Both the position numbers and the translations under genes were made by a program. A DNA stretch of 64,000 bases. It comes from Pseudomonas sp. 31-12. GTDB lineage: Bacteria > Pseudomonadota > Gammaproteobacteria > Pseudomonadales > Pseudomonadaceae. Location: the NCBI RefSeq assembly GCF_003151075.1, contig NZ_CP029482.1, positions 5,642,001-5,706,000 on the forward strand, in the 5' to 3' direction. Within the stretch, counting starts at the first letter, position 1, and the number at the start of each line of letters is the position of its first letter. The notes beneath the pieces are model-generated. The model saw only the letters and a program-made list of their open reading frames with translations, did not search any database and was not told where the DNA came from. Shown here piece by piece: positions 1-64,000 of this stretch.

Positions 1-1133
1 ACCGCCGCACCTACATTGGCGCACAGCCGGGCAAACTCGTCCAAGCGTTGAAAGACGTCGAAGTGATGAACCCGGTGATCATGCTCGACGAGATCGACAA
101 GATGGGCCAAAGCTACCAGGGCGACCCGGCCTCGGCGCTGCTGGAAACCCTCGACCCGGAACAGAACGTCGAATTCCTCGACCACTACCTGGACCTGCGT
201 CTGGACCTGTCGAAAGTGCTGTTCGTCTGCACCGCCAACACCCTGGATTCGATTCCCGGCCCCTTGCTGGACCGGATGGAAGTGATTCGCCTGTCGGGTT
301 ACATCACCGAAGAAAAAATCGCCATCGCCAAGCGTCACCTGTGGCCCAAGCAACTTGAGAAGGCAGGCGTGTCCAAAGGCAGCCTGAGCATCAGCGACAG
401 CGCCTTGAAAGCCTTGATCGATGGTTACGCCCGCGAAGCCGGGGTGCGCCACTTGGAAAAAGAACTGGGAAAACTGGTGCGCAAAGCCGTGGTGAAGTTG
501 ATCGACGAGCCGAAAGCGGTGATCAAAATCGGTCCGAAAGACCTCGAAGCCTCGCTCGGCCATCCAGTGTTCCGCAACGAGCAAGTGCTGTCCGGCACCG
601 GCGTCATCACCGGCCTGGCCTGGACCAGCATGGGCGGCGCCACTTTGCCGATCGAAGCCACGCGCATCCACACCTTGAACCGAGGCTTCAAACTCACAGG
701 GCAATTGGGCGATGTGATGAAAGAGTCGGCGGAAATCGCCTACAGCTACGTCAGTTCAAACCTGAAATCGTTTGGCGGCGATCCGAAGTTCTTCGACGAA
801 GCCTTCGTCCACCTGCACGTCCCGGAAGGCGCCACTCCGAAAGACGGCCCGAGCGCCGGCGTGACCATGGCCAGCGCCCTGCTCTCGCTCGCCCGCAACC
901 AGGCGCCGAAAAGAGGCATCGCCATGACCGGCGAACTGACCCTGACCGGACATGTCCTGCCGATTGGCGGGGTGCGTGAAAAAGTGATCGCGGCGCGGCG
1001 GCAGAAGATCTTTGAGTTGATCCTGCCGGAGCCGAACCGAGGGAGCTTTGATGAACTGCCGGACTATCTGAAGGAAGGGATTACCGTGCACTTTGCCAAG
1101 CGGTTTGCGGATGTGGCGAAGATTCTGTTCTGA
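1..1133 (+). CDS. lon: Lon ATP-dependent protease, 3' part (5' end cut by window edge)
   Basis: ATP-dependent serine protease that unfolds and degrades damaged or regulatory proteins in the cytoplasm. The reading frame is open from position 3, so the gene starts outside the window. Visible in order are the end of the AAA+ module, with the Walker B-type stretch VIMLDEIDKM and the sensor region FVCTANTLDSIPGPLLDR, and the complete Lon protease domain. The catalytic serine lies in PKDGPSAG (codon near 851) and the catalytic lysine in GGVREKVIAARR (near 980). The Lon N-terminal substrate-binding domain is outside the window. Pseudomonads often carry more than one lon gene, and which copy this is cannot be told from the fragment. 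No gene follows closely; a REP pair lies just downstream. Confidence 0.95.
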   Translation, partial: RRTYIGAQPGKLVQALKDVEVMNPVIMLDEIDKMGQSYQGDPASALLETLDPEQNVEFLDHYLDLRLDLSKVLFVCTANTLDSIPGPLLDRMEVIRLSGYITEEKIAIAKRHLWPKQLEKAGVSKGSLSISDSALKALIDGYAREAGVRHLEKELGKLVRKAVVKLIDEPKAVIKIGPKDLEASLGHPVFRNEQVLSGTGVITGLAWTSMGGATLPIEATRIHTLNRGFKLTGQLGDVMKESAEIAYSYVSSNLKSFGGDPKFFDEAFVHLHVPEGATPKDGPSAGVTMASALLSLARNQAPKRGIAMTGELTLTGHVLPIGGVREKVIAARRQKIFELILPEPNRGSFDELPDYLKEGITVHFAKRFADVAKILF

Positions 1134-1161
1134 CGGTCACCTAGCGCCCTTCTACCGCTAT

Positions 1162-1247
1162 CGCTAGCAGGCTAGCTCCCACAAGGATGGGTGGTGTTCA
1201 CAAATTTTGTGTTCACTGCAACCACTGTGGGAGCTAGCCTGCTAGCG
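1162..1247. repeat. REP-type inverted repeat pair
   Basis: A perfect 22-base inverted repeat (arms 1162-1183 and 1226-1247) carries the GTGGGAGC core with a CTAGC-rich variant tail. It lies between the end of lon and the next gene and could fold in the lon transcript. It belongs to the REP family scattered through the window. Confidence 0.8.
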
Positions 1248-1347
1248 ATGGCGTCATTACTGACACCCCCATTTCTGAACCCGTCACACTTTGTCTCATC
1301 TTCAGTTATGCTCGCCGTTCGTCGTGAACGCCGGAGCCACTGACCTT

Positions 1348-1740
1348 ATGTCCCCCACCCGCCTGTTTGTCCCCCTCGCCCTCTCCTTGCTGGCCGCCTG
1401 CGCCACGCAACCGAAACAGAACGTGACCGTGGAAAAACAAGGCGAATGCCCGCTGCAAATGCGCAACGGACAGATCCTGATCCTGACTCTGCCGAGCAAC
1501 CCGACCACGGGTTATCGCTGGGCGATCCAGGATTCGGCCGGCGGTGTGCTGCATGCGCTCAGTCCTGAGGTGTACAGCAACCCGGAAGATGCCGGGATCG
1601 TCGGCAGCGCCGGGATTTCGACTTGGCGCTTTCAGGCGTTCACTGCCGGTACGGGCCGTTTGCGTCTGACCTATTCACAGCCTTGGGCACCGGAAGTGCC
1701 GGCCGTGAAAACCTTCGACTGCCCGATCGCGGTTAACTGA
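1348..1740 (+). CDS. Chagasin-type (I42) protease inhibitor lipoprotein
   Basis: Small predicted lipoprotein of 130 residues. The start chosen is the ATG at 1348, because the protein then opens with a hydrophobic signal peptide and a lipobox ending LLAAC. The extra upstream codons in this frame (from 1291) would not make a signal peptide. The mature part has the NPTTGYRW loop, typical of chagasin/I42 inhibitors of papain-like cysteine proteases, and later a beta-rich region with TGRLRLTYSQPW. The lipid anchor would hold it in the outer membrane or periplasm. The inhibitor function is inferred from the family; the bacterial target is unknown. The next gene begins two bases after its stop codon, so the two are probably co-transcribed. 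Confidence 0.8.
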   Translation: MSPTRLFVPLALSLLAACATQPKQNVTVEKQGECPLQMRNGQILILTLPSNPTTGYRWAIQDSAGGVLHALSPEVYSNPEDAGIVGSAGISTWRFQAFTAGTGRLRLTYSQPWAPEVPAVKTFDCPIAVN

Positions 1741-1742
1741 TC

Positions 1743-2372
1743 GTGGGCTGGCTGATTCTGGCGCTGATGGGCGCGGTGACTTTTCTGTACGGCCTGAGCG
1801 TGCACGCCGCGCTGCTGTGCCTGCTGGTCAAGCCGTTGCCGGTGTTGGCCTTGCTCGGTTGGTTGCATGACGCACCACCCAGCGAATACCGGCGCTGGAT
1901 CAGCCTTGGATTGATTTTCTCCCTGCTCGGCGATGTGTTGCTGGCGTGGCCGGGGGATTTGTTTGTGTTTGGTCTCGGGGCTTTTTTGGTCGCCCACCTG
2001 GCGTATCTGAAGGCCTACTTGAGTGATTGCCGACGGTTGGCGTTGTTGCCGCTGATCATCGCTTTGGGCGTCGGCGCGATATTGCTGGGGATCTTGATTT
2101 CCAATGGGCTGGGTCCGCTGCTCATCCCGGTGATCGTCTACGGTCTGGCCATCAGCGCGATGCTCTGGCGGGCGCTGGCTCGACTCGGCACTGACGTGCC
2201 CAAACGCTCGGCGCTGTTGGCAGCGGCTGGCGCCGTGGCGTTTGTGTTTTCGGACAGCGTGATTGGCATCAACCGGTTTGTCTTGCCGTTTAACGCCGCG
2301 CCTTACGTGATCATCCTCAGTTACTGGCTGGGGCAATGGGGAATTACAGCGTCGGCGTTCTCCCAAAAATAA
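1743..2372 (+). CDS. YhhN family membrane protein (lysoplasmalogenase-like)
   Basis: Inner-membrane protein of 209 residues that starts with GTG two bases after the inhibitor gene. It is almost entirely hydrophobic, with about seven to eight predicted membrane segments. The motifs KPLPVLALLGWL, SLLGDVLLAWPGDLFVFGLGAF and FSDSVIGINRF match the YhhN/TMEM86 family. Animal members hydrolyse the vinyl-ether bond of lysoplasmalogens. Bacterial members are annotated by similarity, and the substrate here is not known. The conserved acidic residues in LLGD and FSDS are present. Family assignment is firm; the enzyme activity is inference. Confidence 0.85.
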   Translation: MGWLILALMGAVTFLYGLSVHAALLCLLVKPLPVLALLGWLHDAPPSEYRRWISLGLIFSLLGDVLLAWPGDLFVFGLGAFLVAHLAYLKAYLSDCRRLALLPLIIALGVGAILLGILISNGLGPLLIPVIVYGLAISAMLWRALARLGTDVPKRSALLAAAGAVAFVFSDSVIGINRFVLPFNAAPYVIILSYWLGQWGITASAFSQK

Positions 2373-2381
2373 CGCTGCCCC

Positions 2382-2504
2382 TGTGGCGAGGGGGCTTGCC
2401 CCCGTTCGGCGGCGCAGCCGTCGCAAAACCGGCAATTACGATCTTACTGATACACCGCAATGGGACGGCTTCGCCGTCCAACGGGGGCAAGCCCCCTCGC
2501 CACA
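2382..2504. repeat. Long REP-type inverted repeat (GTGGCGAGGGGG family)
   Basis: Perfect 25-base arms at 2382-2406 and 2480-2504 carry the TGTGGCGAGGGGGCTTGCCC core. A second, smaller inverted repeat (GACGGCTTCGCCGTC) lies at 2465-2479 inside the right half. It sits between the YhhN gene and cmoA and fills most of this gap. Confidence 0.8.
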
Positions 2505-2620
2505 ACAGCCCTTTCACCATTCAAATTGCATGAGCCCAGCGGTTTATCAGACAACCCGCGCATCCCCCCGTCAATTTGGCTAAAATGCCGGCCTTTTCCA
2601 CCTATGCCGCTGGAACCGCC

Positions 2621-3364
2621 GTGAGCAAAGACCCCGATCGCCTTTTCGCCCAGCCTTTGGCCCAGGTGCCTGACTTCGCCTTCAACGAGGACGTGGTGCG
2701 GGTGTTCCCGGACATGATCAAGCGCTCGGTGCCGGGTTATCCGACCATCGTTGAGAACCTCGGCGTGCTCGCCGCGCAATTCGCCCAGCCCAACAGCGTG
2801 CTCTACGACTTGGGCTCGTCCTTGGGCGCCGTGACTCAAGCATTGCGTCGTCACGTGCGCACCGATGGTTGCCGAGTGATCGCTGTGGATAACTCGGCGG
2901 CGATGGTCGAGCGCTGCCGCGAATACCTCAACGGTCAGGACTCGATGTTCCAGGAATTGCTGCCCGTGGAAGTGATCGAGGGCGACATCCTCGCCCTCGA
3001 CTTTCAGCCCGCCTCGGTGGTGGCGCTGAACTTCACCCTGCAATTCATCGCCCCGGACCAGCGCACCGCGTTGCTCTCGCGTATCCGCCAATCGCTACTG
3101 CCCGGCGGCGCGCTGATTCTGTCGGAGAAGCTGCGCTTCAACGACCTTGAAGAACACGCGCTGCTCACTGATTTGCATGTCGCGTTCAAACGCGCCAACG
3201 GCTACAGCGAGCTGGAAATCGCCCAGAAGCGCAGCGCCATCGAAAACGTCATGAAGCCCGACAGCCTCGAAGAACACCGTGAGCGCCTGTTGGCCGCCGG
3301 GTTCTCGAAAGTCGTGCCGTGGTTCCAGTGTCTTAACTTTGCCTCGTTGATTGCCTTGCCATGA
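2621..3364 (+). CDS. cmoA: Carboxy-S-adenosyl-L-methionine synthase
   Basis: CmoA converts S-adenosylmethionine and prephenate to carboxy-SAM, the donor used by CmoB to modify uridine 34 of tRNAs that read NNU/NNA/NNG codons. The GTG at 2621 is chosen as start. It gives 247 residues, the usual length, and begins [10 protein letters not shown] as in other CmoA proteins. The SAM-binding motif [13 protein letters not shown] and the following acidic position ([14 protein letters not shown]) are present. The stop codon overlaps the start of cmoB by four bases (ATGA), so the two are translationally coupled, as expected for consecutive steps. Confidence 0.95.
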
Positions 3365-4317
3365 TTGATCTATCCCCCCTCGCCCGCCGATTGGCCGGCA
3401 CACCGCTGGCCGACTGGGCCAACACCCTGCAAGCGCAACTCGACAAGAAAATGGAAAAGGGTCACGGCGACCTGGAGCGCTGGCAAAGTGCGCTGGATGC
3501 ATTACCGAAGATTCAGCCGACTGAAGTCGACCTGCTCAACGGTCTGACGCTGGACACTGATTGCGATGACGAGACCCGTGCACAAATGCGCACGGCGTTG
3601 ATGGGTTTGTCGCCATGGCGCAAAGGCCCGTTCGACCTGTTCGGCGTGCACGTCGACACCGAATGGCGCTCGGACTGGAAGTGGTCGCGGGTCGCTCCGC
3701 ACCTGGATTTGAAGGGCAAACGCATCCTCGATGTCGGGTGCGGCAATGGCTACTACATGTGGCGCATGCTCGGTGCCGGGGCCGACAGCGTGATCGGTGT
3801 CGACCCGAACTGGCTGTTCTTCTGCCAGTTCCAGGCGGTGCAGCGTTACTTGTCAGAACCCAATGCCTGGCACCTGCCGTTCCCTTTCGAAGACCTGCCG
3901 CCAAACATGGAAGGCTTCGACACGGTGTTTTCCATGGGCGTGTTCTATCACCGTCGTTCGCCGATCGAGCATTTGCTGGCGCTGAAGGATTGCCTGGTCA
4001 AGGGTGGTGAACTGGTGCTGGAGACGCTGGTGATCGAAGGCGATCAGCAGCAGGTGCTGGTGCCGGAAGACCGTTATGCGCAGATGCGTAACGTGTGGTT
4101 CCTGCCGTCGGTGCCGGCGCTGGAATTGTGGCTGCGGCGTGCCGGGTTCACGGATGTTCGCTGTGTTGACGTGAGCGTGACCACGGTCGAGGAACAGCGC
4201 GGGACGGAGTGGATGAAGTATCAGTCGTTGAGTGATTTTCTGGATCCGCAGGATCACAGCAAGACGGTGGAAGGGCTGCCGGCGCCGATGCGGGCCGTCA
4301 TTGTTGCTCGTAAGTAG
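3361..4317 (+). CDS. cmoB: tRNA U34 carboxymethyltransferase
   Basis: CmoB transfers the carboxymethyl group from carboxy-SAM to 5-hydroxyuridine at position 34, giving cmo5U in tRNA. The protein is 318 residues, near the usual size. The Rossmann-fold motif [15 protein letters not shown] lies at about residues 123-137, followed by [14 protein letters not shown] and [14 protein letters not shown], all characteristic of CmoB. It overlaps cmoA by four bases. A strong REP pair follows directly, so this is probably the last gene of the two-gene operon. Confidence 0.96.
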
Positions 4318-4345
4318 AACTCCAATTTCCCAGACACCAGATAAA

Positions 4346-4439
4346 CCTGTGGGAGCGGGCTTGCCCGCGATAGCGTTGGTTCAGTCAAAATCAATGTTTG
4401 ATGTGCCGACGCCATCGCGGGCAAGCCCGCTCCCACAGG
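4346..4439. repeat. REP-type inverted repeat pair
   Basis: Perfect 26-base arms (4346-4371 and 4414-4439) with the canonical CCTGTGGGAGCGGGCTTGCC core lie between the convergent genes cmoB and tadA. Either transcript could fold it into a long hairpin. Confidence 0.85.
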
Positions 4440-4448
4440 GGCCGGTGT

Positions 4449-4946
4449 TTATTCTGAAGGTTTGGCTCTGCGGGCCTTGAAGAATTCGCTCAATACGGCG
4501 CCACACTCCTCGGCTAACACCCCTCCTTCATAGAGCACCCGGTGATTCAGGAAGCCCTGGGTAAAAAACTGCCCCTGACTCTGCACAATCCCCGCTTTCG
4601 GCTCCAGAGCGCCATACACCACCCGCGCAATCCGTGAATGCACGATCAGCCCGGCGCACATGCTGCACGGCTCAAGGGTCACGTACAGCGTGCTGCCCGG
4701 CAGCCGATAGTTGCTGGCGGCCAACGCTGCGGCGCGGATCGCGACCATCTCGGCATGGGCACTCGGGTCGTTGCCGCTGATCGGGCAGTTGAAGCCGCGA
4801 CCAATAATTTCGCCGTCTTGCACCAGCACTGCGCCCACGGGCACTTCACCCAGCGCCGCGCCTTGTGCGGCCAGGGCCAGGGCTTCGCGCATGAAGTCGC
4901 GGTCGCGGCTACGGTCGATGATCGCGGCGGGACGAATCTGACGCAT
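4449..4946 (-). CDS. tadA: tRNA-specific adenosine deaminase
   Basis: TadA deaminates adenosine 34 to inosine in tRNA-Arg(ACG), which lets one tRNA read CGU, CGC and CGA codons. The protein is 165 residues from the ATG at 4946. The zinc site is complete: HAEMVAIRAA gives the histidine and the proton-shuttling glutamate, and PCSMCAGLI gives the two cysteines. The start at 4946 shares its A with the stop codon of the multicopper oxidase gene upstream (TGATG). The two are therefore coupled, although their functions are not obviously linked. A longer reading frame upstream lies inside the oxidase gene and is rejected as a start. Confidence 0.95.
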   Translation of the reverse strand: MRQIRPAAIIDRSRDRDFMREALALAAQGAALGEVPVGAVLVQDGEIIGRGFNCPISGNDPSAHAEMVAIRAAALAASNYRLPGSTLYVTLEPCSMCAGLIVHSRIARVVYGALEPKAGIVQSQGQFFTQGFLNHRVLYEGGVLAEECGAVLSEFFKARRAKPSE

Positions 4947-6322
4947 CAGGCCACCTCGATGGCGGCCATCAGGCCGGTTTCCATGTGATCGATCACGTGG
5001 CAATGGAACATCCACACGCCGGGGTTATCCGCCACCAACGCAACTCGCGCGCGCTCGTTCTTGCCCAGCAGGTAGGTGTCGGTGAAGTACGGAATGACCT
5101 TGTGCCGGTTCGAGGCGATGACCTTGAAACTCATGCCGTGCAGGTGAATCGGGTGCTGATACTGAGTCATGTTCTTCAATTCGAAAATGTAGCTCTTGCC
5201 CTTCTCGAGCTTGGCAATCGGCCGGTCAGCACAGGTCTTGTCGGTGATGTCCCAGGCCTTGCCGTTGATCTGCCACAAGCTCGGCGGCTTGCCGTTGTCG
5301 ACGTTGACCGACACCGAGCCTACCCATTCGAAATTGAAGTTGAGTTTCTCGGCATTGGCCAGGTCCGGTTCTGCCACCGGGTTGGCGGGCAGCGCGGGCG
5401 GCCATTCGGTGGGTGCATCGGTATTCGCTACCGAGCGCAATGTGCCCAGGCGAACCGGGCCGTTGCGCAGGGACAATTCCACACCGACGGGCGGCGCCTT
5501 GATCGCCAGGCAGATGCGCATGCCCGGGCCGAGCCAGTATTCCTTGCCCATGGGCCGCGGTTCTACGGGATTGCCGTCCAACGCATAGATCTGCGCTTCG
5601 ACGCCGGGAATGTTGAGGCGATAGGTCAGCGTGTTATCGAGGTTGAGCAGGCGCACACGGGTGATTTGCCCGGCGGGCAAGTCAATCACCGCTTGCGAGA
5701 CACCGTTGATGGTCGAGAGGCGCCCCGCCGTGCCACCACGGGCGGCCTCGCGAGGAATGCTGAACGCTACGAAAGCGCCCTCTTCATCAACGTGCCAGCT
5801 CTTGAGGCTCAGGGTTTTCTCGTACTTGAAACCGGTAGGCTCGCGCTCTTCGACGATCAGCGGGCCGACAAGGCCACGGCCGAGTTCTTCGCTGCTGTTC
5901 ACGTGCGGGTGATACCAGTAACTGCCGGCGTCCGGCACGCGGAATTTGTAGTCGAAGTATTCGCCCGGCAACACCGGCAATTGCGAAACGTACGGAACAC
6001 CGTCCATCTCCAGTGGCAGGCGAATGCCGTGCCAGTGAATGGTGGTCGCCACCGGCAGATGGTTGATGAAGCGCACCCGCAGCCATTCGCCCTGACGCAC
6101 CCGCAACTCGGTGCCTGGCGCCGACGGGCCGAACGCCCAGGCTGGGGTCTTGTGCCCAGCGACCAGTTCGACATCCAGCGGTGCTGCGATCAGTTCATAG
6201 TCGTGGCCGGCGTCAGCGTCAGCCATCTTGCCCAGCCAGTACCGCGACGCGCCCCCCGCTCCGACACCAACGACAACAAGACCGGCCAGGCCACCGAGGA
6301 TTTGGCGACGGGTAAAGGACAT
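4946..6322 (-). CDS. Tat-exported multicopper oxidase
   Basis: Periplasmic copper enzyme of 458 residues that oxidises a substrate (Cu(I), phenols or metal ions) with reduction of oxygen to water. The start at 6322 gives a twin-arginine signal, SFTRRQILGG, followed by a hydrophobic stretch. All four copper-ligand motifs are present: TIHWHG, YWYHPHVN, QHPIHLHGMSF and MFHCHVIDHMETGLM. The last supplies the type 1 cysteine, two histidines and a methionine axial ligand. There is no methionine-rich insertion of the CueO kind, so a role in copper tolerance is possible but not shown. The following tadA start overlaps its stop codon by one base. Confidence 0.92.
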   Translation of the reverse strand: MSFTRRQILGGLAGLVVVGVGAGGASRYWLGKMADADAGHDYELIAAPLDVELVAGHKTPAWAFGPSAPGTELRVRQGEWLRVRFINHLPVATTIHWHGIRLPLEMDGVPYVSQLPVLPGEYFDYKFRVPDAGSYWYHPHVNSSEELGRGLVGPLIVEEREPTGFKYEKTLSLKSWHVDEEGAFVAFSIPREAARGGTAGRLSTINGVSQAVIDLPAGQITRVRLLNLDNTLTYRLNIPGVEAQIYALDGNPVEPRPMGKEYWLGPGMRICLAIKAPPVGVELSLRNGPVRLGTLRSVANTDAPTEWPPALPANPVAEPDLANAEKLNFNFEWVGSVSVNVDNGKPPSLWQINGKAWDITDKTCADRPIAKLEKGKSYIFELKNMTQYQHPIHLHGMSFKVIASNRHKVIPYFTDTYLLGKNERARVALVADNPGVWMFHCHVIDHMETGLMAAIEVA

Positions 6323-6430
6323 GAACTCAACTACCTCACGTATCAGCGACAGGCCCGAGGGCCTGTAAAAGGCGAATACGATACACCTGCGGATGAGAAA
6401 CGGTAAGGGTGGGGCGGCGGATGGCCGCAG

Positions 6431-6604
6431 AGAGCCACCCCTCACCCTAACCCTCTCCCCAGGGGGTAGAGGGGACTGACCGAGTTGTTCCTGGAGCTAC
6501 ATCGACCTGAAAAATCGAGCCGAACTCAGGTTTGAAAAGCTTGAAGATCTGCTCCCTTTCCCCCTCTCCCCCGTGGGGAGAGGGCTGGGGTGAGGGGTGG
6601 CTCT
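6431..6604. repeat. Long imperfect inverted repeat
   Basis: Arms of 31 bases (6431-6461 and 6574-6604) carry AGAGCCACCCCTCACCC and its complement, with about two mismatches. They enclose about 110 bases of unremarkable sequence. The repeat lies between the multicopper oxidase gene and the end of the trehalose PTS cluster, and the gap of about 295 bases holds no gene. The core differs from the GTGGGAGC REP type. Confidence 0.7.
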
Positions 6605-6617
6605 TGAATCTGATCAA

Positions 6618-6917
6618 CTAACGTCCGGCAGCTACCAATCCCATCAACAAATGCACAACGCCTTCGCCCAGCATCATGACTCCTGGCACCCCAGCCACAT
6701 TCAATGCCTGCCGATCCATCCGCGACACATCCCGCAACTCCACCCGCACCCGGGTCAGCGCCACAGGCTGCTGCGACTTGAGGTTATCCACACCGCCCAG
6801 CGCGGCTACGACTTCTGGCGCCAGCCCGGAAACAGGCTGAGCAATTACCTTCGGCTCATCAACCACCAGATCCGGCGTCAACGCTTTCCAGAACGCTCGC
6901 TGCATTTTCTCGAACAT
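6618..6917 (-). CDS. Small EIIB-like PTS protein lacking the active cysteine
   Basis: Protein of 99 residues with one PTS EIIB (glucose/sucrose class) domain. The motif LGGVDNLKSQQPVALTRVRVEL aligns with the EIIB signature LGGxxN...CxTRLR. The phosphorylated cysteine is replaced by alanine (ALTRVR instead of CVTRLR; compare HCVTRLR in TreB in this window). It starts two bases after the EIIA-HPr-EI fusion gene, so it is the last gene of the trehalose cluster. With no phospho-acceptor it cannot relay phosphate in the normal way, and a regulatory or structural role is inferred. It is called a gene because the frame is intact and sits tightly in the operon. Confidence 0.75.
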   Translation of the reverse strand: MFEKMQRAFWKALTPDLVVDEPKVIAQPVSGLAPEVVAALGGVDNLKSQQPVALTRVRVELRDVSRMDRQALNVAGVPGVMMLGEGVVHLLMGLVAAGR

Positions 6918-6919
6918 GT

Positions 6920-9454
<2,535 letters not shown>

Positions 9455-9516
9455 GACGTCACCTGCTGTTTTGTTCTTTGAAGTGCCGATGGAGCGCGAT
9501 GCTCCGACAGCATCGC

Positions 9517-10818
<1,302 letters not shown>

Positions 10819-10845
10819 TTAAAGTCGGTGTTTTTTAGTGGTCGG

Positions 10846-12492
10846 TCAGTCGGTCAGGTGCAAAACGAATGACTCATAGGGCCTGAGAAGAATCTGCCGA
10901 TTTCGCTGCGGGCAGTCCGGGTAGTTGCTGATGACCAGACGCTGAGCCATCGCTTCGCTGATCACATCATCCGTCAGTTCGACTTCGCACGGCGTGCCAT
11001 AGAAGTTGTTCAGTACCAGCAAACGTTCGCCATTCCCTTCGCGGACATACGCCCAGATCTGCGTGTGCTCCGGCAACAACTGCCGATAGACGCCATCGCA
11101 GATCAGCGCTTCACTGCGGCGCAGGGCAATCAACTGACGATAGTGATGCAACACGGAATCCGGGTCGTCGAGCTGGGAGGCGACGTTGATCTGCGTCGCG
11201 TTGGCCGGTACGCCGATCCAGGGTTCTGCGGCGCTGAATCCGGCGTTCGGCTCGGCGTTCCAGTGCATCGGCGTACGGCCGTTGTCCCGGGACTTCTGCA
11301 TGATTGCCGCCATGTTGTCGGCATCGCTCGCACCGGCTTCGCGCTTGAGCCGGAAGATGTTCAGTGTCTCGACATCGCGATACTGATCGATGTGATCAAA
11401 CCCCGGATTGGTCATGCCCAACTCTTCGCCCTGATACACAAACGGCGTGCCCTGAAGGAAGTGCAGCGCGGTGCCGAGCATCTTCGCCGACACCACGCGA
11501 TGCTCGCCGTCATGGCCAAAACGCGAGACCACGCGCGGCTGGTCGTGGTTACACCAGAACAGCGCATTCCAGCCACCGCCGGCCTGCATACCGGTCTGCC
11601 AGTCCGAGAGGATGCGCTTGAGTTGGAGGAAGTCGAAGTCGGCGCGGATCCACTTCTGCAGGTTCGGGTAATCGACCTTCAGATGGTGGAAGTTGAACGT
11701 CATCGACAGTTCTTTTGAATCCGGCTTCGAGTAGCGAATGCAGTGCTCAAGGCTGGTGGAGGACATCTCGCCAACGTTGATCAGGTCGTGACCTTCGAAG
11801 ACTTCGCGGTGCATTTGCTGCAAGTACTCGTGCACGTTCGGGCCGTCGGTGTAGAAGCGTCGCCCGTCGGTGTTGTCCTCGGGGAAATCCGCCGGTTTGG
11901 AGATCAGATTGATCACATCGAGACGGAAACCGCCCACGCCTTTATCGCGCCAGAAACGCATCATCTTGAAGACTTCGGCGCGCACCTTCGGGTTGTCCCA
12001 ATTCAGGTCGGCCTGGGTGTGATCGAACAGATGCAGGAAGTATTGGCCGGTTTGCGCCTCGTATTCCCAGGCCGAACCGCCGAACTTGGATTCCCAGTTG
12101 TTCGGCTGATCGCGCCAGATGTAGAAGTCGCGGTACGGGTTGTCGAGGCTGCTGCGGGCCTGCTGGAACCAGGTGTGCTCGATCGAGGTGTGGTTGACCA
12201 CGATATCGAGCATCAACTTGATCCCGCGCTTGCCGGCCTCGGCGATCAATAACTCGCAATCGGCCATGGTCCCGTAGCTTGGGTCGATGGCGTAGTAATC
12301 GCTGATGTCGTAACCATTGTCGCGCTGGGGCGAACGCAGGAACGGCGTGATCCACAGGCAACCGACACCCAGCCAGTGCAGGTAATCGAGCTTGGCCACG
12401 ACGCCGAGCAAATCACCCGTGGGGTTGCCGGCGTGGCTGTGAAAACTCTTCGGGTAGATCTGGTAGATCACCGAACGTTGCCAGTCTTGCAT
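10846..12492 (-). CDS. treC: Alpha,alpha-phosphotrehalase (trehalose-6-phosphate hydrolase)
   Basis: Cytoplasmic glycoside hydrolase family 13 enzyme of 548 residues. It splits trehalose 6-phosphate, made by the TreB permease, into glucose and glucose 6-phosphate. The GH13 signatures are in order: DIVVNHTS, GFRLDVINL with the nucleophile aspartate, NVGEMSS with the acid/base glutamate, and NHDQPR. The length matches TreC/phosphotrehalases, and the N-terminus WQRSVIYQIYPKSFHSH is typical. Its neighbours treB, porin and PTS fusion support trehalose 6-phosphate rather than another alpha-glucoside as substrate. A REP pair separates it from treB upstream. Confidence 0.94.
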   Translation of the reverse strand: MQDWQRSVIYQIYPKSFHSHAGNPTGDLLGVVAKLDYLHWLGVGCLWITPFLRSPQRDNGYDISDYYAIDPSYGTMADCELLIAEAGKRGIKLMLDIVVNHTSIEHTWFQQARSSLDNPYRDFYIWRDQPNNWESKFGGSAWEYEAQTGQYFLHLFDHTQADLNWDNPKVRAEVFKMMRFWRDKGVGGFRLDVINLISKPADFPEDNTDGRRFYTDGPNVHEYLQQMHREVFEGHDLINVGEMSSTSLEHCIRYSKPDSKELSMTFNFHHLKVDYPNLQKWIRADFDFLQLKRILSDWQTGMQAGGGWNALFWCNHDQPRVVSRFGHDGEHRVVSAKMLGTALHFLQGTPFVYQGEELGMTNPGFDHIDQYRDVETLNIFRLKREAGASDADNMAAIMQKSRDNGRTPMHWNAEPNAGFSAAEPWIGVPANATQINVASQLDDPDSVLHHYRQLIALRRSEALICDGVYRQLLPEHTQIWAYVREGNGERLLVLNNFYGTPCEVELTDDVISEAMAQRLVISNYPDCPQRNRQILLRPYESFVLHLTD

Positions 12493-12536
12493 GGCGCTAT
12501 TCCTTCAATAAGTTTTGTAAGGGCCTTGAGGGCCCC

Positions 12537-12601
12537 TTCGCGAGCAAGCCCGCTCCCACATTGGAATGCGGTCAACCTGTGGGAGCGAGCTTGCTCGCGA
12601 A
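12537..12601. repeat. REP-type inverted repeat pair between treB and treC
   Basis: Arms 12537-12560 and 12578-12601 have the TTCGCGAGCAAGC / GTGGGAGC core with one mismatch. The pair lies inside the tre operon between treB and treC and could alter the relative amounts of the two transcripts. Confidence 0.8.
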
Positions 12602-12610
12602 TGCGATCTT

Positions 12611-14053
12611 TCAGGCGACCCGAAACCCTGGCCGGACAATCTTCATGCTCAACCCACAGGTCAGAACAAACGGCACCACCATCGCGATGACCATCCCGAT
12701 CACGAACATCGGAATGAACTGCGGAATGATCGAGATGAAACCAGGCAAGCCGCCGACCCCGATGGCCGAGGCCTGGACCTTGTTCATCGACAGGAAGATG
12801 CAGCCCAGGGCCGAACCGCACAGGGCCGCATAGAACGGAAATTTGTAGCGCAGGTTGACCCCGAACATGGCCGGTTCGGTGATGCCGAAATAGGCGGAAA
12901 TCGCCGAGGTCGAGGCCATGCTTTTATCGCGCACATTGCGGGTCATGTAGAACACCGCCAGTGCCGCGCTGCCCTGGGCGAGGTTGGACATGACGATCAT
13001 CGGCCAGATGAACGTGCCGCCCTGGGTGGAGATCAGTTGCAAGTCGACTGCGAGGAACATGTGGTGCATGCCGGTGATCACCAGCGGCGCGTAGAGCAGC
13101 CCGAAAATCGCCCCGCCGACCATGGGTGCGAGGTCGAACAGCATGACCACGCCTTCGGTGATGAGAATCCCCAGATGACGGGTCACCGGGCCGATGACGG
13201 CCAGTGCCAGCACACCGGTGACGACGATGGTGGTAATCGGCACCACCAACAATTGCACCGCGTTCGGCACCCGCGCCCGCAGCCATTTTTCGATGACGCT
13301 CATCACATAGGCCGCCAGCAAGATCGGCAGGATCTGCCCCTGGTAACCGACCTTTTCGATCTGGAACAGCCCGAGGATGTCGAAGTACGGAAGGCTCTGG
13401 CCGTCGAGACCCGCAACAGCCTTTCCGTAGTTCCAGGCATTGAGCAGATCGGGGTGAACGAGCATCAGACCGAGCACGATACCGAGGATTTCACTGCCAC
13501 CAAATCGCTTGGCCGCCGACCAGCCGACCAAGGCAGGCAGGAACACAAACGAAGTGTTGGCCATCAGGTTGATCAGGCTCCAGAGCCCGTCGAGTTTCGG
13601 GTAGGCGTCCAGCAGGGTCTGGCCCTCGATGAACATGCCCTTGGCGCCGATCAGGTTGTTGATGCCCATCAACAGCCCCGCAATGATCAGCGCCGGCAGG
13701 ATCGGCATGAACACGTCGGAAAACACCCGCACCAGACGCTGCATGGCGTTTATCTTGTCGGCGCTTTTTTGTTTAACGTCGGCGATGGTTGAAGCGGCGA
13801 GACCGGTTTGACGGCGCAGTTCGGCGTAGACCTTTTCAACTTCGCCGGGGCCGATGACCACCTGGAACAAGCCGCCAGTGAAGAACGAGCCTTTGACTAG
13901 GTCGATCTGGTTCAGTGTGGCGCTGTTGACCAGGCTCGGGTCCTTGAGGGCCAGGCGCAGGCGTGTGACGCAGTGCGCGGCCTGCTCGAGGTTGTCGCTG
14001 CCGCCGAGGCTTTGCAGCAGCTCGCTGGCGATATTCGGATAGTCGTGGCTCAT
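12611..14053 (-). CDS. treB: PTS trehalose permease, EIIBC
   Basis: Inner-membrane permease of 480 residues that imports trehalose and phosphorylates it to trehalose 6-phosphate. The N-terminal EIIB domain (about 1-85) has the phosphorylated Cys28 in HCVTRLRLALKD. The EIIC domain (about 110-475) has around ten hydrophobic segments and the family motifs GMHHMFLAVDLQL and GITEPAMFGVNLRYKFPF. No EIIA domain is attached; the EIIA-HPr-EI fusion in this cluster presumably supplies it. It is the first gene of the minus-strand cluster, and its start faces treR across a 236-base gap holding two operator-like sites. Confidence 0.94.
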   Translation of the reverse strand: MSHDYPNIASELLQSLGGSDNLEQAAHCVTRLRLALKDPSLVNSATLNQIDLVKGSFFTGGLFQVVIGPGEVEKVYAELRRQTGLAASTIADVKQKSADKINAMQRLVRVFSDVFMPILPALIIAGLLMGINNLIGAKGMFIEGQTLLDAYPKLDGLWSLINLMANTSFVFLPALVGWSAAKRFGGSEILGIVLGLMLVHPDLLNAWNYGKAVAGLDGQSLPYFDILGLFQIEKVGYQGQILPILLAAYVMSVIEKWLRARVPNAVQLLVVPITTIVVTGVLALAVIGPVTRHLGILITEGVVMLFDLAPMVGGAIFGLLYAPLVITGMHHMFLAVDLQLISTQGGTFIWPMIVMSNLAQGSAALAVFYMTRNVRDKSMASTSAISAYFGITEPAMFGVNLRYKFPFYAALCGSALGCIFLSMNKVQASAIGVGGLPGFISIIPQFIPMFVIGMVIAMVVPFVLTCGLSMKIVRPGFRVA

Positions 14054-14106
14054 GCTTTTCTTCCGCTGTAGTTTTTTGTTTTTGGCAGCACGCCGAAGCG
14101 AAAAGT

Positions 14107-14148
14107 ACTCGTCTGTACGAGTTAAAGCAACAACTCGTACAGACGAGT
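14107..14148. promoter_or_regulatory. Paired operator sites, probably for TreR
   Basis: Two 16-base sites, ACTCGTCTGTACGAGT (14107-14122) and ACTCGTACAGACGAGT (14133-14148), are exact reverse complements of each other. Each is itself a palindrome with 6-base arms ACTCGT/ACGAGT, and their centres are 26 bases apart. They lie 50-100 bases upstream of treB and 140-180 bases upstream of treR. This is the usual form of a GntR-family operator, so TreR binding and control of both genes is a well-supported inference. Confidence 0.8.
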
Positions 14149-14289
14149 TTGATTTTGTTTATTCTGAACCCGACCGGCGGCGAAGTTTCCTACTCCTAGA
14201 AGGGATGAAACCTAAAGCTGCATGGACAAACCCCTACCCTGCCCTTAAGGTTCGAAACCTTGAGTACATCGCGGCACAGAGCCATCCCC

Positions 14290-14994
14290 ATGAGTAAATA
14301 CAACCAGATCTACAGCGATCTGCTTGCCAGTATCACGACCGAACGTCTGGAACGCGGCGCACGGTTGCCTTCTGAAACCGAATTGATGGACAGCTACCAT
14401 GCCAGCCGCGGCACCGTGCGCAAGGCCATCGAGCAATTGCAGGAGCGTGGTTTCGCCCAGAAAGTCCACGGCAAAGGCACCTTCGTGCTGTCGACCAACC
14501 CGATCGAGTTCCAGTTAGGCGGCATCGTCAGCTTCCAGGAGACCTATCCGCGACTGGGCAACGACGTCAGCACCGAGGTGGTGGAATTCACCCAAATACC
14601 CCTCGAAGGCCCGCTGCTCGAACACATCAAGGCTGAAGAAGGCAGCCTGATCACGCGGATCAAACGCGTGCGGCGCATCGACGGCAAACGCGTGATCCTC
14701 GATATCAACCATTTTGTCAGCGACGTGATTCCCGACCTGTCCCGCGACATCGCCGAGCAGTCGATCTACGCCTTTATCGAGCAGACCCTGCAACTGCAAA
14801 TCGCCTACGCCCAGCGCACTATCGAAGCAGTGCCGCGGAGCAAGGACGACCAGCACCATCTGGACCTCGACGGCCAAAGCCATGTGATCGTGGTCAGCAA
14901 CCAGACCTTCCTGCAGGACGGTCGCCAGTTCGAGTACACCGAATCTCGGCATACCCTCGACAAATTCTACTTTTCGGATGTGGCACGGCGCTGA
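14290..14994 (+). CDS. treR: Trehalose operon repressor, GntR/HutC family
   Basis: Transcription factor of 234 residues. The N-terminal winged-helix domain (about 1-70) has LPSETELMDSYHASRGTVRKAIEQL and the wing QKVHGKGTFVL. A UTRA effector-binding domain (about 90-230) contains LITRIKRVRRIDGKRVILDI and the C-terminus EYTESRHTLDKFYF. The start at 14290 (MSKYNQIY) fits the family; ten upstream in-frame codons are unlikely to be translated. It is divergent from treB and by family probably senses trehalose 6-phosphate. The paired palindromes between the two genes are its likely binding sites. Confidence 0.92.
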   Translation: MSKYNQIYSDLLASITTERLERGARLPSETELMDSYHASRGTVRKAIEQLQERGFAQKVHGKGTFVLSTNPIEFQLGGIVSFQETYPRLGNDVSTEVVEFTQIPLEGPLLEHIKAEEGSLITRIKRVRRIDGKRVILDINHFVSDVIPDLSRDIAEQSIYAFIEQTLQLQIAYAQRTIEAVPRSKDDQHHLDLDGQSHVIVVSNQTFLQDGRQFEYTESRHTLDKFYFSDVARR

Positions 14995-15094
14995 CCCTAC
15001 ACGCTTCAGAATCGCGTTTGGGCATAACTATGTAGTGCACTTGCCTTGAGCAAATGGGCCATTCTCACCGCCCATTTTCTCAAGGAGCGAGAGC

Positions 15095-18000
15095 ATGCCT
15101 GTTGATCAACAAATTGAAGTGCCCACCACTGCCGCCGATAAGGATCAGCTGAAAGTCATCGCGCCCGTCATCGTCACGGCCTGTCCCGACTTGCAGGAAG
15201 AAGCCCATGCGATGGCCACCGAAATCCTCGCAAAGCATGGCATTACCGGCCTGGACCCGGATCGGGTCTGGTGGCATCGGTTCAACAATGTGTCAGCCAG
15301 CAGCACCAAGGCCTTCCTCGGCTGGGAACACGGTCCTAAACCCAGTGAATCAATGACCCTGACTCAACTGGTCATTCATCGGTATTACGTCACCGATCAG
15401 GACTACGCCGACCAACTGGACGCTTACGGCGGGTTTTACACCGCTGACGCTACCGCGAGCATTTTCAACGAAACCAATGAAGTGCGGATGTACCCCAGCG
15501 AAGTGCTCAAGGACTTCTGGCACGAGACCTTCAGCGACCGTTATCTGAACAAACTGAACGCCTACTGGAGCGCACATTTCGATGACTACCGGGCCTTGGC
15601 GAAATGCAATTTCCTGAGTAAAGCCGTCGAGGCACGGGAAAACGGTACGCTCCAGGAGGAAGAGTTTCAAACCCTCATCCGGGCCGTCGCCGCTGACAAA
15701 AGCTGGCCGATCACCCTGGAGACCTTGCGTGCGCAAACCTCTGTTCCCCCCGACCTGCGGGTGTGCGCCCTTGACGTCGCCGGGCATGTCGCCACGGATA
15801 TTCTGCGCATTGTCGACAGCAGTGGCCGGCAAATCACCTACGTTCCCGGCGCCGCAGAAGCCTTCCATGTGCATCCGACGCTGACGGACATGCATTGGTG
15901 GATCTTGCTGCAAATGAACGATGACGCGCGCTATGCCGAATTCATGACCCATTTCCCGCTGTCGGTGCGTCAGGAAATCCACGACAACATCACGCCCCTG
16001 ATGAATCAGTTGGTGGGCACGTGGGGCAAATACGACCACCATTTGATCAATCAGAAGAACATCACCATCGGCGGCGACGCGTTTACATGGCTGAGCGGCA
16101 ATGTCCGGAGCGCGATGTCGGAAGAAGCGGATCTGTCCCTGGTCACCAATGGACAACTGCGCAAAGGCATGTGGCTCGGCTACCTGACTGCCGGGCTGCA
16201 CGTCTTCGGACCGCTGGCACTGCTCGGCTGGCCGATTGCGCTGCCGGTGATTGGAGCCAGCATCGCTTCAATGGGCTTGAACATCGACAAGGCCGTCAAC
16301 GGCAAAACCGTGGCGGAGCGCAAGGCCGGCGTCAAAGGCGCCGTGCTGGATGGCATCAACCTCCTGTTCAACCTTCCGCTGCTCAAGGAGGTCGAAGTTC
16401 TGGAGGAAGTCGGCGCTTCAGCCGAGGCCGCCGAAGCCGCCGAAATGGCCAGGCTGCAGGAGGCCAACAACCCTTCTGAGCCGATCGGTGCACAAGACCC
16501 GGAGGTATCTGACGGTTCAGAGCGCGCAACCACTCAACTTCAAGAGTTCATCCCCCTGAGACCGGCACCGGCACAGCACCTTGAAGTACCAGAGAACTGG
16601 CAAAGCAACGAGATTCTGGAAAGTGAGGCGCCACTCGCCACCAGTGGCAAGTTCCAGGGCATCTACACACTCAACTCCAACCCCTCGACGGCCATCATGA
16701 TGAACGACGTGGCTTACTACGTGCGCTACGAAGCCGACATCAACGGCGGCGGTAACTGGGCCATCATCGACCCGGCAAATCCTCACGCCTCCTCAGGATC
16801 GATACCCGTCCGTTTGAATGGCGAAGGCAAGTGGGAGCTGATACCGAAATCCGGTTTAAAGGCTGGCGGCAACGACGACCTCGCCGCTGTTCCGGGACCG
16901 TCCCGGTTGCCCGCCCCTGTCCGACCACCGGAAGAACTTCGCGTACCCTCGACGAAATACGATACCCCCAATGGGCGGTCACTTAACGTCCTGGCGCTAG
17001 GTAAAAAAGAAACGCATATAAAAGTCATCAACCTTCCCGATGGGCGCCTAAAAGGGATGACTCCGTATGAAGAGTTCGTCGCTGGACGTCGCGCAACCCT
17101 ATTGAGCGATACTCGCGCCGCGCTTTCGAAAAAGAACTTTTTTTCCTCATTACCAGCACGTCCGGTACAACCCGTCATTACGCCATCCATGACCGTGCAG
17201 GAACTCATCGAGAAGATATTCGACGCCGCGCCCGGGTTAGTGATTGGTGAAAGCCAGGATCGAATTGCCAGCATGCAGTTCCTGATCGAGAACATGCAGA
17301 CATTGGCCCGGCAAGGCGTCAAGACAATCTATATGCATCGCTTGCTCAACGATTTCAATCAGTTAGACCTGAATACTTTCGCCAGAAGCGAAAAGATGGA
17401 CGGCATGCTCGAAAAGTATCTGAAGCAGTTACAAAGCGATCCGACCGGACAGTTCACCCCCCTTGAGGTCGTCAAGGTGGCTCGCGAGAACGGTATCCGG
17501 ATCCAGGCGATCGACTGTCTCGCAAGTTACCGCTATCCAGCATCGTCCTTCATTGACGTTCAGGAACAATCCATTAAAAACTACCTCACCACTGCGATCA
17601 TGCGTGCCGATGAAGCGCTTGGCAGATCAGGTAAATGGGTCGTACTGACAGGCCAGGAAAACACCAATACCTTTAGAGGGATGGCCGGCATCAGTGAAAT
17701 GAATGGCGGTATCGGTTTGCGTATTGAGGAGGTACTTCCCGAACACAGCCTGCAAATAGAGATAGATCACGGCGTAGAGGTGGGCCGTAATGCCAGCCCG
17801 CTTCCCGTCAACTTTCATGGAGATTTCGACACCTTGTATGCCGATATCAACCTGCAGGTCCCCTTGCCCATGCTGCAACGAACCCCGGTTGAAATAGATC
17901 GCATCCTGTTCCGTCAGGGAATGTTCTCCTTCAAGGAATCCAATGGAGCCTGGACACTGATCCATCGCAGCAGGACCGGTCTGATCACCGAAACGCTGGT

Positions 18001-18142
18001 TGAACGAACAGCCGATGGGCAATACCTGGTCAATCGCCCCGCCTGGGCCGATATCCATCAAAAACCTTACCCTGGACTGGTCGATCTCTCGCACGCCCTC
18101 ACCCGCATGGGCATGAAACTCGAAGGACGCTTGCCCGTGTAG
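15095..18142 (+). CDS. Large dermonecrotic-toxin-like protein (Pasteurella toxin-type C-terminal domain)
   Basis: Protein of 1015 residues, preceded by a good ribosome-binding site (AAGGAG). Residues about 1-350 resemble the N-terminal domain of the dermonecrotic-toxin-like proteins common in Pseudomonas (WWHRFNNVSASSTKAFLGWEH and following). A strongly hydrophobic stretch at about 355-400 (MWLGYLTAGLHVFGPLALLG) could form a membrane hairpin for translocation. Then come an alanine/glutamate-rich linker and, from about 698, a domain resembling the Tiki/EreA-like C2 domain of Pasteurella multocida toxin (VIGESQDRIASMQFLIENM, then GVKTIYMHRLL). Related sequences usually have GESH; here it is GESQ. 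There is no signal peptide and no obvious immunity gene. A terminator follows. The toxin assignment is by domain resemblance only; host and target are unknown. Confidence 0.7.
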   Translation: MPVDQQIEVPTTAADKDQLKVIAPVIVTACPDLQEEAHAMATEILAKHGITGLDPDRVWWHRFNNVSASSTKAFLGWEHGPKPSESMTLTQLVIHRYYVTDQDYADQLDAYGGFYTADATASIFNETNEVRMYPSEVLKDFWHETFSDRYLNKLNAYWSAHFDDYRALAKCNFLSKAVEARENGTLQEEEFQTLIRAVAADKSWPITLETLRAQTSVPPDLRVCALDVAGHVATDILRIVDSSGRQITYVPGAAEAFHVHPTLTDMHWWILLQMNDDARYAEFMTHFPLSVRQEIHDNITPLMNQLVGTWGKYDHHLINQKNITIGGDAFTWLSGNVRSAMSEEADLSLVTNGQLRKGMWLGYLTAGLHVFGPLALLGWPIALPVIGASIASMGLNIDKAVNGKTVAERKAGVKGAVLDGINLLFNLPLLKEVEVLEEVGASAEAAEAAEMARLQEANNPSEPIGAQDPEVSDGSERATTQLQEFIPLRPAPAQHLEVPENWQSNEILESEAPLATSGKFQGIYTLNSNPSTAIMMNDVAYYVRYEADINGGGNWAIIDPANPHASSGSIPVRLNGEGKWELIPKSGLKAGGNDDLAAVPGPSRLPAPVRPPEELRVPSTKYDTPNGRSLNVLALGKKETHIKVINLPDGRLKGMTPYEEFVAGRRATLLSDTRAALSKKNFFSSLPARPVQPVITPSMTVQELIEKIFDAAPGLVIGESQDRIASMQFLIENMQTLARQGVKTIYMHRLLNDFNQLDLNTFARSEKMDGMLEKYLKQLQSDPTGQFTPLEVVKVARENGIRIQAIDCLASYRYPASSFIDVQEQSIKNYLTTAIMRADEALGRSGKWVVLTGQENTNTFRGMAGISEMNGGIGLRIEEVLPEHSLQIEIDHGVEVGRNASPLPVNFHGDFDTLYADINLQVPLPMLQRTPVEIDRILFRQGMFSFKESNGAWTLIHRSRTGLITETLVERTADGQYLVNRPAWADIHQKPYPGLVDLSHALTRMGMKLEGRLPV

Positions 18143-18166
18143 GAAAACACCGTACCGCGATACGCA

Positions 18167-18200
18167 AAAGGCCCCGTGAACTCACATTCACGGGGCCTTT
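18167..18200. terminator. Bidirectional Rho-independent terminator
   Basis: A 14-base perfect stem (AAAGGCCCCGTGAA / TTCACGGGGCCTTT) with a 6-base loop lies between the convergent toxin gene and guaA. A-rich and T-rich flanks allow termination from both sides. Confidence 0.9.
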
Positions 18201-18231
18201 CGGTTGTCACGGACGATCAGTCAGACCGGGA

Positions 18232-19809
18232 TCACTCCCACTCGATCGTCGCTGGCGGCTTGCTCGACACGTCGTAAGTGACGCGGGAGATGCCTTCGAT
18301 TTCGTTGATGATCCGGCCGCTGACGGTTTCCAGCAGTTCGTAAGGCAGGTGCGCCCAACGCGCGGTCATGAAGTCGATGGTTTCCACTGCACGCAGGGCC
18401 ACGACCCATGCGTAACGACGGCCATCGCCTACAACGCCAACCGATTTCACCGGCTGGAACACCACGAATGCCTGGCTGACCTTGTGGTACCAGTCGGCCT
18501 TGCGCAGTTCTTCGATGAAGATGTGGTCGGCGCGACGCAGCAGGTCGGCGTATTCCTTCTTCACTTCACCGAGGATCCGCACGCCCAGGCCCGGGCCCGG
18601 GAACGGGTGACGGTAGACCATGTCGTACGGCAGGCCGAGTTCCAGGCCCAGACGACGGACTTCGTCCTTGAACAGCTCGCGCAGGGGTTCAACCAGCTTG
18701 AGGTTCATTTCTTCCGGCAAGCCACCCACGTTGTGGTGCGACTTGATCACGTGAGCCTTGCCGCTTTTGGCGCCAGCCGACTCGATCACGTCCGGGTAGA
18801 TGGTGCCCTGAGCGAGGTACTTGATGTTGTCCAGTTTGTTGGACTGGGCATCGAAGACGTCGATGAAGGTACGGCCGATGATCTTGCGCTTCTTCTCTGG
18901 GTCGCTTTCGCCAGCCAGGTTGTCGAGGAACTGGTCTTCAGCGTTGGCGCGGATCACCTTGACGCCCATGTTCTCGGCGAACATGGCCATCACTTGCTCG
19001 CCTTCGTGCAGACGCAGCAGGCCGTTGTCGACGAAGACGCAGGTCAGCTGGTCGCCGATGGCTTTGTGCAACAGCGCGGCAACCACCGAGGAATCAACAC
19101 CGCCGGACAGGCCGAGCAAGACGTTGTCGGTGCCGACCTGAGCGCGCACTTGAGCGATGGCGTCTTCAGCGATCTTCGACGGCGTCCACAGGGCTTCACA
19201 GCCGCAGATGTCGAGGATGAAGCGCGACAGGATGCGACCGCCCTGCTTGGTGTGGGTCACTTCCGGGTGGAACTGCACGCCGTAGTAGCCGCGAGCGTCG
19301 TCGAACATGCCGGCAATCGGGCAGCTCGGGGTGCTGGCCAGGATGTGGAATTCCTGAGGCATCTTGGTAACTTTGTCACCGTGGCTCATCCACACGTCGA
19401 GGCCGAACAGGCCGTCAGCGTCGATGTGGTCTTCGATGCCGTCGAGCAGGCGGCTCTTGCCGACCACGTCGACACGGGCGTAACCGAACTCACGCAGCTC
19501 GGAACCTTCGACCTTGCCACCCAGCTGTTCAGCCATGGTCTGCATGCCGTAGCAGATACCGAAGACCGGTACGCCCAGGTCGAACACCGCTTGCGGGCAG
19601 CGAGGGCTGTTGGCTTCGTGCACGGACTCGGGGCCGCCGGCGAGAATGACGCCTTTTGGAGCGAATTCGCGAATCGCTTCTTCATCCATATCGAACGGAT
19701 GCAGTTCGCAGTACACGCCGATTTCACGCACGCGGCGGGCAATCAGTTGGGTGTACTGGGAACCGAAATCGAGGATCAGGATGCGGTGAGCGTGAATGTC
19801 GAGGGCCAT
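18232..19809 (-). CDS. guaA: GMP synthase (glutamine-hydrolysing)
   Basis: Converts XMP, ATP and glutamine to GMP, the last step of guanine nucleotide synthesis. It has 525 residues, the standard length. The N-terminal class I glutamine amidotransferase domain (about 1-200) has the catalytic cysteine in [11 protein letters not shown] and His/Glu in FHPEVTHT. The ATP pyrophosphatase domain has the P-loop [15 protein letters not shown], and the C-terminal dimerisation domain ends [15 protein letters not shown]. It lies 99 bases downstream of guaB on the same strand and is probably co-transcribed with it. Confidence 0.98.
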
Positions 19810-19908
19810 GATTCAGTCTCGTCTAAGTAATTCAGAAACAGTCGTGATTCAGAAACAACTCGGGGCTGAATAAAACAGCCCCGGTTACTTAACTTTTTGC
19901 TGGAAGCC

Positions 19909-21456
<1,548 letters not shown>

Positions 21457-21495
21457 CTATTATTAGCATTACTGATATACGGGGATTGTCGCTTC

Positions 21496-22044
21496 CTACA
21501 GCTCGACTTTCACCCAACTGACAGGCTGATCGAGCCAATCGGCAAATTCATCGATAAAGCTCTGCTTGAACCCGGCCTCGGCCCAGTTGTTGAAGATGAA
21601 ACCCAGGTTGGAAAAACCGCACTCCTGCAGAAAAAGAAAGCCGTTGATGTCGTCTTCATGCCCGCATTCAGGGCAGGTGAAGTTATCGGTGCGCCCCGGC
21701 ATCCAGTCTTCCAGGCTTTCGAACAGCGCTTCGCCGACTTCCTTGCGGCACTCGGCGCAACCCGCCTCCTCCAGGAAACCCTTGGCCGGCGTGTAGATGC
21801 AACGCTTGGTGATGATTTCCAGGCCATTGATCGGCTCGCCGAAAGGCAGGGCTTCCGGGTGAAGCACCACAGCGCGGGCACCGTCGCCGATGGCGTGAGC
21901 CATGCGATTACCCGTGCGGCCACAGGTGGTCAGTTCTTCTTTGACGATGTTCTTGCGCACCAGCCAGCGCACGACCGCCCGGGCCCGGGGTTCATGCACC
22001 GGCAGCGTGGAGATTTTCGGGACGATGATGCTTTGCGAATTCAT
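21496..22044 (-). CDS. Conserved protein with a four-cysteine zinc-type motif
   Basis: Protein of 182 residues, not recognised as an enzyme. Cysteines fall in two CxxC pairs, CAEC and CPEC, about 50 residues apart, consistent with a zinc ribbon. The segment GRTGNRMAHAIGDGARAVVLHP and the C-terminal region rich in Phe/Trp/Glu (LGFIFNNWAEAGFKQSF) are notable. Homologues in Pseudomonas are sometimes labelled sugar ABC transporter ATPase, but no Walker motif is visible, so that name is not supported. It stands alone between guaB and a compound REP element, with a start at 22044. Confidence 0.75.
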   Translation of the reverse strand: MNSQSIIVPKISTLPVHEPRARAVVRWLVRKNIVKEELTTCGRTGNRMAHAIGDGARAVVLHPEALPFGEPINGLEIITKRCIYTPAKGFLEEAGCAECRKEVGEALFESLEDWMPGRTDNFTCPECGHEDDINGFLFLQECGFSNLGFIFNNWAEAGFKQSFIDEFADWLDQPVSWVKVEL

Positions 22045-22078
22045 GGATGCAGCCCTGCCAATACTGAATGACCACCCT

Positions 22079-22229
22079 TGTGGGAGCGAGCCTTTGTGGC
22101 GAGGGGATTTATCCCCGTTGGGTCGCGAAGCGGCCCCAGCACTTCAAAGTCCAATCGCATTAATGAGCTGACGTCTGCTTCGCAGCCGAACGGGGATAAA
22201 TCCCCTCGCCACAAAGGCTCGCTCCCACA
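22079..22229. repeat. Compound 41-base REP inverted repeat
   Basis: Perfect 41-base arms (22079-22119 and 22189-22229). Each arm joins the GTGGGAGCGAGCCT core to the GTGGCGAGGGGATTTATCCCC core, so two repeat families of this window are combined in one structure. It lies between the zinc-motif gene and the TauE-type gene and fills most of the gap. Confidence 0.85.
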
Positions 22230-22269
22230 GGATTTTGCGGTCGGCAGCTTAATCCCTGAGGAAATCCGG

Positions 22270-23037
22270 TCAAGTACTCAAATAACGCCCGATCAAGGCA
22301 ATCCCGCTGGCCAGCACCAGCCAGGTCACCAGCCGCACGAACGCCTCGCGGGACAATCTCATGGTCAATCGCCGCCCGACCCACAGCCCCAATGCCATGG
22401 CCGGCAACAAACACACGGCCAGCATCAATAAGGGTAGCTCGGCATAGACACCGGCGACGGCAAACAGGCTCAAGCGCACCACGGTGCTGCAACTGATCAG
22501 CGCACTCTGGGTCGCCCGCGCCGCCTCTTTCGGCAACCGGCTGTTCAGATAGATCGCATATAAAAAGCCGCCACTGCCAAACAATGCTCCGAACATCCCG
22601 CCCACCGTGCCCATCGGCACAGCCCAACCGGCGGACAATTGCGTCGGCCGGGTTTTGACCCACAAGCTGTAAATCGCGTAGGCGCTGATAAACAGCCCCA
22701 TCAACAGCAACAACACATCGGATTTGAGGTTCAGCAGAAAGATCACCCCCAGCGTGCAGCCCACCGCCATGCAGGGCAGCAGCCGCAGCAACTCGGGTTT
22801 CGCCACATCCCGCCGCGAAGGCAGCAGATTGCCGAACGCCGCGACGAAATCCAGTAGCACCAGCAACGGCACAATCTTCGATAGCGGCATGAACAGAATC
22901 AGAATCGGCCCCGCCACCAACGCCGTGCCAAACCCGGCGATACCAAACACGATGTAAGCCAGTGCGATGCCCAATCCGATCACCAGCCAATCCGTGGCGC
23001 CGAATGGCCATTGGTGCAACAACTCAAGCACATTCAT
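22270..23037 (-). CDS. TauE/SafE family membrane transporter (probable anion exporter)
   Basis: Inner-membrane protein of 255 residues from the ATG at 23037 (MNVLELLHQWPFGATDW). About eight hydrophobic segments and the glycine-rich motifs GIAGFGTALVAGPILILFMP and GTVGGMFGALFGSGGFLY mark the TauE/SafE (sulfite/organosulfonate exporter-like) family. The two half repeats of the family are visible. The substrate is unknown. It is divergent from a LysR regulator whose start lies 101 bases away, so that regulator may control it. Confidence 0.88.
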   Translation of the reverse strand: MNVLELLHQWPFGATDWLVIGLGIALAYIVFGIAGFGTALVAGPILILFMPLSKIVPLLVLLDFVAAFGNLLPSRRDVAKPELLRLLPCMAVGCTLGVIFLLNLKSDVLLLLMGLFISAYAIYSLWVKTRPTQLSAGWAVPMGTVGGMFGALFGSGGFLYAIYLNSRLPKEAARATQSALISCSTVVRLSLFAVAGVYAELPLLMLAVCLLPAMALGLWVGRRLTMRLSREAFVRLVTWLVLASGIALIGRYLST

Positions 23038-23137
23038 TTGCACGGCTTCCTTGAATAACTGTGATGACTTTAGCCAGCGCCGAGGCTTGCGACTAATATC
23101 TTCAACGCCACTCACCCATCTCAAAAAGGCATGCCTT

Positions 23138-24088
23138 GTGCTTTCAACCCGCCAATTGCGTTACTTCGTGGAAATCGCCGATTGCGGGAGTTTCAGTGCC
23201 GCAGCCGAACGGCTGTTCATTGCCCAGTCGGCCCTGAGCCGGCAAATAAAGGACATGGAAACCCGACTGCAAACGCCTTTGTTCCAACGTACTGCACGCC
23301 AGCCCCGACTGACGGCGGCCGGTGAAGCCTTCTTGCCCCGAGCCAGAAACCTGCTGAATGAACTGACTAAAGCCAGTGAGATGGCCACCCAGGTCGGCAG
23401 TGGAGAGCTCGGCACCTTGCGCCTCAGCCATTCCAGCACCGTGCCCATGAGTGGCCGTTTACTGCGAGGCATCAGCGACTATCTGGACCGGCACGTCGGC
23501 GTGTCCATGGAGATCGTCAAACTGTCTTCCGAAGCGCAACTCGAAGCGCTGGCCGACAATCGGCTGGATGTCGGACTGCTGCGCCTGCCGGTATTGCGCC
23601 AACGTGAAGGCGTGCAGATTGTTCCTCTATATAACGAGCGCTTGCTGCTGGCCGTGCCGCCCAATCACAGACTGGCTGTGGATAAGTCCGCGCAAGCCAT
23701 CGACTTGGCGCAATTGAAGGATGAGGCCTTTATCTCCATTCCTCATCCGCAACGTGGCGGATTGAGCTATCTGTCCGCCGAGTTGTGCATGCGCCAGGGA
23801 TTCTTCCCGAAAGCGGCGCGGGTGGTGTCGCGCAAAACCACGCAACTGCAATTGATTCAGGCCGGTTTCGGCATCGCCCTGCTGCCGGAATCGATGCAGG
23901 ACATTGCACCGCCCGACATCCACTTCCTACCCCTGGCCGATCCGGATTGCCACAGCACCGTCGCCCTCGCCTGCAAGCAAAATCCCACCGCGCTGGTTCA
24001 ACACTTCATCAATACCTGCACAAATCCCTGTGGGAGCGGGCTTGCTCGCGAAGACGGCGTGTCAGTCGACATACATGCTGAATGTTAA
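23138..24088 (+). CDS. LysR-family transcriptional regulator, C-terminus running into a REP
   Basis: DNA-binding regulator of 316 residues. The GTG at 23138 is chosen because the helix-turn-helix domain starts immediately (LSTRQLRYFVEIADCGSFS, then AAERLFIAQSALSRQIKDME). The substrate-binding domain follows (from about residue 90). The last roughly 20 codons are read from a REP element: CGSGLARED comes from the GTGGGAGC core, and the stop codon lies between the two REP arms. This tail is unlikely to be part of the ancestral fold. It is divergent from the TauE-like transporter gene, which it may regulate. Confidence 0.88.
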   Translation: MLSTRQLRYFVEIADCGSFSAAAERLFIAQSALSRQIKDMETRLQTPLFQRTARQPRLTAAGEAFLPRARNLLNELTKASEMATQVGSGELGTLRLSHSSTVPMSGRLLRGISDYLDRHVGVSMEIVKLSSEAQLEALADNRLDVGLLRLPVLRQREGVQIVPLYNERLLLAVPPNHRLAVDKSAQAIDLAQLKDEAFISIPHPQRGGLSYLSAELCMRQGFFPKAARVVSRKTTQLQLIQAGFGIALLPESMQDIAPPDIHFLPLADPDCHSTVALACKQNPTALVQHFINTCTNPCGSGLAREDGVSVDIHAEC

Positions 24089-24118
24089 TCCGCATTCGCG
24101 AGCAAGCCCGCTCCCACA
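24029..24118. repeat. REP pair overlapping a gene end
   Basis: Perfect 24-base arms (24029-24052 and 24095-24118) of the GTGGGAGCGGGCTTGC type. The left arm lies inside the LysR reading frame and its stop codon is in the loop; the right arm ends 57 bases before xseA. Confidence 0.85.
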
Positions 24119-24175
24119 AGGGGATTTTTGTTGGATCGTGGAGTTTGTTTGCCGAATGCCTTTAAACTGCGCCCC

Positions 24176-25555
24176 ATGATTAAAGATCCCTTTGCAAGAC
24201 TCGGCCTGGACCGTGAAGTCCTGACTGTCAGCCAGCTCAACGGCCGCGCGCGGGTGTTGCTTGAAGACGTGTTCAGCAACATCTGGGTCGAAGGCGAAAT
24301 CTCCAACCTCGCTCGGCCGGCGTCCGGGCACGTGTATTTCACCTTGAAAGACAGCGGCGCCCAAGTGCGTTGCGCGCTGTTTCGGCAGAACGCGGCACGG
24401 GTCCGTCAGGCGCTGAAGGACGGCCTGGCGGTCAAGGTGCGCGGCAAGGTTTCGCTGTTCGAGGGGCGTGGCGACTATCAGCTGATCCTCGACACCGTCG
24501 AGCCGGCCGGTGACGGCGCGCTGCGTCTGGCTTTCGATGCATTGAAAGAAAAACTCAGCGCCGAAGGCCTGTTCAGCGCCGAGCGCAAAGTGCCGTTGCC
24601 GGCGCATCCGCAGCGCATCGGTATTATCAGCTCGCCGACTGGCGCAGTGATTCGCGACATCATCAGCGTCTTTCGCCGCCGCGCGCCGCAGGTTCAGCTG
24701 ACGCTGATCCCGACCGCCGTGCAGGGCCGCGAAGCGACCGCACAGATCGTCCGCGCGCTGAAACTGGCGGACGCTCGTGGGTTCGATGCGCTGATCCTCG
24801 CCCGCGGCGGCGGCTCGCTGGAAGACCTCTGGTGTTTCAACGAAGAAGCCGTCGCCCGCGCCGTGGATGCCTGCGTAACACCGATTGTCAGCGCCGTCGG
24901 CCATGAAACCGACGTCTCGATCAGTGACTTCGTGGCCGACGTTCGCGCCCCGACGCCGTCCGCCGCCGCCGAATTGCTTGCACCGGATTCCAGCGACCTG
25001 GTGCGCCGGGTCGAAAGCCTGCATCGGCGCCTGGTGATGCGCATCCGCGACCGCCTGATGCGCGATCGGCTGCGCCTGGAAGGCATGTCCCGCCGTCTGC
25101 GTCATCCTGGCGAACGTCTGCGCCAACAAGCGCAACGTCTGGACGACCTGGACATGCGCATGCGCCGCGCCTTTGAACGCAGTTTGAATACCCGTCGCGA
25201 ACGGCTGATTCGCCTGGAAACCCGCCTCGCCGGGCAACACCCGGGACGGCAACTGGCGATGCTTCGTCAGCGCCTCGACAGCTTCGCCGAACGCCTGCCG
25301 CGCGCCATGCGCGAAGGGCTCAAGGCTCGTCGCCTGCAATTGCAAAGTCAGGTGCAGACGTTGCAGGTGGTCAGCCCGCTGGCCACCCTCGCTCGTGGCT
25401 ACAGCATTCTGCTGGATGAACGCGGCAACGCGATCCGCAGTGCCGAGCAAACCCACACCGGTCAGCGCCTGAAAGCCAAACTCGGCGACGGCGAGCTGCA
25501 AGTCCGGGTTGAAGACAATCACCTGACGCCTGTCACCCTTTCTTTACTGGATTGA
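24176..25555 (+). CDS. xseA: Exodeoxyribonuclease VII large subunit
   Basis: Catalytic subunit of exonuclease VII, which degrades single-stranded DNA from both ends and works in mismatch repair. It has 459 residues from the ATG at 24176 (MIKDPFARLGLDREVLTVSQ). The N-terminal OB-fold (about 20-110) contains VEGEISNLARPASGHVYFTL. The core motif RIGIISSPTGAVIRDI and the DARGFDALILARGGGSLEDLW segment are typical. A long coiled-coil helical arm follows, rich in Arg and Leu (about 270-400). The small subunit xseB is not next to it. The stop codon is three bases before the next gene. Confidence 0.96.
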   Translation: MIKDPFARLGLDREVLTVSQLNGRARVLLEDVFSNIWVEGEISNLARPASGHVYFTLKDSGAQVRCALFRQNAARVRQALKDGLAVKVRGKVSLFEGRGDYQLILDTVEPAGDGALRLAFDALKEKLSAEGLFSAERKVPLPAHPQRIGIISSPTGAVIRDIISVFRRRAPQVQLTLIPTAVQGREATAQIVRALKLADARGFDALILARGGGSLEDLWCFNEEAVARAVDACVTPIVSAVGHETDVSISDFVADVRAPTPSAAAELLAPDSSDLVRRVESLHRRLVMRIRDRLMRDRLRLEGMSRRLRHPGERLRQQAQRLDDLDMRMRRAFERSLNTRRERLIRLETRLAGQHPGRQLAMLRQRLDSFAERLPRAMREGLKARRLQLQSQVQTLQVVSPLATLARGYSILLDERGNAIRSAEQTHTGQRLKAKLGDGELQVRVEDNHLTPVTLSLLD

Positions 25556-25558
25556 TCC

Positions 25559-26380
25559 ATGTCGCGTTTTCTAGCTCCGCTGTTGTTGCTGTGCCTGACC
25601 TTCAATGCCCACGCCGACAGTTACATCACCCGCCTGTTGAACAAACCGGTGCCGGGTGGCGTGGCCGTGGTGGATCTGGGCGCTTCTGCCCAGGCACCGA
25701 AAGCCAGTTATCAGGGCAAACCGGTGCTGGTGGTCAAGGAACAGAACAACTGGCTGGCGATTGTCGGCGTGCCGTTGACCGTCAAGCCGGGCGCGCAGTC
25801 GATCAGCAGCGGCGGCCGTAATCTAGGTTTCACCGTCGGCAACAAGAAATACCCGGAACAGCGCATCACCTTGAAGAATACGCAGCAGGTCAATCCGAAC
25901 CCGGAGAACCTTAAGCGCATCGAGCGCGAGCTGGCCGAGCAAATCGCCGCCTACCGCACGTTCAGTCCGAACACCCCGAGCAACCTGCTGCTGGACAAAC
26001 CGGTCAACGGCCCGCTGTCGAGCAAGTTCGGTGTGCGCCGCTTCTTTAATGGTGAAGAGCGCAATCCGCATTCGGGCCTGGATTTCGCCGTGGGTGCCGG
26101 CACACCCATCAAGACCCCGGCGGCGGGCAAGGTGATCCTGATCGGCAACTACTTCTTCAATGGCAACACGGTGTTTGTCGACCATGGGCAGGGCTTTATC
26201 AGCATGTTCTGCCATATGTCGAAGATTGATGTGAAGGTGGGCCAGCAATTGGCTCGCGGTGGCGTGGTCGGGAAAGTCGGCGCCACCGGGCGGGCGACCG
26301 GGCCGCATATGCACTGGAATGTCAGCCTGAATGATGCGCGGGTGGATCCGGCGATTTTCATTGGCGCGTTTCAGCCTTAG
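25559..26380 (+). CDS. Periplasmic M23 (LytM-type) peptidase
   Basis: Secreted zinc peptidase or amidase activator of 273 residues that acts on peptidoglycan cross-bridges. A signal peptide ends FNAHA (about residue 20). An N-terminal beta region precedes the M23 domain (about 150-270). Zinc ligands are visible in NPHSGLDFAV (His and Asp) and in GPHMHWNVSL (HxH). The catalytic histidine region FISMFCHMSKIDV is also present, so the enzyme looks active rather than a degenerate activator. It follows xseA by three bases and is probably co-transcribed. Confidence 0.92.
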   Translation: MSRFLAPLLLLCLTFNAHADSYITRLLNKPVPGGVAVVDLGASAQAPKASYQGKPVLVVKEQNNWLAIVGVPLTVKPGAQSISSGGRNLGFTVGNKKYPEQRITLKNTQQVNPNPENLKRIERELAEQIAAYRTFSPNTPSNLLLDKPVNGPLSSKFGVRRFFNGEERNPHSGLDFAVGAGTPIKTPAAGKVILIGNYFFNGNTVFVDHGQGFISMFCHMSKIDVKVGQQLARGGVVGKVGATGRATGPHMHWNVSLNDARVDPAIFIGAFQP

Positions 26381-26403
26381 TCATCTGTGAGTCTACTGGC
26401 CTC

Positions 26404-26495
26404 TTCGCGGGCAAGCCCGCTCCCACAGGTTCCGAGTTGGATTACGAATGTGTGATCCACACCCGTCCACTGTGGGAGCGTGGCTTGCCCGCGAA
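26404..26495. repeat. REP-type inverted repeat pair
   Basis: Arms 26404-26427 and 26471-26495 carry the GTGGGAGC...GCCCGCGAA core, with one extra base in the right arm. The 503-base gap between the M23 peptidase gene and leuA holds this repeat, then AT-richer sequence and a short possible leader ORF. Confidence 0.8.
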
Positions 26496-26715
26496 GACGG
26501 CCTCAAAATCGCCGAAGCATCTCCCGACAACTTGGGTCTTTGCATCGACACAGCTCGACTTCTTCAATTGCGCATCCCTCAAGCCTCGCGCAAACATAAA
26601 AACGATCATTCCCATTCAAAGCAATAAAATCGCGACAAAATCGCTTTTTCGGGTATTCCTCTCAATTTTTTTCGACTGCTTGCCATCCTCCACCCCCGAG
26701 GTTAGGGTTGAAGGC

Positions 26716-26793
26716 ATGAAAACCTCTCACACCCTCATTCAGCTTCGCCAGCACCGCAGCCTGTGCCTCGTCAGCGCACGACTGCCGGGCTGA
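26716..26793 (+). CDS. Possible leader peptide upstream of leuA (25 codons)
   Basis: Short ORF of 25 codons ending 90 bases before the leuA start, with an AGGG ribosome-binding-like sequence about eight bases upstream of its ATG. The peptide is rich in leucine (five codons) and arginine and reads MKTSHTLIQLRQHRSLCLVS in its first 20 residues. Position and leucine content suit a leucine-responsive attenuation leader. A classical terminator with a T-run is not obvious in the following 90 bases, only a weak GGCCG/CGGCC stem at about 26850-26866. Existence and function are inference. Confidence 0.4.
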   Translation: MKTSHTLIQLRQHRSLCLVSARLPG

Positions 26794-26883
26794 ATCGCGG
26801 TGCCTCGCCCTACGCTTTTCCCCAAGAACAATTGATCCACCGGCAGGCCGCCTTTTTTCGGCCCACACAATAAGGATTTCCCG

Positions 26884-28563
26884 ATGAGCATGCTCAAAGA
26901 CCCGTCTTCGAAATACCGCGCGTTCCCGACCATCGATATCCCGGACCGCACCTGGCCATCGAAGACCATCACCGCAGCGCCGATCTGGTGCAGCTCCGAC
27001 CTTCGTGACGGCAACCAGTCGCTGATCGAGCCAATGGACGCGGTGAAGAAGCTGCGTTTCTGGAAAACCCTGGTGCAGGTCGGTGTGAAAGAAATCGAAG
27101 CGTCGTTCCCGGCCGCGTCGCAAACCGACTTCGACTTCGTCCGTACCTTGATCGAAGGCAACCACATCCCGGACGACACCACCATTCAGGTGCTGACCCA
27201 GGGCCGTGAAGACTTGATCGAGCGCACTTTCGAATCCCTGCGCGGGGCGAAGAAAGCCATCGTTCACTTGTACAACGCGACCTCCCCGTCCTTCCGCCGC
27301 ATTGTCTTCAACCAGGACAAGGAAGGGGTCAAGGCCATCGCCGTGAACGCGGCCAAGCTGTTCGTCAAATACGCCGCCCAGCAGCCGAACACCCAGTGGA
27401 CGTTCGAATACTCGCCGGAAACCTTCAGCGCGACCGAACTGGAATTCGCCAAGGAAGTCTGCGACGCGGTGATCGAAGTCTGGAACCCGACGCCTGAGCA
27501 CAAGGTGATCCTCAACCTGCCAGCCACTGTCGAATGCGCGACTCCGAACATCTATGCCGACCAGATCGAATGGTTCGGCCGTCACATCAACCGTCGTGAC
27601 AGCGTGATCATCAGCCTGCACACGCACAATGACCGTGGCACTGGCGTTGCGGCCACCGAACTGGGCCTGATGGCCGGTGCGGACCGTGTCGAAGGCTGCC
27701 TGTTCGGCAACGGCGAACGTACCGGTAACGTCGACCTCGTGACCGTGGCGCTGAACCTCTACACCCAGGGCATTCATCCTGAGCTCGACTTCTCGGACAT
27801 CGACGGCGTGCGCAAAGTCGTCGAAGAATGCAACCAGATCCAGGTGCACCCACGTCACCCGTACGTCGGCGATCTGGTTCACACCGCGTTCTCCGGCTCG
27901 CACCAGGACGCCATTCGCAAGGGCTTCGCCCAGCAGAAACCGGACACCCTGTGGGAAGTGCCGTACTTGCCGATCGACCCGGCCGACATCGGCCGCAGCT
28001 ACGAGGCGGTCATCCGCGTCAACAGCCAGTCGGGCAAGGGCGGTATCGCCTACCTGCTGGAGCAGGAATACGGCATCAGCTTGCCGCGCCGCATGCAGAT
28101 CGAGTTCAGCCAGGTCGTGCAGCGTGAAACCGATCGCCTCGGTCTGGAGATGACGGCACAACAGATCCACGCCTTGCTGCACAGCGAGTATTTGCAGGCC
28201 AACACCCCGTATGCGCTGGTCAGCCATCGCCTGCAGGAAGAGAACGGTCACAGCGCCGTGGAAGTGGAAGTCTCGGGCAAAGGCCAGGGCGAAACCAACC
28301 TGCACTGGCGTGGCAAGGGCAACGGCGCGCTGGAAGCCCTGGTGGCCGGCCTGCCAATTCCCGTGGAAATCATGGACTACAACGAACACGCAATCGGCGC
28401 GGGCACCAATGCCAAGGCCGCGGCCTACATTGAACTGCGTGTGAACGGTGAACGTGCGGTGCATGGCGTCGGCATCGATGAAAACATCACCACCGCGAGC
28501 TTCAAGGCCCTGTTCAGCGCGCTGAACCGCTCCCTGAGCCAGCCGGAAGCGAAAGCCGCGTAA
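26884..28563 (+). CDS. leuA: 2-isopropylmalate synthase
   Basis: First committed enzyme of leucine biosynthesis; it condenses acetyl-CoA with 2-oxoisovalerate. The 559 residues match the longer LeuA type found in Pseudomonas. The N-terminal TIM-barrel has the HMGL signature [14 protein letters not shown] and the metal-binding histidines in [19 protein letters not shown]. The [12 protein letters not shown] motif and the C-terminal regulatory dimer domain (about 430-559), which binds leucine for feedback inhibition, are present. It is a single gene, ended by a strong terminator. A leader ORF may lie upstream. Confidence 0.97.
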
Positions 28564-28581
28564 AAGCGTTCGCTGAAATAC

Positions 28582-28616
28582 AAAAGGCCCCTAGGTGAAA
28601 ACCTGGGGGCCTTTTT
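28582..28616 (+). terminator. leuA terminator
   Basis: Stem AAAAGGCCCC.AGGT / ACCT.GGGGCCTTTTT around a GAAA loop, beginning 19 bases after the leuA stop codon and ending in a T-run. Confidence 0.9.
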
Positions 28617-28653
28617 GTTTGCCTGAAAATTATGCAGTGGCTGTCATGGCCTC

Positions 28654-28742
28654 TTCGCGGGCAAGCCCGCTCCCACAGTGATCGGGGTGAACATGATTTT
28701 TATGTACACCACCCATCCTTGTGGGAGCGGGCTTGCCCGCGA
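28654..28742. repeat. REP-type inverted repeat pair
   Basis: Arms 28654-28677 and 28720-28742 have the TTCGCGGGCAAGCCCGC / GTGGGAGC core. The pair lies between the convergent leuA and omega-amidase genes. Confidence 0.8.
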
Positions 28743-28768
28743 TGGGGCCCTATCAGGCTGCCGAGATC

Positions 28769-29560
28769 TCAGGTGAACTCGAATGTATCGGCATCCAGAT
28801 TCGCCGGAAACCGTGTGCGATAGGCTTGCAGATCCGCCGCATTCAGCACGACCTGGAACACACCATCGGCTTCGCCCGCACTGAGCAATGTCTCACCCTG
28901 GAAATCCAGCACCTGGCTATCACCAGTGTAGGCAAAGCCTTTGCCATCGGTACCAATGCGATTCACCGCCGCCACGTAGCACAGGTTTTCAATCGCCCGC
29001 GCCGGCAGCAAACGGTTCCAGTGCTGGCGACGTGCGCCGGGCCAGTTGGCGGTGTACAGCAACAGATCGGTGTCCTGTGCATCGCGGCTCCACACCGGGA
29101 AACGCAAGTCGTAGCAAATCAACGGTCGTACGCGCCAGCCCTTGAGCTCGAATTGCACCTGGCGCTCGCCCGGCGTGTAGTGGTTGTGCTCGCCGGCCAT
29201 GCGGAACAGATGACGCTTGTCGTAATGCCAGACTTCCCCGTCCGGCCGTGCCCACAGCAGACGATTGCGATGGCTGCCATCGGCGGCCTGGACGATCACG
29301 CTGCCGGTTATCACCGCGTCGAGTTTCGCCGCCTGGACGCGCAGCCATTTGCTGGTCGGACCGTTTTCTGCTTCGGCGAGGGTTTCCGATTCCATGGAAA
29401 AACCGGTGGTGAACATCTCCGGCAGGATAATCAGATCCGCCCCGCGAGCCTGCTCAAGCAATTGCTCGAAATGCTCGAGGTTGGCCTGACGGTCGTGCCA
29501 GGCCAGGGTGGTCTGGATCAGCGCGACGTTCAGATTGGGCAGTGCACTCAGATCACGCAT
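28769..29560 (-). CDS. Carbon-nitrogen hydrolase (omega-amidase-like, YafV type)
   Basis: Nitrilase-superfamily amidase of 263 residues. The catalytic triad is visible: Glu in LIILPEMFTTGFSM, Lys in HYDKRHLFRMAGEH and Cys in PLICYDLRFPVWSRD. YafV-type enzymes hydrolyse the omega-amides of 2-oxo acids such as 2-oxoglutaramate. The start overlaps the end of the aminotransferase gene upstream by 13 bases. That fits the idea that the aminotransferase uses glutamine and the amidase removes the 2-oxoglutaramate product, as in methionine salvage. The exact substrate is inferred. Confidence 0.88.
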   Translation of the reverse strand: MRDLSALPNLNVALIQTTLAWHDRQANLEHFEQLLEQARGADLIILPEMFTTGFSMESETLAEAENGPTSKWLRVQAAKLDAVITGSVIVQAADGSHRNRLLWARPDGEVWHYDKRHLFRMAGEHNHYTPGERQVQFELKGWRVRPLICYDLRFPVWSRDAQDTDLLLYTANWPGARRQHWNRLLPARAIENLCYVAAVNRIGTDGKGFAYTGDSQVLDFQGETLLSAGEADGVFQVVLNAADLQAYRTRFPANLDADTFEFT

Positions 29561-30696
29561 AGTTTTGCCGCTGCTTCACGCAACGTCTCCTCGCGTTTGG
29601 CGAAGCACAAGCGCACCAGGCGCTGGCCTTCAGGTGGTGTCTGGTAGAACACTGAAATCGGGATGCTCGCCACGCCATGTTCACGGGTCATCCACAGCGC
29701 CATCTCGACATCATTGAGGTCCGGGCGAATCTGCGAGTAATCGACCAGCTGGAAATAGGTGCCGGTCACCCGTTTGAAGCTGAAACGCGACGGTGCCAGC
29801 AGATCGCAGAACAGATCGCGCTTGGCCTGGTAGAAACCCGGCAGTTCTTCAATGTGTTCGGGATGTTCGGCCATGAAGTCGGCCAAGGCGTATTGCAGCG
29901 GGGTCACGCCGCAGAAACTGACGTACTGATGCACCTTGCGCAGCTCGGCGGTGAGCGCCGGCGGTGCGACCACGTAGCCGGTTTTCCACCCGGTGACGTG
30001 ATAGGTCTTGCCGAAAGAACTGACCACGAAGGCGCGCTGATACAGCTCTTCGTGATTCAGCACGCTGACGTGAGGCACGCCGTCGAAGACCAGGTGTTCG
30101 TAGACTTCGTCACTGACGATGTAGATGTCGCGATCCCGAATCAACGCTGCCAACTGGTCCAGCTCGGCACGGCTGATCAGTGCGCCACTGGGGTTATGTG
30201 GCGAGTTGAGAACGATCATCCGCGTACGCGGGGTGATCGCTTCGGCGAGCTTTTCAAAGTCGATGGCAAAATCGTTCAGGCCCAACTGCACATGCACGCA
30301 ACGACCACCGGCCAGCTCAACCGACGGCTCGTAACTGTCGTAGCACGGGTCGAACACGATCACTTCATCGCCGCTGTGGATAACCGCCTGAATCGCGCAG
30401 AAGATCGCTTGAGTGGCGCCGGGTGTGACCGTCACTTCATGGTCGGCATCCACGTTGACGCCGTAGCTGCGAGCAATCTTCGCCGAAATCTGCTGGCGCA
30501 GCCCCGGCAGGCCGGTCATCGGTGAATATTGGTTGTGGCCGTTGGCGATGTGCCGGCCGACCGCATCGCACAGGGCTTGCGGTGCATCGAAATCGGGAAA
30601 ACCCTGGGACAGGTTGATCGCCCCGGTTTGCGCCGCGAGCTGAGACATCTGAGTGAAGATAGTGATGCCGACATTCGGCAGCTTACTGGTGATCAT
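29548..30696 (-). CDS. PLP-dependent aminotransferase (methionine/glutamine transaminase type)
   Basis: Class I/II aminotransferase of 382 residues, close to YbdL and glutamine-methionine transaminases. Visible are the PLP lysine in VVSSFGKTYHVTGWKTGYV (about residue 230), the GATQAIFCAIQA phosphate-binding region, the NSPHNPSGALIS motif and the C-terminal arginine in RLVRLCFAKREETL. The opening SKLPNVGITIFTQMSQLAAQ is typical of the YbdL group. It overlaps the omega-amidase gene by 13 bases, supporting a joint role in transamination of 2-oxo-4-methylthiobutyrate or a related 2-oxo acid. Confidence 0.88.
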   Translation of the reverse strand: MITSKLPNVGITIFTQMSQLAAQTGAINLSQGFPDFDAPQALCDAVGRHIANGHNQYSPMTGLPGLRQQISAKIARSYGVNVDADHEVTVTPGATQAIFCAIQAVIHSGDEVIVFDPCYDSYEPSVELAGGRCVHVQLGLNDFAIDFEKLAEAITPRTRMIVLNSPHNPSGALISRAELDQLAALIRDRDIYIVSDEVYEHLVFDGVPHVSVLNHEELYQRAFVVSSFGKTYHVTGWKTGYVVAPPALTAELRKVHQYVSFCGVTPLQYALADFMAEHPEHIEELPGFYQAKRDLFCDLLAPSRFSFKRVTGTYFQLVDYSQIRPDLNDVEMALWMTREHGVASIPISVFYQTPPEGQRLVRLCFAKREETLREAAAKLCVI

Positions 30697-30771
30697 CGGT
30701 GATTCCCTGCTCTACACCCGGCTCTAACGGCGGCGCGGGAGAGCCCGAGGATAGCCCATCCGGCGCCCATA

Positions 30772-30803
30772 AAAAAAGGGCGCCTGGTGGGCGCCCTTCT
30801 TCT
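30772..30803 (-). terminator. Rho-independent terminator upstream of the aminotransferase gene
   Basis: Stem GGCGCC / GGCGCC around a TGGTG loop, with a run of seven A on the plus strand, that is, a T-run on the minus strand. It probably ends minus-strand transcription coming from der. Together with the next REP pair it fills the 310-base gap. Confidence 0.75.
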
Positions 30804-30823
30804 TATGCATTCACCACAGAACC

Positions 30824-30955
30824 TGTGGCGAGGGAGCTTGCTCCCGCTGGACCGCGAAGCGGTCCCATTACCTGCAACCGCGTTCGTTCAGCTAAACCGC
30901 GTGGGCTGCGTTGCGGCTGCTGCGCAACCGAGCGGGAGCAAGCTCCCTCGCCACA
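30824..30955. repeat. REP-type inverted repeat pair (GTGGCGAGGGAGC family)
   Basis: Perfect 25-base arms (30824-30848 and 30931-30955) with the TGTGGCGAGGGAGCTTGCTC core, 52 bases beyond the end of der. A smaller internal GACCGCGAAGCGGTC palindrome follows the left arm. Confidence 0.8.
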
Positions 30956-31006
30956 TCAAGCTCGCTGACCACAAGATGCCCGCACCAATGTGCAGGCAGT
31001 AGTGAA

Positions 31007-32476
31007 TCAACGCTTGTCGCGGCGCTTTTTGTCGGCCTTTTTGTGGTGCGACATCATGCGGCGTTTCTTGTTGACCTGACGGTCGGTGAGCGAGGTCTTG
31101 TTACCTTCATATGGGTTCTCGCCGCCCTTGAACTCGATGCGAATCGGCGTACCGACCAGCTTCAAGACACGACGGTAAGTGTTTTCCAGATAACGGACGT
31201 ACGACTTCGGCACCTTCTCGATCTGGTTACCGTGGATCACGATGATCGGCGGGTTCGCACCACCCAAGTGGGCATAACGCAGCTTGATCCGGCGGTTGTT
31301 GACCATCGGCGGCGCGTGCTCACTGACCGCATCTTCCAGGATCGTGGTCAGGCGGTTGGTTGGCCAGCGGGTGACCGCAGACTTGAACGAGTTCTGTACG
31401 GAGGCGTAGAGGTTGCCCACGCCCGTGCCGTGCAGGGCCGAGATGAAGTGGATGTCGGCGTAGTCAACGAAGAACAGTCGACGTTGCAGCTCGACCTTCA
31501 CGAAGTCGCGCTCGCTCGGCGTCATGCCGTCCCACTTGTTGATCGCGATGACCAGCGCACGACCCGACTCAATGGCGAAGCCCAGCAGGTTGAGATCGTG
31601 ATCGACCACGCCTTCGCGGGCGTCCATCACAAAGATCACCACGTTGGCGTCTTTGATCGCCTGCAGGGTTTTGACCACGGAGAATTTTTCGACTTCTTCG
31701 TGGATCTTGCCGCGCTTGCGCACACCGGCGGTGTCGATCAGCGTGTACTTCTCGTCATTACGCTCGAACGGGATGTAGATACTGTCGCGGGTGGTGCCGG
31801 GTTCGTCATAGACGATGACCCGGTCTTCACCGAGCATGCGATTGACCAGGGTCGACTTGCCGACGTTCGGGCGGCCGATGATCGCGATCTTGATCCCGTC
31901 TTTTTCGCTTGGGCCAGGAATGCGCTTGGCTTCCTCGCCTTCGGCAACGATCTCTTCCTCGCCTTCTTCCAGCTCGTCATCATCTTTCGGGAAGTCGCTG
32001 AGGGCGATTTCCAGCATCTGGGTGATGCCACGACCATGTGCACCGGCGATCGGAATCGCGTGGCCCATGCCCAACGGGGCGAATTCGGCGCGGGCCATTT
32101 CAGGGTCGATGTTGTCGACCTTGTTGGCAACCACGTAGGAACGCTTGTTACGTTTGCGCAAATGCTCGGCGATCATCTGGTCGGCGGCGGTGAAACCGGC
32201 CTTGGCATCTACCAGGAACAGAACGACATCCGCTTCTTCAATGGCCAGCAGCGACTGCTCGGCCATTTTTTCGTCCATACCGTGCTCGTCACCGGAGATA
32301 CCGCCGGTGTCGACCAGAATGTAGGAACGCCCTTGCCACTTGGCCTCACCGTATTGGCGATCACGGGTCAGACCGGACAAGTCGCCGACGATGGCGTCGC
32401 GAGTCCTGGTCAGGCGGTTGAACAAGGTGGACTTGCCGACGTTCGGTCGGCCCACCAGGGCGATTACGGGAACCAT
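31007..32476 (-). CDS. der: Ribosome biogenesis GTPase Der (EngA)
   Basis: Essential GTPase needed for 50S ribosome assembly. It has 489 residues from the ATG at 32476 ([20 protein letters not shown]), chosen over an ATG four codons upstream. Two tandem GTPase domains carry P-loops [12 protein letters not shown] and [12 protein letters not shown], with DTGG/DTAG and NKVD/NKWD motifs. They are followed by the KH-like domain and a lysine/arginine-rich tail. An acidic linker ([15 protein letters not shown]) separates the two G domains. It is the last gene of the long minus-strand series that includes bamB, 140 bases after bamB. Confidence 0.97.
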
Positions 32477-32616
32477 GCGGCTCTCCACTTCGTTATTTCA
32501 GAAAATACAAAAGCCGCTGCGAGGCAGCGGCTGGTGCTCGGGGCAGCGCTTGAAGGCGCCGCAAGCCTTGCAGAACAAGGCCGCCTGGGGGTTAAACCCC
32601 AAGCATAGTCAAATCT

Positions 32617-33768
32617 TTACTTAATGGTCAGGGCTTCCAGTTTGCCGCTGTTGCCATATACATAAATCGTGTCACCCACCACCAGCGGACGGGCACGCAG
32701 GCCGTCGCTGTCGATGCGCTCGCGGCCGACGAAACGACCGTCCACCTGGCTCAGCAGGTGCAGGTAGCCTTCCATATCACCGACTGCAACATAGCTGGAA
32801 AACACTTCCGGAGCCGACAGTTGACGACGGGCCAGCGAATCGTTGCTCCACAAGGCTGTGGTGGAACGTTCGTCGACGCCTTCAACGGTGCCCGAAGACA
32901 GGCTCACGTATACGCTGCCAAAACCTTGGGCGACGCCGGCATAGCTGGAAGCATCACGCTGCCAGAGCTGACGACCGCTTTCCAGATCCAGTGCCGCAAC
33001 GCGACCCTGGTAGCTGGCGACATACAGCGTACCGCCGGACAGCAGCAAGCCGCCGTCGATATCAACCACACGTTCCAGTTCCGAACGGCCTTGTGGAATC
33101 GCGACCCGTTGTTCCCACACCGGCACGCCGTTGGAAATATCGAGAGCGACCACTTTACCGGTCGACAGGCCAGCCACCGCGAGGCGGTTGGTAACGATCG
33201 GTGCGCTGGTGCCGCGCAAGGTCAGGACCGCAGGGGTGCTGTCATACAACCAGCGCTGGTTGCCGGTAGCGGCATCCAGACCGATCAGACGGTCGTCCTG
33301 AGTCTGAACCACCACAACGTCACCGTTGTTGGCCGGCGGTGCGAGGACTTCGCTGGACACGCGAGCGCGCCATTTCTCTTCACCGTTGATCGCATCCAGG
33401 GCAACGATTTCGCCCTTGATGGTACCGAACATGACCAGACCGTAACCCACGCCAACGGCGCCGGAAACAGGCAGTTCAAGGTCCTTCTTCCATTTGACGT
33501 CGCCGTTGCTGCGATCCAGCGCCATCACCACGCCAGTGACGTCGGCGGCATAAATGGTATCGCCTTCGATCGCCGGAACCAGCATGTTGTAGGTTTCGCC
33601 CTGACCGTCACCGATCGAACGACTCCACTGCTTTTGCAGAACCACTTCTTCCTTGAAGTCGGTCAACTCGGCCGGTGGCAATTCTTTTTTGCTGTTGCTG
33701 CTGCAACCCGCGGCCAAAATGGCCAGAGCCAGCAATGCTGCATGTTTCCAACGGATCACGTCACGCAT
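32617..33768 (-). CDS. bamB: Outer-membrane assembly lipoprotein BamB
   Basis: Lipoprotein of the BAM complex that helps insert beta-barrel proteins into the outer membrane. It has 383 residues from the ATG at 33768 (MRDVIRWKHAALLALAILAA), with lipobox LAAGC. The mature protein has the PQQ-type beta-propeller repeats, each with a variant of AxDxxxGxxxW (for example ALDAINGEEKWRARV, GLDAATGNQRWLYD, ALDISNGVPVWEQRV). The gene overlaps the end of yfgM by eight bases, and der follows. Confidence 0.96.
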   Translation of the reverse strand: MRDVIRWKHAALLALAILAAGCSSNSKKELPPAELTDFKEEVVLQKQWSRSIGDGQGETYNMLVPAIEGDTIYAADVTGVVMALDRSNGDVKWKKDLELPVSGAVGVGYGLVMFGTIKGEIVALDAINGEEKWRARVSSEVLAPPANNGDVVVVQTQDDRLIGLDAATGNQRWLYDSTPAVLTLRGTSAPIVTNRLAVAGLSTGKVVALDISNGVPVWEQRVAIPQGRSELERVVDIDGGLLLSGGTLYVASYQGRVAALDLESGRQLWQRDASSYAGVAQGFGSVYVSLSSGTVEGVDERSTTALWSNDSLARRQLSAPEVFSSYVAVGDMEGYLHLLSQVDGRFVGRERIDSDGLRARPLVVGDTIYVYGNSGKLEALTIK

Positions 33769-34402
33769 CCCCTTTGGCCAGGTCGTCCAGCTTGATTTGT
33801 AGGCCACCGACCGCCGCTTCATCCGACAGTGCCGCCTTGGCTTTTTGATACGCCGCGTTTGCTTCGTCAGTACGACCCAGCTGCACCAGCAGGTCGCCCT
33901 TGAGTTCTTCACGAGTGGCCAGGAACGCCTTGTCGGCATCGCCTTCGAGCAGCTTCAGGGCTTCATCGACCTTGTTCTGCGCGGCCAGCACCTGCGCCAG
34001 ACGCTGACGGGCGATTTCGCCCAGCGCCGGGTTGGCCGGTTTGGCAACGATGGCTTTCAGCTCGGTGGCCGCGTCGTCCAGCTTGCCGCTGTCGACCGCG
34101 ACTTTCGCCACGAACAGGCTGCCGTACTGCGCATAGGCGCTACCGCCGAACTCGCTGTTGAGCTTGCCGGCCAGGTCCGAAACGCGGGCGGCATCAGGCT
34201 TGCCGTCAGGCGTCAGCGTGGTTTCGAGCAATTGCTGATAGAGAATCGAGGCGCCTTGCGACTGATTGCTCTGATACTTCTGAAAGGCCTGCCAGCCGAA
34301 CACGATGACCAGCGCCAACAGGCCGCCAGTGACCAGGGGCTTGCCGTTGCGTGTCCACCAGTCCTTTAAATCCGCCAGGTTTTCGTCTTCGGTACTCGAC
34401 AC
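33761..34402 (-). CDS. yfgM: YfgM family tetratricopeptide protein (Sec translocon partner)
   Basis: Inner-membrane protein of 213 residues. A single membrane helix near the N-terminus (KPLVTGGLLALVIVFGWQAF, about 20-39) is followed by a periplasmic TPR-like region with repeats such as PALGEIARQRLAQVLAAQNK. E. coli YfgM associates with SecYEG and periplasmic chaperones. The place between hisS and bamB is the conserved one. The stop overlaps the start of bamB by eight bases. Confidence 0.92.
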   Translation of the reverse strand: MSSTEDENLADLKDWWTRNGKPLVTGGLLALVIVFGWQAFQKYQSNQSQGASILYQQLLETTLTPDGKPDAARVSDLAGKLNSEFGGSAYAQYGSLFVAKVAVDSGKLDDAATELKAIVAKPANPALGEIARQRLAQVLAAQNKVDEALKLLEGDADKAFLATREELKGDLLVQLGRTDEANAAYQKAKAALSDEAAVGGLQIKLDDLAKGDA

Positions 34403-34444
34403 CCCAATACTCCTTAATCGCTAAATCGGCTGTTTATGACAGCT

Positions 34445-35734
34445 TCAACCCTGCACGACGCAGGTGGCCAGGTGTGCAGCAAGCGCATCCCAGGCAATGC
34501 TTTGTTGTTCGCCCTGGCCACGCAGGGGTTTGAAACCTACCACTTGCTGGGCCATTTCGTCGTCACCGAGGATCAGCGCATACAGCGCACCGCTCTTGTC
34601 GGCCTTCTTGAACTGGCTTTTGAAGCTGCCGGCGCCGGCATTGACTTGCAGGCGCAGGTTGGGCAATTGATCACGAACACGTTCACTCAGGGCCAGACCG
34701 GCCAGCTCGGCGGCTTCACCAAAGGCGCAGAGGTAGACGTCGACCTGACGGGAGATCTCTTGCGGGATCTGCTCCAGGGTTTCAAGCAACAGCACCAGGC
34801 GCTCGATACCCATGGCGAAACCAACGCCGGGGGTCGGCTTGCCGCCCATCTGCTCCACCAGACCGTCGTAACGACCACCGGCACACACGGTGCCCTGAGC
34901 GCCCAACTTGTCGGTGACCCATTCGAAAACGGTCTTGCTGTAGTAATCCAGCCCGCGAACCAGCTTCGGGTTGATCACGTAAGGAATGCCGGCGGCGTCC
35001 AGGCGAGCCTTCAGGCCCTCGAAGTGCACGCGGGATTCTTCGTCCAGGTAATCAGCCATTTTCGGCGCATCGACCAGGACGGCTTGAGTGTCGGCGTTCT
35101 TGGTATCAAGCACGCGCAATGGGTTGGTCTTCAGACGGCGTTGGCTGTCTTCGTCCAGCTTGTCCAGGTGAGCGGACAGGAACTCGACCAGCGCTTCGCG
35201 ATAACGACCACGGGATTCGCTGGTGCCCAGACTGTTGAGCTCGAGCTTGACCGCATCACGGATGCCCAACTCGCCCCACAGGCGCCAGGTCAGGATGATC
35301 AGCTCGGCGTCGATGTCCGGACCGTCGAGGTTGAACACCTCTACTCCGATCTGGTGAAACTGGCGATAGCGGCCTTTCTGCGGACGTTCGTGGCGGAACA
35401 TCGGGCCGATGTACCAGAGTTTCTGCACCTGGCCACCGCCGGTGATGCCGTGCTCGAGCACCGCACGCACGCAAGCCGCCGTGCCTTCAGGGCGCAGGGT
35501 CAGGGAATCGCCGTTGCGGTCGTCGAAGGTGTACATCTCTTTTTCGACGATATCGGTCACTTCACCGATGGAGCGTTTGAACAGCTCGGTGAACTCGACG
35601 ATCGGCATGCGGATCTGCTTGTAACCGTAGTTATCCAGCAGACGCGAGACGGTGCCCTCGAAATGACGCCACAGGGGCGTCTGTTCGGGCAGGATGTCGT
35701 TCATGCCACGTATGGCTTGCAGAGACTTGCTCAC
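34445..35734 (-). CDS. hisS: Histidyl-tRNA synthetase
   Basis: Charges tRNA-His with histidine. It has 429 residues, class II fold: motif 2 region [14 protein letters not shown] (read as [16 protein letters not shown]), the histidine-specific loop [15 protein letters not shown], and motif 3 [17 protein letters not shown]. The C-terminal anticodon-binding domain (about 330-429) includes [14 protein letters not shown] sequence [16 protein letters not shown]. It lies between ispG and yfgM on the minus strand in the usual Pseudomonas order. Confidence 0.97.
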
Positions 35735-35771
35735 TATAAATCCTTAAATTCGTTCGGCTCTTCAGTCGGGC

Positions 35772-36881
35772 TCAGCCGCGGGCGATAACTGCCGCGTCGG
35801 CTTCGACCTTTTCGGCCGCTTTCTGGCGGATCAAGCGTTCAAGCTCATCCACCAGATTGTCATTCGTCAGTTTCTGCGACGGCTTGCCGTCGATGTAAAT
35901 CAGGTTTGGCGTGCCACCGGTCAAGCCGATATGGGCTTCCTTGGCTTCGCCGGGCCCGTTGACCACGCAACCGATGACCGCGACATCCAGCGGCACCAGC
36001 AGATCTTCGAGGCGCCCTTCCAGTTCGTTCATGGTCTTGACCACATCGAAATTCTGCCGCGAGCAGCTCGGGCAGGCGATGAAGTTGATGCCACGGGAAC
36101 GCAGGTGCAGGGATTTGAGAATGTCGTAGCCGACTTTCACTTCCTCGACCGGGTCGGCCGCCAACGAGATGCGAATAGTATCGCCAATCCCTTCGGCGAG
36201 CAGCATACCGAGGCCCACGGCGGATTTCACTGTGCCTGAGCGCAAACCACCGGCTTCGGTGATGCCCAGGTGCAGCGGCTGGACAATTTCCTTGGCCAGC
36301 AGGCGGTAGGCGGCGACGGCCATGAACACGTCGGAGGCCTTCACGCTGACCTTGAAGTCCTGGAAATTCAGGCGTTCGAGGTGCTCGACGTGACGCAGGG
36401 CCGACTCGACCAGCGCGGCCGGGGTCGGCTCGCCGTATTTCTTTTGCAGGTCTTTTTCCAGGGAACCGGCGTTGACGCCGATGCGGATCGGAATCCCGCG
36501 ATCACGGGCGGCATCGACCACTGCACGCACGCGGTCTTCGCGACCGATGTTGCCCGGGTTGATTCGCAGGCAGTCAACGCCCAATTCGGCGACGCGCAGC
36601 GCGATTTTGTAGTCGAAGTGGATGTCGGCCACCAAGGGCACTTTGACCAATTGCTTGATCTTGCCGAAGGCTTCGGCGGCGTCCATGTCCGGCACGGAAA
36701 TGCGCACGATATCGACGCCAGCGGCTTCCAGACGATTGATCTGGGCCACGGTGGCGGCCACGTCATTGGTATCGCTGTTGGTCATGCTCTGAACAGCGAT
36801 GGGCGCATCGCCGCCAACGGGCACGTTACCGACCCAGATCTTGCGCGATTCGCGACGTTTGATTGGAGATTCGCCGTGCAT
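35772..36881 (-). CDS. ispG: 4-hydroxy-3-methylbut-2-enyl diphosphate synthase
   Basis: Iron-sulfur enzyme of the non-mevalonate isoprenoid pathway that reduces ME-cPP to HMBPP. It has 369 residues. The N-terminal TIM barrel starts [20 protein letters not shown]. The C-terminal domain has the [4Fe-4S] ligands in [11 protein letters not shown] and [16 protein letters not shown]. Located between rodZ and hisS, with three bases separating it from rodZ. Its cluster need connects it loosely with the nearby isc operon. Confidence 0.97.
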
Positions 36882-36884
36882 GAC

Positions 36885-37934
36885 TTATTGACCCAACTTC
36901 AGGCGAGCAGTCTCGCCACTGGTGAACGGAGCGACATCGACCGCCTGCCCGTTGTAGCTGACCTGCGCGCCACGGGCAAAGCCCAGACGTACGGCAAAGG
37001 GCGGCTTGCCGCTGACGGAAACGTTTTCGCCTTTACGCTTGAGACCGCTCAACAGCACCTTGCCAGTGCCATCAGTCACTTGGGTCCAGCAATCGGCGGT
37101 GAACTGCAATTGAACCTGGCCTTGGCCGGCCACCGGAGCAGCAGCTGGAGCGGGAATGGTCGGAGTGACCGATGCGCTTGCAGGCGGGGTCGACACAACA
37201 GGCGCAGTCGGTGCTGGCGCAACTGGAGTCGCGACAACGGGCGCAGTGCTGTGTGCCGGTGCAGCAGGCGCTGGGGCAGCAGGTGCAGGCGGGGCGGCAG
37301 CAGGCGGGGCGGCAGCAGGCGCGGTGGCTTCAGCCTCGGCCGGTGCTTCAGTGGAATTCTCGGCTTGCGGCAACGCGAGCGCGGTGGCGCCGTCAGCCTG
37401 ACCTTCCGCGACGGCCTGGTCTTCCGGCTCGTCCAGCGGATGGATCTGGGTGGTCCCATCAGCGCCTTCGACTTCGACATGCTCCGGACTCGGGCTGATC
37501 AGGTCTTTGGTGCGCTGGGAGGTTTGATCCTGCCACCAGACAAAACCACCACCAATCACTGCAATCAGCAACAGCAGGCTGACAATGCGCAAAATAGTGT
37601 GTGAAACCCGAACCGGTTCTTCGATACGGCCCAGGCTGTGGACGCTGCTGCCCTGGGAGTCGGTGCCGGTGGATTGGTCGAACTGCTGCACCAGAACGGT
37701 CTGGTCCATGCCCAGCAACTTGGCGTACGCGCGAATATAACCGCGAGCAAAGGTGTGCCCTGGCAGCTTGTCGAATGCGCCGGCTTCCAGATTGCTCAAG
37801 GAATTAACGGTGAGGTTGAGCTTGAGGGCCACTTCGGCCAGCGACCAGCCATTGCTTTCGCGGGCCTGGCGTAAAGTCTCACCGGGGTTAACGCGATTCG
37901 CTGCTACAACTTCGGGATGCGCCGCTTTCATCAT
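36885..37934 (-). CDS. rodZ: Cytoskeletal regulator RodZ
   Basis: Inner-membrane protein of 349 residues that links MreB filaments to the cell-wall elongation machinery. The N-terminal helix-turn-helix domain (about 15-85; GETLRQARESNGWSLAEVAL, NLTVNSLSNLEAGAF) faces the cytoplasm. One membrane helix (about 120-140; LLLLIAVIGGGFVWW) is followed by a long Ala/Pro-rich low-complexity periplasmic linker (about 190-270) and a C-terminal DUF4115 beta domain. The ATG at 37934 overlaps the pilF stop by four bases (ATGA). Confidence 0.95.
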   Translation of the reverse strand: MMKAAHPEVVAANRVNPGETLRQARESNGWSLAEVALKLNLTVNSLSNLEAGAFDKLPGHTFARGYIRAYAKLLGMDQTVLVQQFDQSTGTDSQGSSVHSLGRIEEPVRVSHTILRIVSLLLLIAVIGGGFVWWQDQTSQRTKDLISPSPEHVEVEGADGTTQIHPLDEPEDQAVAEGQADGATALALPQAENSTEAPAEAEATAPAAAPPAAAPPAPAAPAPAAPAHSTAPVVATPVAPAPTAPVVSTPPASASVTPTIPAPAAAPVAGQGQVQLQFTADCWTQVTDGTGKVLLSGLKRKGENVSVSGKPPFAVRLGFARGAQVSYNGQAVDVAPFTSGETARLKLGQ

Positions 37935-38689
37935 TGCTCCGACAGGTATTGCTGATATTCCGGCGTACCGGGATAGAGTCGTTTTAGTTGCAGGCCAAAA
38001 CTGGCGGCCTTGTCGCGATCTTCAAACACTTTTGCCAGCCGAACGCCGAGCAATAGACTACGTGCATTTTGCTCGGTGAGCAGGCTAAAACGATCGTAGT
38101 AGTCACGCGCGGGCACATAATGCCTGTCTTCGAAGGACAACTCAGCCATTTCCAGCAATGCACGCGGTTGTTGGCGGTTCAAACGCAGGGCTTTTTCCAG
38201 TTGCTGCTGCGCCAGATCACGCTGACCCAGCTTTGAAGCGGTCATGCCCAGGTTCTCGAATACCCGCGAACGCTCAGGATACAGGGTATCGGCGGCGGCC
38301 TGTTCAAAGCGCTCGTAAGCCTCTTTGTAACGTTTTTCTTCGAAAAGAAAGCTGCCGTAGTTGTTCAGGATTCGAGCATCGTCGGGACGGGAAGACAGCG
38401 CCTTGCGAAAGTGCTGGTCTGCCAGCTCAGGTTCCATTTCCGCCTGGAACACCAATCCAAGCGCCGCATTGGCATCCGGATCGGAGTCATCCAGATCCAG
38501 GGCTTTCTTCAATGGCACTTTCGCCCGCTCGGTCATGCCTTGCTGAAAGTATCCCAAGCCCAGTTGCACGTAGGCATTACGCGCTTCATCGCGACCCTTG
38601 CTGGTTTTCATCGGGTTGAAATCGCCCGACAGGACGCAGCCAGCACACAGGCTGGCCAACAGCAAAAGCAGCGCGAAGCGCAGGGACAT
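37931..38689 (-). CDS. pilF: Type IV pilus biogenesis/stability lipoprotein PilF (PilW)
   Basis: Outer-membrane lipoprotein of 252 residues that helps the PilQ secretin assemble. The ATG at 38689 gives a signal peptide MSLRFALLLLLASLCAGC with its lipobox. The mature protein is built of about six TPR repeats (ARNAYVQLGLGYFQQGMTE, DPDANAALGLVFQ, DARILNNYGSFLFEEKRY). Length and position between rlmN and rodZ are the same as in other Pseudomonas. Overlaps rodZ by four bases. Confidence 0.95.
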   Translation of the reverse strand: MSLRFALLLLLASLCAGCVLSGDFNPMKTSKGRDEARNAYVQLGLGYFQQGMTERAKVPLKKALDLDDSDPDANAALGLVFQAEMEPELADQHFRKALSSRPDDARILNNYGSFLFEEKRYKEAYERFEQAAADTLYPERSRVFENLGMTASKLGQRDLAQQQLEKALRLNRQQPRALLEMAELSFEDRHYVPARDYYDRFSLLTEQNARSLLLGVRLAKVFEDRDKAASFGLQLKRLYPGTPEYQQYLSEQ

Positions 38690-38706
38690 AGAGATCCTCT
38701 CTTGAT

Positions 38707-39849
38707 TTATTTCGCGGCGTTTTGCGCCATATCGTTTTCGGCGCTCAATTCGCGCACGGCGATATAACGTTCGCTGCGACGGGTGCGATCCAGCACCTGC
38801 CCTACCAATTGGCCACACGCGGCATCGATGTCCTCACCGCGGGTGGTGCGTACGGTGACATTGAAGCCTGCATGGTGAAGCTGATCCTGGAACCGGCGAA
38901 TCGCATTGTTGCTCGGGCGCTCGTATCCGGAATGCGGGAACGGGTTGAACGGAATCAGGTTGATCTTGCACGGGATGTTCTTGAGCAGCTCGATCATCTC
39001 GACGGCATGCTCGACCTTGTCATTGATATCTTTCAACAAGGTGTACTCGATGGTCAGCACGCGCTTTTCGCCCAGGGACGACATGTAGCGCTGGCACGAC
39101 TCGAGCAGCATCTTAAGCGGATATTTCTTGTTGATCGGCACCAATTGGTTACGCAATGCGTCGTTTGGTGCATGCAGCGACAACGCCAGGGAGACGTCGA
39201 TGTGCTTGGACAGCTCATCGATCATCGGCACCACGCCCGAAGTGGACAGGGTCACGCGGCGCTTGGAGATCCCGTAGCCCAGGTCATCCATCATCAGATG
39301 CATGGCGGCCACGACGTTGTCGAAGTTCAGCAGCGGCTCACCCATGCCCATCATCACCACGTTGGTGATGGCACGGTCGGCGGTCGCCGGGATGCTGCCG
39401 AACGATTTATTGGCAATCCACACCTGGCCGATGACTTCGGCGGCGGTGAGGTTGCTGTTGAAACCTTGCTTGCCGGTGGAGCAGAAACTGCAATCCAGGG
39501 CACAGCCTGCCTGGGACGAAACGCACAGAGTGCCGCGCTTGCCCTGGGGAATGTAGACGGTCTCGACGCAGCTGCCGGACGCCACGCGCACCACCCACTT
39601 ACGGGTGCCGTCGGTGGAAATGTCCTCGCTGACGACTTCAGGACCACGAACTTCGGCAATAGCCTTGAGCTTGTCGCGCAAGGCCTTGCTGACGTTCGTC
39701 ATGGCGTCGAAATCATCGACGCCAAGGTGGTGAATCCATTTCATTACCTGACCGGCACGGAAACGCTTCTCCCCGATTGAGTCGAAGAATTTTTCCATTT
39801 CCTGTTGGGTCAGACCCAGCAGGTTAGTTTTTACAGTCGATGTAGTCAT
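38707..39849 (-). CDS. rlmN: Dual-specificity 23S rRNA/tRNA methyltransferase RlmN
   Basis: Radical-SAM enzyme that makes 2-methyladenosine at 23S rRNA A2503 and at tRNA A37. It has 380 residues from the ATG at 39849 ([19 protein letters not shown]). The [4Fe-4S] motif [15 protein letters not shown] and the [25 protein letters not shown] and [13 protein letters not shown] motifs are present. The acceptor cysteine is in the C-terminal region [11 protein letters not shown]. It is 17 bases upstream of pilF and 28 bases after ndk. Confidence 0.97.
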
Positions 39850-39877
39850 GGATTCACCTTCACTCATAAGCCAATGC

Positions 39878-40303
39878 TTAGCGAGTGGTTACTTCAGTAG
39901 CTGCGAAGAAGTACGAGATTTCGCGAGCAGCAGCGGCTTCGGAGTCCGAACCGTGAACGGCGTTGGCGTCGATGGAATCAGCGAAGTCAGCGCGGATGGT
40001 GCCGGCAGCAGCTTCTTTAGGGTTGGTAGCGCCCATCAGCTCACGGTTCAGAGCGATAGCGTTTTCGCCTTCCAGAACCTGAACGACAACCGGACCGGAG
40101 ATCATGAAAGCAACCAAGTCGCCGAAGAAACCACGAGCGCTGTGCTCAGCGTAGAAGCCTTCAGCTTCGGCTTTGGACAGTTGCTTCAGTTTCGAAGCTA
40201 CAACGCGCAGGCCTGCTTTTTCGAAACGAGTGGTGATCTCGCCGATGACGTTTTTTGCAACAGCGTCAGGCTTGATGATGGAGAAAGTACGTTGAACAGC
40301 CAT
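39878..40303 (-). CDS. ndk: Nucleoside diphosphate kinase
   Basis: Transfers the gamma phosphate between nucleoside triphosphates and diphosphates through a phosphohistidine. It has 141 residues. The N-terminus [14 protein letters not shown], the GLRVVASK segment and the catalytic histidine motif NAVHGSDS are all present. A hairpin with a T-rich flank upstream (40340-40362) separates it from iscX, so it may have its own promoter. Confidence 0.97.
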
Positions 40304-40339
40304 GGTGTAACTCCAGAAACGGTAATTTGCGAAAAATTA

Positions 40340-40362
40340 AACCCGCGAATTATACGCGGGTT
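40340..40362 (-). terminator. Hairpin between iscX and ndk
   Basis: Perfect 8-base stem AACCCGCG / CGCGGGTT with a 7-base AT loop; on the minus strand it is followed by TTAATTTTT. It can end the isc transcript. On the minus strand the stem-loop spans a TATAAT hexamer (40354-40349) that could also serve as the -10 box of ndk; no strong -35 is seen. Confidence 0.65.
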
Positions 40363-40395
40363 CTTTGGTATTGCCTAACTGCGTACGGCGCAGAC

Positions 40396-40596
40396 TCAGT
40401 CTGCTTCTTCGATCCAGGCGGCCTGAATGGCTTCAAGCACCTTCTCGCCACCGCGGGTCGGATCATCACTGAACTCCGGCAATGCCAGCACCCATTTGTG
40501 CAGATCGACGAAGTTCACGTAACGCGGGTCCACTTCCGGCTTGGATTCAGCCAGTTGGATCGCGATTTCCAGCACATCAACCCATTTCAGACTCAT
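40396..40596 (-). CDS. iscX: Fe-S assembly protein IscX
   Basis: Small acidic protein of 66 residues (SLKWVDVLEIAIQLAESKPE, then DPRYVNFVDLHKWVLALPEF). It matches IscX/YfhJ, a modulator that binds IscS and iron and adjusts the rate of cluster assembly. Last gene of the isc operon, 14 bases after fdx. Confidence 0.95.
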   Translation of the reverse strand: MSLKWVDVLEIAIQLAESKPEVDPRYVNFVDLHKWVLALPEFSDDPTRGGEKVLEAIQAAWIEEAD

Positions 40597-40610
40597 GTCA
40601 CTTCCTTGAA

Positions 40611-40952
40611 TCAGTGCGGCGCTTCGGCGGCATGGTTGAGCGAGTATTTCGGAATTTCAACGGTCAGGTCTTCAGTCCCGACTTTTGCCTGACAGGCCAG
40701 GCGCGACTGAGCTTCCAGCCCCCAGGCCTTATCAAGATAGTCTTCTTCCAGTTCATCAGCCTCTTCCAGCGAGTCAAAGCCCTCACGGATCAGGCAATGA
40801 CAAGTGGTGCAGGCACAGACGCCACCGCAAGCGCTTTCCATCTCGATATGGTGCTCATGCGCCAGTTCGAGGATGGAGATGCCGGGTTCAGCCTCCACAA
40901 CCATGCCGTCCGGGCAAAACTTCTCGTGTGGCAGAAAAATGACCTGCGGCAT
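40611..40952 (-). CDS. fdx: [2Fe-2S] ferredoxin of the isc system
   Basis: Electron donor in cluster assembly, 113 residues, adrenodoxin type. The cluster ligands are in ACGGVCACTTCHC plus the later cysteine in LACQAKVG. It starts two bases after the hscA stop codon and is followed by iscX. Confidence 0.96.
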   Translation of the reverse strand: MPQVIFLPHEKFCPDGMVVEAEPGISILELAHEHHIEMESACGGVCACTTCHCLIREGFDSLEEADELEEDYLDKAWGLEAQSRLACQAKVGTEDLTVEIPKYSLNHAAEAPH

Positions 40953-40954
40953 CG

Positions 40955-42817
40955 TTATTCCTCAATCTCATTCAGGTTGCGACCCGCCAGCGCGGCTTTC
41001 ACCGTCGAATCCAGGCGGCGGGCAGCAAAGGCATCGGTCACTTGCGACAGACGCTTGGTCTGCTGCTCGATGGCGAAACCATCGGTGCCTTTCATCAGTT
41101 CGGTCAGTTCCTGCATCTGCAGCTCGATGACCATGCGCTCTTCGGCGTCGAGCAAGCGCTCACCGTCGACATCGATGGCGGCCTGCACCGCTTCGATCAG
41201 GCGCTGCGCATCGACCTGCTGCTCGCGCAGTACACGGGCAACCTTGTCGTCGTTGGCGTGCTGGAACGATTCCTTGAGCATCTTGGCGATTTCGCCGTCG
41301 GTCAGGCCGTAGGAAGGCTTGACCTGAATGCTCGCCTCGACGCCCGAACCCAACTCGCGGGCCGAAACACTGAGCAGACCGTCGGCATCGACCTGGAACG
41401 TCACGCGGATTTTTGCGGCACCGGCGACCATTGCCGGGATACCGCGCAATTCGAAGCGCGCCAGGGAGCGGCAGTCGCTGATCAGCTCACGCTCGCCCTG
41501 CAACACGTGAATCGCCATGGCCGACTGGCCATCTTTGTATGTGGTGAAGTCCTGGGCGCGGGCGACGGGGATGGTGGTGTTGCGTGGAATCACCTTCTCC
41601 ATCAGCCCGCCCATGGTTTCCAGCCCCAGGGACAACGGAATGACGTCGAGCAAGAGCAATTCGCCGCCATCGCGCTTGTTACCAGCCAATGTATCGGCCT
41701 GGATCGCAGCACCGATGGCCACCACTTGATCCGGATCGATTTCAGTCAGCGGCTGGCGACCGAAAGCTTCAGCGACGGCTTCGCGAACGCGAGGTACGCG
41801 CGTCGAGCCACCAACCATCACCACGGCGTGCACTTCATCCAGCTCGATGCCGGAATCACGCACCGCGCGGCGGCAAGCTTTAAGGCTGCGGGCAACCATT
41901 GGCTCGATCAGCGCATCAAAAGCTTCGCGAGTCAGTTGCGCTTTCCAGTCACCGTAAGCGACTTCAACGGATGAGGCGTTGGTCAGGGCTTCTTTGGCTG
42001 CGCAAGCGGATTGCAGCAGATGGCGTTGCGCACCCGGATCAAGGTCGGCGGACAAACCGGCGCTCTCAATGATCCAGCCAGCGATCGCGTGGTCAAAGTC
42101 ATCGCCGCCCAGGGCGCTGTCGCCACCGGTAGCGAGCACTTCAAACACACCGCCGGTCAGGCGCAGGATCGAAATATCGAAGGTACCGCCGCCCAGGTCG
42201 TAAATCGCGACCAGGCCTTCGGCGTGTTGATCCAGACCGTAAGCCACAGCGGCAGCGGTCGGCTCATTGAGCAAGCGCAGGACGTTCAGACCGGCCAGCT
42301 TGGCCGCATCCTTGGTAGCTTGACGCTGAGCATCGTCGAAATAGGCCGGAACGGTGATAACCGCCCCCACCAGTTCACCGCCCAACGCCTCTTCAGCGCG
42401 TTGACGCAGCACTTTCAGGATATCGGCAGAGACTTCGACCGGGCTTTTCGGGCCCTGAATCGTGTCGATGAACGGCATGTGCGACTCGCCACCGACAAAG
42501 CGGTACGGCAGTTGGTCGCCCAATTGCTTGACGTCGGACAGACCACGACCCATCAAGCGCTTGACCGACAGCACAGTGTTCAAAGGATCGGTCGCGGCCG
42601 CCAGCTTGGCGGTCTCGCCGACTTCGACGCGATCGGCGTGGTAGCGCACGGCGGACGGCAGAATGACCTGCCCGTCAGCGTCGGCCAGAGGCTCGGAAAG
42701 ACCACTGCGCAATGCAGCGACCAGCGAATTGGTAGTGCCCAAGTCGATCCCCACAGCCAGACGACGCTGGTGCGGTTGAGGACTTTGGCCGGGTTCGGCG
42801 ATCTGCAGTAGGGCCAT
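40955..42817 (-). CDS. hscA: Fe-S chaperone HscA (Hsp70 family)
   Basis: Specialised Hsp70 of 620 residues that, with HscB, releases clusters from the IscU scaffold. The nucleotide-binding domain has [28 protein letters not shown] and [19 protein letters not shown]. The substrate-binding domain follows from about 390 ([20 protein letters not shown]). Two bases precede fdx. hscB lies upstream. Confidence 0.97.
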
Positions 42818-42868
42818 CGTTATCAGGACTTATCTGTATATCAGGCGTGCGACCGGAGCGGCACTGGG

Positions 42869-43390
42869 TTAATCGTCGAGGCGCTCTTCTAGCTGGCGCA
42901 CTTCGTAGGTGAGCTTGTCGAGGAACTGCATGCGTCGCATCAGGCGTTCGGCCTGCTCACGTTGCGCTGCATCATCCCAACAGGCTGCGAAGCTTTCGTT
43001 CAGTTCATCCTGAGCGGTCTTCAGGCGACGCTTGAACACTGCAACACCCGCCAGGTCGGCGCTGTCTTGCAGGTCTTCGAGCTCTTCACGCAATTCCATC
43101 TGCTGCAGAAGGAACTCCGGATCATGCACCGTGACCTCCAGCGGCAGCTCGCCCCCATTCAAAGCGAGCAGGTATCGCGCGCGTTTCGGGGGACTTTTGA
43201 GCGTCTGATAGGCCTCGTTGAGGCTCGCGGATTGCTCTAGCGCCAGCCGTTGCTCGCGCTCCGAAGCGTCTGCAAAGCGGTCCGGATGAACACCGCGCGC
43301 CAACTCACGATAGCGCGTGGCCAACTGATCGAGATCCAGACGGAAGCTCGGCTGCAGTTCAAATAAAGCGAAATGACAAGGAGTACCCAC
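42869..43390 (-). CDS. hscB: Fe-S co-chaperone HscB (J-domain)
   Basis: J-domain protein of 173 residues that targets IscU to HscA. The GTG at 43390 is chosen (then [18 protein letters not shown]), which gives the usual length; earlier codons in frame lie over the end of iscA. The J-domain HPD motif is in [13 protein letters not shown], and the C-terminal three-helix bundle binds IscU. Confidence 0.95.
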
Positions 43391-43398
43391 GAGCAGCC

Positions 43399-43722
43399 TC
43401 AGATGTTGAAGCTTTCGCCGCAGCCACATTCACCGCGTACGTTAGGGTTGTTGAACTTGAAGCCTTCGTTCAACCCTTCCTTGACGAAATCGAGTTCGGT
43501 GCCGTCCAGGTAGGCCAGGCTTTTCGGGTCGATGATCACTTTCTCGCCGTGACTTTCGAACACCTGATCCTCTGCAACCACCTCGTCGACAAACTCCAGC
43601 ACGTAGGCAAGGCCGGAACAGCCCGTGGTGCGAACACCCAGACGAATCCCTTCACCTTTGCCGCGCCCGTTGAGGGAGCGTCGCACGTGTTGAGCAGCCG
43701 CTTCTGTCATGCTGATAGCCAT
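43399..43722 (-). CDS. iscA: Fe-S assembly protein IscA
   Basis: A-type carrier of 107 residues. The three conserved cysteines are visible in [10 protein letters not shown] and at the end in [11 protein letters not shown]. It takes clusters from IscU, or iron, and passes them to target proteins. Second to third position in the operon between iscU and hscB. Confidence 0.97.
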
Positions 43723-43750
43723 CGTTGACTCCTTACTCGTCGCTTAATGC

Positions 43751-44137
43751 TTAGATCAAGCCTTTCTTCTGCTTGTAGTCACGAACGGCCGCTTTGATAG
43801 CGTCTTCAGCGAGTACGGAGCAGTGAATTTTTACTGGCGGCAGGGCCAGCTCTTCAGCCAGCTGAGTGTTCTTGATGGTCTCTGCTTCATCCAGAGTCTT
43901 GCCTTTCATCCACTCGGTTGCCAGGGAGCTGGAAGCGATTGCCGAACCGCAACCGTAAGTCTTGAACTTGGCGTCTTCGATGATGCCTTGCTCGTTGACC
44001 TTGATCTGCAGACGCATCACGTCGCCGCACGCCGGAGCGCCGACCATGCCGGTGCCGACATCAGGATCTTCCGCGTCCATCTTGCCGACGTTGCGCGGGT
44101 TTTCGTAGTGGTCGATGACCTTTTCGCTGTAAGCCAT
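43751..44137 (-). CDS. iscU: Fe-S cluster scaffold IscU
   Basis: Scaffold of 128 residues on which [2Fe-2S] clusters are built. Ligands are visible in GAPACGDVMRLQ (Cys), FKTYGCGSAIASSS (Cys) and LPPVKIHCSVLAEDA (the LPPVK motif bound by HscA, and a Cys). Begins MAYSEKVIDHYENPRNVG as in all IscU proteins. Confidence 0.98.
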   Translation of the reverse strand: MAYSEKVIDHYENPRNVGKMDAEDPDVGTGMVGAPACGDVMRLQIKVNEQGIIEDAKFKTYGCGSAIASSSLATEWMKGKTLDEAETIKNTQLAEELALPPVKIHCSVLAEDAIKAAVRDYKQKKGLI

Positions 44138-44219
44138 GGTTCTTAATCCTCACTCATCAGAGAGTCGCTCTTGAGCCCTGAAACCTTGGTTTGCAGGGCC
44201 GGTTTGCGGCGACTTGAAA

Positions 44220-45434
44220 TCAGTGTGCCGCCCACTCGATTTTCGAAATGTCGACACCGTCTTTGTACATGTCCCACAGCGGCGACAAGGTGCGCAGCTT
44301 GGTAACGGCCTCGCAGACTTTCTGCGCGGCGTAGTCGATTTCTTCTTCGGTGGTGAAACGGCCGAAGGTGAAGCGAATCGAGCTGTGTGCCAGTTCGTCG
44401 TTGCGGCCCAGGGCGCGCAGTACGTACGAAGGCTCAAGGGAAGCCGAGGTGCAGGCCGAACCGGACGAAACCGCCAGATCCTTGAGCGCCATGATCAGCG
44501 ACTCGCCTTCAACGTAGTTGAAGCTCAGGTTCAGGTTGTGCGGTACGCGGGCGGTCATGCTGCCGTTGATGTACAGCTCTTCCAGGCCTTCGACCTGTTT
44601 GAAGAAACGGTCGCTCAGGGCTTTGATGCGAATGTTCTCGGCCGCCATGTCTTCCTTGGCTACGCGGAACGCTTCGCCCATGCCGACGATCTGGTGGGTC
44701 GCCAGGGTGCCGGAACGCATGCCACGTTCGTGACCGCCGCCGTGCATGGTCGCTTCGATGCGAACACGCGGCTTGCGGCTGACGTACAGCGCGCCGATGC
44801 CTTTAGGGCCGTAGGTTTTGTGGGCGGAGAACGACATCAGGTCGACTTTCAGCTTCTGCAGGTCGATCTCGACCTTGCCAGTGGACTGAGCGGCGTCGAC
44901 GTGGAACAGAATGCCCTTGGAGCGGGTCAGTTCGCCGATGGCTGCGATGTCGTTGATGGTGCCGATTTCGTTGTTCACGTGCATGACCGAGACCAGGATG
45001 GTGTCGTCGCGCAGAGCGGCCTCGATCATCGCTGGTGTAACCAGGCCATCAGTCTGAGGCTCGAGGTAGGTCACTTCGAAACCTTCACGCTCCAGTTGGC
45101 GCATGGTGTCGAGGACAGCCTTGTGCTCAATCTTGGTGGTGATCAGGTGTTTGCCTTTGGTCGCGTAGAAATGCGCCGCACCCTTGATTGCCAGGTTGTC
45201 GGACTCGGTGGCACCGGAGGTCCAGACGATTTCACGCGGATCGGCGTTGACCAGGTCAGCGACCTGACGGCGAGCGTTTTCGACGGACTCTTCAGCTTTC
45301 CAGCCGAACACGTGGGAACGGGACGCCGGGTTACCGAAGTTTCCGTCAACCAGCAGGCATTCACTCATCTTTTGCGCCACACGCGGATCAACCGGGGTGG
45401 TTGCAGAGTAATCAAGGTAAATCGGCAATTTCAT
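44220..45434 (-). CDS. iscS: Cysteine desulfurase IscS
   Basis: PLP enzyme of 404 residues that removes sulfur from cysteine and gives it to IscU and to tRNA thiolation. The PLP lysine lies in [20 protein letters not shown]. The persulfide-forming cysteine is in the mobile loop [20 protein letters not shown]. An 82-base gap separates it from iscU. Confidence 0.98.
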
Positions 45435-45485
45435 GGACTATCTCCTAAATCAGGCTGGCTGGCGTACCGCTTGGCTCTGTGGCTG

Positions 45486-45977
45486 TCATTCGACGGCGGA
45501 CGCTTCAATCTTGTCCAGGCGTGGCGCCTTGCTGTTGCAACGGCGCTGGTCCTGACGCTGGGCTACTTCTTGCACCTCACGGCGAGTTACAAGGTCAGCC
45601 AAGCTGATACCGCTCAGAAATTCGTGAATCTGCAGGCTCAGATCGCACCACAAGTGGTGGGTCAGGCAGGTGTCGCCTTGATGGCAATCACCCTGGCCCT
45701 GGCATTTGGTCGCATCGACCGATTCGTTCACCGCATCGATCACCTGGGCGACCTGGATGCCCTGCATGTCGCGGGACAGTTGGTAGCCACCGCCCGGGCC
45801 ACGAACGCTGGAAACCAGATTGCTGCGGCGCAATTTGGCGAAGAGCTGTTCGAGGTAGGACAGGGAGATGCCTTGGCGCTCGGAGATATCGGCCAGGGAC
45901 ACCGGCCCGTGCTGCGCGTGCAACGCCAGGTCAAGCATGGCGGTTACGGCGTATCGGCCTTTTGTAGTCAGTCGCAT
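45486..45977 (-). CDS. iscR: Iron-sulfur regulator IscR
   Basis: Rrf2-family repressor of 163 residues that senses the cell's cluster supply. The helix-turn-helix region [20 protein letters not shown] starts at the ATG at 45977. The cluster ligands Cys-Cys-Cys-His are in [21 protein letters not shown]. First gene of the isc operon. A recognisable IscR-binding site overlaps its promoter, so it should repress its own operon when it holds a cluster. Confidence 0.97.
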
Positions 45978-46008
45978 GGACAATTACCACGGAGTTCGGA
46001 ATGGGGCG

Positions 46009-46041
46009 AGTATGCAATTCCCGAGTATTTAAGTCAACTAT
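46009..46041 (-). promoter_or_regulatory. isc promoter with type 1 IscR-binding site
   Basis: On the minus strand, -35 TTGACT (46037-46032), a 17-base spacer and -10 CATACT (46014-46009) precede iscR by about 30 bases. The overlapping sequence ATAGTTGACTTAAATACTCG fits the type 1 IscR consensus (ATASYYGACTRWWWYAGTC...). Binding there would block the -35 box, so self-repression is a good inference. Confidence 0.75.
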
Positions 46042-46136
46042 AAGACCTAGTACTTTAGTCAGGATTACCCGCAAAAGAGCGGCCGCATCATAGCAAAGGC
46101 TGGCGGCGTACAGCCAGCAATTGCGCGTTATCGCTC

Positions 46137-46200
46137 TTCGCGAGCAAGCCCGCTCCCACAAGGACGATGAGCATCCTGTGGGAGCGGGCTTGCTCGCGAA
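46137..46200. repeat. REP-type inverted repeat pair
   Basis: Perfect 24-base arms (46137-46160 and 46177-46200) with the TTCGCGAGCAAGCCCGCTCC core lie between the iscR promoter and the end of cysE. The short spacer would give a very stable hairpin. Confidence 0.85.
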
Positions 46201-46214
46201 GGGGTCAGCGCAGT

Positions 46215-46991
46215 TCAGCTGGCCTGACTCTGATCCTTGTCCTTCACACAGGCGAAGTCTTCTTCGCGCAGCTCAGGCAGATCTTTCGCACAGTAATTAC
46301 TGCCCAGATCCTTCAACGCCCCGCACATCCCCTCCAGACGCCCATCAACCGCTTGCAAGTGGTCGAGCAACTGATTGATGGCTCGCGCCACCGGGTCAGG
46401 CATGTCTTCGCCAACACCGTAGGCATCGAAACCGATCTTCTCGGCCATGGCCTTGCGTTTGGCGTCTGTCTCTTCGTCGGATTTGACGATGATCCGCCCC
46501 GGAATCCCGACCACAGTCGCACCCGGCGGCACAGCCTTGGTCACCACCGCATTGGAACCGACCTTGGCCCCAGCGCCGACCGTAAACGGGCCGAGCACCT
46601 TGGCGCCCGCCCCTACCACCACGCCATCTTCCAATGTCGGGTGACGCTTGCCCTTGTTCCAGCTGGTGCCGCCCAGGGTCACACCCTGATAAAGGGTGAC
46701 GTCATTGCCGATTTCAGCGGTTTCACCGATGACAATACCCATGCCATGGTCAATAAAGAAGCGACGACCGACCTTGGCGCCCGGATGGATCTCGATCCCG
46801 GTCAACCAGCGACCGAAGTTCGACACCAGACGCGCCAGCCACTTCCAGCCCATGCCCCACAGGGCCGATGACAGGCGATGTATCCAAATGGCATGCATGC
46901 CCGGGTAGCAAGTCAGGACTTCAAAGGCGTTGCGCGCTGCCGGGTCACGATGGAAAACACTCTGGATATCTTCACGCAAACGCTCGAACAT
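46215..46991 (-). CDS. cysE: Serine O-acetyltransferase
   Basis: Makes O-acetylserine, the precursor of cysteine. It has 258 residues. An N-terminal helical domain precedes the left-handed beta-helix of hexapeptide repeats (about 70-190), with [15 protein letters not shown] and [20 protein letters not shown] holding the active-site residues. It is encoded next to the isc operon, which consumes cysteine; the promoter regions are separate. trmJ lies immediately upstream on the same strand (two bases). Confidence 0.95.
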
Positions 46992-46993
46992 TT

Positions 46994-47764
46994 TTAATCC
47001 TTCCGCTTTAGAAGCTCGCCACGGGCCGCTTTCTGGGTTTCCGTGAGGATGCCACGCAATATATTCATTTCCGCCCGGCTGACCGAGCTTCGACCGTACA
47101 ACCGGCGCAGGCGCGCCATCAAGTGCCGCGGCTTTTCCGGATCGAGGAATTCGATGGCCACCAGGGTTTGCTCCAGGTGCTCATAGAATCGCTCCAGCTC
47201 ATCCATGGTCGCCAGCTCACCACTTTTGGTGGAGGCCACTTCATCCTTCTCGACCTTGCTCGGCTGGCCTTGGGCCGCGAGCCAGGACATGCGCACTTCA
47301 TAGCTCAACACCTGCACCGCTGCCCCAAGGTTCAGCGAACTGAACTCAGGGTCTGATGGGATGTGCACGTGATAATGACATCGCTGCAGCTCTTCATTGG
47401 TCAGGCCGGAATCTTCACGACCAAAGACCAAGGCGATCTCGGCACCCGACGCGGCTTCCTCGACCACCTTCACGCCGCATTCGCGGGGATCAAGCAACGG
47501 CCAGGGAATACGCCGGTCACGGGCGCTGGTACCGAGCACCAGATTGCAGCCGACCAAGGCATCTTCCAAGGTGGCGACGACTTGCGCGTTTTCAAGGATG
47601 TCCCCGGCGCCGGAAGCGCGAGCATCGGCCTCGTGGTGCGGGAACAGCCGCGGTTCGACCAGCACCAGCCGCGACAGGCCCATGTTCTTCATGGCACGCG
47701 CAGCCCCGCCGATGTTGCCGGGGTGGCTGGTATTGACCAGGACGACACGAATGTTTTGCAGCAC
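46994..47764 (-). CDS. trmJ: tRNA (cytidine/uridine-2'-O-)-methyltransferase TrmJ
   Basis: SPOUT-class methyltransferase that methylates the ribose at position 32 of tRNAs. The GTG at 47764 (then [18 protein letters not shown]) is preferred as start, giving 256 residues as in other pseudomonads. An ATG 16 codons upstream is also possible. The trefoil-knot motifs [19 protein letters not shown] and [19 protein letters not shown] bind SAM. It is two bases upstream of cysE and divergent from suhB. Confidence 0.93.
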
Positions 47765-47909
47765 GGGAGGCGTCTCGAACACAGAAATGGGGAGCAGAAT
47801 CTTACAGTTCATCCTACCGTTAAGCTATGAAAGCGAACACCAACCTTCACCTGTAGAAAAGTTCTGATAGAATGCCCGGCTTTCTTTAACAACCTTAGGT
47901 GACACATCC

Positions 47910-48728
47910 ATGCAGCCCATGCTGAATATCGCGCTGCGCGCCGCCCGCAGCGCCAGTGAATTGATCTTCCGCTCCATCGAGCGCCTGGATACCATCAAGG
48001 TCGACGAAAAAGACGCCAAGGATTACGTATCCGAGGTGGATCGCGCCGCCGAACAGAAAATCATCGACGCACTGCGCAAGGCCTACCCGAATCACTCGAT
48101 CATGGGTGAAGAAACCGGCATGCACGCCGGCACCGGGATCGAAGGCGAAGAATACCTGTGGATCATCGATCCGCTGGACGGCACCACCAACTTCCTGCGC
48201 GGCATTCCTCACTTCGCTGTCAGCATCGCCTGCAAATACCGCGGTCGCCTGGAACACGCTGTTGTTCTGGACCCGGTTCGCCAGGAAGAATTCACCGCCA
48301 GCCGTGGTCGCGGCGCCCAACTGAACGGTCGTCGCCTGCGCGTCAGCGGTCGCACCAGCCTGGACGGCGCCCTGCTGGGTACCGGCTTCCCGTTCCGTGA
48401 CGACCAGATGGACAACCTCGACAACTACCTGGGCATGTTCCGCGCCCTGGTGGGCCAGACCGCCGGCATCCGCCGCGCAGGTTCGGCGAGCCTGGACCTG
48501 GCCTACGTGGCTGCCGGCCGTTTCGATGCGTTCTGGGAGTCGGGCCTGTCCGAGTGGGACATGGCTGCAGGCGCCCTGCTGATCCAGGAAGCTGGCGGTT
48601 TGGTGAGCGACTTCACCGGCGGCCACGATTTCCTTGAGAAAGGCCACATCGTTGCCGGCAACACCAAGTGCTTCAAAGCAGTGCTGACGGCGATCCAGCC
48701 GCACCTGCCGGCTTCGCTGAAGCGCTAA
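47910..48728 (+). CDS. suhB: Inositol-1-monophosphatase family protein SuhB
   Basis: Magnesium-dependent phosphatase of 272 residues; SuhB also binds the Nus complex and assists rRNA synthesis in E. coli. Metal-site motifs are present: GEETG (Glu), WIIDPLDGTTNFLRG (Asp, Asp) and SGLSEWDMAAGALLIQEAGG (Asp). It begins MLNIALRAARSASELIF after one preceding MQP. A TAGAAT -10-like box (47869-47874) lies about 35 bases upstream, and a terminator follows. Confidence 0.95.
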   Translation: MQPMLNIALRAARSASELIFRSIERLDTIKVDEKDAKDYVSEVDRAAEQKIIDALRKAYPNHSIMGEETGMHAGTGIEGEEYLWIIDPLDGTTNFLRGIPHFAVSIACKYRGRLEHAVVLDPVRQEEFTASRGRGAQLNGRRLRVSGRTSLDGALLGTGFPFRDDQMDNLDNYLGMFRALVGQTAGIRRAGSASLDLAYVAAGRFDAFWESGLSEWDMAAGALLIQEAGGLVSDFTGGHDFLEKGHIVAGNTKCFKAVLTAIQPHLPASLKR

Positions 48729-48740
48729 GCGAACGCCCAC

Positions 48741-48769
48741 AAAAAAGCACCCTTCGGGGTGCTTTTTTT
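48741..48769 (+). terminator. suhB terminator
   Basis: Stem AAAAAAGCACCC / GGGTGCTTTTTT around a TTCGG-type loop, 12 bases after the suhB stop codon. It could work on both strands. Confidence 0.9.
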
Positions 48770-48806
48770 ATGCCTGGGATTCGTCCCCGAAAACACCGAC
48801 GATTCC

Positions 48807-48896
48807 TGTGGGAGCGAGCCTGCTCGCGATGACTGAGCCACATTCAACATTAATGGAGGCTGACACACCGCTATCGCGAGCAGGCTCGCTCCCACA
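48807..48896. repeat. REP-type inverted repeat pair
   Basis: Perfect 24-base arms (48807-48830 and 48873-48896) of the TGTGGGAGCGAGCCTGCTCG type lie between two convergent genes, flanked by a terminator on each side. Confidence 0.85.
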
Positions 48897-48929
48897 GGGG
48901 ACTTGTGGTGAGGCATAAATTTCGGGCAC

Positions 48930-48959
48930 AAAAAAAGCACCCCGCAGGGTGCTTCTTTT
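48930..48959 (-). terminator. Terminator of the glycine-zipper gene
   Basis: Minus-strand stem AAGCACCC / GGGGTGCTT with a T-run (plus-strand A-run at 48930-48936), 21 bases after the stop codon of the next gene. Confidence 0.85.
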
Positions 48960-48979
48960 GAATCTGAATTTCAGCTTTG

Positions 48980-49528
48980 TTAGTGGGCCTGCTCATTCTG
49001 CGACAGGACCAGCTTGCCTTCCTTGTCGACCGGAATCTGGTTGCCCGGATCACGATCCATCCGCACCTTGCCTTCCTTGCCGTCCAGCGAATAACGAACG
49101 TCGTAGCCTACAACCTTGTCGCTGATGTCATTCACGGTGTTACAGCGAGTCTGAGTCGTGGTGTAGGTGTCACGCTCTTGCATGCCTTCCTGAACCTTGT
49201 TGCCCGCATAACCACCACCGACAGCGCCTGCGACCGTGGCAATCTTCTTGCCGGTGCCGCCGCCGATCTGGTTACCCAGCAAACCACCTGCCAATGCACC
49301 GACCACTGTACCGGCGATCTGGTGTTGGTCTTTCACCGGCGCTTGCCGGGTCACTGCTACATCCTTGCACACTTCACGTGGCGTCTTGATTTGTGTCTTG
49401 ACCGGTTCAACGGCTAGCACTTGCGCATACTCAGGGCCGCTTTTAACCAGGCTGTAGGTGGCAACAGCACCCCCGGCAGTTACACCGACAGCACCCAATA
49501 CCGCACCAACCAGCAACGACTTGTTCAC
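48980..49528 (-). CDS. Glycine-zipper 2TM domain protein
   Basis: Envelope protein of 182 residues. The GTG at 49528 is chosen because AGGAGG stands five bases before it; a longer frame is poorly supported. It has an N-terminal hydrophobic signal/anchor (LLVGAVLGAVGVTAGGAVAT). A central glycine-zipper segment (about 80-115; GTVVGALAGGLLGNQIGGGT then GAVGGGYAGNKVQ) is typical of SlyB/YMGG-like outer-membrane proteins. The C-terminus is soluble and charged. The precise function is unknown. It is a single gene with its own terminator. Confidence 0.85.
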   Translation of the reverse strand: MNKSLLVGAVLGAVGVTAGGAVATYSLVKSGPEYAQVLAVEPVKTQIKTPREVCKDVAVTRQAPVKDQHQIAGTVVGALAGGLLGNQIGGGTGKKIATVAGAVGGGYAGNKVQEGMQERDTYTTTQTRCNTVNDISDKVVGYDVRYSLDGKEGKVRMDRDPGNQIPVDKEGKLVLSQNEQAH

Positions 49529-49587
49529 ATGAACCTCCTGACCATCACATGCGGGCAAAGCCCGCGCTTCTCCCAGCCTTGGAGCAT

Positions 49588-49620
49588 AAAAAAAGGCGCG
49601 AGTTCAACTCGCGCCTTTTT
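49588..49620 (-). terminator. Terminator of the queA-secF operon
   Basis: Stem AAAAAGGCGCGAGTT / AACTCGCGCCTTTTT with an eight-base T-run on the minus strand, 28 bases after the secF stop codon. Confidence 0.9.
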
Positions 49621-49648
49621 CGGCTGACAGCTGGAAAAGCGATGGCCG

Positions 49649-50563
49649 TTATGGACGGTCGTCGACTTCCTTGTCAGTAACCACAGGAGCAATCAGATCT
49701 TCGCTGCTCAGGTTCAGCCAGATCAGCACCACGTTCGCGATGTAGATCGACGAGTAGGTACCCGCCAGAACACCGATGAACAGGGCGATGGAGAAGCCGA
49801 ACAGGTTGTCGCCACCGAAGAACAGCAAAGCAGCGATCGCCAGCAAGGTGGAGATCGACGTCGCCATGGTCCGCAGCAGGGTTTGCGTGGTCGAGATGTT
49901 GATGTTCTCGATCAGGCTGGCCTTGCGCAGTACACGGAAGTTCTCACGAACCCGGTCGAATACCACGATGGTGTCGTTGAGCGAGTAACCAATGATCGCC
50001 AGTACCGCCGCCAGCACCGTCAGATCGAAGGTGATCTGGAAGAACGACAGGATACCGATGGTCACGATCACGTCGTGGATCAGCGAAACGATGGCACCGA
50101 CCGCGAACTTCCACTGAAAGCGGAAAGCCAGGTAGATCAGAATGCCGCCCAGCGCCATCAGCATGCCGAGGCCGCCCTGGTCGCGCAGCTCTTCACCGAC
50201 CTGCGGGCCGACGAACTCGACGCGCTTGACCATCGCCGGGTTGTCGCCGCCGACTTTCAGCAGCGCTTCGGCCACTTGATGGCCCAGCTGCGGGTCCTCA
50301 CCCGGCATGCGCACCAGCAAATCGGTAGTCGCACCGAAGCTCTGCACGATTGCCTCGTGATAGCCCGAAGTAGCCAGCTGCTCACGCACCTTGGTGACAT
50401 CGGCCGGACGCTCGTAGGTCAGCTCGATGAGCGTACCGCCGGTGAAGTCCAGGCCCCAGTTCATGCCCTTGGTGGCGACGCTGAACAAAGCCAGCACCGT
50501 AAGGAACAATGTGACGCCGAACGCAACGTTGCGAACGCCCATGAAGTTGATTGTACGTAACAT
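49649..50563 (-). CDS. secF: Protein translocase subunit SecF
   Basis: Inner-membrane part of the SecDF complex, which uses the proton gradient to pull proteins across the membrane. It has 304 residues, six membrane segments, and the motifs GLDFTGGTLIEL near the N-terminus and AAVLAIIGYSLNDTIVVFDR (RND fold). It follows secD by nine bases. Confidence 0.97.
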   Translation of the reverse strand: MLRTINFMGVRNVAFGVTLFLTVLALFSVATKGMNWGLDFTGGTLIELTYERPADVTKVREQLATSGYHEAIVQSFGATTDLLVRMPGEDPQLGHQVAEALLKVGGDNPAMVKRVEFVGPQVGEELRDQGGLGMLMALGGILIYLAFRFQWKFAVGAIVSLIHDVIVTIGILSFFQITFDLTVLAAVLAIIGYSLNDTIVVFDRVRENFRVLRKASLIENINISTTQTLLRTMATSISTLLAIAALLFFGGDNLFGFSIALFIGVLAGTYSSIYIANVVLIWLNLSSEDLIAPVVTDKEVDDRP

Positions 50564-50572
50564 GGCAGCCCC

Positions 50573-52444
50573 TTAAATCCACAACTTCTTGAAGTCACGA
50601 CCGCCGAAGATCAGGTTGACCATCGCGCGGGTCACCATGATGGCCGTGAACATCGAGGTAAAGATCCCGAGGGACATGGTCACTGCGAAACCTTTGACCG
50701 GGCCTGTGCCCATCGCAAAGAGAATCCCGCCGACCAGCAATGTGGTCAGGTTGGCGTCGAGAATCGCAGTAAATGCCCGGCCGAAGCCTTCGTTGATTGC
50801 CCGTTGTACGGTCATGCCCGCCGCGATCTCTTCACGAATCCGCGAGAAGATCAGCACGTTGGCATCGACCGCCATACCCATGGTCAATACGATACCGGCG
50901 ATACCCGGCAGGGTCAGCGTTGCCCCCAGCAGCGACATCAAGGCCAACAGCAACACCATGTTCACCGACAGTGCGACGGTGGCGATGATGCCGAAGAAGC
51001 GATAGATGGCGATGATGAACAGCGAGACAAACAGCATGCCCCACAGCGATGCATCGACACCTTTGATGATGTTGTCCGCACCCAGGCTCGGGCCAATGGT
51101 ACGTTCTTCAGCGAAGTACATCGGGGCAGCCAGACCACCGGCACGCAGCAGCAGCGCCAGTTCGGACGACTCGCCCTGACCGTTCAGGCCAGTGATGCGG
51201 AATTGAGCACCCAGCGGCGACTGGATGGTCGCCAGGCTGATGATCTTCTTTTCTTCTTTAAACGTTTGAACCGCTACGTCTTTCTCGACACCGTTCACCA
51301 TTTGTTTGGTGTACGTGGTGACCGGACGCTGCTCGATGAAGATCACCGCCATGCTGCGACCGACGTTGCTGCGGGTCGCACGACTCATCAGCTCGCCACC
51401 GTGGCCATCCAGACGGATGTTCACTTCTGGCGTGCCGTGCTCGCCGAAGCCAGCCTTGGCGTCAGTCACCTGGTCACCGGTGATGATCAGGCCACGCTCG
51501 ATCTGTGCCGGCGGACGATTGCCTTCACGGAACTCGAAGCTTTCGGAAGTGGCTTTCGAAGCGCCCGGCTCAGCGGCCAGACGGAACTCAAGGTTGGCCG
51601 TCTTGCCGAGGATACGCTTGGCTTCTGCGGTGTCCTGTACGCCCGGCAGCTCAACCACGATGCGGTTGGCGCCCTGACGCTGAACGATCGGTTCGGCAAC
51701 ACCCAGTTCGTTGACGCGGTTACGTACCGTGGTCAAGTTCTGCTTGATGGAGTATTCGCGGATTTCCGCCAGCTTGGCCGGGGTCATCGCCAGACGCAGC
51801 ACCGCCTGACCATTGAGGTCGGCCGGAACAATGTCGAAATCGTTGAAGTTCTTGCGGATCAGCGCACGGGCCTGTTCGCGGGAAGCTTCATCACTGAAAC
51901 CCAGCTGAATGGCGCCGTTGAGTTGCGGCAGACTGCGATAGCGCAGTTTCTCTTTACGCAACAGGCTCTTTACATCGCCTTCGTACACTTTCAAGCGTGC
52001 GTCGAGGGCTTTGTCCATGTCCACTTCGAGCAGGAAGTGCACACCACCGGACAAGTCCAGACCCAGCTTCATCGGGTGCGCAGCGAGGTTGCGCAGCCAT
52101 TGCGGGGTGGTTTGTGCCAGGTTCAGCGCGACGACGTAGTCATCACCCAACGCCTTGCGCACAACGTCTTTGGCCGGCAGCTGATCTTCAGCCTTGGTCA
52201 GACGAATCAGACCACCCTTGCCATTGGCCGCCAGCGTGGCTGCCTTGACGTTGATCCCGGATTCCTTGAGCGCAGCGCTCACACGATCCAGATCAGCCTG
52301 AGTGACTTGCAGCGAAGTGCTTGCGCCGCTGACCTGAATGGCCGGGTCATCAGGATATAAATTGGGAGCGGAATAAATCAGACCGACCGCCAGCACCGCC
52401 AGGATCAGAATGTATTTCCACAGAGGGTATTTGTTCAGCATCAC
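50573..52444 (-). CDS. secD: Protein translocase subunit SecD
   Basis: Partner of SecF, 623 residues. It has an N-terminal membrane helix (KYPLWKYILILAVLAVGLIY), a large periplasmic domain with the D1-D5 motif LGLDLSGGVHFLLEVDMDKA, and five C-terminal membrane segments with GMAVDANVLIFSRIREE. Two consecutive ATG codons open the gene (52444 or 52441). yajC lies upstream. Confidence 0.97.
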   Translation of the reverse strand: MMLNKYPLWKYILILAVLAVGLIYSAPNLYPDDPAIQVSGASTSLQVTQADLDRVSAALKESGINVKAATLAANGKGGLIRLTKAEDQLPAKDVVRKALGDDYVVALNLAQTTPQWLRNLAAHPMKLGLDLSGGVHFLLEVDMDKALDARLKVYEGDVKSLLRKEKLRYRSLPQLNGAIQLGFSDEASREQARALIRKNFNDFDIVPADLNGQAVLRLAMTPAKLAEIREYSIKQNLTTVRNRVNELGVAEPIVQRQGANRIVVELPGVQDTAEAKRILGKTANLEFRLAAEPGASKATSESFEFREGNRPPAQIERGLIITGDQVTDAKAGFGEHGTPEVNIRLDGHGGELMSRATRSNVGRSMAVIFIEQRPVTTYTKQMVNGVEKDVAVQTFKEEKKIISLATIQSPLGAQFRITGLNGQGESSELALLLRAGGLAAPMYFAEERTIGPSLGADNIIKGVDASLWGMLFVSLFIIAIYRFFGIIATVALSVNMVLLLALMSLLGATLTLPGIAGIVLTMGMAVDANVLIFSRIREEIAAGMTVQRAINEGFGRAFTAILDANLTTLLVGGILFAMGTGPVKGFAVTMSLGIFTSMFTAIMVTRAMVNLIFGGRDFKKLWI

Positions 52445-52504
52445 GCCGCCCGCTTATGACGCGGGGCGCCTTGCGCGCCCCGTCGATTGAGTAGAAGTTG
52501 AAAC

Positions 52505-52843
52505 TTAGATCGCTTTGAGCGTGCCTTTTGGCAGCGTGGCGGCGATGGCGCCTTTCTGGAATTTCATTTCGACGGTGTCGGAGACTTCCAGAACAACGAA
52601 GTCGTCGGACACTTTGGTGATCTTGCCGGCGATACCACCGGTGGTCACAACTTCGTCACCTTTTTGCAGGCTGCCCAGCAGGGTTTTCTGCTCTTTGGCG
52701 CGCTTGGCCTGTGGACGCCAGATCATCAGGTAGAAGATGACCAGGAAACCGACCAGGAAAATCCACTCGAAACCGCCACCCATTGGGCCGGCAGCAGCAG
52801 GTGCAGCAGCGTCAGCCATGGCATTAGAGATAAAAAAGCTCAT
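52505..52843 (-). CDS. yajC: Preprotein translocase subunit YajC
   Basis: Small inner-membrane accessory of SecDF, 112 residues. One membrane helix (FEWIFLVGFLVIFYLMIW) is followed by the conserved RPQAKRAKEQKTLLGSLQKG and VVTTGGIAGKI region. Located between tgt and secD, as usual. Confidence 0.96.
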   Translation of the reverse strand: MSFFISNAMADAAAPAAAGPMGGGFEWIFLVGFLVIFYLMIWRPQAKRAKEQKTLLGSLQKGDEVVTTGGIAGKITKVSDDFVVLEVSDTVEMKFQKGAIAATLPKGTLKAI

Positions 52844-52886
52844 TTAGCACTCCAGTTGCAAATGTTGAATCTTGGGGTCAGAAAAC

Positions 52887-55066
<2,180 letters not shown>

Positions 55067-55173
55067 GATGGGGTTCGTCTAGCAGGGGCCGGAAGTCTAG
55101 CCGAAATAGTGAAAATTCTCTATGTACCTGATTGACCGACGGTAATCTCATCTCTATACTTCGCCGCCATTGA

Positions 55174-55258
55174 GCCCTGATGGCGGAATTGGTAGACGCG
55201 GCGGATTCAAAATCCGTTTTCGAAAGGAGTGGGAGTTCGAGTCTCCCTCGGGGCACCA
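55174..55258 (+). tRNA. tRNA-Leu(CAA)
   Basis: An 85-base cloverleaf including the encoded CCA. The acceptor stem GCCCTGA pairs with TCGGGGC (one G-U pair). The anticodon loop TTCAAAA gives anticodon CAA, which reads UUG. The long variable arm typical of tRNA-Leu and the GTTCGAG TΨC loop are present. A terminator follows. tRNA 3' ends of this class are often integration sites, and a foreign segment starts about 900 bases downstream. Confidence 0.95.
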
Positions 55259-55267
55259 AAATTAAGA

Positions 55268-55296
55268 AAGGTCTTGCTTAGCAAGGCCTTTTTTTT
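55268..55296 (+). terminator. tRNA-Leu terminator
   Basis: Stem AAGGTCTTGC / GCAAGGCCTT with a TTA loop and a run of eight T, ten bases after the tRNA. Confidence 0.9.
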
Positions 55297-55330
55297 CGTC
55301 TGCGATAAAGTGGCTGACACCCCGCCGACC

Positions 55331-55354
55331 TGTAGGAGCCGGCTTGCTGGCGAT
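55331..55354. repeat. Single diverged REP unit
   Basis: One unpaired REP-like sequence, TGTAGGAGCCGGCTTGCTGG and following, between the tRNA terminator and a small hypothetical gene. Confidence 0.6.
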
Positions 55355-55407
55355 GCTTTTGATCTTCTCGTTCTCGGTTGGTACGACAATTCTCAAGGAT
55401 TCACCCC

Positions 55408-55737
55408 ATGGAACTGCTGCTGGAAACCGTCGCCCTGTTCTGCCTCAAGCTTGCTTATGAGACGGAGGATTCGAGTCCGATTCTTCGGGATGATCCGATC
55501 ATGAGTGATTATGAGCGGGAGGTGTTTGGGTTGCTGGTGCGTAAGGGGGATGTCGAGACGATTCAGTTGAAAGTGGATGAGTGTGTGGGATTGGCACTGG
55601 AAGCCATCGGTGGTGTGGATAAGCCGCTGGGGCGGGAATTGAAGAGGTTGGCGGCTGAATTTGCCAGTATTCAGACGATGGAGAAGCTTGAAGCCCCGCT
55701 TATCGCGCTCAAGGATTATCTGAAAGACATTCAGTGA
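55408..55737 (+). CDS. Hypothetical protein, 109 residues
   Basis: Small predicted helical protein, not recognised. The ATG at 55408 is preceded by an AAGGA ribosome-binding site. It has an N-terminal hydrophobic stretch (ELLLETVALFCLKLAYE), a middle with DYEREVFGLLVRKGD, and an acidic/helical end (APLIALKDYLKDI). No cysteine motif or signal peptide cleavage site is obvious. It is the last GC-rich gene before the AT-rich segment, and codon use looks like the host's. Confidence 0.6.
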   Translation: MELLLETVALFCLKLAYETEDSSPILRDDPIMSDYEREVFGLLVRKGDVETIQLKVDECVGLALEAIGGVDKPLGRELKRLAAEFASIQTMEKLEAPLIALKDYLKDIQ

Positions 55738-56170
55738 ATAAATCGGCCCCACGCAATCGTGGATGCATAACAAGGTGCCCTTCCAATCCCGCCCTTGTTC
55801 GTTCTTACGCTCCGCGTGGCAATGCATCTCGCGCCGCTTTTCGCCGCGGATTGCCGCAACTCTAAAACGAGTAATACTTACCACATATCGCCCACAAAAC
55901 TCGGAGTGCTATTAATGCGTTTGCACTTGTTTCGACGGATTACCACGCCAAATTGCGAAATGGCATCGACATCTAAGGATTTCCCGCAGAGTATTCACCC
56001 TCCTACTGTTTATCCTATACGGTTGTAATGGCAGACGATCCATCTCTGGAGAAAACGGGACAGCCCCCCCTTATGATTCATTAAAAAGTGGCCTGCCCCC
56101 TATTTCCAATACACCCCAAGATACCCCGCAGCGGAAGAAAATTGCTAATTACGCAACCATCTCCCATAAA
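55738..56170. other. Gene-free boundary of the foreign segment
   Basis: This 433-base stretch holds no convincing gene. It falls from host-like to AT-richer composition and contains a degenerate piece of a Pseudomonas repeat (TTCTTACGCTCCGCGTGGCA) at about 55802-55821. It also contains the sequence AAAACGGGACAG at about 56052, of which a similar copy (AAAACAGTGGGACAG) lies at about 61085 beyond the island. These could be traces of the insertion boundary, but the match is weak. Confidence 0.4.
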
Positions 56171-57136
56171 TCAAGAAAGCTTTTGATATGGTGAGTTTTC
56201 AAGTTTTAAAATACGACTAAGCACCAATTCAGTTGTTGGCTTTACGGGACAACCAGTACTACCCAAGCTTGAATATAAGCACGTAACTTCCGGGTAATTC
56301 ATAGCTGCAACAATAGACGCTAACGCGTGCGGCTTTGGACCAAATGGAACAATAACTACAACAGCCGAATTTATATACGGGTAAAAAATCTCACGAATAG
56401 TATCGTAACACTGCTGCACACTTGTTAGTGGAGAAAAAACAGTTCCATTCGAGAAGTTATCTAAAAAAAACTTATTTATACTCAGAGTTTTGTCAGTGTA
56501 GTCATCTAACGCACCTGGTCGTGCGACAAGTGAAAAGGTTCTATCGGGTTCGATTTTATGATGCAGGCAGATTGGTCCACCCTCACTGAAACCCAAACTA
56601 AAAATCCCAATAGTTTCTCTATTATACGCAGATACCGCCTCACAGCCCGGCAAGACTATTGGCTCACTTAACTGACTTATAACATTGGATGATGAATGCT
56701 CACCAACCGAATATACAAAATCGCAAGCCACAGGCACACCGAAATCGAAACATTTTATAAAATTCAATATTTCGGAATACCACAATCGCGGCATTGAAGA
56801 GTAGTCAACAACAATTCTAACCGTTTTACCTTCACTTATTTCAATTTCAGAAAACGCACCAAGCAAACATTTAAATATTTGGTTAAGGTCGTTATATTCA
56901 AGAAAAATAGGGGAAAGAGAAAAATTCTGACGATAGAATTCTTTATTCAACAAAAAAACTTCATTAGTAGAACTTGACGAAAAACCTAACAACAAAACCT
57001 TGCCAAACTTTGAAGAGCGCATCCCTGGAAAAAAAACTGATCGCTCCTCATAGCCGCAAGCAAATATCGCCAAGTCGTATGAAGCTCCTTCAACCTCATT
57101 AAACGATATATCTGTTACATCCAAATAAGTACTCAT
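56171..57136 (-). CDS. Unrecognised protein with CGYEERS and GPKPHAL motifs (island gene 4)
   Basis: Protein of 321 residues of unknown family. The N-terminal half looks Rossmann-like, with alternating strands and helices: DLAIFACGYEERSVFFPGMR at about 21-40, GKVLLLGF and TVRIVVDYSSMPRLWYSEIL at about 105-124. The C-terminal part has SAVVVIVPFGPKPHALASIV at about 257-276. The motifs CGYEERS, DYSSMPR and GPKPHAL look like a ligand or catalytic site, resembling in spirit the nucleotide-sensing domains of conflict systems, but this is only a suggestion. Its ATG overlaps the ATPase stop by four bases (ATGA). AT-rich, no close relatives in the window; last gene of the operon. Confidence 0.75.
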   Translation of the reverse strand: MSTYLDVTDISFNEVEGASYDLAIFACGYEERSVFFPGMRSSKFGKVLLLGFSSSSTNEVFLLNKEFYRQNFSLSPIFLEYNDLNQIFKCLLGAFSEIEISEGKTVRIVVDYSSMPRLWYSEILNFIKCFDFGVPVACDFVYSVGEHSSSNVISQLSEPIVLPGCEAVSAYNRETIGIFSLGFSEGGPICLHHKIEPDRTFSLVARPGALDDYTDKTLSINKFFLDNFSNGTVFSPLTSVQQCYDTIREIFYPYINSAVVVIVPFGPKPHALASIVAAMNYPEVTCLYSSLGSTGCPVKPTTELVLSRILKLENSPYQKLS

Positions 57137-58914
57137 AGCAAATCCATCTGCTGAAATGTTAAACCTCGATCCAATCCCCGATCGACACCAAAAGCCAAGA
57201 TGGTGCTTAGTGCCACATCCTTCCCTCGGCGGGGTAGCAAATCAAAATGCGGGGACAATATATAAGACAGTCTAAATACACCGTTCATGACAGGCAACGT
57301 CTCGTAATCCGACCTCTCCACCATTGGCCTTACTAGCCCAAGACCTATGGCATCCGCAACGACTCCCCACAGAGCCTCATCATTCAGATTAAACCTAAAG
57401 GAAAGAGTCATATCAGTACCTAGCTTCTGATAATGAAGCAGATGTTTAAAGTACTTACCCACCAAGGAAATAATATCGTATATCTTCTCACCCTGATTAG
57501 GTTCAAATACCATCCGCCTGTACTCGTCAAAAGAATAAAGTCTTAATATCTTGTCTTGAGTAGCATTTGATATCGGTTTAAAACCCGAGGTTTCACTACT
57601 GGCATTGTAAAAGGCATTAAGCAGACTTATGAGGCGCCTAGGATTACCATCACTGCACCTTATAACCATTTCATAGCCAGAATAAGCCGTAATCCTGGAG
57701 TTCCCCTTATGAGTAGCACCGAAGTCCCTTAAAAGAAGTGCCCCCTTTAATTTCCTTCCTATCTCGTCGTCAAATTTTTTGGTCCCAAGCAAATCGTGAG
57801 CTCTTCGCTTGGTCCTATCATTCGCATATTTATCAATCAGTTTTATCATACCATCCTGGTCGACTTTCTCCTCATTTGACAGAAGATAAGAGCTGCTCAA
57901 AAGCGACTCTAAAGAAATACCGCTTCCACCCCAAACACTATCTTTTATTCGCTTTTCAAATATATCTTCACAAAACTTTTTAAGTGATTCAAATTCACTA
58001 TTTTTCCCACCACGAGCAGCAACATCTATGTTATCCAAATAAATATACGTAAAATCATCCTTTCGATTCAACGGCACACTTGTATTGGTATCCAAAGAAT
58101 AATGTTTATATGGCATGGTTGTGATCTTGAAAACCAAGCCATCTGCAAAGGTTCTAAGGTGCGAATTCAAGATTATATGATGCAGTTTACTTAAGTACTC
58201 CGCCTCGTCTAAGCAAACGGCCCAAGCTACATCAGCAGGAAAATCGATAAATCTCTTTGTAACATCTATAGCTCGCTTTAGCGGCTCAAACAACCCCAAC
58301 TCAAAAGCAGCACCGACACTTTCAGGCGTTACATTGCTATCGACTCTAGCACGCTGTTCATTCAATAGCTTTTCGTATTCAATATCCGCAAGCGTCTCTC
58401 TTAACTCTCTTATACTGTAAATATTATCCTTACCAAACCAAGACTTACCCACTCTTTCAGCGATGTTACGCTCTGTAAGCGCTCTCTGCCCGGCATTCTC
58501 AGAATAACAATCAATGCAGCTGCGGAGAGTAGCCAAGTATGATGAGCAGCATGAAATATTCAATCTCCATTGAAAATGCCTCTCATGCTCGGCCTCGCTA
58601 AGCCAAACTTTATTCTTCAGGCCCCCTACCCATGAAAGCCTCATCGGAACATATATACCAACAAATTTCCGAGAGCGAATTATTTCTACCGCTTCCTTAT
58701 TATTCAACTTCGAAAGATATTCATGTGACAGCATCTTAATTATCGCAGTCTTACCTGAACCTCTAGCCCCTAACACGATATGATTCTTGGCTGATATAAG
58801 ACGACTAAATGCTTTCGTCCAAACAAACTGTTTTGGAAGATCTTCAACAGTACTATTTCTAGCATTATCATTTTCAAAAGGATTAGACGCTTTCAGAGAA
58901 CCGGAAAATTCCAT
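57133..58914 (-). CDS. ORC/CDC6-like AAA ATPase (island gene 3)
   Basis: P-loop ATPase of about 593 residues. The opening SNPFENDNAR ... LPKQFVWTKAFSRLISAKNHIVLG is typical of ORC-CDC6-type ATPases in defence islands. Walker A is GARGSGKT (about 49-56 from the ATG), and Walker B is AWAVCLDEAEYL near residue 235. A sensor-like stretch FKITTMPYKHYS and a region GNPRRLISLLNAFYNASSET (lid/sensor 2-like) follow. The ATG at 58914 is preferred to the GTG at 58923, because GAGG then stands at a good distance; it begins five bases after the phosphoesterase stop. Probably the motor or switch of the system; DNA or NTP sensing is inferred. Confidence 0.82.
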   Translation of the reverse strand: MEFSGSLKASNPFENDNARNSTVEDLPKQFVWTKAFSRLISAKNHIVLGARGSGKTAIIKMLSHEYLSKLNNKEAVEIIRSRKFVGIYVPMRLSWVGGLKNKVWLSEAEHERHFQWRLNISCCSSYLATLRSCIDCYSENAGQRALTERNIAERVGKSWFGKDNIYSIRELRETLADIEYEKLLNEQRARVDSNVTPESVGAAFELGLFEPLKRAIDVTKRFIDFPADVAWAVCLDEAEYLSKLHHIILNSHLRTFADGLVFKITTMPYKHYSLDTNTSVPLNRKDDFTYIYLDNIDVAARGGKNSEFESLKKFCEDIFEKRIKDSVWGGSGISLESLLSSSYLLSNEEKVDQDGMIKLIDKYANDRTKRRAHDLLGTKKFDDEIGRKLKGALLLRDFGATHKGNSRITAYSGYEMVIRCSDGNPRRLISLLNAFYNASSETSGFKPISNATQDKILRLYSFDEYRRMVFEPNQGEKIYDIISLVGKYFKHLLHYQKLGTDMTLSFRFNLNDEALWGVVADAIGLGLVRPMVERSDYETLPVMNGVFRLSYILSPHFDLLPRRGKDVALSTILAFGVDRGLDRGLTFQQMDLL

Positions 58915-58919
58915 TTTCT

Positions 58920-60167
58920 TCACCTCTTGAGGATAACAAGCTGATCAAGATTTATATTATCAATTTCATGAAGGGTTGCATTTAGCTCCCCCTGAATTGC
59001 TTTTAGTGATGCGCGGAGTGACTCATTCGTGTAGTACTTGAGTTCCGGGTTTACGGAAACAAAACTTTTCCATTCAACAAACTTTTTTTCTTCAAGGATT
59101 GAACCAAGTCGTAACTGAAGCTCTGCTTGCAACTGAGGCAGAGGTAAAAAAGCACCAAAATAATGTTGCGAATCGACAGACCCCTTGGCTTGGCTTTGCA
59201 TCCATCCAGGCCCAGAGTAGTGAGTCCAAGACTTGACGACACCTCGAGCATATTGCGTCTTAGAGCAACGATCATGAAATTCAATCAAGTGGAAATTATT
59301 ACCTACAGCTTCAAAATACCTATTATCCAAACTAGCACTAAAGCTACCCGCGCACAAAATCCATAATGGATGACCAACTGTTTGAATCTGCATAGTAAAT
59401 CGAGGAATGTGCTTATGACCATGTACGACAAAATCAAAACCATACTTCGACAAAATATCTAACAGACCTTCAGCATTTGTCATCGCGCTAAAATCTGCAA
59501 GTGGAAAAGTACTATCTAAATACTGTTTAGGGTGGTGGTGAAAGATAAAAATCTTTAACTTTTTCGTGGCAGATTTGTCACTCAAAATCTTATCAATCTG
59601 CATTAACTGCGCGGGCTTCACCTCTCCATGATGAGGTTTTTTGTCCGACTCATCGAATACAGCAGTATTCAACGAGCATACTAGGACATCCTCAAACTCC
59701 CACGACACCAGGTAAGGGGATTCGTCAAACCTACCATCTGCACTAGTCAGATTATCACTAAAAACAAGGCCGCCAGAGTGAAAATTCAGATACTTAGATC
59801 TAATTACATCACTTTCACTATGATGCAACGCTCTCAAAGCTGTAATCGTCTTCCAATCAACATCGTGATTTCCAGGACAGAAGAGTATTTTTTTCTCTTC
59901 CACACCCAGTGACACAGCAATCTGCTTTATCAACGAGGAGGCAAGCACAAACTCTTCTTTATCAGCACTATTGCTTATATCTCCGGGAACCACTAAATAA
60001 TCTGCTTTAATATTCTCCTTAACCACGAACTCTTTAAACTGGTCAAGGTAATTGTCGATTACAGCTCCGGAGACATTATCAACAGAGAAGTCCTTGCTCT
60101 TGGCACCCCCACCAATATGCAAGTCACTTATTATTGCGACATTAATCTTTATCCCAGAACTTTCCAT
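58920..60167 (-). CDS. Calcineurin-like metallophosphoesterase (island gene 2)
   Basis: Predicted metal-dependent nuclease or phosphoesterase of about 415 residues. All five metal-binding motifs are present in order: SDLH (about 14-17 from the ATG), GDISN (about 61), GNHD (about 101), FHHHP and VHGHKH (about 250). The C-terminal part beyond about 300 is charged and helical and may contact partners. The ATG at 60167 is chosen; a TTG five codons upstream, directly after the methyltransferase stop, is the alternative. Its substrate is unknown: cyclic nucleotide, nucleic acid and protein are all possible for this superfamily. The tight packing with a methyltransferase and an ATPase favours nucleic acid. 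Confidence 0.85.
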   Translation of the reverse strand: MESSGIKINVAIISDLHIGGGAKSKDFSVDNVSGAVIDNYLDQFKEFVVKENIKADYLVVPGDISNSADKEEFVLASSLIKQIAVSLGVEEKKILFCPGNHDVDWKTITALRALHHSESDVIRSKYLNFHSGGLVFSDNLTSADGRFDESPYLVSWEFEDVLVCSLNTAVFDESDKKPHHGEVKPAQLMQIDKILSDKSATKKLKIFIFHHHPKQYLDSTFPLADFSAMTNAEGLLDILSKYGFDFVVHGHKHIPRFTMQIQTVGHPLWILCAGSFSASLDNRYFEAVGNNFHLIEFHDRCSKTQYARGVVKSWTHYSGPGWMQSQAKGSVDSQHYFGAFLPLPQLQAELQLRLGSILEEKKFVEWKSFVSVNPELKYYTNESLRASLKAIQGELNATLHEIDNINLDQLVILKR

Positions 60168-60182
60168 GTATAGTCTCGACAA

Positions 60183-60980
60183 TCAATGGGAAAAATTACT
60201 GACTATTAACTCTTCAACAATTCTTCTATGCGCGCTGAATCCGGCTACGTGCCGCTTAACACTAATATTTTCCACATTCCATTTTTGCTTCAAGGCAGAT
60301 CTAATTATTTCGCAATCGCTGTAAGAAAGAATGAAATAAGCTTTTTTTCTATCTATTTCTTCTAAAGTTGTAATCAGTCGATCTATATCGTCAAAATGAA
60401 AAGAATTCGGTCCATATTCCCCCCTCATTCGCCCCTCAGGCTTTGAGTAAGGAGGATCTAAATAGACAAGATCGCCTCGATTAACCCCTGGCAATATCCC
60501 ACCGAAATCTCCATTCAAAAGAACAGCATTCTTTAAAGCTAAGGAATATTTTTCGATAACATCTCTTGTTGGCATCTTGCCTGTCTTTGTGCCCATCGGA
60601 ACATTAAATAGACCCGCTTTATTAGTACGATAAACACCGTTAAAACAAAGGCGATTCAGGTAAATAAATCTGGCCGCGCGGGCTTCTAAAGACAAATTAT
60701 CGATGCGAAGACTTCGAACTTCGTAGTACCGTTCTTTATTAACTTCAAATGCTTCCAGATGATCATATACCAAACCAGGCACTTCTTTAATCTGCCTATA
60801 TGCAAGCATCAGCTCTTCGTTCATATCAGAAAGAACTGCATTCTTAGGCAAGACATCAAAAAAAAGACAGGCGGAACCACAAAATGGCTCGTGATACCGA
60901 TTAAATTCTTTAGGAAACCGATCCTTAATGCTAGAAAGCAGTTTCTTTTTGCTGCCTGCCCATCGAAAAAGCGGATCCAA
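60183..60980 (-). CDS. D12-class DNA adenine methyltransferase (island gene 1)
   Basis: N6-adenine DNA methyltransferase of 265 residues, Dam/DpnM type. The SAM-binding motif RWAGSKKKLL lies at residues about 6-15, EPFCGSACLFFDV at about 32, and the catalytic DPPY motif in DLVYLDPPYSKPEGRM at about 175. Start is TTG at 60980: the in-frame upstream codons meet a stop (TAA), and AGGG lies seven bases before it. The target sequence is not known; GATC is possible. First gene of a four-gene operon; the next reading frame opens immediately after its stop. As a lone methyltransferase it would protect or mark DNA, so a defence setting is likely. Confidence 0.9.
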   Translation of the reverse strand: MDPLFRWAGSKKKLLSSIKDRFPKEFNRYHEPFCGSACLFFDVLPKNAVLSDMNEELMLAYRQIKEVPGLVYDHLEAFEVNKERYYEVRSLRIDNLSLEARAARFIYLNRLCFNGVYRTNKAGLFNVPMGTKTGKMPTRDVIEKYSLALKNAVLLNGDFGGILPGVNRGDLVYLDPPYSKPEGRMRGEYGPNSFHFDDIDRLITTLEEIDRKKAYFILSYSDCEIIRSALKQKWNVENISVKRHVAGFSAHRRIVEELIVSNFSH

Positions 60981-61416
60981 AGTTAAACCCTAATAAGACA
61001 TTTTTTCATTTCGACAGGCTCAATTAACCTCGTCGTACTCGTTGGGAGCGAATCTCTCTCGTCACCCATTGCGCGGAGCCGGGTAAAACAGTGGGACAGA
61101 GCTCCATTCAACGTAGCGTACCCGCAAACTCAGCAGATAGACAGATTCGTTGAAAGAGTTGTGAAAACGGAGGACAGGCTACCTTTTCATCATAGAAATA
61201 AATGAGATCTGGGACGATTTCGGATCTCAGCCAACGGGATGTAGGGCTATTCCGAGATATGCGTAGGGATACTTTCTGCGTCGCATAATGCTGGCGATTT
61301 CCAACCCTAGTGGTTGATCTAGGGGCTCTCAAAGGTTGCAGGAACGGGGTCTGCACGATACCCTCCCACCGTCGCTGCCAATTCAGCGACCGGGTGTGGA
61401 AACCCGTGTAATTCAA

Positions 61417-61457
61417 GGCGCAACAGCGCCCCATCACGTCTGCCGGCGCTTTTTTTA
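61417..61457 (+). promoter_or_regulatory. Two mutually exclusive hairpins (attenuator-like)
   Basis: Stem GGCGC-AACA-GCGCC (61417-61430) and stem AGCGCC (61425-61430) / GGCGCT (61445-61450), the second followed by seven T. They share the GCGCC segment, so only one can form. The second looks like a terminator, the first like an antiterminator. The arrangement lies at the start of the leader of the downstream genes. Confidence 0.55.
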
Positions 61458-61476
61458 TGCCTGCGGCGTGAGTTAT

Positions 61477-61556
61477 GGCGGCTGTGCGTGGGACGTCTTC
61501 GGGCGTGCCGGTTTCCTTGATTCCCGGTTTTCCACCCTGCGCACAGCTGTCACCCA
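61477..61556 (+). ncRNA. C4-like antisense RNA candidate
   Basis: A 12-base outer stem (61477-61488 with 61540-61551, two G-U pairs) encloses an inner TTCG hairpin (ACGTC / GGCGT) and a loop with CCGGTTTCCTTGATTCCCGG. Sequence and form resemble the C4 antisense RNA of phages P1/P7 and the related satellite P4 CI RNA. The loop bases TCCTTGAT (61514-61521) are exactly complementary to ATCAAGGA (61589-61596), the ribosome-binding site of the next small ORF, as C4 RNA pairs with its target. Assignment is by resemblance and complementarity only. Confidence 0.55.
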
Positions 61557-61604
61557 TTCGTGTGGAAACGAATGCGGCAGCTTCACATATCAAGGAGTCT
61601 GATA

Positions 61605-61721
61605 ATGCGCAGCATCAATCCGTACAAAATTTGGCTTTCCCCTCAACGTGACTCCCAGTTGCGTAATGCCCCACTGTCCACCCTCTCCCATCGCCTCTCC
61701 GTCATTGGAGGCGGCAAATGA
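61605..61721 (+). CDS. 38-codon leader ORF
   Basis: Small basic peptide (starts MRSINPYKIWLSPQRDSQLR, ends VIGGGK) with a strong AAGGAG ribosome-binding site eight to nine bases before the ATG. The stop overlaps the next gene's start by four bases (ATGA), so translation of this ORF probably controls the next one. The AAGGA site is the predicted target of the upstream C4-like RNA. Too short for usual gene callers; placement and coupling support it. Confidence 0.6.
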   Translation: MRSINPYKIWLSPQRDSQLRNAPLSTLSHRLSVIGGGK

Positions 61722-62029
61722 CTGATCAACCAGAACTCCAAACCATTGGCCTGACACCCGCCATCTACTGCGCGGATCAACCACTCTTCCATGTCACTCG
61801 CGGCGTCCCGCTCGGCGATGCCCTATCCATGGCTTCTGACTTTCTGTTTCTCGCCAAGAAGCTGACCGAAGATGCTGCTTACGCCACAGACACCGACCGC
61901 CACGCCTGGGCCGCGCATTATCTGACGGCGATGAGTAAGGCGGTGGTGGATGATGCGGTGAAGGTGCTGAATCGGGATCGGGACAATGAGCTGGCGTCTA
62001 AGCGGGCGGGGGCGGAGTCTGAAGGGTAG
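61718..62029 (+). CDS. DUF3077-type small protein
   Basis: Protein of 103 residues. The central region PLFHVTRGVPLGDALSMASD and WAAHYLTAMSKAVVDDAVKV match the small DUF3077-type proteins common in Pseudomonas, often in several copies per genome. No enzymatic motif is known; the family function is unknown. It starts inside the stop codon of the 38-codon leader ORF (ATGA) and so is probably translated by coupling. Its expression likely depends on the structured leader RNA upstream. Confidence 0.75.
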   Translation: MTDQPELQTIGLTPAIYCADQPLFHVTRGVPLGDALSMASDFLFLAKKLTEDAAYATDTDRHAWAAHYLTAMSKAVVDDAVKVLNRDRDNELASKRAGAESEG

Positions 62030-62144
62030 TGGCTGGGAATGGCGGGATGGTTCTGATGTCGGTCGGCGAGGTGTGAAGTCTGGGGGAGCGGACTGCTTGG
62101 GATGATGGTAGGGCATTCAGGATTGATGTTGGATGGTCTGGCGC

Positions 62145-62172
62145 TTTCGCGAGCAAGCTTTGCTCCTACAGG
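62145..62172. repeat. Single diverged REP unit
   Basis: One unpaired REP-like unit (TTTCGCGAGCAAGCTTTGCT and following) that ends a few bases before the PH-domain gene remnant. Confidence 0.6.
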
Positions 62173-62198
62173 GTTTGCGGTGAATTGACTGGCATTGT

Positions 62199-62345
62199 TA
62201 GCCCCGAGTTCTTTCGGGGCTTTCGACCTGCTGGTGATGCCCTGCCCGTTGACCGCGATGATGCGTTTGTTGGCAAACACCAAGCCGTCGCGCATGGATT
62301 TGCAGGAGGCGGTGATTTGCTCCCCTTCCAGTAGCAACCAAGTAT
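62199..62345 (-). pseudogene. Remnant of a PH-domain (bPH) protein gene
   Basis: Minus-strand fragment translating to LLLEGEQITASCKSMRDGLV and FANKRIIAVNGQGITSRSK. That is the start-to-middle of the bacterial PH-domain family (consensus like GEQVxxAFKxxRDxxVFTNKRIIAVDxQGITGKK). It has lost the N-terminal part and runs after about 40 codons into an AGCCCCGA hairpin and a REP unit, so it is truncated at both ends. The longer open frame here is not a real gene. Confidence 0.6.
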
Positions 62346-62349
62346 GACT

Positions 62350-62709
62350 TCACGCCGTCGGCTTACCCGGCTCGTCCTGCCCCGCCGCCCGCACTGCAAT
62401 CTCAATCGCCCGAACACTGATCGCCGCAAATATCGCGGTCATCAGCACCCCGTTGAACCCCAACAAAATCGCCAGAATCCGCGAGACGCCAAGTTTCGGC
62501 ACGAGTTCTCCATAGCCAATGGTCAAACCGGTCACGAAGCCGAAATAGATGCCGTCAAAAGGATCCCACCCCTCCAGGTAGCTGATGATGAGGCCGAACA
62601 GCACGATAAGAAAAAACAGTACGGAAAAGATCGGCCAGACAACACGCAAGTAGAACCCGATTGCTTTGAAGAATTCTCGACGGACGTGCGATGCATGAGT
62701 GGGCTTCAT
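62350..62709 (-). CDS. Two-transmembrane potassium channel-like protein
   Basis: Membrane protein of 119 residues. Two hydrophobic helices (VVWPIFSVLFFLIVLFGLII at about 23-42 and RILAILLGFNGVLMTAIFAA at about 77-96) flank a pore loop with the selectivity filter TIGYG (FVTGLTIGYGELVP). This is the ion_trans_2 architecture of simple K+ channels. No cytoplasmic regulatory domain follows. It lies next to the PH-domain remnant; its regulation is unknown. Confidence 0.85.
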   Translation of the reverse strand: MKPTHASHVRREFFKAIGFYLRVVWPIFSVLFFLIVLFGLIISYLEGWDPFDGIYFGFVTGLTIGYGELVPKLGVSRILAILLGFNGVLMTAIFAAISVRAIEIAVRAAGQDEPGKPTA

Positions 62710-63145
62710 GTCATGGGCTTCCTGAGGTTTGCCTGAGCGGCAGGCGTATTAACACTCCATCAGCTTGGCACAAGCGCTGGAAACTGGTGCATCAGCAGCG
62801 GGTCGGGGGTGGTTCAAGCACGATTCGCGATAGCGTTGCACATAGTCCCCGACCATTCAGGGACGACGCCTCCGGCCGCACTCTTCTAGACTCAATAGAA
62901 GGTCGTAGAAAGAACCGAACACGTCGCTTTGGTGCTGTTGAATCAAAAGCAGCGTGGCAAGCTGCCTTAATGCCCTTTAAGAGGTGCGGCAAAGACCGCA
63001 ACGGGCACAACAAGATGCCCGCCAAGGGTGCCCTGGCCAACGGCCTGAAATTGCCACGATTCCGTGACGTGGTGTGAGTGCCGCAGCCGACACTTTCGGA
63101 CGACCGACAACCTTCTGGTTTGTCCGTGACCGTGAGGATTGCTGA
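62710..63145. other. Gap upstream of the formate dehydrogenase genes
   Basis: These 436 bases hold no convincing gene. Long open frames on both strands are by-products of GC-rich composition. The region presumably contains the fds promoter. A small hairpin (GCGGCAAAGACCGC) is visible near 62987, but no clear -35/-10 pair. Confidence 0.5.
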
Positions 63146-63622
63146 ATGCCTGATGAGACGTTGCACGTGCCTTTGGTCAACAGCCTGCTGGAGCGCCACA
63201 AGGGCTCTGCGGGCGCACTGTTGCCCATTCTTCATGATATTCAGGAACGCATCGGTTACATCCCCGATGCGGCCGTCCCCGAGATTGCCCACGCGCTCAA
63301 CCAGAGTCAGGCCGAGATTCGTGGGGTGATCAGCTTTTACCATGACTTCCGTACTGCGCCTCCGGCCCGACACATTCTGCGGTTGTGCCGCGCAGAGTCG
63401 TGCAAGAGTCGCGGTGCCGAGCAGCTTGCGGCGCAGTTGCGTGAACGTCTGCAATTGGACGATCACGGCAGCAGCGCCGATGGCAGCATCAGTTTGCGTC
63501 CGGTGTATTGCCTCGGGGCTTGTGCTTGCTCGCCCGCTCTGGAGCTGGATGGGCGGGTGCATGCGCGGCTGAGTGCTGAGCGTCTGGATGCTTTGCTCGA
63601 CGCTTGCCGGGAGGACGCATGA
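63146..63622 (+). CDS. fdsG: NAD-dependent formate dehydrogenase gamma subunit
   Basis: Thioredoxin-like [2Fe-2S] subunit of 158 residues, related to NuoE. Ligand cysteines are visible at C81 and C86 (CRAESCKSRG) and C122 and C126 (YCLGACACSP). In the FdsGBA complex it carries electrons from the molybdenum subunit to the flavin subunit and NAD. The stop overlaps the fdsB start by four bases (ATGA). Confidence 0.92.
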   Translation: MPDETLHVPLVNSLLERHKGSAGALLPILHDIQERIGYIPDAAVPEIAHALNQSQAEIRGVISFYHDFRTAPPARHILRLCRAESCKSRGAEQLAAQLRERLQLDDHGSSADGSISLRPVYCLGACACSPALELDGRVHARLSAERLDALLDACREDA

Positions 63623-64000
63623 TGCCGTTGCTCTATTTGCCCAGTGATTCGCTGGCCCGTGCGGTGGGTGCCAATGAGGTGGCGGTGGCCCTGATCACTC
63701 AGGCCCGGGAACGCAATCTGCCACTGGAGTTGCAGCGCACCAGTTCGCGCGGCCTGTATTGGCTGGAACCGCTGTTGGAAGTGGAGAGCCCGCAAGGCCG
63801 GATCGGCTTCGGTCCGCTGACCACCGCCGATGTGCCGTCCGTGCTCGAAGCCTTGCAAGGTGAACCGTCCGCGCATCCACTGGCCTTGGGGCTGGTGGAA
63901 GAATTGCCTTATCTGAAGACTCAACAACGGCTGCTGTTTGCCCGCGCCGGTATTACACGACCGCTGTCGCTGGATGATTATCGGGCCCATGGCGGTTTCG
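63619..64000 (+). CDS. fdsB: NAD-dependent formate dehydrogenase beta subunit, 5' part (cut by window edge)
   Basis: First 127 codons of the NuoF-like flavin subunit. It begins MPLLYLPSDSLARAVGANEV after one extra Met, at an ATGA overlap with fdsG. The N-terminal region up to the last visible residues (FARAGITRPLSLDDYRAHGG) is typical of FdsB. The FMN and NAD sites and the 4Fe-4S ligands lie beyond the window. Confidence 0.88.
   Translation, partial: MMPLLYLPSDSLARAVGANEVAVALITQARERNLPLELQRTSSRGLYWLEPLLEVESPQGRIGFGPLTTADVPSVLEALQGEPSAHPLALGLVEELPYLKTQQRLLFARAGITRPLSLDDYRAHGGF

Follow-up and report, generated by a model that had tools for sequence, protein, structure and literature searches.

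What would a DNA methyltransferase, a phosphoesterase, an ORC-like ATPase and a fourth protein do together when they are encoded back to back in an AT-rich operon of Pseudomonas sp. 31-12? The operon lies in a 64,000-nucleotide stretch of contig NZ_CP029482.1 (positions 5,642,001 to 5,706,000; hereafter ‘the window’), and an initial annotation, made from the sequence alone, read it as a phage-defence module in which methylation marks self. That reading is partly upheld. Sequence supports it, as the gene order is constant in loci of three phyla, the hotspot occupied by the module holds defence genes in relatives, and methyltransferases of four families lie beside one core; the annotation overlooked a CARF sensor and a clamp-like tail. 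Here, we give about even chances to a fuller reading, namely that the operon, inserted in the chromosome and moving horizontally, protects against phages (or plasmids) as a member of the ORC-CDC6/CARF6 class, with a clamp-tethered, mark-checking and nucleotide-hydrolysing mechanism.

The locus and its relatives

All four genes are on the minus strand and encode, in order, a D12 methyltransferase (MTase; 60183–60980), a calcineurin-like metallophosphoesterase (MPE; 58920–60182) that is the probable effector, an ORC/CDC6-like AAA+ ATPase (57133–58923), and the product of gene 4 (56171–57136). The spacings are 0, −4 and −4 bases, which bears out the initial description of four same-strand frames with near-zero spacing or overlap; the five bases then reported at 58914 apply if the ATPase begins at an internal ATG and otherwise become the −4 gap. 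The AT-richness noted at the same time is equally evident, with GC content at 0.39–0.42 in the 1-kb windows of 56001–61000 and at 0.52–0.63 everywhere else in the window. Promoter and terminator scans gave matches no more frequent than in shuffled sequences, and the list of open reading frames holds no small antitoxin-like gene within the operon.

The module lies within an insertion hotspot, a variable interval between conserved flanks (55740–61324, without strand) that adjoins a tRNA-Leu(CAA) gene (55174–55258, plus strand) and in which relatives hold Lamassu-like and Hachiman genes. It is a horizontally acquired, chromosomally inserted cassette, and module GC content is below that of the flanks in 11/11 modules. 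These 11 complete loci have the identical four genes in identical order, mostly with gaps of −4 to +4 bases. Among the matches listed for two ATPase-core patterns (eight loci), the MTase and MPE genes are present in order in 8/8, and gene 4 is present in all seven loci free of contig-end cuts. Distances co-vary strongly for MPE–ATPase (r 0.91), MPE–CARF6 (r 0.91) and ATPase–CARF6 (r 0.94), and less for pairs that include the MTase (r 0.51–0.63). Chance linkage of the four genes was rejected on these co-occurrences and on the co-variation of distances.

Counts over a wider set refer to 34 core loci, from which L040, which duplicates L039, L155, whose ATPase runs off the contig end, and further weak PF24389 or profile matches were excluded.

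The ATPase and its C-terminal tail

The ATPase (596 aa) matches PF24389 across residues 14–572 (E 2.5e-94; 317.5 bits against a cut-off of 27), and Walker A residues G52, G55, G57 and K58, together with D239 and E240, are invariant in the ATPases of the 11 loci. Its predicted structure is poor (pLDDT 62), so that the fold search made with it gave a broad grouping only, with ORC, BrxC, RdrA and archaeal AAA ATPases; the matches listed for the ATPase profile against solved structures are P-loop stretches.

Past the PF24389 domain, the protein ends in a free terminus with QQMDLL (57136–57153, minus strand), of which QMDLL is a candidate motif for binding the DnaN sliding clamp. Tails of this kind were found in 18/25 ATPases of the first locus set, which partly shaped the tail rule, compared to 7/426 control tails. 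With the rule fixed beforehand, they were found in 5/9 later loci and in one of 83 control tails, a count of five being reached by none of 5000 shuffles. Only 21 of 622 internal 25-residue windows of the ATPases fit the rule, and five ORC-like proteins without a detected CARF6 partner (L044, L046, L048, L049 and L050) all lack such a tail; this set was kept apart as a contrast. Within it, L049 is under the PF24389 cut-off and the neighbour gene of L048 is cut by the contig. The strict rule fails in 11/34 ATPases, some of which have near variants (QLGFDF, QANLW and QLYVKDLF). By its sequence, the tail seems shaped for gripping the replication clamp, an assignment that stays putative for so short a motif.

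The CARF6 sensor

Gene 4, which the initial annotation had left as an unknown protein, encodes a CARF6 protein (321 aa; PADLOC model PDLC01912, E 7e-65) with a tandem CARF fold in its structural model. The CARF-type motif residues R32, D111 and K268 are invariant (12/12). An assignment as a PulS/HFX_2341-like protein was rejected, the Pfam matches being sub-threshold. CARF proteins bind nucleotides, and their known ligands are cyclic oligoadenylates. None of the four genes has any likeness to a cyclic-oligonucleotide synthase in Pfam or PADLOC; a search of the host genome gave no match for Csm1 and one for SMODS, at 25.2 bits under a cut-off of 26.5.

The methyltransferase and the effector slot

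By sequence, the MTase (265 aa) is a Dam/DpnM-like N6-adenine DNA methyltransferase (PF02086, E 4.3e-48; TIGR00571 dam of NCBIfam, 210.6 bits) and the only D12 match in its own host genome. The nearest solved structure is that of DpnM (2dpm, E 1.8e-44), whose target is GATC, which is no proof of the site of this MTase. Methyltransferases of four families (D12, C5, gamma-type N6 and N4/N6) adjoin the ATPase–CARF core in 26 of the 34 core loci; the other eight, including L086, which is cut by the contig, have no recognised methyltransferase. The pairing with effectors is tight (D12 with MPE in 11/11, C5 with HD in 5/5, gamma-type N6 with PRTase in 7/8), so the two types travel together and are not freely exchanged. 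MTase type also tracks the CARF6 subfamily.

The MPE (420 aa; PF00149, E 7.7e-16) has all five metal motifs, as do 14/14 of the MPEs checked, and with the Pfam matches of the MTase and ATPase this upholds the initial statement that the catalytic motifs are complete. Its C-terminus weakly resembles PF24408 (wHTH-Calcineurin_assc), with matches at E up to 0.5 in all but one of the 13 MPEs aligned and at E 0.11 in that of the window (12.8 bits against a cut-off of 27); no Calcineurin-CE model came up in the searches. The best PADLOC match is the ‘Effector, Endonuclease’ model PDLC00736 (E 9.3e-9). Sequence matches to solved structures are confined to Rv0805/Icc proteins and are weak (E 0.004–0.0075), as is the likeness to cyclic-nucleotide phosphodiesterases (PRK11148, E 2e-6). 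Pfam and NCBIfam searches found no restriction-endonuclease family in the MPE, ATPase or CARF6 protein; the MPE and ATPase do resemble the NCBIfam ‘anti-phage’ models DS9_1 (E 6.5e-29) and DS41_1 (E 4.9e-10), with scores under their cut-offs.

Depending on the locus, the effector slot is occupied by an MPE, an HD-CE or a PRTase-CE protein, and nucleotide chemistry is what the latter two share. The initial annotation had the phosphoesterase attack either foreign DNA or an RNA or nucleotide target; because PRTase-CE and HD-CE fill its slot elsewhere, we favour nucleotides over DNA, with the endonuclease name of PDLC00736 counting against this choice.

Carriers

Numerous relatives sit on plasmids. 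For the sister version with PRTase, the ATPase is present at an identity of at least 95% in 142 plasmid records, and the whole 5-kb module is found in 4/5426 E. coli genomes, the strain names of which are those of C600 or J53 derivatives. As this version is already common, the class is directly testable. A tblastn search of plasmids with gene 4 gave no matches, even though plasmid relatives exist. Phages were rejected as the usual carrier, with no match for the ATPase and one partial match for the MPE; viral contigs gave three short matches only (47–54 residues), and single-protein scans of genome contigs and viral contigs gave no result.

Proposed mechanism and alternatives

Judged from its sequence, the module probably shuts down infection by DNA without the right mark. 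The methyltransferase would mark host DNA; the ATPase would assemble on DNA, with its C-terminal tail as a tether to the replication clamp, and would there meet foreign DNA that is freshly copied and lacks the mark. The CARF protein would bind a nucleotide-type ligand and gate the complex, and the MPE, once released, would hydrolyse nucleotides (less likely DNA), halting phage replication or the cell. The net logic would be that of restriction-modification with a ‘restriction’ arm that destroys nucleotides. More tentatively, the locus may represent a widespread class of machines for replication-coupled nucleotide starvation, in which an ORC-type ATPase on the host (or phage) clamp inspects nascent DNA for the methyl mark set by the partner methyltransferase and, through a tandem-CARF switch, commands one of several nucleotide-destroying enzymes.

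The same genes could be arranged otherwise. The MTase might label host DNA without protecting it, such that phage degradation frees methylated nucleotides or oligonucleotides that the CARF protein senses before the effector fires. The nucleotide binding typical of CARF proteins, their invariant motif residues, the lack of ligand-synthase likeness in the operon, and the tracking of MTase type with CARF6 subfamily and effector all suit this scheme, but we hold it to be unlikely given that known CARF ligands are cyclic oligoadenylates and that MTase–CARF6 co-variation (r 0.63) is lower than that of ATPase–CARF6. Alternatively, the MPE could be a Mre11/SbcD-like DNA nuclease that the ATPase powers to attack unmethylated DNA in conventional ATP-dependent restriction, as the company of MTase, ATPase and phosphoesterase, the PDLC00736 match and the wHTH-like C-terminus would suggest. 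DNA cutting is not, however, expected of the PRTase-CE and HD-CE proteins that occupy the same slot, and with structural matches limited to Rv0805/Icc this reading appears improbable.

Those matches, and the likeness to PRK11148, would suit an MPE that clears the CARF ligand as an off-switch, leaving the ATPase/CARF complex as the effector. Ring nucleases do occur in CARF systems elsewhere, but PRTase-CE and HD-CE replacements would each need the same ligand as substrate, and we consider such a role very unlikely. Equally hard to credit is a cassette primarily for addiction or plasmid maintenance: many relatives are plasmid-borne, but the hotspot is shared with Lamassu-like and Hachiman genes, and the operon is without an antitoxin-like gene.

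If the preferred mechanism, clamp-tethered mark checking with nucleotide hydrolysis, is true, a single small operon would combine DNA marking, CARF nucleotide sensing and nucleotide depletion, and self would be told from non-self at the replication clamp.

Relation to known systems

Membership in BREX (PglX/BrxX, PglZ, BrxC) was rejected: PADLOC-DB includes BREX models, and the four proteins gave no Brx or Pgl match with E up to 1. The module has no PglZ, BrxX or BrxA/B/L matches and, unlike BREX, has a CARF sensor. With the CARF/SAVED effectors of type III CRISPR and CBASS (Can1, Card1 and Cap5), it has in common the tandem CARF fold and conserved motif residues, whereas its CARF chain is without an effector domain and its operon without a cyclic-oligonucleotide synthase.

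SspC of the SspABCDE phosphorothioate systems is an ORC/Cdc6-clade ATPase and a proposed DNA scanner (PMC10853773). Both systems combine a DNA mark with an ORC-type ATPase; the mark is phosphorothioate there and predicted adenine methylation here, and no module protein was identified as SspB or SspE. Clover consists of two genes, for a dNTPase and a nucleotidyltransferase (PMC12265719). A nucleotide-depleting effector under nucleotide control is common to both, in the module by proposal, and Clover as described is without a methyltransferase or ORC ATPase.

The initial statement that no named system has exactly this set was too strong, as the ATPase, CARF6, the wHTH associated with MPEs and the alternative effectors already have names in Pfam and PADLOC. 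Among the matches listed in a literature search of titles and abstract openings, no report of the four-gene set was found. Nicastro et al. reportedly described ORC-CDC6-like/PRTase-CE/HD-CE/calcineurin-associated conflict systems in 2023. With its ATPase over the Pfam cut-off and an adjoining CARF6 protein, two features of the ORC-CDC6-like/CARF6 class, the module is closest to these systems (PF24389, PF24390, PF24391 and PF24408): the ATPase family is common to them, and relatives share the effector slot and the CARF6 partner. The module here is the version with a D12 methyltransferase and an MPE, and the present analysis adds the clamp-like tail and a census of the methyltransferases.

The four genes and their conservation

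The initial annotation described four AT-rich genes on one strand at 56171-60980, and the open reading frames of the window bear this out, all four lying on the minus strand, with 39-42% GC in the module block versus 52-63% in the remaining 1-kb windows. The genes encode a D12 DNA methyltransferase (MTase; 60183-60980; Pfam PF02086), a calcineurin-like metallophosphoesterase (MPE; 58920-60182; PF00149), an ORC-CDC6-like ATPase (57133-58923; PF24389, 317.5 bits) and gene 4 (56171-57136). The last, without a significant family in the Pfam search, had been left as an unknown protein, a label now superseded by its strong PADLOC match to CARF6 (PDLC01912, E 7e-65). The MPE and the ATPase resemble, below cut-off, the NCBIfam ‘anti-phage’ models DS9_1 (E 6.5e-29) and DS41_1 (E 4.9e-10), respectively. 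The top PADLOC match of the MPE is ‘Effector, Endonuclease’ (E 9.3e-9), its sequence neighbours of solved structure are weak (Rv0805/Icc, E 0.004-0.0075), and the five metal motifs are kept in 14/14 MPEs checked. The ATPase fold, judged from a poor predicted model, appears broadly ORC/BrxC-like.

In plasmid searches, the identical order of the four genes recurred in Cupriavidus, Methylobacterium and Sinorhizobium. Two short patterns from the ATPase core, run against the species-genome collection, yielded at least eight confirmed loci (Paucibacter, a beta-proteobacterial MAG, Chryseobacterium, Cellvibrio, Nocardioides, an Acetobacteraceae MAG, Pseudomonas gingeri and Gemmobacter, the last cut by a contig end); among the matches listed, MTase, MPE and ATPase stand in order at 8/8 loci, and CARF6 comes next in the 7/7 that are intact at the contig end. 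Across 11 complete loci (the window, L005, L006, L081, L149-L154 and L156), identity to the window proteins is 33-54% for MTase, 20-48% for MPE, 20-58% for ATPase and 16-51% for CARF6. Distances correlate at 0.908 (MPE-ATPase), 0.907 (MPE-CARF6) and 0.940 (ATPase-CARF6), and at 0.51-0.63 between MTase and the other three proteins. In 11/11 loci the module has a lower GC content than its flanks. The four-gene module is rare, since gene 4 occurs in 2/298 genus genomes (the window’s own and one PRTase-type locus) and PF24389 exceeds its cut-off in 14/398 phylum genomes.

Effectors and methyltransferases of the core loci

We examined 34 distinct ATPase-CARF6 pairs (a first set of 25 and a later set of 9), with CARF6 confirmed by PADLOC in 29 and by our own profile alone in L043, L083, L084, L086 and L148. 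The MPE slot is otherwise filled by HD-CE (L038, L041, L130, L131 and L132 by Pfam; L086 by profile) or PRTase-CE (L037, L042, L045, L047, L083, L084, L085, L087 and L129 by Pfam; L043 and L148 by profile). The ATPase is fused to a protein kinase in L089 (6835-9324) and L147 (4104-6677), both by Pfam, and to a ParA-like domain in L088 (5079-7919), followed each time by CARF6; a kinase fusion is suspected in L090 from ATPase length.

A DNA methyltransferase adjoins the core, or lies within the same-strand gene run, at 26/34 loci (D12 in 11, C5 in 5, gamma-type N6 in 8, N4/N6 in 2). Assignments came from Pfam (the window, L037, L038, L041, L047, L083, L085, L087, L088, L089, L090, L130, L149, L151 and L153, of which L083 and L087 passed only the general MTS cut-off and L047 lay at the N6_Mtase cut-off), record annotation (L005, L006, L081, L084, L129, L131 and L132) or a profile built here (L150, L152, L154 and L156). 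At L041, three genes separate the C5 and HD-CE genes. No methyltransferase was found at L039, L082, L086 (at a contig start), L147, L042, L043, L045 or L148 (8/34). The occurrence of four methyltransferase families next to one core is an argument for a functional role of methylation; the pairings hardly vary (D12 with MPE 11/11, C5 with HD 5/5, gamma N6 with PRTase 7/8), which indicates that partner changes between methyltransferase and effector were rare.

Several loci deserve separate mention. On a Pseudoalteromonas plasmid (L082), a protein of 614 aa that matches no Pfam family at E 0.01 occupies the methyltransferase position (1886-3730), upstream of MPE-ATPase-CARF6. A Klebsiella plasmid (L085, 3858-8909) carries a PRTase sister module of N6 methylase, PRTase-CE, ATPase and CARF6; matches to its ATPase occur in 150 plasmid records, 130 of which are from Klebsiella, with identity reaching ≥95% in 142, and the whole sister module is present in 4/5426 E. 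coli genomes, with strain names C600 or J53. A distinct class (L042, L043, L045 and L148) combines a HAD/sugar-isomerase-like protein (HAD matched in L045), a PRTase-type protein, ATPase and CARF6, with 0/4 methyltransferases and 0/4 clamp-like tails; at several of its loci the neighbours are presumably PfkB-like or NADAR-like (PfkB, SIS and NADAR being assigned from motifs).

A clamp-like tail of the ATPase

The Pfam match of the window ATPase stops at residue 572/596, and past this domain the ATPase C-termini commonly read Q-x-x-L-F/L or Q-L-x-L-x-F/L, which is the consensus of bacterial sliding-clamp ligands. Within the last 25 residues, the motif occurs in 18/25 first-set ATPases (14 via the five-residue form alone), on which the rule was in part shaped; 7/426 control tails of other ORFs match, including the window’s own MPE, and 2000 shuffles gave a mean of 1.37 and a maximum of 6 matches. 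Applied frozen to the later ATPases, whose nine loci were obtained via core patterns (7) or PF24389 (2), independently of tails, the rule matched 5/9 versus 1/83 neighbour tails (the L156 methyltransferase; Fisher p 1.5e-5), and 0/5000 shuffles reached 5. The tail is present in 21/26 methyltransferase-bearing loci versus 0/4 of the HAD/sugar-isomerase class (Fisher p 0.0046), the latter probably one clade and so not independent, and in 0/5 ORC-like proteins without a detected CARF6 partner (L044, L046, L048, L049 and L050). We regard this clamp-like tail as a candidate DnaN-binding motif.

Genomic location

Left-flank homology to genus relatives stops near 55739, and right-flank homology begins near 61325. 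In seven further genomes with both flanks (L122-L128), the interval spans 750 to 5735 bases and holds different cargo, including Lamassu-like LmuB and LmuC matches (L126, another species of the genus) and an RmrA-like 378-aa gene (L124) with look-alikes in L123 and L125; L121, from another species of the genus and with the right flank alone on its contig, has Hachiman HamA and HamB matches. With conserved flanks and varied cargo that includes defence matches, the site is therefore a hotspot able to carry defence genes. P. gingeri has the same module (proteins 48-58% identical) at the corresponding site on the queA side, enclosed by duplicated pieces of flank sequence. Within the right flank, 62080-62200 resembles a dispersed repeat and has numerous matches in genomes of the genus.

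Proposed mechanism and relation to known systems

The three effector folds that occupy this slot are unrelated to one another yet have nucleotide chemistry in common, so we favour nucleotide destruction over DNA cleavage as the effector action. Taken as a whole, we infer a chain in which the methyltransferase would set a mark, the ATPase would scan at the clamp, the CARF protein would gate the response and the effector would then destroy nucleotides. Elsewhere in the host genome, a sub-threshold SMODS nucleotidyltransferase match (L157, 2267870-2268343) marks a possible source of a nucleotide signal.

Published accounts treat ORC/Cdc6 ATPases as a mainstay of conflict systems and, in Ssp systems, as predicted DNA-encircling scanners (PMC10853773), place BrxC in the ORC/Cdc6 clade (PMC12839542), present Clover as a nucleotide-depleting defence under nucleotide control (PMC12265719) and remark, already in 2014, on a kinase-AAA-CARF fusion family (PMC4012209). 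The clamp-like tail, the methyltransferase census, a tandem-CARF model of gene 4 and the Pseudomonas hotspot were not found in the parts of the literature searched, which is no proof of their being unpublished. Pfam already names the ATPase, HD-CE, PRTase-CE and a calcineurin-associated wHTH, and PADLOC already has CARF6; the wider class is, reportedly, very likely that described by Nicastro et al. in 2023. For these reasons, the module is a fresh version within a known, computationally proposed class.
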